Of a stretch of 38,074 nucleotides of DNA, positions 1 to 38,074 are shown piece after piece. A program made the translations under genes and the position numbers. The notes beneath the pieces are model-generated. The model was given only the letters and a program-made list of their open reading frames with translations. It was not told the origin of the DNA and made no database searches. The DNA comes from Alphaproteobacteria bacterium (GTDB lineage: Bacteria > Pseudomonadota > Alphaproteobacteria > UBA9219), in assembly GCA_028716765.1 (NCBI GenBank), contig JAQUPC010000004.1:1-38074 (forward strand), read 5' to 3'. The stretch's first letter is position 1; each line of letters opens with the position of its first letter.

Positions 1-1743
<1,743 letters not shown>

Positions 1744-2114
1744 GATGGTTCTCCCCGAAAAGACCTGATACTATTTGTGGAATAATGTGCAACGGGATGT
1801 TGGGATCAATCAGCGCGAAAATAGCGCTACAGGATGTCCGGAGCAATGCCTGCGATTCTTTGCAACGTATGCTTGACGTAGCCAAAGTTTCTGTATCGTG
1901 GTATTATGCACTAGAGCATTTTCTGCTTAGATAGAATGGCCCTCGCCCCTTGGGGAGAGGAAGCAAAAACTTTGGCTTGCGACTTGCCCGCCGAAGCCTT
2001 GGCGAAGGCGGGAGCAAGTCATTAGTTTTTGCAGGTGAGGGGTCCGTTTCCTTTGACCCCTCCCTTCCTTCTATTCGGGTTTTGCACGAACATTCAGCCA
2101 AGAGGAGAAGTAAC
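1744..2114. other. Intergenic region between ppdK and the next gene
   Basis: This 371-base gap separates two divergent genes. The part near ppdK (1744-1935) should hold its promoter, but I could not fix convincing -35 and -10 boxes. A short inverted repeat AGCGC/GCGCT lies near 1811-1828. The half nearest the downstream gene is occupied by the palindromic repeat at 1940-2043, followed by a pyrimidine-rich stretch and a ribosome site (aagaggagaag) for the gene at 2115. Confidence 0.6.
1940..2043. repeat. Large imperfect palindromic dispersed-type repeat
   Basis: Nested inverted arms are visible. The outer arm CCCTCGCC (1940-1947) faces GGTGAGGG near 2035-2042. GCAAAAACT (1963-1971) is an exact inverse of AGTTTTTGC (2024-2032), and GACTTGC (1981-1987) of GCAAGTC (2014-2020). 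The core CCCGCC...GGCGGG contains a GAAGCCTTGGCGAAGG palindrome. The whole can fold as one long hairpin. Similar CCTCTCCC-type palindromes are scattered in many alphaproteobacterial genomes. All six frames here give only low-complexity Pro/Arg/Leu ORFs, so it is not coding. It lies in the 5' region of the next gene and could be transcribed as its leader. Confidence 0.65.
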
Positions 2115-2681
2115 ATGCTTTACTCAAACGCTGGTACGCTACGGAATTCCGGGAAATTCAGTTTTGCAAAGGCCGCGGTCGAGTTTGCTCTGGCAGCCTT
2201 GATGCTTACGGTCCCCATGGCCGTTCAAAGCGTGACGGCTGCGGTCACAAGCCCCGGCCCCGAAACCCGTCAAAGCGAAACGAAACGCATGGACACAACC
2301 TGGTGGAAGCATTCGCCGCGCCCTCTTGCCCCGGGGGAGAGAAGCGGAACCGTTTACACGCACACATTTCATGAGAAGGCGTTTCAGGAGAAGCCTTCAT
2401 TTATGTTGCCCGGCGAAACGAAAGAAGGCCGCTTCGTGCAGGAAGAAATGCAGGTCCGGCCAACATCTAAAGCGTCATCTATGTGCGGATTCGAACCCAT
2501 GTACGGCGACTATTGCTACGGCTATCCCCCTTATACCGGTTATTATTATCCCACCCCGTTTGTTCCTTACTACACGAGTCCTTGGGCACCCTACTATATA
2601 GGACGGCCACGCCTCGGCGTCGTTGTCCCCATTTTCCGCCATCACCATCGCCGCATCGGCGTCGGAATAGGCCTTCGCTAG
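2115..2681 (+). CDS. Exported Tyr/Pro-rich protein of unknown function
   Basis: Not recognised as a known family. The 188-residue product starts at the ATG at 2115, chosen because aagaggagaag lies just upstream; the longer open frame runs through the palindromic repeat and is unlikely to be translated. Residues about 15-42 form a hydrophobic signal or anchor segment (FALAALMLTVPMAVQSVTAA). The middle is polar, with lone Cys residues near residues 123 and 132. The C-terminus is a run of Tyr, Pro and Gly (such as GYPPYTGYYYPTPF) followed by a basic His/Arg tail (FRHHHRR). This composition suggests an envelope-associated or secreted protein; no catalytic motif is visible. The gene stands alone, about 100 bases before the next exported protein gene. 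Confidence 0.6.
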   Translation: MLYSNAGTLRNSGKFSFAKAAVEFALAALMLTVPMAVQSVTAAVTSPGPETRQSETKRMDTTWWKHSPRPLAPGERSGTVYTHTFHEKAFQEKPSFMLPGETKEGRFVQEEMQVRPTSKASSMCGFEPMYGDYCYGYPPYTGYYYPTPFVPYYTSPWAPYYIGRPRLGVVVPIFRHHHRRIGVGIGLR

Positions 2682-2715
2682 GGTTTCCGCATCATCCGTT
2701 GAAATATAGCCGGAG

Positions 2716-2730
2716 TTAAGCTTTTGTTAA
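2716..2730 (+). promoter_or_regulatory. CtrA-type box TTAA-N7-TTAA
   Basis: TTAAGCTTTTGTTAA matches the full consensus for CtrA, the alphaproteobacterial cell-cycle response regulator (TTAA, seven bases, TTAA). It lies 53 bases upstream of the ATG at 2784, a plausible position for activation or repression of that gene. This rests on a motif match only; AT-rich chance matches occur. Confidence 0.4.
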
Positions 2731-2783
2731 GAAGCTGGCAGCAGAGTTGGCAAGCGATTTTTGCCCTCAAGGAGGCCCGGTCT

Positions 2784-3236
2784 ATGCGTTCCATTATCAC
2801 CCTTATAGCCCTTTTTCTTTTGATCCTTTCCCGTCCGGTTTTGGCTGTAGACACCTTTGTGCCGGGACAGTTGTGTGACACCCTCGGCGCATCGCATATG
2901 TCGGCGGATCTTTCCGGTTTGGTAGTATGCGGACGCACAATAGGGGACTCAATTGCAATCTGCACGGATGGCGGCTGCGTTTGGAAAGCGATGTCAGGCG
3001 GCGGCGCTACTTTTACAAAGTGCCAAGTAAAGCACATCCCAGCCCCCACGTATCCGACGTGTCCGGCTGGATGGACAGATGTGCATCATTACGCTTCTGG
3101 GACGATAACATCTTCAAGCGCTCCTTATACCGGCACTTGGGTTACCACTAATATCGACAGCACCTGGAATTATCAAAGCGGGGACACCGGCACTGCAATC
3201 GCAACAAACAGTTGCACCGTCTGTCAGAAAAATTGA
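2784..3236 (+). CDS. Small exported Cys-motif protein (family with the genes at 6975 and 34771)
   Basis: This 150-residue product starts at 2784, where an AAGGAGG ribosome site lies 8 bases upstream. Residues 1-21 are a clear Sec signal peptide ending RPVLA. The mature N-terminus holds a module running from C31 to M70: C-x2-LGASHM, then LVVC, then WKAM. The same arrangement occurs in the exported proteins at 6975 and at 34771 (minus strand), so I treat the three as one family. The rest is Ser/Thr/Tyr-rich with paired cysteines (TCPAGW, SCTVCQKN), suggesting an extracytoplasmic, possibly disulfide-bonded protein. The module loosely resembles the cysteine motif in minor pilins and PilV shufflon tips, but no prepilin cleavage site is present. 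A CtrA-type box lies upstream. Function unknown. Confidence 0.7.
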   Translation: MRSIITLIALFLLILSRPVLAVDTFVPGQLCDTLGASHMSADLSGLVVCGRTIGDSIAICTDGGCVWKAMSGGGATFTKCQVKHIPAPTYPTCPAGWTDVHHYASGTITSSSAPYTGTWVTTNIDSTWNYQSGDTGTAIATNSCTVCQKN

Positions 3237-3459
3237 AAAGTTTGAACTCTAAACGGAAAAGCCCGCTTAAAACGGGGGCAATAGTCACGGAAACACGCTT
3301 TATATCTGGTGCTAATCAATTCCCCCGGGGGGTTACCACTTTGGACGGCCACGTTCCTGAAACTATTAAAATTTCCCCTTTCCCGCTCCTATATGGTAAA
3401 GGCCTGTAAGGTTTAGATACTACCGAATTTTTTAATGCAGGTCATTTCAGAGCGAACAT

Positions 3460-4149
3460 ATGAGCGAGAAGAGACACAAGAAATTGCGTAGAGAGAATAG
3501 TTTTGCCTTGGCCGCCGCCAACGTGACAAGGCGCGCCCGCTTGCTCACGTTTTTTCAAAACTACGGCCTCAACACCGCCGGTGTCATTTGTCTTGTGGGA
3601 TGTGTTGCGCGGCTACTCGCCAACGATGGGACGCAACTGTCCCCGCGTGAAATATCTTCCTCGCTTCTGTTTGCCGCCTCTTGCGTCGGCATGATCGTCA
3701 ACAAGCTAACCCTGGGCATGAGAGCCGGTTGCGTGTTGGGCGTTTTAGGTCACCTGGCGACCTTGTGGCCGGGCCTCTCAAACGCGGAACCGGCTGCCTA
3801 CATGGCCATGATGACCAACACTGGCTTGAATGGAATGCTCTTTTTCAATAATGGATTGGAAGGTAAGTACGAAAAATCCACCAACCGCGTTTTACGTATC
3901 ACTCTTGGCAAGCCTAATCTGTTTTATGGGCTTGGCTTGATGTTCCTCACCTATCTGCCCGGCGCTATAAACGCTCTTTCCCCTTACCGGAAATCACAGC
4001 TTGTCCTTTATGGCATTTTCGCTCTGGGCGCCGTCAGCATCTGCGTATCCAAACCTAAGCATGCTGAAATCCCGGCCATTACAGTTAACAAGGATACCCG
4101 TTCCAGCATCATAGGGCCGAAAAAGGCTGCCAGTTCCTGCACCTTATAA
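3460..4149 (+). CDS. Multi-pass membrane protein of unknown function
   Basis: The 229-residue product has a basic cytoplasmic start (MSEKRHKKLRR) and about five hydrophobic segments, near residues 36-54, 67-84, 90-108, 157-175 and 184-199. A polar, Lys/Ser-rich C-terminal tail follows from about residue 200. I recognise no family and see no catalytic motif. The ribosome site is weak (agagcgaac before the ATG), so expression may be low or the start slightly different. The gene lies alone between an exported protein and the rpsF operon. The 223 bases before it hold only a short Lys/Ser-rich ORF that I do not believe. Confidence 0.6.
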   Translation: MSEKRHKKLRRENSFALAAANVTRRARLLTFFQNYGLNTAGVICLVGCVARLLANDGTQLSPREISSSLLFAASCVGMIVNKLTLGMRAGCVLGVLGHLATLWPGLSNAEPAAYMAMMTNTGLNGMLFFNNGLEGKYEKSTNRVLRITLGKPNLFYGLGLMFLTYLPGAINALSPYRKSQLVLYGIFALGAVSICVSKPKHAEIPAITVNKDTRSSIIGPKKAASSCTL

Positions 4150-4197
4150 ATTCTTGCCTCTCTCCCCTTTTCCCGCTATAGACCCGCCAATGTTGCT

Positions 4198-4246
4198 CCT
4201 TGCCGAGCCCTTGTGGCCCGGCTTGACCGGAGCGGCCGAGGCAAGG
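4198..4246 (+). promoter_or_regulatory. Possible rpsF leader hairpin (S6:S18 autoregulation)
   Basis: CCTTGCC (4198-4204) is an exact inverse of GGCAAGG (4240-4246), with further G/C pairing possible inside. The structure sits about 50 bases upstream of the rpsF start and is followed by CCGG-rich sequence. In many bacteria the rpsF mRNA leader contains a hairpin with a CCG motif bound by the S6:S18 pair. I infer the same role from position and G/C-rich structure only; I did not establish the diagnostic bulge. Confidence 0.35.
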
Positions 4247-4298
4247 GGATGGTCCCGGCCCGGCTCCCGGTCGCGTTCACCCGAAGGGAGTGTGGATT

Positions 4299-4760
4299 AT
4301 GCCATACTACGAGTGCGTCTTTATTGCGCGCCAGGATATCCCGGCGAACCAGGTTGAAACTCTGGCGAACACCTTTGCGGACATCATCCGCAAGGACGGC
4401 GGCCAGGTCACCAAAACCGAACAGTGGGGTCTGCGCAACCTCGCCTACCGCATCAACAAGAACAAAAAAGGCCATTACGTGCTTTTCAATCTCGACGCGC
4501 CGCCTGCGGCCATAGCCGAGATGGAGCGCAACATGCGCATTCACGAAGACATCCTGCGCTACATGACCGTCAAGGTGGACGAGCTGGAAGCCGGCCCATC
4601 GGCCATCCTGCGCCGCGACGAACGCGCCGAGCGCGAAGAAGGCGGCCGGGGCGATTTCGGCGACAGGGGCCGTGACCGTGGCGACAGGGGCGACCGCCCT
4701 CACCGCGCGCCGCGCCGCGAAGCCGCGCCAAGCGAAGACGTTGCCGTAACGGTTGAATAA
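4299..4760 (+). CDS. rpsF: 30S ribosomal protein S6
   Basis: S6 binds the central domain of 16S rRNA together with S18. The 153-residue product starts MPYYECVFIARQD, the family's usual N-terminus. The ATG at 4299 is preferred over the in-frame GTG at 4290 for that reason and because GAAGGGAG lies upstream. Residues 1-95 hold the ferredoxin-like fold, including QWGLRNLAYRI and KGHYVLFN. From about residue 100 there is a low-complexity Arg/Gly/Asp/Glu tail (RGDRGDRP), common in alphaproteobacterial S6. First gene of the rpsF-rpsR-DUF2232-rplI operon, all on the plus strand with short gaps. Confidence 0.97.
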   Translation: MPYYECVFIARQDIPANQVETLANTFADIIRKDGGQVTKTEQWGLRNLAYRINKNKKGHYVLFNLDAPPAAIAEMERNMRIHEDILRYMTVKVDELEAGPSAILRRDERAEREEGGRGDFGDRGRDRGDRGDRPHRAPRREAAPSEDVAVTVE

Positions 4761-4808
4761 CCCGCAAAACGGCCACAACAACGATTTTTTAATTCAAGGA
4801 GACCCATC

Positions 4809-5123
4809 ATGAGACCGACATCTTCCTCTTCATCCTCATCTTCCTCCGGCGGCCAGCGCCGCAGCGGCGGCATGGGTGGCGGCATGGGCGGCGGCCGTTT
4901 CTTCGGGCGCAGGAAATCGTGCCCTTTCGCCGGACCGCACGCGCCCAAAATCGACTATAAGGACGTGCGCCTTTTGGGCCGGTTCATTTCGGAGCGCGGC
5001 AAAATCGTGCCTTCGCGCATTTCCGGGGTTTCCGCGAAAAAGCAGCGTCTTTTGCAACTGGCCATCAAGCGCGCGCGTTTTCTGGCGCTTTTGCCTTACG
5101 TCAACGAAAAGGCAGGCGCCTGA
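4809..5123 (+). CDS. rpsR: 30S ribosomal protein S18
   Basis: S18 pairs with S6 on the platform of the small subunit. The 104-residue product has the conserved core from about residue 30: [28 protein letters not shown], and [23 protein letters not shown], broken here into its recognisable parts. The N-terminus carries an unusual run of nine serines followed by a Gly/Met-rich stretch, which adds about 20 residues to the usual 75-85. The start at 4809 is supported by AAGGAGACCC just upstream. Lies 48 bases after rpsF. Confidence 0.96.
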
Positions 5124-5173
5124 TTTGGCGCGTCATGCCCGTGTAAGCGGCATGGCAAAGGAATGAACCGCTC

Positions 5174-6205
5174 ATGACCACATCTTTACCCTCACGCGGA
5201 ACATTAGGCTGGCTTGGCGCCGTGTTAGCCGGTGGCTTGAGCGCGGCGGCGTTCGGTTTTGCCTTTGCCTACGCCGATACGATGCTGGTTTTTCTCGCCT
5301 ACGTCGCAGGCGTGCCGTTGTTCGTCGCAGGATTGGGCGCCGGATTCCTGCCGGGCGTTCTTTCGGCGCTGATAGGCACGGCAGCCATCTTCATGAAAAC
5401 ATCGCTTGCGTTGACCAACGGTTATTTTATCTTCATGAAAGCAGCGCTTGCGTTGACCATCGGTTATTTTATCGCTTTTGCGTTTCCGGCCGTTGTGCTG
5501 ACCGTTCTTGCGCTGCGTTACAAAATGGGCGAAGACAAAAAAATTTACTGGTATCCAGAAGGCTATCTTCTGACGGTCGCCGTGCTCTATCCCTGCCTCG
5601 TCTTTCTGGCCGCTGCAGGAATGGCCTCCGGCCAGGAAGGCGGCCTTTTGGGTCAAACGTCGCAAATACTGCAAGGCGCGATGGGTTCCTATGCGCAAAC
5701 GATGGAACCCGACATGGCCACCAACTTCAAGACCATGCTGGAATTTCTTCCCCGTATCGTACCGGCCATGCTGGGATGCACGTGGCTCGTTCTCATGCTG
5801 GCCAGCGCTTTCGCCGCGCAATCAATTTTGAAGCAGCAGAACTGGAATTTGCGCGGCTCCTTTGCATGGCGCAATCTGGAAGTGCCGAACGCCCTCTTGC
5901 TGGCCGCAGCCGTGACGGGCTTGGCCGGCGTTTTCGGGCCCGCGCCCTTCGATTACATCGGCTCCAATCTTTGCGTTCTTCTATGTCTGCCGTTTTTTTT
6001 CGTTGGACTTGCGGTCGTCCATACTTACACGGCGGTCAAAAAGTCCGGGTTTCTCATGCTCTTTTCGTTCTACGCCGTCCTGATCCTGCTTCCCTGGCTT
6101 GCCCTTATCGTGACCCTTTTGGGCGCGCTGGAGCAGGCCGTGCATTTCCGGCAGAGGCTTGCCGCCCTGCCCCCACAATCCGATAAAAGAGGAGAAGACC
6201 GATGA
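5174..6205 (+). CDS. DUF2232 family membrane protein
   Basis: A 343-residue polytopic membrane protein in the position, between rpsR and rplI, where alphaproteobacteria usually carry a DUF2232 (YybS-like) gene; assignment rests on this context plus the hydrophobic profile. About eight membrane segments are visible. Its role is unknown; the family has been suspected to serve as a transport or envelope component. The stop overlaps the rplI start by ATGA, so the two are translationally coupled. Residues 72-85 and 86-99 are a tandem duplication of 14 residues (both begin IFMK and end GYF), encoded by a 42-base direct repeat. This lengthens the third hydrophobic stretch. Confidence 0.85.
   Translation: MTTSLPSRGTLGWLGAVLAGGLSAAAFGFAFAYADTMLVFLAYVAGVPLFVAGLGAGFLPGVLSALIGTAAIFMKTSLALTNGYFIFMKAALALTIGYFIAFAFPAVVLTVLALRYKMGEDKKIYWYPEGYLLTVAVLYPCLVFLAAAGMASGQEGGLLGQTSQILQGAMGSYAQTMEPDMATNFKTMLEFLPRIVPAMLGCTWLVLMLASAFAAQSILKQQNWNLRGSFAWRNLEVPNALLLAAAVTGLAGVFGPAPFDYIGSNLCVLLCLPFFFVGLAVVHTYTAVKKSGFLMLFSFYAVLILLPWLALIVTLLGALEQAVHFRQRLAALPPQSDKRGEDR
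5387..5470 (+). repeat. In-frame 42-base tandem duplication
   Basis: Copies at 5387-5428 and 5429-5470 abut directly and differ at three bases. All three differences change the residue (Thr to Ala, Ser to Ala, Asn to Ile), and each makes the second copy more hydrophobic. The unit is exactly 14 codons, so the DUF2232 frame is kept. This is a recent duplication compared with the divergence expected between unrelated membrane segments. Confidence 0.93.
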
Positions 6206-6855
6206 TTGAAGTGATTTTGCTGGAAAAGATCGAACGGCTTGGCGGCTTGGGAACGGTGGTCAAAGTCAAGCCGGGCTATGCCCGCAATTTCCTTTTGCCG
6301 CAGAAAAAAGCCCTGCGCGCGACCAAAGCCAACATGGAACTGTTCGAGCAACAGCGCGCCGAACTTGAAGCCAAAAACGCCGCGCACCGGGATCAGGCCG
6401 CCTCTATGGCCGCGAACATCGACGGCATCAAGCTCATCGTGATCCGTCAGGCCAGCGAAACCGGCCAGCTATACGGCTCCGTCACGGCACGAGACGTTGC
6501 GGAAGCCGCAAAAGAAGCCGGGCAGCAGATCGAACGCGCCATGGTGCAGATCGATACGCCCATAAAAGAACTCGGTCTTTACCCGGTTAAGGTCAAGCTT
6601 CACCCCGAAGTTAGCGTCAAGGTTACCGTAAACGTGGCGCGTACGCCGGAAGAAGCGGCCGTGCAGGCTGAAAAAAGTACGGCTTTGAAGAAAGCCGCCG
6701 CCAAACAGGCCGCAGCCGACGCCGAAAAAGCGGCGATCGAAGCCATCGGCACGGAGCCGGAAAACAAGGCCGCCGAAGGCTCGGCGGAAGCCGCTCCAGC
6801 GAAGAAGACCCGCAAGCCCCGCGCCAAAAAGGCCGAAGCACAGGAAACCGAATAA
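6202..6855 (+). CDS. rplI: 50S ribosomal protein L9
   Basis: L9 binds 23S rRNA at the base of the L1 stalk and helps keep frame. The 217-residue product begins MIEVILLEKIERLG and contains the signature KPGYARNFLLPQKKA, then the long connecting helix and the C-terminal domain (LYGSVTARDVAEA, KVKLHPEVSVKV). Typical L9 is about 150 residues; here residues 150-217 form an Ala/Lys/Glu-rich tail ending in KKTRKPRAKKAE, as seen in other alphaproteobacteria. The start overlaps the DUF2232 stop (ATGA). Last gene of the operon. Weak hairpins in 6856-6910 may end transcription, but none is convincing. Confidence 0.96.
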   Translation: MIEVILLEKIERLGGLGTVVKVKPGYARNFLLPQKKALRATKANMELFEQQRAELEAKNAAHRDQAASMAANIDGIKLIVIRQASETGQLYGSVTARDVAEAAKEAGQQIERAMVQIDTPIKELGLYPVKVKLHPEVSVKVTVNVARTPEEAAVQAEKSTALKKAAAKQAAADAEKAAIEAIGTEPENKAAEGSAEAAPAKKTRKPRAKKAEAQETE

Positions 6856-6974
6856 GCCAAGACTTTCTAAGGGCTTGTCCTTTTTTTCCGGCCTTTACAA
6901 GACCGGAATAGGTCTTTCTTAACCTTTTTCCCCGATTATAGCGCGGCTAATTCAATTCTTTGGAGGATTACTTC

Positions 6975-8051
6975 ATGCGCGCTCTTCCCGTACTTGCCGC
7001 TTTTGTTCTTGCAACCGCAGCCCTTCCGGCTTTGGCCGCCCCTCTCCTGTCTGGCGCCCCTATTTCTACTTCTTGCGATCCTCATGCCGAGATATGCATT
7101 GGGAAACCTTGCGGCGTCACGTCCGGCCTGACAACCATGGATAATGACCAGAAAAATCTTATTGCCTGTCTTAAGGACGATTCGGGAAACTTAAACTGGA
7201 AGTCGATGTCGCCCTTCCAGATTGCGCCCAACGGCAACCTCGGTATCGGAACGGCAAATCCTGGGGCTACGCTGGACGTTGGCTATGTGCCGGATACAGG
7301 ATGGGGAACGGGAACCGTCAGATCCGGTAAATTTATAGCCTACAGCTGGGATGCAACGTATGATTCCGTCGATCCCCTTACAGGTAGAAACTATCATCTC
7401 ATCGGCACCTATCACGGATGGGATCCAAATTCGATTTATATCGGCGGGTACAACGCCGGGAATACCGGAGTAGACGCTGATGGCAATCACTATGCGAATG
7501 CAACGTCCGTGACTTTCGGAGGATATGGTTCCGGGCTCACTGGATGGCCTTACAACACGCCGACCATGACCGTCGATTTGATAAATCGCAATGTCGGCAT
7601 CGGGACGACTGCACCCGCTGGAACGATGGAAGTCCAAACACCCACATGGAACACCAACGTTCAAGCCGGCGCTTTTCTGAATCCCATTAATGGAAACACG
7701 GCAGGCGTTCAAATCTCTTCAGGCACAACCGGGGGGTTCGGAGGCCACCTTTATTTCGTGAGGCAACCGACCAACAAGGGATGGCACATCAACATCGATC
7801 CTTCCGACGGCTTCAACGTCTCCGAAACCGGGGTTCTCGATTACCGCTTGAAGATTGCGCCGGGAGGAAACGTCGGCATTGGGACGTCCTCGCCCGTCAC
7901 GTCTCTTGATGTGAAAGGCAGCGTTAAAGTAGGGACCGACGACAGCACGGTTTGCTCGGCTACCACAGAAGGCGCTTTACGTTTTAATACAGTTACGAAA
8001 ACCTTCGAGGGTTGCGACGGCACAAGCTGGAGAGGTTTGGCCTATCACTAA
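6975..8051 (+). CDS. Exported protein with GIGT tail-fibre-like repeats and N-terminal Cys motif
   Basis: The 358-residue product starts at 6975 after a GGAGG ribosome site; residues 1-22 are a signal peptide ending LPALAA. Residues 46-78 hold the shared family module: CG..., LTTM, NLIAC, then WKSM. From residue 86 the protein carries three copies of a G-N-[LV]-G-I-G-T-x2-P-x4-[LM]-[DE]-V unit, encoded near 7230, 7588 and 7865. Such units are common in phage tail fibres and in adhesin-like exported proteins. The spacers are Gly/Asn/Tyr-rich beta-type sequence, and the end reads EGALRFNTVTKTFEGCDGT, a segment often found before S74-type ends, but no peptidase S74 domain follows. No phage genes lie nearby. 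I infer a fibrous surface or secreted protein. A strong terminator follows. Confidence 0.75.
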   Translation: MRALPVLAAFVLATAALPALAAPLLSGAPISTSCDPHAEICIGKPCGVTSGLTTMDNDQKNLIACLKDDSGNLNWKSMSPFQIAPNGNLGIGTANPGATLDVGYVPDTGWGTGTVRSGKFIAYSWDATYDSVDPLTGRNYHLIGTYHGWDPNSIYIGGYNAGNTGVDADGNHYANATSVTFGGYGSGLTGWPYNTPTMTVDLINRNVGIGTTAPAGTMEVQTPTWNTNVQAGAFLNPINGNTAGVQISSGTTGGFGGHLYFVRQPTNKGWHINIDPSDGFNVSETGVLDYRLKIAPGGNVGIGTSSPVTSLDVKGSVKVGTDDSTVCSATTEGALRFNTVTKTFEGCDGTSWRGLAYH

Positions 8052-8072
8052 GGAATAAACTGATTTGAATCG

Positions 8073-8107
8073 AAAAAAGCGGCGGAGAATCTTCGCCGCT
8101 TTTTTTT
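8073..8107 (+). terminator. Rho-independent terminator after the GIGT-repeat protein
   Basis: AGCGGCG (8078-8084) pairs with CGCCGCT (8094-8100) around a nine-base loop. The stem is extended by A5/T5 and followed by a run of seven or more T. It lies 21 bases after the stop at 8051 and is oriented for plus-strand transcription. Confidence 0.92.
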
Positions 8108-8471
8108 GCTGGTTTACGCGCCGCTTCATTACGTCTTCGAGATTGTTTCAGGCCCCTAGCCCTTAAAATGACTCGCTTTTTCGTGAAAGCGAAGGCCGCG
8201 CGGCGACAATTGCTTTCATGAAACGATCTGTTGCCCGTTAACCACACGGACCTGCAAACACGAATCAAACGGTTAATTTTGATTCAACATAGTAAATTCT
8301 CCCTTAAGGAGGCGGGCCGATTGTGGTAAATATTGGGCGCAAGTAATTCCGCTTTCCATGAATCCAATGATTTGCAAGTTTTTCTTCAAGTCTTGGCCTT
8401 GTGGATAACTCAGTGTCCGATTTCCTTTCAAGTCCGCAACCATCTTGGTTTTCCAACCCGGCGAGGATCCA
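8108..8471. other. Intergenic region with an 8-bp inverted repeat
   Basis: About 360 bases without a convincing gene. It contains an exact inverted repeat GAATCAAA (8262-8269) and TTTGATTC (8278-8285) separated by eight bases, which could be an operator. A TTTCATGAAA palindrome lies near 8214-8223. Several short ORFs on both strands lack ribosome sites and family resemblance. The promoter for the gene at 8472 should lie here. Confidence 0.45.
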
Positions 8472-9440
8472 TTGGCCACAGTTCAATCAAGTCTGTTCGA
8501 CACCTACGGTGCCACCCGTTTGCCCCGCCCGGCGAACACAGACGAACCTGTTCCGCAGCTCACCTCGGACCAGAAAATTATTGCCTGGCTGTTCCGCTCC
8601 ACAGTCAAAACCCATCCAACCGCTTCCCTTTCCGGCGTGCTCTCCTACGCCGAGGCGTGGCGGGGCCTAACCGAACCGAACGGCTCCCAGGACGATTGGC
8701 AAATTGTCGCAAACCTCTGCGGCTATCAGGTTGACGACTTTATCACGGCAAGCGCCGGCCTTCCCCTGACCGCCGCCGAGATCGATCATTTTCGGCGCAA
8801 TCACCGCGAAACGGACATTCTTGTCGGCCGCGATTTTCTCGCGGCGAAAAGCGACCTTCCCTCGCCTCTGGCCGAGCTTTACGGGCTTTATCTCCACCGC
8901 GCCCGACAGGATACCGAAGCCGCCTTGTTCGTCACCCAGGCCACCGGTTCGACGCGCGTGGCCCGCATTATGGGCGATCTTCTGGCCATAGGCGGTTTCG
9001 CCAACGGGCATGAGTGCATCTCGCACCTGACGATGACCTATTCCGTTCCCGCGGCGTTCGATACCTCGGACCTGATCGACCACGCCAACCACGAGGCGGC
9101 GCGGCGGCTGGCCCTCCCTATCGAGCACCCCGCTCATTTCCTTAAGCTGTCGCCGGACGAAATCGGCATTTTGGCCGCCGATATTGCCGAAAGGAACGTT
9201 TTATCAGGGCCTGATTTCCTTGAAAAAGCCAACCTTTTGGCCGAAGCGCGTCAAGACGTGACCCGGCTTCCGGCCAGCCAGCAGTTCGTCACTGCCGTGA
9301 CCGAGCGCGATTTGCCGGTGCATCAGATATGGGTGTCGCGCATTTGCGCGGCCTATGCGCGCCTGTTCGAAAACTGGGTTATGGGCGTTCCCGAAATCGA
9401 CGCCGTTGTGAACCGGCACGCCGGTTTCCGCCCCCAATAA
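8472..9440 (+). CDS. Conserved-looking cytoplasmic protein of unknown function
   Basis: About 322 residues if the TTG at 8472 is the start, chosen because GCGAGG lies five bases upstream; an alternative TTG at 8445 would add nine residues. The protein is soluble, acidic and helix-rich, with no signal peptide or membrane segment. Stretches such as DQKIIAWLFRSTVKTH, SYAEAWRGL and HQIWVSRICAAYARLFENW look like a folded domain, but I do not recognise the family. Codon use matches the neighbouring housekeeping genes (G/C-rich third positions), so I take it as real. Followed 110 bases later by another small unknown gene on the same strand. Confidence 0.65.
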   Translation: MATVQSSLFDTYGATRLPRPANTDEPVPQLTSDQKIIAWLFRSTVKTHPTASLSGVLSYAEAWRGLTEPNGSQDDWQIVANLCGYQVDDFITASAGLPLTAAEIDHFRRNHRETDILVGRDFLAAKSDLPSPLAELYGLYLHRARQDTEAALFVTQATGSTRVARIMGDLLAIGGFANGHECISHLTMTYSVPAAFDTSDLIDHANHEAARRLALPIEHPAHFLKLSPDEIGILAADIAERNVLSGPDFLEKANLLAEARQDVTRLPASQQFVTAVTERDLPVHQIWVSRICAAYARLFENWVMGVPEIDAVVNRHAGFRPQ

Positions 9441-9550
9441 TTTCGCCGCGTTAACGAAATTTCAAAATTTGTTCTTTATTCTGCCGCAAAGCGGTCACGA
9501 TAGGGTGATTGATTTGATCGGTACAAGAAACGGATTCAGGCGGGGTTCCC

Positions 9551-9763
9551 ATGAGCGACAACGACAACACAAGAAACGAGACATGGGCTCTTGCGGGGCT
9601 TCTAACCGGGCGTTTCGGCCCTCTCGCCCTGTCACGGGCGGCAGGCGAAGCGGCCGCCGCCGAGCGCACGGGCGACACGGAACTCAGCGCCATGTGGCGC
9701 AACGTTATCGCCTGTCTGCGCCAGACACTCGGCCAAACCCAAGCTGCCAGTCCGGCACTTTGA
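9551..9763 (+). CDS. Small Ala-rich protein of unknown function
   Basis: A 70-residue product starting MSDNDNTRNETWALAGL, with GGCGGGG upstream as a possible ribosome site. It is mostly amphipathic helix (LALSRAAGEAAAAERTG) with a single Trp-Arg motif (MWRNVIACLRQTL). It shares strand and codon use with the gene before it and ends 23 bases before the convergent binding-protein gene. No family recognised; the small size lowers confidence that it is translated. Confidence 0.5.
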   Translation: MSDNDNTRNETWALAGLLTGRFGPLALSRAAGEAAAAERTGDTELSAMWRNVIACLRQTLGQTQAASPAL

Positions 9764-9786
9764 GGCCGTAACTATCCCGAATCCCG

Positions 9787-10656
9787 TTATTGTATCCTCG
9801 GCCTCCCGACCGGCACGAAGTTGTGCGGATATTTTTCGTATTTCTTGAGAAGCGCGTCCACCTGCCCGCCGTAGATAAGCTCGTCCATCGCCACGTCGAT
9901 CATCGAGCGCAGCTTGTCATCGCCCAGTGGCAGGATGAACCCAACGGGAAAAATACGAAGCGGATTATTTGTCTGCACCAGCTTAAGCTTTCCGGGATTG
10001 TGCTCGTTATAATCGCCAAAACTGTAGGGGTCGGAAAAGGTGACATCCGCCTTGCGCGTAGCCACGCTTTCCAAAACCATAGGCATGCCCGTCATGCCGG
10101 AAACGGTGAATACGCGCGCTTTGGGAAACTGTTCCGCGGCGATGAACTGAGGATTGTCGCCGTCCATTGAGGCGATGCTGGCGCCCGGATCGTTGAGGGC
10201 ATCGAGATTGGCGTCGAACCGCGTATCGTCGGCACGCGCGACCGTGAAAAGAGGCTGAAAGAAATAAGGACGGCTGAAATAGGCTTCCTTGGCCTCCATA
10301 GGAAGATACCAGGCGCCATTGCAAACGGCATCGTAGCGCCCGCCCTTGAGGCCCGCCGTCGCCGTTCCCCAGCCAACCTCCTCGGCCCAAACGATCTTCA
10401 GCCCCAATTTACGGGTCAGGGCTTCGGTAAACTCAACATCGAGGCCGCTCAGCGCGCCCGTGTTCGGGTCTTTCACCAGATTGGGCACAAAGGGTATATA
10501 CCCGCAACGCAGGGTCTGGGTCCGGATAACGCGCTCATACGCTGATTCTGTGTTGCTTGCCTCCTGCCCCGGCGCTCCCGTCATTTTAATGGTCGCAAAG
10601 CTGGCGGCGAAGGCCGAAAGCAGGGCTACCCCGGCAAGCACGATCGATTTATTCAT
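9787..10656 (-). CDS. Periplasmic amino-acid-type binding protein (SBP family 3)
   Basis: The 289-residue product begins with a signal or anchor segment (residues 4-24) followed by a solute-binding domain of the bacterial extracellular family 3. Visible family features are LRCGYIPFVPN at the start of the domain, GLDVEFTEALTRKLGLKI, the GRYDAVCNG strand-loop, and YFSRPYF. The family captures polar amino acids or related small solutes for ABC importers, and related domains act in sensors. No permease or ATPase gene lies in the window, so it is an orphan here; the substrate cannot be read from sequence. GAAGGGAAT lies before the ATG at 10656. It converges with the small gene ending at 9763. Confidence 0.85.
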   Translation of the reverse strand: MNKSIVLAGVALLSAFAASFATIKMTGAPGQEASNTESAYERVIRTQTLRCGYIPFVPNLVKDPNTGALSGLDVEFTEALTRKLGLKIVWAEEVGWGTATAGLKGGRYDAVCNGAWYLPMEAKEAYFSRPYFFQPLFTVARADDTRFDANLDALNDPGASIASMDGDNPQFIAAEQFPKARVFTVSGMTGMPMVLESVATRKADVTFSDPYSFGDYNEHNPGKLKLVQTNNPLRIFPVGFILPLGDDKLRSMIDVAMDELIYGGQVDALLKKYEKYPHNFVPVGRPRIQ

Positions 10657-10994
10657 GGCCTATTCCCTTCGCCGGACGTATGTATTCGTTTCTTACTCTT
10701 CCCTGTTTTTTCGCCGTTTTTCAACGTTTTTCGGCATGCCGATTCTTTTTGCCCGGCGAACAAGCTCCGGAAGGCGTTGCCGGAAAAAGTCAAGAACTTA
10801 TCGATTCGCGGTAGGACATTTTTTTGGTGAAAGAAATGGTTTAAATGCGGTTAACGCTTCCCTTTTTTAATTGAGGTCACTACACTCGGCCAGCCGTTAA
10901 ACGGGCCCGTCTGGCCCGAATCCGCGTGCTACCAAAATAACCGCGGCTAAGAGACGGTGTCGCGTGTGGTTCATCGAGAGGCATTGAGGCGAAA
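10657..10994. other. Divergent intergenic region upstream of the binding protein and the giant coiled-coil gene
   Basis: This 338-base gap must hold promoters for both divergent genes. A TTAA-N6-TTAA pair at 10841-10854 is one base short of the CtrA consensus. The stretch from 10880 to 10990 is G/C-rich, and a GAGGCG ribosome site lies before the ATG at 10995. No ORF here is convincing, and no tRNA or hairpin terminator was seen. Confidence 0.45.
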
Positions 10995-13900
10995 ATGGCA
11001 GATAATTCAAATTCTTCTGGCACTCCTGTCCGCACACTTATGCCGCCGCAAGGCAGTACGAAAACTCAGGGTTCTCCATCGCCCAAACCGCAGGCAGCCG
11101 CTGGCGCCGCTCAGGGCGCCGCAAGGCCGCAAATGCAAAGACCGCCCGTAAGACAGGCAACGGTTAAAAAATCCGCCAATTTTTCGAGCATGCCCTTTTG
11201 GATGGGCCTTGCCCTTTCCGTTCTGTGGATCGGCGTTGTGGGTATCGCGCTTACGGGTTCAGGGACGGCGCAAACGTTCGCGGGCCTGCCGCTTGCGAAC
11301 TGGGCTATCGGCATTTCCGCCGTCGCCTCGCCGGTAGCTTTAATCTGGATGGTCACGGCCTATCTGCAACGGGCGGCCGACGTCCAATCGATCGCCGAGC
11401 CCTTGCGCCGCCAGCTTATGATGATCACGGGTGAATCGGGCGCCGCCGAAGTCCGCATCCGCCGCTTCAACCAATCGCTCCGCGAGCAGATCGAACTTTT
11501 GCGCGGCACGCAGACCTTCAGCCAGAACGATCTTGTCGCCATTATGGATCGCGTCCGCCAGCACAAGAACGATCTGGAGCAATTCGAGCAGCACAGCGTC
11601 TATCAGGTTAAGGAAATTCAGGAAGTCATCCGCCGCAGCATGCAGCACATCGAACAGCTGCTTGAGGATAAATTCACCATGCTGCGCATTCTGGACAGCA
11701 AGCTGGTCCAAAGCGGCGACGAAGTCGCGCGGCAAACGGAAACGGTGCGCGACCAGATGACGTCAATGTTGCAGGAAATCGAAGCCAACGCGCATCTGGT
11801 CAGCCTTTCGCTGGAACGCGCGTCACGCGACGGCAAAAAGCTCGCCGATACGGCCCACGCGCAAGAAGCCAGCCTTGTCAGCGCCACGGAGACGGCCTCC
11901 AGTTCCTTGCAGGAATTGTCCGGCAAGATCGACCTTACGATCGCCCATTTCCTCGAACGCGTCGGCACGGCGCGCGACGAAGCCGAACGTTTGGGCGGCA
12001 CGCTGGAAACCCAGACGCGCATGCTCGACGAAGTCAGCAACACCCTTCCCGCGCGCATCAACGAGACGGAAGCCCTGCTTCGCGGCGTTACCGACCGCCT
12101 GTTCGCGAGCGAACAGATGGCGCGCCAGCAAGCCGTGCAGCTCGGCGAACATCTGGATGCCCAATCCCAAGGACTTGAGCAAATTCTCAACCGCTTCACG
12201 GCCCGCCTCAACGACGTCGACGGCCATCTGCAGCAACGCCGCAGCGATCTGGACGGCCTCGTCGTGCGCATCAGCGGCGCCACGGACGACCTCGCCCAGA
12301 AACTCGACAGCAGCATCACCGGTTTGGGCGAACGGACCCAGGAAAGCCTGCGGCAATTCACCATCGTCAACGATGAAGCCCGCCGCGGCGCCGACGACGT
12401 TGCCTCCCACATGGCCGAGACGACGGCCCGTTACGAATCGGTCATTCGCCAGCTCAACGGTCTTGCCGAAGGCAACAGCACGCATGTGCGCGCCATGACC
12501 GAAGAAATGGGCGCGCAGCTGGTCCGCTTCGAGGCCTTGAACAACGCCTCGCAGCAAGCCGGACAGGAAGTCCAGGCCCGCGCCGGCGTTGCCTTGCAAA
12601 ATCTCCAGCATGTTCTGGAGCGCTTGCTTGCGGCCCGCGACGCGACGCAAACCGTCGGCGAGACTCTGACGAACAACCTCCGCTCGGCTGTCCAGCAGAA
12701 CGACAACATCATCACGCGCATCAACGAAGCCGCCCAGATGACGTTGCACGCTTTGGGCGCGGCCTCGGATTCGCTGATCCGCAAGGAAGGCGACATCGCC
12801 ACCCAAAGTCATGCCGCCGAATCCGCCCTGCGCACGACCATCGGCCAGCTGGAAGAAAAGGCCCGGACAGCCGAACAATCGCTGCGCGAGCAGAACGCCA
12901 GTCTGGTGAATTTGATGAAGGAAACGCAGGAACGGCTCGACGGCGCCGATCTGCGCCTTCAGGACTTTGCCGCGCGCGCCGCCCTGCCCGTTCATCAGGC
13001 CATGCAGCAGATCGAGCAAAGCACCAATCAGGGCACGGACACGCTGGAACGCTACAGCGGCAAGATGATGGATCATCTCGGCCGCTTGCAGCAGTTGAAC
13101 ACGCGCGTGGGCGATGTGGGCGAAGAGACGAGCCGCATGACCACCGACACGCTGAACGCCCTCGAGCAGTTCAACAACCGCTTCCTCACCGTGCGCGCCG
13201 CGCAGGAGGAAACGGCCCGCAGCACGCTGGAACAATTCTCCACGATGGCCGAACGCCTGCAGCGCGAAGTCGGCGTTTTGGGCGATCACACCACGAAAGC
13301 CGTGGACACGCTTCATCAGGCCGCCGCGCAGGTGGGCCAGCAATCGCAGGATTTGCTCCGCGAAGCCCAGGATTCCGGCTCCAAGATTCAGGTCGTCACT
13401 TCCGCCCTCCAGAACGAAGCGGCGCAAATCCGCGCCACGCTGCAAAAGCAGGCGGACGACCTCAACAACGACCTTTCGCGCGCCGAACGCCAGTTTATGT
13501 CGATCGGGGAATCGCTGAAGCAGCGCACCGACGCCGCCTACGCCCTCCTCGACCGCATGGCCGCGCACTACAACGACACGACCCGCGGCGTGACGGATGA
13601 GTTCGAAGAGCGGGCCACGAAGCTCGGCCAGACGGCTTCCTCGGCGCACGACAAGGTCGGCGCGCTTAGTTCCGCCATCGCGCAGCAAGCCAGCCTGATC
13701 GGCAACAATGCCGTCCAGATGGAATCGCAGGCCACACAGCTTGTCAGCACCGGCGCCAAAACGCTTCAACAGCTGAGCACGCTCAACGAAAAACTTTCGC
13801 TGACCCAAGAAGCGACGGCCAGCGGCGCGCAACAGGTCATTTCGCGCCTCGAAGAAACCAACAGCGCCTTCCTCCGCCAGAACAACAGCCTGAGCGAATC

Positions 13901-16900
13901 CGCGCAGAACGCCGTCATGATGATCCAGAAGGCGGGCGCGGCCTATGGCGAGCAGGCAAGCAAGATGCTCGACACCACCCATCAGGTCGAACAGAGCATC
14001 CGCGGCCTCAACGCCGCCACCACGGCCTTTGCGGATCAAACGACGCAAATCCGCTCGGCGATGGAACAGCACAACCAGCGCCTTGTCACCAGCCTCAACG
14101 AGTCCGTGGGCCAGCTGGACGGCGCCAGCCTCAAGATGCAGCAAGCGACGTCGCACGCCGCGCAAGGCGTCGAAAGCGCCGCGACGCGCTTCAGCGAAAT
14201 CACGAAGGACGCCTCGGGACACCTCGACGGCAGCAGCGAGAAGCTTCTGGACATCGCGGGCAAGGCGGAATCCACGTTGAGCGCGCTCGGCGCCAGCATC
14301 ACGCAACAGGTCGCCTCGCTCAATCTGGTCAGCGAGCAGATGGACGAGCAACACCGCGCCATGACCGCCGCGAACGAAAGCCAGCGCACGCAATTGCTCG
14401 ACCTGTTCGAAAAGCTTGGGTCCGCCCACGGCCAGGCTTCCGACGTGGCCGAACGCACCATTGCGCGCTTGACGGATTCCCTCCAGCAAATCCACCGCCA
14501 GCTTGGCGCCTTGAGCGATCAGTCGCAAACGGCCCTCGCCGACATCCGCACCACCGGCTCCGGCTTCGCCGATCAGGCGACGCTTTTGTTCCAGAACGCC
14601 CAACAGGCCGAACAGCAGGCGCGGACCATTCTGTCCGTCACCTCCGCGCTGCAGGATCAGGCGCGTCAGCTTCGCGAAGCCTTGCACGCCGAAGGCGAGC
14701 GCACCGGCGATCTTCTGGGCGGCATTCTCGGCAAGCTCGGCTCGGGCAATTCGGAGCTCCGCGAACTCACGTCGACGGCGGAGATCACGCTCACCAGCCT
14801 GCATCAGGGCGTCACGAACCAGACGACGGCGCTCAACGGGGTCATGCAGCAGATTACGGACCGGCAGCGCAGCCTGACCACGTCGCTGGACGCGCAGCGC
14901 GACGTGTTGAACGGGCTTTTGAACCGCATGTCGCTGGCGCAGGACGAAACGGCTTCCGTGGCCGAGCGCAACGCGGCGAAAATAACCGACAGCTCCCGCC
15001 TCATCACCACGCACATGGAAGAGATGGACACGCAGGCGCAAAGCACCCTGACCAGCGTCCAGAACGCCAGCGCAAGCTTCATTAGCGAAGCCGATACGCT
15101 CGGCCGCCATGCCGAACAGGCCGAACAGCTTACGCGCCTTCTGTCCGCGAGCACCTCGACGCTTCAGGATCAGGCACGGCAGGTCCGCGAGACGATGCAG
15201 ACCGAAAGCGAACAGCTTAGCGATATGCTTGGCACCATGCTCAGCAAACTGGGCTCCAGCAACGTCGCGCTGCAAGACCTGAGCTCAACGACAGGCACAA
15301 GGCTGACGGACCTGCAGGGCACCATCGACGCCCAAACGACGGCGCTCAACGGCATGATGCAGCAGATCGGCGAGCGGCAACGCGACCTGACTTCGACTTT
15401 GGAGACCCAGCGCGAGACGATGGGCGGCCTGATCAACCGCCTGAGCCTTGCGCAGGACGAGATCGCCTCGACGGCTGAGCGCAACACGAACCGCCTGTCC
15501 GAAAGCGCGCAACAGATCGCGCGCCAGATCGAGGTTATCGACGCGCAGGCCCAGAACACTCTGGCCTCCGTGCGCGCCGCCGGGGCCGGCTTTGCCGACG
15601 AAGCGGGCTCGCTCAACGTCCATGCCCAGCAAACCGAGCAGCAGACACGCGGCCTTCTCTCCGTTACGGCGGGAATGGAAGAGCAAGCGAGGCAGTTGCG
15701 CGAATCCATGCAAAACGAGTCGGCGCGCGTGATCGAGCATCTGACTTCGGTCATCTCCCAGCTCGACGTCACCAGCCAGCAGCTCAGGCAGCAGAGCGGC
15801 AACATGGTGAACAGCCTGGATCAGTCCGTGCTTCAAATCACGACGCTTGCCAACACCACGGACGAAGCGCTGAAAAAGCACGCCATAAGCGTTACCGATA
15901 TCGCCGAAAAAGCCGAAGGCCGCGTTCTTGAGGCCGGCGAAAAAATCCGCACCCACTTCAAGGTTGTGGCCGACGCCGGCGAGCAAGCCGACCAGCAGGC
16001 CAAGCAGTTGGCGGACACGGCCGAACACGCCAATTCGCGCCTCGCCGCGCTGCGCAAGACGATGGCCGACAGCGATCAGGACGGCCGCAACATTCTGGTG
16101 CAGGCCAGCACGCGGATCGACGACATCAAAGCCACGCTGCAGCGCGAGTTGCAACAGGTCGCCGAAATATCGCAGCTGGCCGTCCAGCAGGTTACGGCGG
16201 CGGGTCAGGTCTTGATAACGCACAGCGACTCGCTGCGCGCCAACCTTTCCTCCTCCGAATCCGCCCTCACACAGGCCGCCGATCTCGTTCGCGAGGAAAC
16301 GGTCCAGATTCCGGCCGTCCTCGACCGCAGCACGGCGCATATCGACGCCACCCGCAAGACGTTCGAGGCGCAGGCGGACGAAGTCAACAAGACGATGGTC
16401 CAGACGACCGACCGCTTCATCAGCGTCACGGGCGCCGCCCGCGACACGATGATGGAGGAAATGCGCAATCTCGGCACAGTGGCCAACACCGCCGACGAAA
16501 CCTTGCGCCAGTTCAATCAGGCGCTTGTCGAACAGCTTGAGGCCATCAAGAAAGGCTCGACGGAACTCTCCACCGAGCAGTCTGTCCTCGTCGACAAGAC
16601 GGCCCAGACCATCGCCCAGCTCACGTCCGCCAGCGATCGGCTCGCGCAGGTTCGCACCAGCGCCCTCCAGACGACGGAAAAACTGGCGCGCGAGTTTGAA
16701 TCGATCGAAACGATGGCGACCTCGACCACCCAGCGCCTCGCTCAGGCGGGCGAAGGGCTCGGCAAGCAGGTAACCCAGCTGGCTCAGGTCGCGGAACGCG
16801 CCGAAGGCCAGATGACGGGCGCCAGCCAAGGCCTCCGCGAACAGCTGGAGCGCATCCGTTCCGGCGTTCAGATGCAGATCGACGACATCAACCGCGGCCT

Positions 16901-17624
16901 TATGCAGATCACCGCGCAGCTGGAGCGCACCGGAAACACCCTGCGCTCGGCCACGGCCGGGGCCGTTTCGGACGTCGAAAAGATCACGACGCGCCTCGAC
17001 CAGACCAGCAAGGACACGTCGCACCAGCTTACCGACCGCACGGCGCGCATGCGCGTCGCCACCGAAGAAGTGGCGAAGCTGTTGGGCGGATTCGGCGACC
17101 AGATGGACGTGCTGCTTAACCGCCTCTCGACGGCAGGCGACGGCATCAAGCGCCAGGAAAGCGACCTGATCGGCCGCTTGCAGTCGGCGCTGTCGCACCT
17201 CGGCTCGATCACCGAAAAGCTCGAGACCAACCGCATGCTGACGGCGGACGTCGCGGACGAAGCCGTATCGCGCCTCTCGGGCGTATCCGCGGCGGTGGAA
17301 AAGCAGTTGCATGAACTTAAGCAAGGCTCCGACAACGTGTCCGGCATCATCAAGGGCATGGGCCAGCTTTACGGAGATCAGACCCAGGGCATGAACCGGA
17401 ACCTCGCCGATACGCAGAGCCAAATTCTTTCCATGAACAAGTCCGTGGAGGAGATGCAGCAACGCACCGACCGCATGCGCGTCGCGCTTAAGCTGCAAGG
17501 CGACGATCTCATGAACACGCTGGAGCAAATCCTGCATCAGCTGTCGACGACGGGCGATATCTTCGGCGACGTCATCCAGACGGCTGAGCAAAAAGCGGCT
17601 GAAGGCGGCCAGAAGCTGAGCTAG
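10995..17624 (+). CDS. Giant membrane-anchored coiled-coil protein, GPR/RgsE/TipN-like polarity scaffold
   Basis: The 2209-residue product has a Pro/Gln-rich cytoplasmic start (residues 1-60), two membrane segments at about 67-87 and 101-122, and then about 2080 residues of continuous helical coiled coil rich in Gln, Ala, Ser, Thr and Leu. I find no Cys anywhere, and Trp only around the membrane segments. Size and layout match the growth pole ring protein of Agrobacterium (about 2100 residues, apolipoprotein A1/A4/E-like) and its Sinorhizobium relative RgsE, which organise polar growth; Caulobacter TipN has a similar two-helix anchor plus coiled coil. Homology is inferred from architecture, not alignment. 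A unit of about 171 residues is repeated in tandem around residues 1143-1570. Starts at 10995 after GAGGCG; the next gene follows after 29 bases. Confidence 0.8.
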   Translation: MADNSNSSGTPVRTLMPPQGSTKTQGSPSPKPQAAAGAAQGAARPQMQRPPVRQATVKKSANFSSMPFWMGLALSVLWIGVVGIALTGSGTAQTFAGLPLANWAIGISAVASPVALIWMVTAYLQRAADVQSIAEPLRRQLMMITGESGAAEVRIRRFNQSLREQIELLRGTQTFSQNDLVAIMDRVRQHKNDLEQFEQHSVYQVKEIQEVIRRSMQHIEQLLEDKFTMLRILDSKLVQSGDEVARQTETVRDQMTSMLQEIEANAHLVSLSLERASRDGKKLADTAHAQEASLVSATETASSSLQELSGKIDLTIAHFLERVGTARDEAERLGGTLETQTRMLDEVSNTLPARINETEALLRGVTDRLFASEQMARQQAVQLGEHLDAQSQGLEQILNRFTARLNDVDGHLQQRRSDLDGLVVRISGATDDLAQKLDSSITGLGERTQESLRQFTIVNDEARRGADDVASHMAETTARYESVIRQLNGLAEGNSTHVRAMTEEMGAQLVRFEALNNASQQAGQEVQARAGVALQNLQHVLERLLAARDATQTVGETLTNNLRSAVQQNDNIITRINEAAQMTLHALGAASDSLIRKEGDIATQSHAAESALRTTIGQLEEKARTAEQSLREQNASLVNLMKETQERLDGADLRLQDFAARAALPVHQAMQQIEQSTNQGTDTLERYSGKMMDHLGRLQQLNTRVGDVGEETSRMTTDTLNALEQFNNRFLTVRAAQEETARSTLEQFSTMAERLQREVGVLGDHTTKAVDTLHQAAAQVGQQSQDLLREAQDSGSKIQVVTSALQNEAAQIRATLQKQADDLNNDLSRAERQFMSIGESLKQRTDAAYALLDRMAAHYNDTTRGVTDEFEERATKLGQTASSAHDKVGALSSAIAQQASLIGNNAVQMESQATQLVSTGAKTLQQLSTLNEKLSLTQEATASGAQQVISRLEETNSAFLRQNNSLSESAQNAVMMIQKAGAAYGEQASKMLDTTHQVEQSIRGLNAATTAFADQTTQIRSAMEQHNQRLVTSLNESVGQLDGASLKMQQATSHAAQGVESAATRFSEITKDASGHLDGSSEKLLDIAGKAESTLSALGASITQQVASLNLVSEQMDEQHRAMTAANESQRTQLLDLFEKLGSAHGQASDVAERTIARLTDSLQQIHRQLGALSDQSQTALADIRTTGSGFADQATLLFQNAQQAEQQARTILSVTSALQDQARQLREALHAEGERTGDLLGGILGKLGSGNSELRELTSTAEITLTSLHQGVTNQTTALNGVMQQITDRQRSLTTSLDAQRDVLNGLLNRMSLAQDETASVAERNAAKITDSSRLITTHMEEMDTQAQSTLTSVQNASASFISEADTLGRHAEQAEQLTRLLSASTSTLQDQARQVRETMQTESEQLSDMLGTMLSKLGSSNVALQDLSSTTGTRLTDLQGTIDAQTTALNGMMQQIGERQRDLTSTLETQRETMGGLINRLSLAQDEIASTAERNTNRLSESAQQIARQIEVIDAQAQNTLASVRAAGAGFADEAGSLNVHAQQTEQQTRGLLSVTAGMEEQARQLRESMQNESARVIEHLTSVISQLDVTSQQLRQQSGNMVNSLDQSVLQITTLANTTDEALKKHAISVTDIAEKAEGRVLEAGEKIRTHFKVVADAGEQADQQAKQLADTAEHANSRLAALRKTMADSDQDGRNILVQASTRIDDIKATLQRELQQVAEISQLAVQQVTAAGQVLITHSDSLRANLSSSESALTQAADLVREETVQIPAVLDRSTAHIDATRKTFEAQADEVNKTMVQTTDRFISVTGAARDTMMEEMRNLGTVANTADETLRQFNQALVEQLEAIKKGSTELSTEQSVLVDKTAQTIAQLTSASDRLAQVRTSALQTTEKLAREFESIETMATSTTQRLAQAGEGLGKQVTQLAQVAERAEGQMTGASQGLREQLERIRSGVQMQIDDINRGLMQITAQLERTGNTLRSATAGAVSDVEKITTRLDQTSKDTSHQLTDRTARMRVATEEVAKLLGGFGDQMDVLLNRLSTAGDGIKRQESDLIGRLQSALSHLGSITEKLETNRMLTADVADEAVSRLSGVSAAVEKQLHELKQGSDNVSGIIKGMGQLYGDQTQGMNRNLADTQSQILSMNKSVEEMQQRTDRMRVALKLQGDDLMNTLEQILHQLSTTGDIFGDVIQTAEQKAAEGGQKLS
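14421..15720 (+). repeat. Tandem repeats of about 513 bases inside the giant coiled-coil gene
   Basis: The motif SLAQDE-x-AS-x-AERN is encoded at 14931 and 15444, with a weaker version at 14421. A QARQ-[LV]-RE motif recurs at 14652, 15165 and 15678. Spacing is 510-513 bases (170-171 residues). Between the two best copies most of the unit aligns, including QTTALNG-x-MQQI and LGS-x-N. The third copy fades out after the QARQ motif. The repeat keeps frame and coiled-coil register. Confidence 0.85.
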
Positions 17625-17653
17625 GCCTTTCCCCTCACCCCGGCATCTAGTTA

Positions 17654-18496
17654 ATGACCTTGTCCTTGCCTTCCTTCTGGTCGCCCCGTCATGCGGCGGC
17701 GCTTCAGGATCTCGCGCGGCAAGCGGGCGCCAGCATCATGGCGCATCGCGCCGCCGCGACCGCTCCCGCCGAGCATAAAACCGACGGGAGCCCCGTCACC
17801 GCCGCCGACCGGGATTCGCAACGCATCATTATCGAAGGCTTGCGCGCCCTTACGCCCGGCATTCCCGCCGTCGCGGAAGAAAAGGACAACCCCGCCGCGC
17901 TTGCAGCGAACGGCACCTACTGGCTTGTCGACCCGCTGGACGGCACCCGCGATTACGTGGCCGGGGGACAAGAGTTTTCGGTGAACATCGGCCTTTTGGT
18001 TGGCAACGAGCCCTGCATCGGCGTCATATTTGCCCCGGCCGTCGACGACCTTTTTTACGGCGATCCAACCGGCGTCGAACGCATGACGCCGCAAGGAAAA
18101 CGCGCGTTTAAGGCCGGTTCCTATGCCAAGAGCAACAAGCCCCCTCGCCTTCTGACAAGCCGTCACGAAGCCAAACGGCTCCCAATAAACGAATGGCTTG
18201 AAGGCGGGCAAATCAGCGCCTGGCGGCCATGTTCCAGCGGTTACAAATTCGGCCTTCTCGTGAGCGGCGAAGACGATTTGTATCCCCGCGCCGGAGCGAC
18301 CTGCGAATGGGATACCGCCGCAGGCGACGCGATCCTCCGCGCCGTGGGCGGACGTATCGTGACCCGCGGCGGAAAAACGCTGGCCTACGGCAAACCGGAT
18401 TTCCTCAACAGCGATTTCATCGCCTGCGGCCCGACGTACGACGACGGCGCCCTTCCCGGCTTTTTGGCGTTGTTGGAAGAATGCAAGAAGCCCTGA
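17654..18496 (+). CDS. cysQ: CysQ-like 3'(2'),5'-bisphosphate nucleotidase, inositol monophosphatase family
   Basis: The family hydrolyses 3'-phosphoadenosine 5'-phosphate to AMP, using Mg2+ or other metals, and supports sulfur assimilation. The 280-residue product carries the metal-binding set: KTDGSPVTAAD near residues 42-52, the EE pair at 75-76, the signature LVDPLDGTRDYV at 91-102 (D93 and D96), and the late EWDTAAGDAILRAVGG motif. Length fits CysQ (about 250-280). The ATG at 17654 has no strong ribosome site, so translation may depend on read-through from the giant gene 29 bases upstream. It converges with the CoaD-CoaE-HD gene, with 13 bases between stops. Other inositol monophosphatase activities are possible. 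Confidence 0.88.
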   Translation: MTLSLPSFWSPRHAAALQDLARQAGASIMAHRAAATAPAEHKTDGSPVTAADRDSQRIIIEGLRALTPGIPAVAEEKDNPAALAANGTYWLVDPLDGTRDYVAGGQEFSVNIGLLVGNEPCIGVIFAPAVDDLFYGDPTGVERMTPQGKRAFKAGSYAKSNKPPRLLTSRHEAKRLPINEWLEGGQISAWRPCSSGYKFGLLVSGEDDLYPRAGATCEWDTAAGDAILRAVGGRIVTRGGKTLAYGKPDFLNSDFIACGPTYDDGALPGFLALLEECKKP

Positions 18497-18509
18497 GACC
18501 TTCAATTAT

Positions 18510-20408
18510 TCATTGAACCTCTGGTTTTCTTAAAGGTTCGTTGCGAACGATATTTCCTCGCCGCGCAAGCTCAGCCAAGCTGCCCTCAATGTTTTCTTTG
18601 GCCTGTTGGCCATAACGTTCAGAGAAATACGGGGTATAAAACAGACGTTCGGCATCAAGGCTTTGTAAAAACATCGCCCGCCCTTTCGTAAACCTTAGCA
18701 GCATAGGGAGCAAGACAGAGTACATGTCACTAATCCAAGCGGCTTGAGGTACATGGCCATATTCATAGCGGATGCCTTCATCGTAGATTGCGAAAACTTT
18801 CGGCGGCCGTCCCAAAATCGACATGTCAAGATCGACGAAAAGCATCTCGTCATTCGTGACGGGCTCAAACCCTGCTTTTCCGTACTGTGTCACGAGTATC
18901 AGTCTGCGGGCGCGCTCGATTAGGCCCTCGTCAAGCCCCCATTTACGGGCATGCTCCGCCATAAGGTCGGCGCTGCGCTCTTCACTGGTTTTCACCCCTT
19001 CCGGCAGCGGCACCCTTGTGTCGTACACGGCATCGTGAAACACCCAGGCCAGCATAAAGGCGTCCGGATCCTCGATCTGATCCGCAATATCCGGAATAAT
19101 ATTCAACCCGTCCACGACATGAGACAGGGCGTGATAACGCCGTTCATCGCCGCCATAGAGTTTCCGTACAATATCGTAGGCCTGTTCCGGTTCCGCGACG
19201 CCGAGCCGTTTGAAAAAGCCGGTCATGCGAAGCTCGCCGAAAATGTCGATTTGCTTCAGCATCCCGTCAAAGGCGGCGCGAAAATCCCGGTCGGTCAGCT
19301 GACCGTTGTTCTCAAGAACCTGAACCGAACCATAATCCGCTGCGGCAATGGCTTGCCGGGTTATGGCGATCTTCTTTTCCGTCGTGAATTGGCTCGCGGC
19401 GCGCCGCAAGACCTGCTCCGGGGTTAAGTCGGCGCGTTTTTCAAGCCGCGCGGTACGCGTCGCGAGATCGGCATCTGCCACAAGAACGTTGTGGTTCACG
19501 AGGTTCGTCCATTTTGCCTCGGCAAGAAGCGCGGAATCCATCAACAGAATCCCTTTGCGCCGATTCAGGTTCTTGCGGAGCCTCAGCAAAACGCGCCCGC
19601 GCATCATGGCGTTGAACTTCGCCATCTTCTTCGGGCTCTTGAACAGCAGGGGGCCAAGCATGGACCTCTCGATCGACCCGTCCCCGTTCACGAGTTTACG
19701 GCCGAACGTTTTTCCGATCTCCCGGCGCAACAAGACATAATCGGCTTCCGGGCGGGAACCAAGAATATCATGCGGGATAAGGTCCATATCTTCATAGTGC
19801 AGAGGAATGCAAAGTTCGTTCGCTATTTCCCTGAATTTTCCGGCGACATAGCCCTTTCCGGCTCCGCTCATGCCCGTAAGACCATAAGGATATTGTCTTT
19901 CCCGTCGCGCCTGAAGCTGGGCGACCGTGCTTGCGGGCGCCATACCCTCGACGTCCCCTTGTTCGCGCATAACGGCTTTGACAAGGCTGGAACTGATGAA
20001 TTCCTTACCGGAAGCGGCGGGAAGATAGAAGGTCACGCCCTTGTGCTTGTCTTCCCACGCTCTTCTTGCGTTATGCCATTCGGCATAACGTTCCATGCCG
20101 ATCTGCGCTTCGTACTCGCTCCCGCCGCGCAGGCCCCGCACAAGAACATGGGCCCGTTGTTCCTGAAGAAAATCAGTAAAAAGCCCCGAGAAAGACAAGA
20201 CGCGAACGTTGGGAAGATGACGAACGACGTGCCGCGCATTGGTTTCAAGTTCGGCGAGGGAGAATTCCCTATCCTTTTTGTCCGGGTTGACGCCGATGCC
20301 GACGATGACGTCGTCGAAAATTCCGGCCTGTTTTTCAACGGCGTCAAGATGGCCGTTTGTAAATCCGTTAAAGCTTCCTAAATAGGCGGCGGTCTTGTGC
20401 TTGGGCAT
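18510..20408 (-). CDS. Three-domain fusion: CoaD-like adenylyltransferase, CoaE-like kinase, HD phosphohydrolase
   Basis: Residues 1-165 match phosphopantetheine adenylyltransferase (CoaD): GSFNGFTNGH at 11-20 (TNGH nucleotidyltransferase motif), RGLR at 91-94, and ISSS at 138-141. Residues 173-370 match dephospho-CoA kinase (CoaE): P-loop GLTGMSGAGKG at 176-186, IERSMLGPLLF, LLMDSALLAEAKW, and a late VLENNG. Residues 395-620 match COG4339-type HD phosphohydrolases: YHALSH at 425-430, FHD at 457-459, VDLDMSILG at 525-533 and IRYEY. The first two domains would carry out the last two steps of CoA synthesis, as in eukaryotic CoA synthase; the HD substrate is unknown. The P-loop ends GKG rather than GKS/T. 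GAAGGTG precedes the ATG at 20408. The frame is unbroken, so this is a true fusion. It may be a second copy beside separate coaD and coaE. Confidence 0.85.
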   Translation of the reverse strand: MPKHKTAAYLGSFNGFTNGHLDAVEKQAGIFDDVIVGIGVNPDKKDREFSLAELETNARHVVRHLPNVRVLSFSGLFTDFLQEQRAHVLVRGLRGGSEYEAQIGMERYAEWHNARRAWEDKHKGVTFYLPAASGKEFISSSLVKAVMREQGDVEGMAPASTVAQLQARRERQYPYGLTGMSGAGKGYVAGKFREIANELCIPLHYEDMDLIPHDILGSRPEADYVLLRREIGKTFGRKLVNGDGSIERSMLGPLLFKSPKKMAKFNAMMRGRVLLRLRKNLNRRKGILLMDSALLAEAKWTNLVNHNVLVADADLATRTARLEKRADLTPEQVLRRAASQFTTEKKIAITRQAIAAADYGSVQVLENNGQLTDRDFRAAFDGMLKQIDIFGELRMTGFFKRLGVAEPEQAYDIVRKLYGGDERRYHALSHVVDGLNIIPDIADQIEDPDAFMLAWVFHDAVYDTRVPLPEGVKTSEERSADLMAEHARKWGLDEGLIERARRLILVTQYGKAGFEPVTNDEMLFVDLDMSILGRPPKVFAIYDEGIRYEYGHVPQAAWISDMYSVLLPMLLRFTKGRAMFLQSLDAERLFYTPYFSERYGQQAKENIEGSLAELARRGNIVRNEPLRKPEVQ

Positions 20409-20514
20409 GGCACACCTTCATTTAAATAGACACAGCAATGACGATTATTGATGGCACCATTTTCAGGAAGCCTCAATTTTATTTTTCCCAAATGGTTTTA
20501 TGGTTAATGGGAAA

Positions 20515-20937
20515 TCACTTGCCCTTCGTGACCGGCTCAACCGAGAAGCGGGCCACGGTCAAACCGCCCGCGTTGGAGCCGCTCACATCGAGACGCAGAC
20601 GTTCGTTATCCCGCTCATACGTGCGGGCATCGATGGCCTCCCAACCCAATTGCGGAAGAGCCTTCTGATAATACTGATATACCGTATCGATATCGATCAT
20701 GCCCGTGGCCGTCGTCTGCGCGATCCGGCCTGGTCCGGCGATAAAAAGAACGTCCTTGTCCTCCTGCTCCGCCAACCCCGGCATCAAGGGAAGATCGTCG
20801 ATGACCTTCGTAAACCGGGTGCCGGACTTTGGTGCCGCCGCATAGCTTTTGTTGATGTTGGAATCGGCTCCGATCGCAGACGTTGCGAACACGGCAGCCA
20901 AACATGCAAGGAGAAAAACTTTGGAAAAATTGGTCAT
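20515..20937 (-). CDS. Small exported protein of unknown function
   Basis: A 140-residue product with a clear signal peptide (residues 1-23, FLLACLAAVFATSAIGA) followed by a compact domain of about 100 residues. Visible stretches are DDLPLMPGL, VLFIAGPGRIAQTTATG, VYQYYQKALPQLGWEAI and YERDNERLRLDV. The pattern, with a predicted strand-helix order and a Tyr-rich YYQKALPQLGW helix, recalls small periplasmic proteins of unknown role encoded near mutM in alphaproteobacteria, but I do not recognise a named family. It lies between the CoaD-CoaE-HD gene and mutM, all on the minus strand, and is separated from mutM by the palindromic element at 21018-21138. Confidence 0.75.
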   Translation of the reverse strand: MTNFSKVFLLACLAAVFATSAIGADSNINKSYAAAPKSGTRFTKVIDDLPLMPGLAEQEDKDVLFIAGPGRIAQTTATGMIDIDTVYQYYQKALPQLGWEAIDARTYERDNERLRLDVSGSNAGGLTVARFSVEPVTKGK

Positions 20938-21017
20938 GAGTCGAAACTAACGTAACAAAAGCGTTCTGACAACCACCAGAGGTCTTCATAAATATTCTTT
21001 TATTTGCACCATTTAGC

Positions 21018-21138
21018 CGTCATTGCGAGCGCCCAAAGGGCGCGAAGCAATCCAAAATTCGGAAGTCGCCGACAATCTTAATTTATACTGGATCGCCACG
21101 CCTGCCTCTCGCAGACGAGCGGCAGGCTCGCGATGACG
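21018..21138. repeat. Dispersed palindromic element, CGTCATTGCGAGC type
   Basis: The ends are inverted: CGTCATTGCGAGC (21018-21030) against GCTCGCGATGACG (21126-21138), 12 of 13 positions matching. Inside, GCGAAGCAATCCA faces TGGATCGCCACG. This end sequence is the one found on short palindromic repeats dispersed in Rickettsiales and other alphaproteobacteria. It lies between mutM and the exported protein gene and ends two bases from the mutM stop. No transposase is present, so it would be a non-autonomous element; as RNA it can form a long hairpin and may act as a terminator. Confidence 0.8.
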
Positions 21139-21140
21139 CG

Positions 21141-21989
21141 CTAAAGCTGCTTTCGCGGACAATAAAAAGTCGAGCGTCCGCCTTGGGTAATCCGCCTGAT
21201 TCCGCCGGTTTTTTTCACGTCGCACGCGCAACCGGGACAAGACTCTCCTTCGCGCCCATAGACGGCGAAATGATTCTGGAAAGACCCGCGGCTGCCGTCC
21301 GATTGCACATAATCGCGCAGGCTCGATCCTCCAGCCTTGATGGCCATGCGCAAAACCTTGCGTATGGCGGGAACAAGCTTCTCGATCTGCGCGCCGGGGC
21401 AGGCTCCCGCGCGCCGCTTGGGACTGATGCCCGCATAAAACAGGGCTTCGCACGCATAGATATTCCCGAGCCCGGCTATCAACCGCTGGTCCATCAGCGC
21501 CGCCTTGATGCTCGTTTTCTTGCCGCGCAGTTTTTCTTTCAACCACGCCGGGGTTAATCCCGGCCCAAGCGGCTCGACGCCGAGATGGCGCAACAGTTTA
21601 TGCCGGGCAAGTTCTTCTTTCGGAACCAGATCGCAGAGCCCGAAGCGGCGCGGGTCGTTGAAGCGCAGAACCCGTTTTCCGCCGTCCGCGAAATGAAAAA
21701 TCACATGATCGTGCCTGGCGGGCGGCGCGCCGTCATCTTTCCCCAAGACCAGCCGTCCCGACATGCCAAGGTGGATCAGCAAAATCTCGTCTTTATCCAG
21801 TTCGGCAAGTATGTATTTAGCGCGGCGCGCAATTCCGAGAATCCTGCGCCCTTCCAGACGGGCGGCAAACCGCCGGGGCAGCGGAAAACGCATGTCTTTG
21901 CGGCGTTGTTCGGCCCTTGCTATGCGCTTGCCTTTCAAGGCTTTGGCGAGTCCCCGGCAGGCTATTTCGACTTCAGGCAGTTCAGGCAT
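21141..21989 (-). CDS. mutM: Formamidopyrimidine-DNA glycosylase with an altered zinc finger
   Basis: MutM/Fpg removes 8-oxoguanine and formamidopyrimidines from DNA. The 282-residue product begins MPELPEVE, giving the catalytic Pro2 and Glu3, and has the conserved Lys58 (RAKYI), the HLGMSGRL segment, the NDPRRFG loop, and the helix-two-turn-helix region LMDQRLIAGLGNIYA. The C-terminal zinc finger is unusual: C251 and C254 form the first pair, but the second pair reads FYCPRKQ, so only C277 remains and Lys280 stands where the fourth Cys is expected. The gap between the pairs is also longer than the usual 16 residues. The base sequence clearly reads AAG at this codon. Activity may be kept, changed or lost. 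Confidence 0.95.
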   Translation of the reverse strand: MPELPEVEIACRGLAKALKGKRIARAEQRRKDMRFPLPRRFAARLEGRRILGIARRAKYILAELDKDEILLIHLGMSGRLVLGKDDGAPPARHDHVIFHFADGGKRVLRFNDPRRFGLCDLVPKEELARHKLLRHLGVEPLGPGLTPAWLKEKLRGKKTSIKAALMDQRLIAGLGNIYACEALFYAGISPKRRAGACPGAQIEKLVPAIRKVLRMAIKAGGSSLRDYVQSDGSRGSFQNHFAVYGREGESCPGCACDVKKTGGIRRITQGGRSTFYCPRKQL

Positions 21990-22136
21990 GGGAAATTGAT
22001 AAGAAAAAACGGCGGTTATTCAACCGTAACACGCCTGTCCGCCGCGAAACAGGCACTTCGCCTCCCGCCGAATTCCCGCTTTCTCCCGTGAAAAACCGCG
22101 GCTATAGTGGCTCATTCCTGCTCTAAACGGTGAAAA

Positions 22137-22463
22137 ATGATGCGCTTCTTCCTATGGATATTGACCTTGGCAATCGTGCTGATCGCCCTTGCCTTCACGG
22201 TCGAGAATAGCGGCAGCGTGACGCTGAGCCTGTGGCCGTTCAATGTTGCCCTGACGATGCCGCTTCCGGTCCTGCTGTTCGGCTTCCTGTTCGCAGGCCT
22301 GCTTCTAGGCAGCTTCCTCACCTGGATTGGCTCATTCCGCTATCTCTGGCAAATCCGCCGCTTGAGGCATGATCTTGAAGCTTTGCATAAAAAGCTGGAG
22401 AGTCCCCCCTCCGCGCCTACCCGCCGCCTTTGCCTGCCTCGTTTATTCCGGAGCAAATCATGA
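22137..22463 (+). CDS. lapA: LapA/DUF1049-domain small membrane protein
   Basis: The 108-residue product has two membrane segments (residues about 4-24 and 42-64), separated by the short NSGSVTLSLWPF stretch typical of the LapA (YciS) domain, and a cytoplasmic coiled-coil tail (LWQIRRLRHDLEALHKKL). In E. coli LapA works with LapB to control LpxC and so lipopolysaccharide synthesis; the same role here is inferred. No lapB gene follows. The tail ends in a basic RLFRSKS. The stop overlaps the pyrF start (ATGA), and the ATG pair at 22137/22140 leaves three bases of uncertainty. Alphaproteobacteria often place this gene before pyrF. Confidence 0.85.
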   Translation: MMRFFLWILTLAIVLIALAFTVENSGSVTLSLWPFNVALTMPLPVLLFGFLFAGLLLGSFLTWIGSFRYLWQIRRLRHDLEALHKKLESPPSAPTRRLCLPRLFRSKS

Positions 22464-23161
22464 CCATGACGAACCCCGTTTTTTGCGCCCTCGATACGCC
22501 CGACGTCGAAACGGCCCGCGATCTGGCCCTTAAAGTCAAAAATAACGTCGGCGGGCTTAAGCTTGGGCTTGAGTTTTTCATGGCCAACGGCAATTCCGGA
22601 TATGGACGGATTGCCGATCTGGGCTTGCCTATCTTTCTCGACGTCAAGCTGCACGACATTCCCAACACCGTTCAGGGAGCCGTGAACTCCCTTCTGCCGC
22701 TGAAGCCCGGCTTTATAACCATTCATGCTTCGGGCGGCCCGGCCATGATGCGCGCCGCAGCCGACACCGCGGCACAGGCGGGCGCCGCAAGGCCGAAATT
22801 GCTTGGCGTGACGGTGCTCACCAGCCTCGACTCCGGCGATCTAAAAGAAGTCGGGCAATCGGCGGATGTGGTTCAGCAGGTGCAGCGCCTTGCCCTTCTC
22901 GCGAAAGCCAACGGATTGGACGGCGTTATCTGCTCGCCCGCCGAAATCGCCATGCTTCGCGAAGCCTGCGGCCCCGATTTCATTCTTATGGTGCCGGGCA
23001 TACGCCCTGCATGGTCGGCCAAAAACGACCAGAAGCGCATCATGACGCCCAAGGAAGCCCTTAATGCGGGGGCCACCTATCTCGTCATCGGGCGTCCGAT
23101 CCGCCACGCCGACGATCCCGCCGGCGCCGCCCGCCGCATAACGGAGGAAATCGCGGCGTGA
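22460..23161 (+). CDS. pyrF: Orotidine 5'-phosphate decarboxylase
   Basis: PyrF makes UMP from OMP, the last step of de novo pyrimidine synthesis. The 233-residue product carries the catalytic motif LDVKLHDIPNTV at residues 60-71 (D61, K63, D66) and the phosphate-gripping MVPGIRP and LVIGRPI segments of the TIM barrel. The start at 22460 is set by the four-base overlap with the lapA-like gene; the longer frame from 22430 would sit inside that gene. The stop overlaps the GTG start of trpF (GTGA). This lapA-pyrF-trpF run is a common alphaproteobacterial order. Confidence 0.96.
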   Translation: MTMTNPVFCALDTPDVETARDLALKVKNNVGGLKLGLEFFMANGNSGYGRIADLGLPIFLDVKLHDIPNTVQGAVNSLLPLKPGFITIHASGGPAMMRAAADTAAQAGAARPKLLGVTVLTSLDSGDLKEVGQSADVVQQVQRLALLAKANGLDGVICSPAEIAMLREACGPDFILMVPGIRPAWSAKNDQKRIMTPKEALNAGATYLVIGRPIRHADDPAGAARRITEEIAA

Positions 23162-23793
23162 GCGTTAGAGTCAAAATCTGCGGCATTCAGGACGAAACGG
23201 CGTTGAACGCAGCGGCGCAAGGCGGCGCCTCGTACGCGGGTTTTGTTTTCGAATCCGCCTCGCGGCGGTACATTTCGCCGGAACAAGCCGGCCTTTTGAT
23301 AAGGCAGGTTCCGGGACGCCTACAAGCCGTCGGCCTGTTCGTCGATCCGGATGACGAAGAATTGCGCGCCGTTACCGGCCTCGCCTCCCTCGGCATGATC
23401 CAGCTGCACGGCCTTGAAACGCCGGAGCGGGTGGCCGCCGTGCGCGCGCTCACCCATCTTCCGGTTATGAAGGCCATGCACATCGCCGCGCCGGAAGATT
23501 TCGCGTCCGTGCCCGCCTACGAGGCCGTGGCGGACATGCTGTTGTTCGACACAAAAACCGGCCCCAAACCGACCGGCGGCACGGGCCTTTCGTTCAATTG
23601 GGAACTTTTAAAGGGGCGGGAGTTCACTAAACCCTGGATGTTGGCGGGCGGCATCAACATCAACAACCTTGCCGAAGCCGCTACCATAACCGGCGCGCGC
23701 ATTGTCGATCTCTCCTCCGGCGTCGAAGACGCAACGGGCCGAAAAGACCCGGAGAAGATTCGTGCGTTATTAAAGCTGGCAATGCTCTGGTAA
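23158..23793 (+). CDS. trpF: Phosphoribosylanthranilate isomerase
   Basis: TrpF isomerises phosphoribosylanthranilate in tryptophan synthesis. The 211-residue product starts at a GTG overlapping the pyrF stop and reads VRVKICGIQDE, with the conserved catalytic Cys at residue 8. It continues with the typical YAGFVFESASRRYISPEQA, LIQLHG-like MIQLHGLETPE, FDTKTG and LAGGIN motifs and the late DLSSGVED (catalytic Asp is in the FDT segment). In most alphaproteobacteria trpB and trpA follow; here the neighbour is an unknown gene on the other strand, so the trp run is broken. The last 24 bases overlap the 3' end of that convergent gene. Confidence 0.96.
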   Translation: MSVRVKICGIQDETALNAAAQGGASYAGFVFESASRRYISPEQAGLLIRQVPGRLQAVGLFVDPDDEELRAVTGLASLGMIQLHGLETPERVAAVRALTHLPVMKAMHIAAPEDFASVPAYEAVADMLLFDTKTGPKPTGGTGLSFNWELLKGREFTKPWMLAGGININNLAEAATITGARIVDLSSGVEDATGRKDPEKIRALLKLAMLW

Positions 23794-24339
23794 AGTCTGC
23801 TTATCAGCAGCACCCCCTGCCGGAGAGACCGTATGTTCCGGCCTTTGCGGAGAAGAAATATTCAGCCACGGGAAGCTTTCCACTGGCATGAAACGCCAAC
23901 TGTTATTGCCCTCATCTAAAACTATATATTCACGTTCTCCGTTTCCATTTCTGCCTCCAAGGAAACCGATCACATGTCCCCCCCGGACGCAATACTCGAA
24001 TTGCGCGGACATATCGGCCAGCACCGTTTCCACAGTCGTGCCTTTAGAAGTAATAGGACTAATCTCCGTTTCCCACTCCTCCCGGCCTGTTTTCATTCGA
24101 TAATATACATTACCCAATGTTGCCCCTGTGCTAAGGAGATCCTCAGGGACTAAGGAATACTTCTTGGTGCCGCAGACTATAACCATGCCGCCGCCAAAAC
24201 ATTTGTTTATCGACTGAAGGATGGTGTTGTTGAATGGGCTCAGTTCAATCGGGACGACGAGATTATTTTGCAAATCGAAATACACGCCGTTCTCGCGCAA
24301 CTGTCGTGTTTCTCGCTTTTTCCTTGCTTGTATTCCCAT
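23770..24339 (-). CDS. Unknown protein, paralogue of the neighbouring gene at 24483-24944
   Basis: The 189-residue product starts at 24339, where AAGGAG lies eight bases upstream; the longer frame to 24438 has no such support. It begins with a basic segment (MGIQARKKRETRQ). From about residue 90 it carries a domain that aligns with the next gene upstream: a T-x-E-x-V helix, a C-x2-GG turn, a strand pair, and F-x-P-[VI] near the end (WRFMPVESFPW). No signal peptide or membrane segment. Codon use is more A/T-rich than in pyrF and trpF, which suggests acquisition. Its 3' end overlaps trpF by 24 bases on the opposite strand, an arrangement that would produce antisense RNA. Function unknown. Confidence 0.65.
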   Translation of the reverse strand: MGIQARKKRETRQLRENGVYFDLQNNLVVPIELSPFNNTILQSINKCFGGGMVIVCGTKKYSLVPEDLLSTGATLGNVYYRMKTGREEWETEISPITSKGTTVETVLADMSAQFEYCVRGGHVIGFLGGRNGNGEREYIVLDEGNNSWRFMPVESFPWLNISSPQRPEHTVSPAGGAADKQTLPEHCQL

Positions 24340-24482
24340 CTTTAATCTCCTTTTTTTGCAATAACTAAAATATGCCTTATCTTGTATCATGCGGTTCGTG
24401 AAAGTAAAAGAAACATCATGCAACATATTGATAAACAATGGCTGATTTCAAAGCGATGAGAATTAGAAATTCAGCGCCTTGC

Positions 24483-24944
24483 TTAGGCTGGCTGCGGAAT
24501 TACATTGAGTATCAAGTGCCCGGACCTCCTGGGATTGGGTCCGCCGTTCAATGAATAAACGATCCTTGGCACCAAGGGAATCGGGCGGAACGTCAGGCTC
24601 CCGTTTTCCCGCCCTACCACGAATTGATGCTGCTTCCTCTCGCGATCGACAAGAAGAAGCGCGTCTCCTGTTTTAAGGCAGTTCTCGGTAATTCCTTTGA
24701 TGACTTTTGCGACCGCCTCATCGGGGGTTTTTCCCGATGCCGCCAAACACAAGACCGCGCACCCATTATATAAGACTTTGGCAAAATCAAGATAGTAAGG
24801 GTTTTCCTGCCGGTCGTCATGCACATAAACGATTCTGAGTCCGGATGGGCCGGCCAGATCATTCAATCTTTCAAGCAAGGCTCGTGAACTTTCTGTTTGA
24901 AAAGGTATGTCGGCGATTTTCTTGTTGTAGCTGCGTACTTGCAT
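24483..24944 (-). CDS. Unknown protein, paralogue of the gene at 23770-24339
   Basis: A 153-residue soluble product starting MQVRSYNKK, with AAGGAA before the ATG. Its second half (SGKTPDEAVAKVIKGITENC, then KTGDALLLVDRE, then LTFRPIPLVP) aligns by pattern with the second half of the gene downstream: a helix starting T-x(2)-E, a Cys, a Gly turn, a charged hairpin, and F-x-P-[IV]-x(3)-P. The first half (LNDLAGPSGLRIVYVHDD) is not shared. I do not recognise the family. It belongs to a minus-strand run of three genes (25277 to 23770) with gaps of 51 and 143 bases, a likely operon. Confidence 0.65.
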   Translation of the reverse strand: MQVRSYNKKIADIPFQTESSRALLERLNDLAGPSGLRIVYVHDDRQENPYYLDFAKVLYNGCAVLCLAASGKTPDEAVAKVIKGITENCLKTGDALLLVDRERKQHQFVVGRENGSLTFRPIPLVPRIVYSLNGGPNPRRSGHLILNVIPQPA

Positions 24945-24995
24945 GGCTTGTTTCCTTGAAAAAGAGTTGTTTCGTCTATCCGCAAATTGAAAAAA

Positions 24996-25277
24996 TTACT
25001 TTGGCTCCGGAACAAGACCGGTGTGATGGGCCTTTCGCCCGCGTCTTTCCGCTGTCTTCCTCCACGCGCCCACAACACACAGCGCCGCCGCACCTACTCC
25101 AACGGCCGTCCCTACAAATGCCAGAGCGCCTGTCGTATCGACGGCGGCATCCGCAAAAACCTGCGATACAATGTGATAAAGGCTTACGCCCCCGACGGTC
25201 AAAGAAGCAAGGCCAACGGTAATTTCCGTTTTTGCCAGATCCCACAATCTTCTTGTTTCTTTACGGTTTGAGAACAT
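24996..25277 (-). CDS. Small two-helix membrane protein of unknown function
   Basis: About 93 residues from the ATG at 25277 (MFSNRKETRRLWDL). Two hydrophobic segments (VGLASLTVGGVSLYHIV and ALAFVGTAVGVGAAALCVVG) are joined by a short loop, with a basic C-terminal tail (WRKTAERRGRKAHH). An in-frame start at 25313 is possible; neither has a strong ribosome site. It would be the first gene of the minus-strand run with the two unknown paralogues. Function unknown. Confidence 0.5.
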   Translation of the reverse strand: MFSNRKETRRLWDLAKTEITVGLASLTVGGVSLYHIVSQVFADAAVDTTGALAFVGTAVGVGAAALCVVGAWRKTAERRGRKAHHTGLVPEPK

Positions 25278-25341
25278 TGGATCGTCACACTTACATACCG
25301 AAAAAATACACATTTATTTCTCCACGCAAAACTTTAAAATC

Positions 25342-25372
25342 ATGTGTCGCGATGCGCACGGATCGCGCACAT
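25342..25372 (-). terminator. Possible terminator of the MscS-type channel gene
   Basis: ATGTGTCGCGAT (25342-25353) and ATCGCGCACAT (25362-25372) pair over 11 bases with a single bulged base. Read on the minus strand the hairpin is followed by an A/T-rich stretch with two short T runs. It lies about 120 bases past the channel stop at 25494 and before the next minus-strand gene. The T tract is interrupted, so the call is uncertain. Confidence 0.4.
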
Positions 25373-25493
25373 CTTTGTTAGGCGATTTTTCAATAACTTT
25401 CCGGTAATTTCAAGAAATTCCTCATGGCCGTTTTTAACCATATTTGGCTTTAGGATCCGGCCTGCGGCGCGGATAAGGCGGGTCAATCTCCGC

Positions 25494-27599
25494 TTAAGGC
25501 CGTTGCAACTGCATCACGGTCGGGAAAGGAATTTCGATTTTCTCGGCGTCAAAGCGCTGCTTGATCCTGAGCAGATAGGCGCGTTTGATATCATATTGCT
25601 TGCCGGGAGCGGCTTTGATGCGGCAGGACACGTTGATGGCGGAATCGCCGAGGCTCTCGACGCCAAGCACCTCGATCGGCTCAAGGATAAGATGGCTGAA
25701 CGCCTTATCGGCACGAAGTTTTTCGCCTTCGTCGCGCATCACTTCCATGACGTGCTGCAGATCGCTGTCATAGCCCACGCTCAGGTTGATAAGCGCGTAC
25801 GAAAACGTTTTCGAGCGATTAATGATGCTCGTGATCGAGCTGAAGGGCAAAACGTGCAACGAGCCGTCCCGGTCGCGCAGACGCACGGTGCGCATCGTGA
25901 TGCTTTCGACGTTGCCTTTGTTGTCACCGATCTGAACCAGATCGCCGACGGCCAGCGAATCCTCAAGCAAGATGAACATGCCGGTAAGAAAGTCTTTCAC
26001 CAGCGTCTGCGAGCCGAAGCCGACGGCCACGCCGATGACCCCGGCGCCTGCCAGAAGCGGTGCGGTATCGATGCCAAGCTCGGACAACGTCACCATCCCC
26101 GCGATGACCGCCAAAACGATCATGGCCGCGTTGCGCACCATGGGCAAAAGCGTACGTGCGCGCGCGTTGGCCTCGACGATGTCTCCCTTGGCGTCGCGCG
26201 GATTGAGTTTGCGCTCAATCGTGGCTTGCAGCATCTCATAGACGAGCACGACGATCACCACCGTCGCGGCTATAGTGAAAACGGAACCCAGAATTCTCTG
26301 GCCCCAGGCTGAAGCCACGATGGCCTCAACGTCCGCTCCCCATGCCGCCGCAATGCCCGCAACGCCAAACGCCCACGTCGCCAGCCGCAGCAACGTTTGC
26401 ATGACGGGCCGGAAAAGGCTGAAGGTGACGGCGACATCCTTGGGATGCAGCCTGGGGCGCAATCGGCTGATCACATAAAACGCCATGCGCATGGCGAACA
26501 AAAGCAAAAGCGTCAGGATCGTGCCGCGCTGCATGATGGCGAAACCGCCCTTTGCGCCCAACATCGTGACGATATAGCCGATGACTAAATAAGCGATGGC
26601 CAATACATGCCAGCTGCGCGCCAGCCACAGGCGCAGGCTTTGCCACAGCGACAAGCCGCTCTGGGCGGCCGACAAGTCCCCGCGTAAAGACGAGGAAACG
26701 AAAGAACGTTTTTGCAGGATGATGATGATCGTCATCACCACGATCAGAAGGCCGATTATGCTGTTGAAGGCCGTAATGGCCTCGACCGGCACCCTGACAA
26801 GTTGCGCGAGATCAACGCCGAAATACCCGGCCACCATGACAAGGCTATAGGCGTTCAGCCAATGCTGAACATAAATGGCCTGCGAGTCCGCTATGGGAAG
26901 AAAGCGCAGAGCCGGCGAGTTGGGAGCCAGCAAAAAACGAATGCCGAGACGAACAAGGCGTAAAACCGCCAACGCGTACACAACCGTCATCACAAAAAAA
27001 CGCACCAGCTTGGTGGGCTCGCTTTGCGCCATGAGCAACAACGCCGCGGCAAGAAACAGAACGACGGGGACGAGGGACACAAAAAACCAGCCCGTCAAGG
27101 CGCCTATTTTCGCCCCTAAGGTCAACGGATCTTGCCGCCTGATGCGGCGCCGGAACGGCAACAGCACTAAATCGGCAAGCCACCCCGCGGCAAACGCGCC
27201 GCCAAGCACTATCAACAACTGCTGGCCGATTTGCGCCCAGATGCCGTTAAGCTTGGGATCGCCGATCTGCTTGTCGATCCACGCGACCACCTGCGGCCAG
27301 GCTGAAAAGTTGGTGAGGAAAGCCGCCCCTTCCTCGCGCACGGCGTTAAAGAACGTCAAGATCAAGGTAAAGGCGCGGGTGCCGAACGTCTCTTGCGGCT
27401 CGATCTCGCCGTTCTCGCTACCCGTCACAAGGGCCTGAATCTGCTGCCCCAATTCTTCCGCAATGGGCGCAAGGTTCTGCCGGGCAGGCAATGGACTTTG
27501 CATGGCCGGTTGCGAAGAAACAGCCCACCCCGCGCTTGGGGCGGAAAGAAGTATTGCCACAAGCATGGCAAGGGAAAGTCGCTGAAAGAACTTTTTCAT
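25494..27599 (-). CDS. MscS-family mechanosensitive channel, large form with signal peptide
   Basis: The family opens under membrane tension to release solutes during osmotic downshock. The 701-residue product starts at 27599 (MKKFFQRLSLAML) with a cleavable signal peptide ending near residue 27 (SAGWA). A periplasmic stretch of about 110 residues and a series of membrane segments follow, then the MscS core near residue 510: pore helix AGVIGVAVGFGSQTLVKDF, then DFLTGMFILLEDSLAVGD, then the cytoplasmic beta domain (TMRTVRLRDRDGSLHVLPF) and vestibule to the end. Small MscS is about 290 residues; this belongs with the large MscM/YnaI/YbiO-type forms. The 24 residues upstream in the same frame lack support. 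Single gene, with a possible terminator downstream. Confidence 0.9.
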   Translation of the reverse strand: MKKFFQRLSLAMLVAILLSAPSAGWAVSSQPAMQSPLPARQNLAPIAEELGQQIQALVTGSENGEIEPQETFGTRAFTLILTFFNAVREEGAAFLTNFSAWPQVVAWIDKQIGDPKLNGIWAQIGQQLLIVLGGAFAAGWLADLVLLPFRRRIRRQDPLTLGAKIGALTGWFFVSLVPVVLFLAAALLLMAQSEPTKLVRFFVMTVVYALAVLRLVRLGIRFLLAPNSPALRFLPIADSQAIYVQHWLNAYSLVMVAGYFGVDLAQLVRVPVEAITAFNSIIGLLIVVMTIIIILQKRSFVSSSLRGDLSAAQSGLSLWQSLRLWLARSWHVLAIAYLVIGYIVTMLGAKGGFAIMQRGTILTLLLLFAMRMAFYVISRLRPRLHPKDVAVTFSLFRPVMQTLLRLATWAFGVAGIAAAWGADVEAIVASAWGQRILGSVFTIAATVVIVVLVYEMLQATIERKLNPRDAKGDIVEANARARTLLPMVRNAAMIVLAVIAGMVTLSELGIDTAPLLAGAGVIGVAVGFGSQTLVKDFLTGMFILLEDSLAVGDLVQIGDNKGNVESITMRTVRLRDRDGSLHVLPFSSITSIINRSKTFSYALINLSVGYDSDLQHVMEVMRDEGEKLRADKAFSHLILEPIEVLGVESLGDSAINVSCRIKAAPGKQYDIKRAYLLRIKQRFDAEKIEIPFPTVMQLQRP

Positions 27600-27814
27600 T
27601 GGTTTCCTAAGAAGATAGGGAGAAACGACAGAACCAAATTTGGCTTTTTTGACCATCCTGTCAATCATGCAAAGACGGCAATAATACGACGGGAGCTATA
27701 ACCAGCTTAAGCAACCGCTTGTTTTTAATCATAAACCCCATTTACTATTGAAACTTCATCGGTTTGCCCCATATCATACGGCAGTTGCTCTCCATTTTTC
27801 ATGAGGCTGAACCT

Positions 27815-28525
27815 ATGGTCAATCCATTCACACCCGCTTCCGTCACCGGAACCCGCGCAGGCGTTACCTTCGATGCCGGGCTTCGCGCGCACATGATCCG
27901 CATCTTTAACTACATGGCGGGGGGTCTTGCGATTACGGGCCTTGTCGCCTTCATCGTGGCCAACACCGCACTGGCCGGAGTCGTATTCGGTACGCCATTG
28001 AAGTGGGTAGCGATTTTCGCGCCGCTCGTCTTCGTGATCTACATGAACGTCAAAATGCAAAGCATGAGCGCCGCAAAGGCTCAGACGCTGTTTTGGCTGT
28101 TCTGCGGCACAATGGGCCTGTCGATGGCGGCTCTGTTCATGGTGTTTACGGGCGCCAGCGTCGCGCGGGCCTTTTTCATCACCGCCGCCTCCTTTGGCGC
28201 AATGAGCCTTTGGGGCTACACCACCAAAACCGACCTGACAGGGTTCGGCTCGTTCCTGCTTATGGGCCTCGTCGGCCTGATGATCGCGATGGTGGTCAAC
28301 ATCTTTTTGGCCTCGTCCGGACTTCAATGGATCGTTTCCGTGCTGGGCGTGCTGATATTCACCGGCCTCACGGCCTATGACGTTCAGCGCATCAAACAGA
28401 CGTATGCGGCGGGATGGGGCACCGAAGCCAACAACAAAATGGCCGTTGTCGGGGCGCTGGGGCTTTACCTGAACTTCATCAACGCCTTCCAGTTCATCCT
28501 GAGCCTGACCGGCGACAGGCGGTAA
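27815..28525 (+). CDS. Bax inhibitor-1/YccA family membrane protein
   Basis: The 236-residue product has seven hydrophobic segments and the family's late signature region: LTAYDVQRIKQTY, with the Asp implicated in pH-dependent ion leak in BsYetJ-type members. The last helix reads ALGLYLNFINAFQFIL, typical of bacterial BI-1 proteins (YbhL, YccA). Members act in the inner membrane as calcium-leak channels or as modulators of FtsH; which applies here is unknown. The start is the ATG at 27815, with ATGAGGCTGA upstream; the frame to 27764 is unlikely. A strong terminator follows. Confidence 0.92.
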   Translation: MVNPFTPASVTGTRAGVTFDAGLRAHMIRIFNYMAGGLAITGLVAFIVANTALAGVVFGTPLKWVAIFAPLVFVIYMNVKMQSMSAAKAQTLFWLFCGTMGLSMAALFMVFTGASVARAFFITAASFGAMSLWGYTTKTDLTGFGSFLLMGLVGLMIAMVVNIFLASSGLQWIVSVLGVLIFTGLTAYDVQRIKQTYAAGWGTEANNKMAVVGALGLYLNFINAFQFILSLTGDRR

Positions 28526-28550
28526 ACGCCTTCGATAAACCGCTTAAAAG

Positions 28551-28582
28551 CGCCGCGATGGCTGGCCGTCGCGGCGTTTTTT
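28551..28582 (+). terminator. Rho-independent terminator after the BI-1 gene
   Basis: CGCCGCGA (28551-28558) pairs exactly with TCGCGGCG (28569-28576) around a ten-base loop and is followed by six T. It separates the BI-1 gene from the Cys-rich precursor gene, so the latter needs its own promoter. Confidence 0.92.
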
Positions 28583-28678
28583 ATGCCTATTAACCAAACA
28601 TAGCCTTTGCCTCGCGTGTACAAAGTTGATATTTTTGGACGCTCATTATTGCGTAAATCTGATAAATGGAGACATAAA

Positions 28679-29152
28679 ATGGCGACCGGTTCGCAAGGCA
28701 CCTTACGGATTGCCCCCGCTAAACTGCACGCACTTGCTGCAATGAGCGAAATCCTCCTCCGGGGAGGAATGAGAGCGCCCGGCAATCTGGATCAAGGTAA
28801 GGCACCGCTCTATGCACACACGACTTGCGGCGGTGGTTGCGATGGCGATTGTGACAGCACGTGTTGGTCCACTTCAGCTCAAGACCGTAAAGACTATTCC
28901 GATTCCGGTTGTTGGGAATGCGATGGCTCTTGCTCCGGTGGCTGTGGCGGCCACTGCTCCAATAATTGTCAAGGCGGCTGCGACAGCAGTTGTGGCGGAA
29001 ATTGCCAAGGAGATGGCTGCCATTCGAGCTGCGCGGGATCTTCGAGCAGCGGCAATGATCGTCGCGGGTTTCAGGAAAGCCCCACAAGGACGCCCGCAGC
29101 AGCCTTCGTTTTAAAGCGCGGCGCGCGACCGGCTGAGAGATTACGCCTCTGA
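28679..29152 (+). CDS. Cys-rich CXXX-repeat peptide, putative RiPP precursor
   Basis: The 157-residue product starts at 28679 with TGGAGA seven bases upstream. Residues 1-47 are a Cys-free, partly helical leader (KLHALAAMSEILLRGG). Fifteen cysteines follow at 50, 54, 58, 62, then 78, 81, 85, 89, 93, 97, 101, 105, 109, 114, 118: two blocks in nearly perfect C-x3-C register, with spacers made of Gly, Ser, Asp, Asn and Gln. A 39-residue Cys-free tail ends the protein. C-x3-C ladders beside radical SAM/SPASM genes are the hallmark of the CXXX-repeat peptides described in other phyla. The SPASM gene follows 100 bases downstream on the same strand. No signal peptide. A metal-binding protein is the main alternative. 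Cys codons are both TGC and TGT, so the ladder is not one simple DNA repeat. Confidence 0.8.
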   Translation: MATGSQGTLRIAPAKLHALAAMSEILLRGGMRAPGNLDQGKAPLYAHTTCGGGCDGDCDSTCWSTSAQDRKDYSDSGCWECDGSCSGGCGGHCSNNCQGGCDSSCGGNCQGDGCHSSCAGSSSSGNDRRGFQESPTRTPAAAFVLKRGARPAERLRL

Positions 29153-29252
29153 TATTTTTTTGCGGCATATTTTTTCAAGTATTTATAAGCGCCTGCGTTT
29201 TTTTCGCAGCATGGTTGGTGCGCAGTCTATTTATTTTTTATGGGGAATAATG

Positions 29253-30449
29253 ATGCCACGAGATACCAACGGAATTTCTGAAACGCTTTCTTTGACTATT
29301 ACGGAACGCTGTAATCTTTCATGCGTCTATTGCTACGAACACGCCAAAGACGCCGCCGTCATGTCCTACGATGTCGCCTTTTCAGCTATCGAGGCGGCCT
29401 TCCGGCGGAACCCGGGGAGGGATCTTTATATCAGCTTCCACGGCGGGGAACCGCTTCTTGTTTTTCCCCAAATCCAGCACATATGCGAGACGGTGTGGGC
29501 TCAACCTCAACCCCTGCCCCGGCCTCATAGATTTTATTTGGCGACAAACGGGACGCTGGCGCATGGTGAAATCCAGAAATGGTCGTCTGCTAATAAGCAC
29601 AGGTTCTCCTTGTGCCTCAGCCTCGACGGCACGCGGGAGATGCATAATCTAAACAGGAGCAATTCATTCGACGCGATAGACTTGGGCTTTTTCAAAGAAA
29701 CCTGGCCTGACCAGCCTGTTAAGATGACAATATCTCCGCAAACTCTTCCATCTCTGGCAGAGGGCGTTATTTTCATGCAGGGCCTGGGGTTTGAGGTTAG
29801 CGGTGGGTTGGCTCAAGGCATCGCATGGCCAAAAGAATCCTTCGCTCTGTATGAAAGGGAGATGAGGGAACTTTGCGACCACCATCTCCAAAATCCGGGA
29901 GAGCAGCTTTCCCAACTCCTGTCCATGCCGCTCGACAAATTTACGCCTTACGCCCGGGAACAAGGACGCAGATGGTGCGGGGCAGGAAAACATATGACCT
30001 GTGTCGACCAAAAGGGAGAGGACTATGCTTGCCATATGTTCATGCCTTCGGTTCAGGAAACGTTAGAAAACCAAAAGAATAAAGAAAACACTCAAAGGCT
30101 GTTGCGAGACGCCGCGGAAGAAATCGTTCATCCTGTTTGCGAAAAGTGCGTCATCACGAGCGCATGTCAGACATGCTACGGCTCGAACTTTGTGGCGCGC
30201 GGCGATTTAGCCGATAACGGGAAGGATAATTGCACCTTCAATCTGATACGGGCAAAAGCAACCGCTTATCTGTACGCGGAAATGTTGACGGATCGTGACC
30301 GTTATCCTCTCGTCAAAAACATGGCCGATGAGGGTGTTTATCGCGTCATTCACGCCATTCAGGCCATCACGGAAGCCATTCCCGATGACGCTCTTGCCCG
30401 CCGCATTGAAGGCTCTCCATCTTCAGCGAAGTATTCTCTGGGGCTGTAG
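29253..30449 (+). CDS. Radical SAM/SPASM peptide maturase
   Basis: The 398-residue product carries the radical SAM cluster motif C20-x3-C24-x2-C27 (ERCNLSCVYCYE), the SAM-binding HGGEP at 63-67, and a barrel strand YLATNGT. A C-terminal SPASM domain has cysteines 242, 250, 260, 296, 299, 305, 308 and 327, enough for two auxiliary Fe-S clusters. Such enzymes install thioether, C-C or related links in ribosomal peptides; the precursor just upstream is the obvious substrate. The ATG at 29253 is preferred (GGGGA six bases upstream); 29250 is also an ATG, and the frame back to 29160 starts with an unlikely TTG. There is no protease, exporter or separate recognition-domain gene beside it. Its codons are more A/T-rich than those of the flanking housekeeping genes, which hints at transfer. 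Confidence 0.93.
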   Translation: MPRDTNGISETLSLTITERCNLSCVYCYEHAKDAAVMSYDVAFSAIEAAFRRNPGRDLYISFHGGEPLLVFPQIQHICETVWAQPQPLPRPHRFYLATNGTLAHGEIQKWSSANKHRFSLCLSLDGTREMHNLNRSNSFDAIDLGFFKETWPDQPVKMTISPQTLPSLAEGVIFMQGLGFEVSGGLAQGIAWPKESFALYEREMRELCDHHLQNPGEQLSQLLSMPLDKFTPYAREQGRRWCGAGKHMTCVDQKGEDYACHMFMPSVQETLENQKNKENTQRLLRDAAEEIVHPVCEKCVITSACQTCYGSNFVARGDLADNGKDNCTFNLIRAKATAYLYAEMLTDRDRYPLVKNMADEGVYRVIHAIQAITEAIPDDALARRIEGSPSSAKYSLGL

Positions 30450-30473
30450 TTAGCAGGGCTAACCCCGTCAACA

Positions 30474-31085
30474 TCACGCCACCACCCTGTGCTTGACCTT
30501 TTCAAGCATCGGAAGATCGTTAGGCGCGTTGCCGTAGCCCCAACTGTCGTCGAACGGGCCATGCGTCAGCAGATAGTCCGCGACTCTTTCGGCCTTGCGC
30601 GCGCGCACGCAATTGCCGGACGCCATCCGCCCCGTCACCACGCCGTCTTTGATCTCCATGTCCGTGCACAGCACCGCATGATGTGGAACCTTGCGTAACA
30701 GGGCGGGAAGATAAAGGCTCAGACTGCCCGAAGCGATCACGATATGGTTCCCCCTGTCGTGATGTTCTCTCAGCGCATTCATGACGAGGCCTCGCTCGCG
30801 GGGCCAGCCCAGCATTTTTTCGACCGCCGGAGCCAATTCTTCCATGCGCTTTCCCGCCAAGAGCCGTTGCAGCAATCGTTCCTTGACGTAAGTGCGGTGA
30901 TCGCCGCCATTGGCCAATGCCCAAATCAGCCCGACAATCGCCTCGGACAAGGCGATACAGGCCCGGGGCCATCCCGCCACGGCGACGAGAAAAGGCCATA
31001 AGCTGTCGCCCTTAACGAGCGTATCGTCGTAATCGAAGAACACGACCGTCCGCTTGCCGGGTGCCGGATCTATCGGCTCTTTCAC
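30474..31085 (-). CDS. HAD-superfamily IB phosphatase, SerB-like
   Basis: About 203 residues with the HAD motifs in order: nucleophile motif FFDYDDTLVKGDS, motif II in HIVIASGSLSLYL, a conserved Lys near CVRARKAERV, and motif IV in GYGNAPNDLPML. This is the HAD-IB layout of phosphoserine phosphatases and related lipid or small-molecule phosphatases; the Asp-Tyr-Asp-Asp nucleophile loop is slightly unusual against the common DFDGT. The GTG at 31085 overlaps the hemY stop by GTGA, which I take as the start; an ATG at 31100 is the alternative. It ends the minus-strand heme cluster and converges with the SPASM gene, 24 bases apart. The substrate cannot be named. Confidence 0.85.
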   Translation of the reverse strand: MKEPIDPAPGKRTVVFFDYDDTLVKGDSLWPFLVAVAGWPRACIALSEAIVGLIWALANGGDHRTYVKERLLQRLLAGKRMEELAPAVEKMLGWPRERGLVMNALREHHDRGNHIVIASGSLSLYLPALLRKVPHHAVLCTDMEIKDGVVTGRMASGNCVRARKAERVADYLLTHGPFDDSWGYGNAPNDLPMLEKVKHRVVA

Positions 31086-32425
31086 GCGACCGGTTCCCAT
31101 GCTCCGGCGATCAAGGCGGCTTTGCCGCCGTTCCGGCCGACACCGGGCGTCTGCCACTCGAGGCTGTTAAACGCCCCGCAATGGGCGCACAGAACCTGCC
31201 AGTCGTCATGGCCGCCGCCGCAGGCCGTGCAGAGCCAGCGGGGATCGGGAAGAGCCTCCGCGGCTTTCATAAGCCACTGGGCAGCGGCTCGTTCGTCGCC
31301 GGATTCCCGGCGCTCCAGCTTTGCAAGCAAACGGTAGGCTTTCTGCGTGGCCTGTCCCTGCGCGATGATCGCCATCAGATGCCTTCGAGCCTCTCCCCAC
31401 AAGTCAGCGGCGATGGCCGTTTCCGCAAGAGCAAGGCGGCTCGCAGGATCCTCCGGATTGGTGCGCGTCAAATGCGCCATGAGCTTGTGCGCGTTTAAGG
31501 GGCTCCCGCTGCGCCCTGCCCTCAGATAGAGGTCCGCCAGATGCGGATGAGGCTTGTTCCTCCAGGCTCTTTCGATCGTGCGCAGCGCGGTCCGGAAATG
31601 CCTGGCTTCCAGCTGCCTTTGCGCCAGCGTCAGCAACGCAGGGACCCAGTCGGGCGCTTGCTTCACGGCCTTCTCCGCGCTCTGCAACGCTCGGTCCGCC
31701 TGCCCCTGTTGCGTTTCGGCTACCGATGCCGCCACCAGCAAGGCTGCCTGATGGCGCCGCGCGCGCGGCGCTTCGAGCAACCGCGCCGAGGCCGCTTGCG
31801 CCAACGCCGCGCTGGCATCACTCCAATTTTGGCGGCGGGTAGCCAGATCGAAACGGATCAGATTCAGCCACGGCGTATTCGGCTTCAGGCGGCGCAGATT
31901 GCCCATCTGGCGCTCGGCTTCGTCCCAATCGCCATCACGGACTGCGGCCATGATAAGCCCGCGGTATCCAAGCACGGCGCTTTCAGGCTCCGCCGCCATA
32001 GCGCGGAAAATCTCTTTGGACGCGCGGTGATCGCCGGCCAATTGCGCCGCCTGCGCCTGCAAAAGCCTTGTCGCGGGCGTGACGCCCAATAAACGGCGCG
32101 CGCTGACCGCAAGCCTTCCGGCTTCCGCCGCGTTGCCTCCCGCGATGGCGGAAAGGCCTTGCGTAAGCAGCGCTTGCCCTCTTTGAATTTTGTTGAGCCT
32201 GTTATTCAAGCGCCAGATGCGCGGCCCCTCGGTAATAAAGCTCCAGAAACGATAGAGAAGATAAAAAACGAACGCCGCGCCGAGAAGGACGACGGCCAGA
32301 AACGCCGCGGACGTTTCTATCTGGTAACCGTGCCAAACGACGCGGGCCGTCCCCGGTTGAACCACCAGCCAGACCACGACGCCGACAATGATCGCCAGCC
32401 GGACAAGAAAGCCGAGCAACCGCAT
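31082..32425 (-). CDS. hemY: HemY-type TPR membrane protein
   Basis: The 447-residue product starts with two membrane segments (residues about 4-24 and 38-60) and the family's conserved early region, GPRIWRLNNRLNKIQRGQALLTQG in parts, followed by tetratricopeptide repeats through about residue 380. The C-terminus has a Cys4 zinc-ribbon (WLCTACGGG, then LCAHCG), frequent in alphaproteobacterial versions. HemY proteins are encoded in heme clusters and thought to organise late steps of tetrapyrrole synthesis; E. coli HemY is not protoporphyrinogen oxidase. The start overlaps the mic60 stop by one base (TAATG), so translation is coupled. Confidence 0.93.
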   Translation of the reverse strand: MRLLGFLVRLAIIVGVVVWLVVQPGTARVVWHGYQIETSAAFLAVVLLGAAFVFYLLYRFWSFITEGPRIWRLNNRLNKIQRGQALLTQGLSAIAGGNAAEAGRLAVSARRLLGVTPATRLLQAQAAQLAGDHRASKEIFRAMAAEPESAVLGYRGLIMAAVRDGDWDEAERQMGNLRRLKPNTPWLNLIRFDLATRRQNWSDASAALAQAASARLLEAPRARRHQAALLVAASVAETQQGQADRALQSAEKAVKQAPDWVPALLTLAQRQLEARHFRTALRTIERAWRNKPHPHLADLYLRAGRSGSPLNAHKLMAHLTRTNPEDPASRLALAETAIAADLWGEARRHLMAIIAQGQATQKAYRLLAKLERRESGDERAAAQWLMKAAEALPDPRWLCTACGGGHDDWQVLCAHCGAFNSLEWQTPGVGRNGGKAALIAGAWEPVA

Positions 32426-33444
32426 TATTCCTCCGCCGCCGGGGTGATAGCGGCCGGACTTCCCTCTTCCTGCGCCTGCTCCACGAGATGCGCCGCGATG
32501 GCGTCAAGAGCCGTTTCGACGCCTTGCCTTGCTTCCGCCTTCGCAAGCCAGTCTTTCAAAACCGTCTGGGCAGGATCGGGCAAGCTTTTCGCCTTTTCAA
32601 GCGCCGCCTTCAAATGATTCCGGGCCAGGTCGCGATCGATGTCAGCCAAATCTCCCTCACCGCCCGACGGTCCATGCAAAGGCCGGACCGATACGAATCT
32701 TTGGAGTTCCGCCAGCAAGCGCTCCTTCCATGTATGCGCTTCCGTCTTTCGCATTTCCGTTTGCGCGGCGGGCTTAAGCGCGAGGAATTCGTCATAGAGC
32801 GCAGTCATTGGCAATATGCCGTTCGCGGCTGTCGGCTCTATCTGGGCGATAACCGCCGTCACGGCTGCGTCGTGCACCGCCGCCTGTTGCAACGTTTGCA
32901 GGGGACGGGAGAAATCATCGCCTGAGTCGATCGCCGATCGCAACTGCACGAAGGCGACGGCCTCCGCCACTTGCGTCTTTGCCGCGCTTTGCGCCGCCCC
33001 CGCCGTGCGCGATTCCTGTTTGATTTGCGCCTGAAGCGCGCCGAGTGCCGCCGTCATGGCTATCAAATCGTTTTTCAGGCGCGCGACGTCTTCTTCCGCC
33101 CGCGCTATTTGCTCGCCGCCTTCCTTGCCGGATGAAGCGGCTTGCTCCAGCTTTTCCAAACGTGCCGTCAGCCCCGGCAGCGCGTCGTCATCAACTTGTG
33201 CGCTTTCGCCTGGCACATTCGTTTGGGCAGTAGCCCCATCTTCAAAACCGGGTTTCTGCGCTCCCGCCATTCCCGGCAGCAGGCCGGAGGGAAAAGGCTG
33301 TACCTGAGTCACATACCAGATAGCAGCGGCAAGAAGGATAAAGACGGCCAGCAAAGAAATCAAAAGGGCCGGCAAACGCCAACCCGGCGTTTTTTTCGCC
33401 GTTTCTTCGGCTGCCGGAGTTGAATTATCGCTTTGCTGATTCAT
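32425..33444 (-). CDS. Mic60/mitofilin-type inner membrane protein
   Basis: The 339-residue product has a short polar start, one membrane helix at about 24-45, a coiled coil (LEKLEQAASSGKEGGEQI onward to about residue 165) and a C-terminal helical domain of the mitofilin kind (about 180-320). The ATG at 33444 follows GTGAGGATGCC; the frame upstream overlaps hemD. Alphaproteobacterial Mic60 shapes intracytoplasmic membranes in photosynthetic species and is usually encoded between hemD and hemY, exactly as here. Assignment rests on this order and the architecture. Confidence 0.88.
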   Translation of the reverse strand: MNQQSDNSTPAAEETAKKTPGWRLPALLISLLAVFILLAAAIWYVTQVQPFPSGLLPGMAGAQKPGFEDGATAQTNVPGESAQVDDDALPGLTARLEKLEQAASSGKEGGEQIARAEEDVARLKNDLIAMTAALGALQAQIKQESRTAGAAQSAAKTQVAEAVAFVQLRSAIDSGDDFSRPLQTLQQAAVHDAAVTAVIAQIEPTAANGILPMTALYDEFLALKPAAQTEMRKTEAHTWKERLLAELQRFVSVRPLHGPSGGEGDLADIDRDLARNHLKAALEKAKSLPDPAQTVLKDWLAKAEARQGVETALDAIAAHLVEQAQEEGSPAAITPAAEE

Positions 33445-33451
33445 GGCATCC

Positions 33452-34183
33452 TCACGAAACGGGACAAATGCGTTGCAAGCAGGCAACCATAGCATCTTCC
33501 GTGGGCACTTTAACAGCCACGGCCTGCCGCCATGCAAGCGGCTGAAGAGCCTCGACGACCGTACGACTAAGTCCTATCGCGGATAGAGAGGCACAGCAAG
33601 CCTCAAGCTTGTGCCGCTGCATGAGCTTGACGAACTCCGCCGCCGTACGGGGCGAAAAGAAAAGGGCCGAATCCACCTTCCGCTCGACCAGTTTCTGCTG
33701 CAAGGCAAGCGATAATGCCCCGGCATATTGGGCCTTATAAACCGGCCAAACGGAAAGCCGGAATCCGGATTCCTTCAATAGCCCCGCCATCGCAGGGGAC
33801 GTTTCATCGCCCGCAATATGCAAGTGCGGGGATTTTCCCGGCTCTTCTTTCTGGATCAGGCGGGCAAGATCAAGGCCGTCGCCAGCGGAAGATTTGATGT
33901 TTTCAAACCCAAATGCGCGCGCCGCCTCTGCCGTGCGCGGCCCGACGCAATAGCATGGCAGCTTGACAAGATCGGCAGCTTCCTTGCGCCGCAAAGACAA
34001 AGCCGCAAGGGCATTGCGGCTGGTGATGATGACGCCACGGACGCGCTTTGAGGCCGGGCGCGGGGCTCCCGACGGCACGATAGTCAACAGCGGCTCGATC
34101 AACGGCGTATAACCGAATTTACGGATTTTTTCGGCCAGGTGAACGGCGGCAACGGCGGGACGCGTGATAAGTATGGTTGTCAT
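33452..34183 (-). CDS. hemD: Uroporphyrinogen-III synthase
   Basis: HemD closes hydroxymethylbilane to uroporphyrinogen III. The family is poorly conserved, but the 243-residue product shows the usual start (MTTILITRPAVAAVHLAEK), GVIITSRNALAAL, the YCVGPRTAEAARAFGF motif, LHIAGDE and the late ALFFSPRTAAEFVKL. Length fits (about 240-260). It lies between the exported-protein gene and mic60, with only 7 bases to the latter's start. hemC, its upstream pathway partner, is separated from it by the exported Cys-motif protein gene. Confidence 0.93.
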   Translation of the reverse strand: MTTILITRPAVAAVHLAEKIRKFGYTPLIEPLLTIVPSGAPRPASKRVRGVIITSRNALAALSLRRKEAADLVKLPCYCVGPRTAEAARAFGFENIKSSAGDGLDLARLIQKEEPGKSPHLHIAGDETSPAMAGLLKESGFRLSVWPVYKAQYAGALSLALQQKLVERKVDSALFFSPRTAAEFVKLMQRHKLEACCASLSAIGLSRTVVEALQPLAWRQAVAVKVPTEDAMVACLQRICPVS

Positions 34184-34270
34184 GTTGAGATGTTAAAGCA
34201 TCCGCCGCATAAATTAAAAACTCTGCGGCATGGTCTTAGAGGATGAAAGCAAAGTCCCTTTGTTTCATCA

Positions 34271-34771
34271 TCACCCTGGCGCAACGCACCCAGTAACAGT
34301 AACGCCTAAATTAAAGTTAACGTAAGACCCGTTTATGCATTGAATGAGGGTGTCCGGGCCGCAACCAGACCCCCCCACCGCGACTATTGTGCCGTGATAT
34401 TGGGGGCCCGTGCTGAAAACGCCGCCTGATGAAGGATGAGCAAGCATAGTATCGGGACAATCCTTGGGTCCTATTGTCTTGCATAAAGCATATACACCAT
34501 CGGACTGCAGCGCTTCGGTGCTTTCGTCGCATACGGGCAAAACTGTGGCCATTGCTCTCCATCGGCATTCCACGCCTGATGTGCAGTTAGTAATCCCGGG
34601 GGCAGCTGTCACAAGCATACAAGCGATGAGTGTGTCGTGATTATCCGACATCGTCGTGGCGCCCAAGGGGCTGCATGTACTTCCCGGCAGTCTGGTTTCA
34701 GCCGAAGCCGCCTGTGCGCTGCCAACTAGAGCCAGCAAGGCAACAGCAACAAAAACATAACGAACGCTCAT
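34271..34771 (-). CDS. Exported Cys-motif protein inserted between hemC and hemD
   Basis: The 166-residue product starts at 34771 with AGGAGACTGCC upstream; residues 1-22 form a signal peptide ending AQAASA. The shared module spans C33-M74: CSPLGATTM, then TLIAC, then a Cys pair and WRAM. This aligns with the exported proteins at 2784 and 6975. The remainder is Gly/Ser/Thr-rich with about ten further cysteines (VCDESTEAL, CKTIGPKDCPD, SGCGPDTLIQC), suggesting several disulfides outside the cytoplasm. Function unknown. It interrupts the expected hemC-hemD pair and has no visible link to heme synthesis, so I infer a lineage-specific insertion. The 87 bases before hemD hold nothing I can name. 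Confidence 0.7.
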   Translation of the reverse strand: MSVRYVFVAVALLALVGSAQAASAETRLPGSTCSPLGATTMSDNHDTLIACMLVTAAPGITNCTSGVECRWRAMATVLPVCDESTEALQSDGVYALCKTIGPKDCPDTMLAHPSSGGVFSTGPQYHGTIVAVGGSGCGPDTLIQCINGSYVNFNLGVTVTGCVAPG

Positions 34772-34842
34772 GGCAGTCTCCTGTGAATCGGGCATCGTCT
34801 TTTTATATTAAGGCACAAAAAGAGGCCGTCAGCACATGAAAA

Positions 34843-35784
34843 CTAACAAGAATCACCGAAAAAGCCGCACGGCAAACGGCCCTTGATCTCAAGGCCAAGA
34901 TCCTTGCCAATCGCCGCCGCCTCCAGCGCCAGACCTTCGCGGCTTGCGCGCACGATCAACGTGCCGTCAGGCTTTGCAGCCAAGGCATCAAGCGTCAGCC
35001 GGTCTCCCTTGATATGCGCCAGCGCGGCAACAGGCGCGCGGCAGGAACCGTCGAGAACCTTCAGAGCGGCCCGCTCCGCAACGACGCAAAGCGCCGTGTT
35101 TTCATCATTGACGGCAAGCAGCGCGTTACGCATGTCTTCGTCGTCACGCCGGATCTGGACGCCGAGAGCCCCCTGCCCCGGCGCAGGAAGCATCGTCTGA
35201 ACGTCGAGAATGGAGGCTATGCAATCCATGCGCCCAAGGCGCTCGAGCCCCGCTACGGCCAACAACGTGGCTTCTACGGCGCCTTCCTCAAGCTTGCGCA
35301 GCCGTGTATCGACGTTGCCACGGAAGGGAACCACGCGAAGGTCAGGCCGTTTTGCCAGCACTTGCGCTTGACGGCGCAAACTCGAGGTTCCGACCCGGCT
35401 CCCCGCAGGCAATGCATCAAGAGTCGCGGCTTTCGTGCTGACAAACGAGTCTCTTGGATCGCCGCGCTTTATCATGGCCCCGAAAACAAGGTTTTCGGTC
35501 ACTTCCGACGGCACATCCTTCATCGAATGAACGGCCAGATCAATGGCTCCGGCAAGAAGCGCTTCTTCGATTTCCTTGGTGAACAGGCCTTTGTTGGCTC
35601 CCATGTCCAAAAACGTTTGTTCTTTCTGGCCGGGCCGCCAATCGCCCCACGTATCGATGGGAACGATTTCTATGTCATTCTCTCCAAGATCGGCGTGAAA
35701 TTTTAATATAAAATCCCGTACGATTCTTGCCTGGATTTTTGCCAAAACGCTGCTGCGGGTTCCGATTTTGAATTTCTTTTTCAT
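34843..35784 (-). CDS. hemC: Hydroxymethylbilane synthase (porphobilinogen deaminase)
   Basis: HemC polymerises four porphobilinogen units on a dipyrromethane cofactor. The 313-residue product shows FKIGTRSSVLAKIQA, the catalytic Asp in HSMKDVPSE (D90), VGTSSLRRQAQ, RGNVDTRLRKL, LPAPGQGALGVQ, and the cofactor-binding Cys in LDGSCRAPVAA (C248). All catalytic features are intact. No strong ribosome site is seen before the ATG at 35784. The upstream region contains the direct repeats and palindrome described separately. First gene of the minus-strand heme cluster. Confidence 0.96.
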   Translation of the reverse strand: MKKKFKIGTRSSVLAKIQARIVRDFILKFHADLGENDIEIVPIDTWGDWRPGQKEQTFLDMGANKGLFTKEIEEALLAGAIDLAVHSMKDVPSEVTENLVFGAMIKRGDPRDSFVSTKAATLDALPAGSRVGTSSLRRQAQVLAKRPDLRVVPFRGNVDTRLRKLEEGAVEATLLAVAGLERLGRMDCIASILDVQTMLPAPGQGALGVQIRRDDEDMRNALLAVNDENTALCVVAERAALKVLDGSCRAPVAALAHIKGDRLTLDALAAKPDGTLIVRASREGLALEAAAIGKDLGLEIKGRLPCGFFGDSC

Positions 35785-35791
35785 GTTAAAT

Positions 35792-35846
35792 TACCCATAA
35801 ACGGCAAGAACATACCCATAAAAGACAAAAGATGCCCTTTTGGGCA
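35792..35846 (-). promoter_or_regulatory. Candidate hemC control region: direct repeats and a palindrome
   Basis: TACCCATAAA occurs at 35792-35801 and again at 35813-35822, exactly 21 bases apart, two helical turns. Just beyond is TGCCCTTTTGGGCA (35833-35846), an inverted repeat with five-base arms. Both lie within 65 bases of the hemC start. Repeats in helical phase suggest a protein-binding site; no known operator consensus (FNR, Irr, Fur) is matched. Confidence 0.4.
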
Positions 35847-35979
35847 ATAATTTAGGTTAACAAAATTTTTACTATAGAATCAACGATTTAGTTTCATGGT
35901 CAGCCTGTATAATGGCCCGATAGACAGCGCATTATTCATTTACGGCGATTTATTGAGATTAGAGAGGGGATAAAAAATG

Positions 35980-36222
35980 TCAAATGCTTATATTAACGTT
36001 CCTGCCGCGCTTATCCGTGCCCTCCCTTTCACCTTCGGATTCCTTGTCCCCTTTTCGGCGGGATTTTTGGTTTCGGGCGGATTTGGGCGTAGGGGCGACA
36101 GCGTTCGCTGTAATGGGCGGAATTGCTTGTCCCTGGACCTGAGGCAAAACGTTTGTGATCCCCTGCAACGGCTGGGCTGCAGAGACCAAGGGGGGCAGCG
36201 GAAGCGGGACAATTTCGATCAT
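35980..36222 (-). CDS. Small Pro/Gln-rich protein, unknown function
   Basis: An 80-residue ORF starting MIEIVPLPLPPLVSAAQPLQ, with GGGGACA upstream of the ATG and a basic, polar second half (KSARNQKSRRKGDKES) ending GRNVNISI. Codon choice fits the surrounding genes better than the overlapping plus-strand ORF of 137 residues, which is Cys-rich and irregular. Low-complexity sequence and lack of a recognised family keep the confidence modest. It lies 195 bases upstream of hemC on the same strand. The adjoining 36223-36386 holds nothing clear beyond the upstream region of the DUF2336 gene. Confidence 0.45.
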   Translation of the reverse strand: MIEIVPLPLPPLVSAAQPLQGITNVLPQVQGQAIPPITANAVAPTPKSARNQKSRRKGDKESEGEREGTDKRGRNVNISI

Positions 36223-36386
36223 AGCTCTGTCCCCAACAAGAATAGTAAGAATCTATTTACCATACTAGACGCATTATTGCATCGTCGAAATGAAGGAAGC
36301 GTTAAGCAATTCGTGTTTAAATGGATTTTAGATAAGATTGAAATAATTAGCGTTTATTGTAGCGTTGTGGGTGGTGAGGGGGTGGT

Positions 36387-37520
36387 ATGATGGGCCGGGT
36401 GCAAGAAGAACTGCCGTCGCTTTTCGCACTGGCTCATGACCGGAGCGATAGCGCCCGCCTGCAGCTGGCCGGCAAGTTGTCCGATTTATTTCTCGATCAT
36501 GAAACGGAATTGACGCCGCGCGAAGAGCAAATGGTCAACGAACTCATTGACCTTCTTCTCAAAACCGAAGACGACAGCATGCGCCACGAACTGGTGAAGA
36601 AATTCGCCAACGCGCGGCTGCCGCGCAGACTGGCGATGAATCTCGCCTGCGGGTCCGCCCTGATCGACGTGGCGCGTTCGGTTCTGAAAACGTGCGAGAC
36701 GTTGACCGATGACGACCTGATCACGGTTGTCGGAATCCAGAGCGTCGATCACGCGTGCGCCGTGGCGGAAAGAAACCACGTTAGCGAAGCCGTCGCCGAC
36801 GCGCTCGTGACGACCGGAAGCCTTCTCGTCATGCAGACCGTTGCCGAAAATCTCGGCGCAAAGCTTTCGCCCAAAGCCGTCACAATTCTTGCCGAAACCG
36901 CGCGGCTTGTAACGTCTTTGCAAGAGCCCGTTATGCACCGGCCCGAGCTGACGCCGGACGCCGCCTCGCGGCTGTATTGGTGGATCGCGCAGGATTTGCG
37001 CCGGAACATTCTTGAACGTTTCGGTTTTTCCGCGGGCTTGCTTGATCTGGCCCTTGCCAGATCGATCGAGCAAAAGCTGCACGAACACATCTTCGAGCGC
37101 CATGACGACGAAGCCATGATGCGCGTGGCCGATTGGCTCTTCGAGCGCGGCGCCATCACGCTTGACCTTCTGCCGAAGCTGTTGCGGTTGAATCACTTCC
37201 GGCTGTTCAACATCGCTCTCGGCCGTCTGGCCGATCTCGATCTCGCCTTGGCCGACATCATCGTGGGCGAAGCCGACGGCCGTTTGTTGGCCGCACTGTG
37301 CCGGGCGCTCTGCGTCGACAAGGCCGGCTTCGTGTCGCTCTTCCTGCTTTCGCGCGGCGCGCGGCAGGACGAACATGTGGTTCATCCGCGCGAATTGACG
37401 AAAGCGCTTACCGCCTTTGACCGCCTTTCGCTCACCGTGGCGCAGGACATGCTTCGCACATGGCGCCAAAACCCCGCCTATCTGCTGGAACGGCAAAAAG
37501 AACTGGCGGCGGAAGGCTGA
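36387..37520 (+). CDS. DUF2336 family protein
   Basis: The 377-residue product is all-helical and soluble. It opens with LFALAHDRSDSARLQLAGKLSDLF and the TPREEQMVNELIDLLL segment in parts, followed by HEAT-like pairs, the pattern of alphaproteobacterial DUF2336 proteins. Their role is not established. Conserved-looking later stretches are YWWIAQDLRRNILERF and FNIALGRLADLD. The ATG pair at 36387/36390 follows GAGGGGGTGG. It converges with mrdA, 24 bases between stops. Function unknown beyond family membership. Confidence 0.82.
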   Translation: MMGRVQEELPSLFALAHDRSDSARLQLAGKLSDLFLDHETELTPREEQMVNELIDLLLKTEDDSMRHELVKKFANARLPRRLAMNLACGSALIDVARSVLKTCETLTDDDLITVVGIQSVDHACAVAERNHVSEAVADALVTTGSLLVMQTVAENLGAKLSPKAVTILAETARLVTSLQEPVMHRPELTPDAASRLYWWIAQDLRRNILERFGFSAGLLDLALARSIEQKLHEHIFERHDDEAMMRVADWLFERGAITLDLLPKLLRLNHFRLFNIALGRLADLDLALADIIVGEADGRLLAALCRALCVDKAGFVSLFLLSRGARQDEHVVHPRELTKALTAFDRLSLTVAQDMLRTWRQNPAYLLERQKELAAEG

Positions 37521-37544
37521 GAGACTGGATCGCACAGACCCTAA

Positions 37545-38074
37545 CTACCCCTCCGCCAAGTTCCGCTTCTGGCATTCCATAAGGATGTCGCGCGCAATAG
37601 GCGCGGCCGTGTGCGCACCGCTGCCGCCATGCTCGACGACGACGGACACGGCGTAGCGCGGATCGCTCACAGGCGCAAAACCGACAAACAGCGCATGATC
37701 GCGTTCTTTCCACGGCTTGACGTCTTTGAAGCTGCCATCCTCGCACTCGGCCTTGCTGATGCGCCGCACCTGGGCCGTACCGGTCTTGCCCGCCATGGCC
37801 ATTTTTTCGTCCGGCAACCGCGCGCCGTAAGCCGTTCCGGTCGGCTCGTTGACAACCCCGTCCATAGCTTCCTGCAAAAGTTCCAGATACTCTGGGTCAA
37901 GGCCCATCGACGGCGCCCGTACGGTATCGAGGCTTTCTTTCCCGATTTGCCTGACAAGACGGGGTTTTACCGCCCGCCCGCCGTTGGCGATGCGCGCCGT
38001 CATAAGAGCCAGTTGCAGAGGACTGGTGAGCATGTAGCCTTGGCCGATGGCGGTTATGAGCGTCTCGCCTTGTT
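37545..38074 (-). CDS. mrdA: Penicillin-binding protein 2, C-terminal part (5' end outside window)
   Basis: PBP2 is the transpeptidase of the elongation machinery, working with RodA and MreB. The visible 176 residues are the end of the transpeptidase domain: GQGYMLTSPLQLALMTARIANGG in parts, the family's post-SxN region, and the third catalytic-site motif in MAGKTGTAQV. The end reads HTAAPIARDILMECQKRN, as in other PBP2 proteins. The frame is open to the window edge on the minus strand. The catalytic SxxK and SxN motifs lie outside. FtsI-type PBP3 is the alternative, but the GQGY and PIARDIL motifs favour PBP2. Confidence 0.9.
   Translation of the reverse strand, partial: QGETLITAIGQGYMLTSPLQLALMTARIANGGRAVKPRLVRQIGKESLDTVRAPSMGLDPEYLELLQEAMDGVVNEPTGTAYGARLPDEKMAMAGKTGTAQVRRISKAECEDGSFKDVKPWKERDHALFVGFAPVSDPRYAVSVVVEHGGSGAHTAAPIARDILMECQKRNLAEG

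What the first reader, a model, noticed from the sequence alone, without database searches (positions are those of the whole stretch)
28679..30449. Two-gene CXXX-repeat peptide and radical SAM/SPASM locus, a candidate new RiPP system
Seen: a 157-residue peptide with 15 Cys mostly at every fourth residue, and 100 bases downstream a complete radical SAM enzyme (C-x3-C-x2-C, HGGEP) with eight SPASM cysteines. A terminator upstream and a convergent gene downstream isolate the pair. Known: CXXX-repeat peptides with SPASM maturases are named in other phyla, usually with extra modification or export genes; a minimal alphaproteobacterial pair is unfamiliar to me. Inferred: the enzyme links Cys thiols to neighbouring residues, giving a ladder of thioethers.
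Basis: partly seen in the sequence, partly recalled or inferred. Interest (0 to 1): 0.92.

Follow-up and report, generated by a model that had tools for sequence, protein, structure and literature searches.

The report
Cys-repeat peptide with radical maturase
A bacterial chromosome carries a small two-gene cassette, a short protein packed with cysteines at every fourth position and an enzyme of the kind that staples such cysteines to neighbouring residues; it belongs to an unnamed branch of a known class of peptide-modifying enzymes, so it is a variant worth testing and not a new kind of system.

Summary
Window 28679-29152 encodes a 157-aa peptide with 15 Cys, 11 pairs exactly four apart (0 of 100,000 core shuffles reach that). 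97 bp downstream lies a complete radical SAM/SPASM enzyme (AlphaFold pLDDT 93.6; nearest solved fold the ranthipeptide maturase CteB). Correction: seven SPASM cysteines are conserved, not eight.

The pairing recurs. At eight non-redundant loci whose enzymes fall in one clade with the window's (28 of 40 tree rows, 100/96), a short ORF with a Cys-bearing tail sits beside the enzyme; six pass a strict Cys-rich rule, two have only 3 and 2 Cys. The clade is separate from the named CXXX-repeat (TIGR04115) and SCIFF/NlpM/PeaB groups; which is nearest depends on the root. The enzyme is below every NCBIfam cut-off shown (25 of 71 matches), and the precursor has no relative in the protein search.

Best reading: a ranthipeptide-like RiPP cassette installing serial Cys thioethers. 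The chemistry is inferred; PapB's acceptor motif CX3D occurs at 1 of 15 Cys, so acceptors are unknown. New variant of a known kind.

The parts
28546..28581 (+). intrinsic-terminator-like hairpin after the upstream BI-1-family gene
   Evidence: RNA fold -27.1 kcal/mol, z -4.97, 0 of 200 shuffles as stable
28668..28672 (+). GGAGA ribosome-binding-like site of the peptide gene
   Evidence: read directly from the sequence, 6 bases before ATG
28679..29152 (+). Cys-rich precursor peptide gene, 157 aa
   Evidence: translation; Cys spacing test; no NCBIfam or Pfam family at E<=1; no database relative at E<=1
28679..28825 (+). Cys-free leader-like part, residues 1-49 (role inferred)
   Evidence: first Cys is residue 50
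28826..29032 (+). Cys repeat core, residues 50-118, units mostly C-x-[G/S/N]-x
29033..29149 (+). Cys-free C-terminal tail of the peptide, residues 119-157
   Evidence: translation
29250..30449 (+). radical SAM/SPASM peptide maturase, 399 aa (start possibly 29253)
   Evidence: NCBIfam and Pfam scans, AlphaFold model, PDB matches, trees
29310..29333 (+). CNLSCVYC, radical SAM cluster motif
   Evidence: its three Cys are at 90% or more in the 120-row alignment
29439..29453 (+). HGGEP motif
   Evidence: GGE invariant in 120 rows
29976..30233 (+). SPASM region with seven invariant Cys (243, 261, 297, 300, 306, 309, 328)
   Evidence: CteB carries Cys at the seven aligned places

Best explanation
The two genes are a minimal RiPP cassette. 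The 157-aa peptide is the substrate: residues 1-49 act as leader, residues 50-118 as a core of C-x-[G/S/N]-x units. The SPASM enzyme cleaves SAM at its CX3CX2C cluster, takes a hydrogen from a residue near a Cys, and joins that carbon to the Cys sulphur held at an auxiliary cluster, losing 2 Da per link; repetition gives a chain of thioether staples. Shown here: the pair, its recurrence, the enzyme class and fold, and a seven-Cys SPASM set as in CteB. Inferred: that the peptide is the substrate, that the links are thioethers, their acceptor residues and number. Biological role, leader removal and export are open; no exporter family was recognised among the 30 window ORFs given to Pfam.
Against: The enzyme is below every curated cut-off shown (149.1 of 340 for PapB, 110.8 of 350 for TIGR04115). 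A first tree put the clade next to TIGR04115 enzymes; a second, with more clade loci and two long rows left out, moved the midpoint root and put TIGR04115 with NlpM/SCIFF/PeaB instead, so kinship to CXXX-repeat maturases in particular is not established. PapB's CX3D/E motif occurs at only 1 of 15 Cys. SPASM enzymes with similar cores also make other links. Two clade loci have only 3 (L002) and 2 (L106) Cys. The precursor has no sequence relative. In a control of other radical SAM loci 17 of 76 also have a Cys-rich small ORF nearby. No sigma-70-like promoter was found in 28450-30560.
Confidence: 0.6

Rival explanations
1. The pair is a RiPP cassette but the links are sactionine (Cys to alpha-carbon), in the manner of sactipeptides.
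For: Residues beside the Cys are largely Gly, Ser, Asn, Asp and Thr, and Cys to alpha-carbon links are a known output of SPASM enzymes (abstract of the SkfB paper PMC6231123, seen in the listing).
Confidence: 0.21
2. The enzyme changes the peptide without Cys cross-links (for example C-C links or epimerisation), and free thiols serve metal binding or redox buffering, like a modified metallothionein.
For: 15 Cys with 9 Asp in a 72-residue core; no exporter family recognised among 30 window ORFs scanned, so the product may stay in the cell.
Against: Seven-Cys SPASM set and fold as in CteB; an ABC transporter and a Clp-protease-family gene beside the clade locus L103.
Confidence: 0.14
3. The Cys-rich frame is not translated or is unrelated to the enzyme, and adjacency is accidental.
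For: No homologue of the peptide in the protein search (75 candidates scored, only the window's own found); no sigma-70-like promoter found.
Against: 157 open codons with GGAGA 6 bases before the ATG; strict Cys periodicity; a like arrangement at eight of eight clade loci (six of eight by the strict rule).
Confidence: 0.05

Closest known systems
CXXX-repeat radical SAM system (NCBIfam TIGR04115 maturase; TIGR04114/TIGR04117 targets)
   Same: SPASM maturase beside a peptide of Cys-x-x-x repeats; the peptides beside L027 and L042 have similar units
   Different: Enzyme 110.8 bits against a cut-off of 350 and outside the TIGR04115 group in both trees; window peptide matches no target model
Ranthipeptide maturase PapB / freyrasin (NCBIfam NF047865)
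   Same: Best-scoring named profile (149.1 bits); adjacent precursor and enzyme genes (PMC10470005 passage)
   Different: Below cut-off 340; CX3D/E motif at 1 of 15 Cys; PapB itself could not be placed in the trees
SCIFF peptide maturase CteB (TIGR03974; PDB 5wgg/5why)
   Different: CteB aligns only from residue 90; the window enzyme starts at the barrel; 77.4 bits against cut-off 425
QhpD/PeaB, quinohemoprotein amine dehydrogenase maturase (TIGR03906)
   Same: SPASM enzyme found in Alphaproteobacteria (L101)
   Different: 94.6 bits against 453, outside the clade in both trees; gene lies with enzyme-subunit genes
Asp-Cys-repeat cluster 59 of the PMC9062424 radical SAM map
   Same: A three-gene cluster with one radical SAM enzyme and a peptide with an Asp-Cys motif repeated up to six times (passage)
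   Different: Asp-Cys occurs once in the window core (CDGDC); the enzymes were not compared

Membership tests
TIGR04115 CXXX-repeat maturase | score above the curated cut-off of 350 bits | tested here: not met
   110.8 bits
TIGR04115 CXXX-repeat maturase | groups inside the clade of cut-off-passing members | tested here: not met
   outside the TIGR04115 rows in both trees
TIGR04115 CXXX-repeat maturase | adjacent peptide with serial CXXX units | tested here: met
   11 i/i+4 Cys pairs
TIGR04114/TIGR04117 CXXX targets | score above cut-off (20 / 50 bits) | tested here: not met
   window peptide: no NCBIfam family at E<=1; one L013 paralogue 25.1 bits to TIGR04117
PapB ranthipeptide maturase NF047865 | score above cut-off 340 | tested here: not met
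   149.1 bits
PapB ranthipeptide maturase NF047865 | substrate with serial CX3D/E motifs | tested here: not met
   1 of 15 Cys
Ranthipeptides as a chemical class | Cys sulphur bound to a beta- or gamma-carbon | not testable with these tools
   needs mass spectrometry or NMR
SCIFF maturase TIGR03974 | score above cut-off 425 | tested here: not met
   77.4 bits
SPASM radical SAM peptide maturases | CX3CX2C core plus C-terminal SPASM Cys set | tested here: met
SPASM radical SAM peptide maturases | N-terminal RRE domain (in many, not all; recalled) | tested here: not met
   first strand at residue 11, CteB aligned only from residue 90; a separate RRE protein elsewhere could not be sought, no genome held

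The most novel reading that the evidence does not exclude
An unnamed clade of SPASM enzymes without an N-terminal RRE travels between phyla as two-gene cassettes with peptides of 2 to 15 Cys; its window member installs a dozen or so serial thioethers along C-x-Gly-x units without the CX3D rule, giving a long stapled rod that may work inside or at the surface of the cell.
Probability: 0.3. Interest if true: 0.65.

Novelty: new variant of a known kind. Interest (0 to 1): 0.45.

Why it matters
CXXX-repeat maturases are named in a public profile library, yet a search of the held open-licence papers for six such terms found none, so their chemistry may well be open. This cassette is a compact test case: one enzyme, one substrate with 15 Cys, and clade relatives with as few as 2 Cys (L106) that could serve as minimal substrates. 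It would tell which residues accept the sulphur where PapB's rule does not apply, and it brings the clade to what is probably an alphaproteobacterium.

Tried and rejected
Own genome not held, so copy number, distant exporters and a separate RRE protein could not be checked. The genome-contig scan with the single protein gave one locus. PapB could not be put in the trees: 0 of 398 genomes matched at E<=1e-95, and none of 14 control genomes either, so this shows no absence. Peptide homologues: only the window's own. Rfam at gathering scores: nothing; tRNA: none; tandem DNA repeat at 28600-29250: none. A hairpin between the genes (CTGCG-T7-CGCAG) was considered: 191 of 200 shuffles of 29140-29255 fold at least as well, rejected. 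Sister kinship to TIGR04115, read from a first tree, was withdrawn after a second tree with five rows added and the two long rows L067 and L088 left out moved the root; I lowered the main confidence slightly for that. Horizontal transfer: third-position G+C 0.54 and 0.57 for the pair against 0.62-0.81 in ten other genes of the window is suggestive only; no other alphaproteobacterial genome could be searched. Literature searches. Passages were read of PMC10352776, PMC10470005, PMC9062424 and PMC9413430; the other papers were seen in listings only. The PDB second look covers residues 2-334; whether the C-terminal helices have a known fold is not settled.

Full report
What is there. On the + strand, between a terminator hairpin (28546-28581) and a convergent HAD-family gene (30474-31157), lie two genes. 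The first (28679-29152) encodes 157 aa with 15 Cys, none before residue 50 and none after 118; spacings are 4,4,4,16,3,4,4,4,4,4,4,4,5,4. Eleven Cys pairs are exactly four apart; shuffling the 72-residue core gives 2.8 on average and none of 100,000 shuffles reaches eleven. The second (29250-30449, start perhaps 29253) encodes a 399-aa enzyme with CNLSCVYC, HGGEP and a SPASM Cys set. In a 120-row alignment seven SPASM-region Cys are invariant, not eight.

Host. Pfam names in the rest of the window are chromosomal housekeeping: ribosomal S6 and L9, hemC, hemD, HemY_N, formamidopyrimidine-DNA glycosylase, OMP decarboxylase, PRA isomerase, BI-1, MscS-type and DUF2336. The window's HemC was searched to place the host: of the 120 best hits listed, 13 have displayed names that give an organism: Alphaproteobacteria or a group of it (8), Proteobacteria/Pseudomonadota without class (4) and Bdellovibrionales (1) (that Arenibaculum, Rhodospirillaceae and Hyphomicrobiales belong to Alphaproteobacteria is recalled). 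The best hit other than the window's own is 82% identical and names no organism. The host is probably an uncultured alphaproteobacterium.

Recurrence of the pair. Profile searches found clade enzymes in 3 of 348 genomes of the phylum of G001 (E<=1e-70), 1 of 148 of its family, 1 of 45 (family of G347), 3 of 82 (class of G347, E<=1e-55), 1 of 1 (class of G020) and 3 of 391 (class of G001), with overlaps; the enzyme is thus rare there. One plasmid and one scaffold filed as phage were added. That scaffold, L103, carries SusD and TonB-plug genes and looks like Bacteroidota DNA. After joining L098 with L099 and L001 with L009 there are eight loci besides the window. Beside the enzyme, on its strand: L001, 49 aa, NACGGCSGDCKGAGC; L002, 47 aa, three Cys; L012, CPCGGSCAGECTGTC; L013, two 118-aa paralogues; L098/L099, GCSCGGSCYLVCRNSC; L103, CKGTCRGTCGGSC, with a second clade enzyme, a Clp-protease-family gene and an ABC transporter; L105, CGGSNCKSKCGGTC; L106, 57 aa, two Cys. 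By a strict rule (at least four Cys in a row spaced 2-6, ORF up to 200 aa, same strand, within 1 kb) six of eight pass; L002 and L106 do not. Control: 17 of 76 other radical SAM loci from viral contigs pass the same rule (80 fetched, 4 without a usable enzyme ORF dropped; several are near copies, and some passes are themselves CXXX-type partners). Small ORFs with two or three Cys can arise by chance, so L002 and L106 are weak support. Of 19 flanking proteins at these loci given to Pfam, an ABC transporter appears only at L103; L002 has an M18 aminopeptidase gene next to the peptide.

Mechanism. Repeat units of the window and of the other loci share C-x-Gly/Ser-x: middle residue G in 7 of 11 and 14 of 22 (both L013 paralogues counted). 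The last residue is Ser or Thr in 14 of 22 units elsewhere but in 4 of 11 in the window, so a Thr-only acceptor as described for CteB (passage of PMC10352776) is unlikely. PapB joins Cys to the Asp beta-carbon in CX3D motifs, and the substrate thiol binds an auxiliary cluster (passages of PMC10470005 and PMC9413430); the latter paper's text reports tolerance of other Cys-Asp separations. The SPASM Cys set shared with CteB makes a like cluster geometry plausible, but only one window Cys has an acidic residue at +4. I therefore expect serial Cys thioethers with non-canonical acceptors. Substrate identity and chemistry are inferred.

Verdict. A real precursor/maturase cassette, recurring in distant bacteria, from a clade that the profile library does not name, with fold and profile nearest to ranthipeptide maturases. 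New variant of a known kind. The search for CXXX-repeat names in papers found nothing; that concerns the held open-licence library and those six terms only.

Noticed in passing
L061, L067-L070, about 4400-4980: ORFs of about 190 aa ending in long CTCTCTC runs (Cys every second residue) beside radical SAM enzymes on viral contigs, several near copies.
   Followed up: no
L088, 1915-2311: Two small proteins with Cys about every third residue upstream of a radical SAM enzyme whose own N-terminus shows the same pattern.
   Followed up: no
L026 3748-4434 and L104 1920-2444: Peptides with Cys runs of 29 and 31 in CXXX-like units beside SPASM enzymes; the near copy L027 passes TIGR04115, the L104 enzyme groups with TIGR04115 in the tree; the L104 peptide starts with a Tat-like RREFF segment (by eye).
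   Followed up: partly
L103, 1-11793: Record MT836223 filed as 'Bacteriophage sp.' carries SusD, TonB-plug, ABC transporter and Clp-protease-family genes around a two-enzyme cassette and looks like Bacteroidota DNA.
   Followed up: partly
L107 6071-7030; L108 3563-4369; L110 6578-8353: Next to three cassettes lie a protein kinase domain gene, an APH/RIO-type phosphotransferase gene and a weakly Hsp70-like gene (20.0 bits, just under its cut-off).
   Followed up: partly
L010, 973-1122: A SCIFF-like peptide (GECQTSCQSACKTSC) upstream of a second radical SAM enzyme in the same rumen genome as L001.
   Followed up: no
window 10995-17624: 2209-aa open frame with high third-position G+C (0.805), no Pfam match above cut-off, and long open frames on the opposite strand.
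   Followed up: no
P0002, P0004, P0005, P0006 C-termini: The window enzyme and its three closest relatives share a C-terminal extension ending in GL; of the other 11 rows of the alignment most lack it.
   Followed up: no
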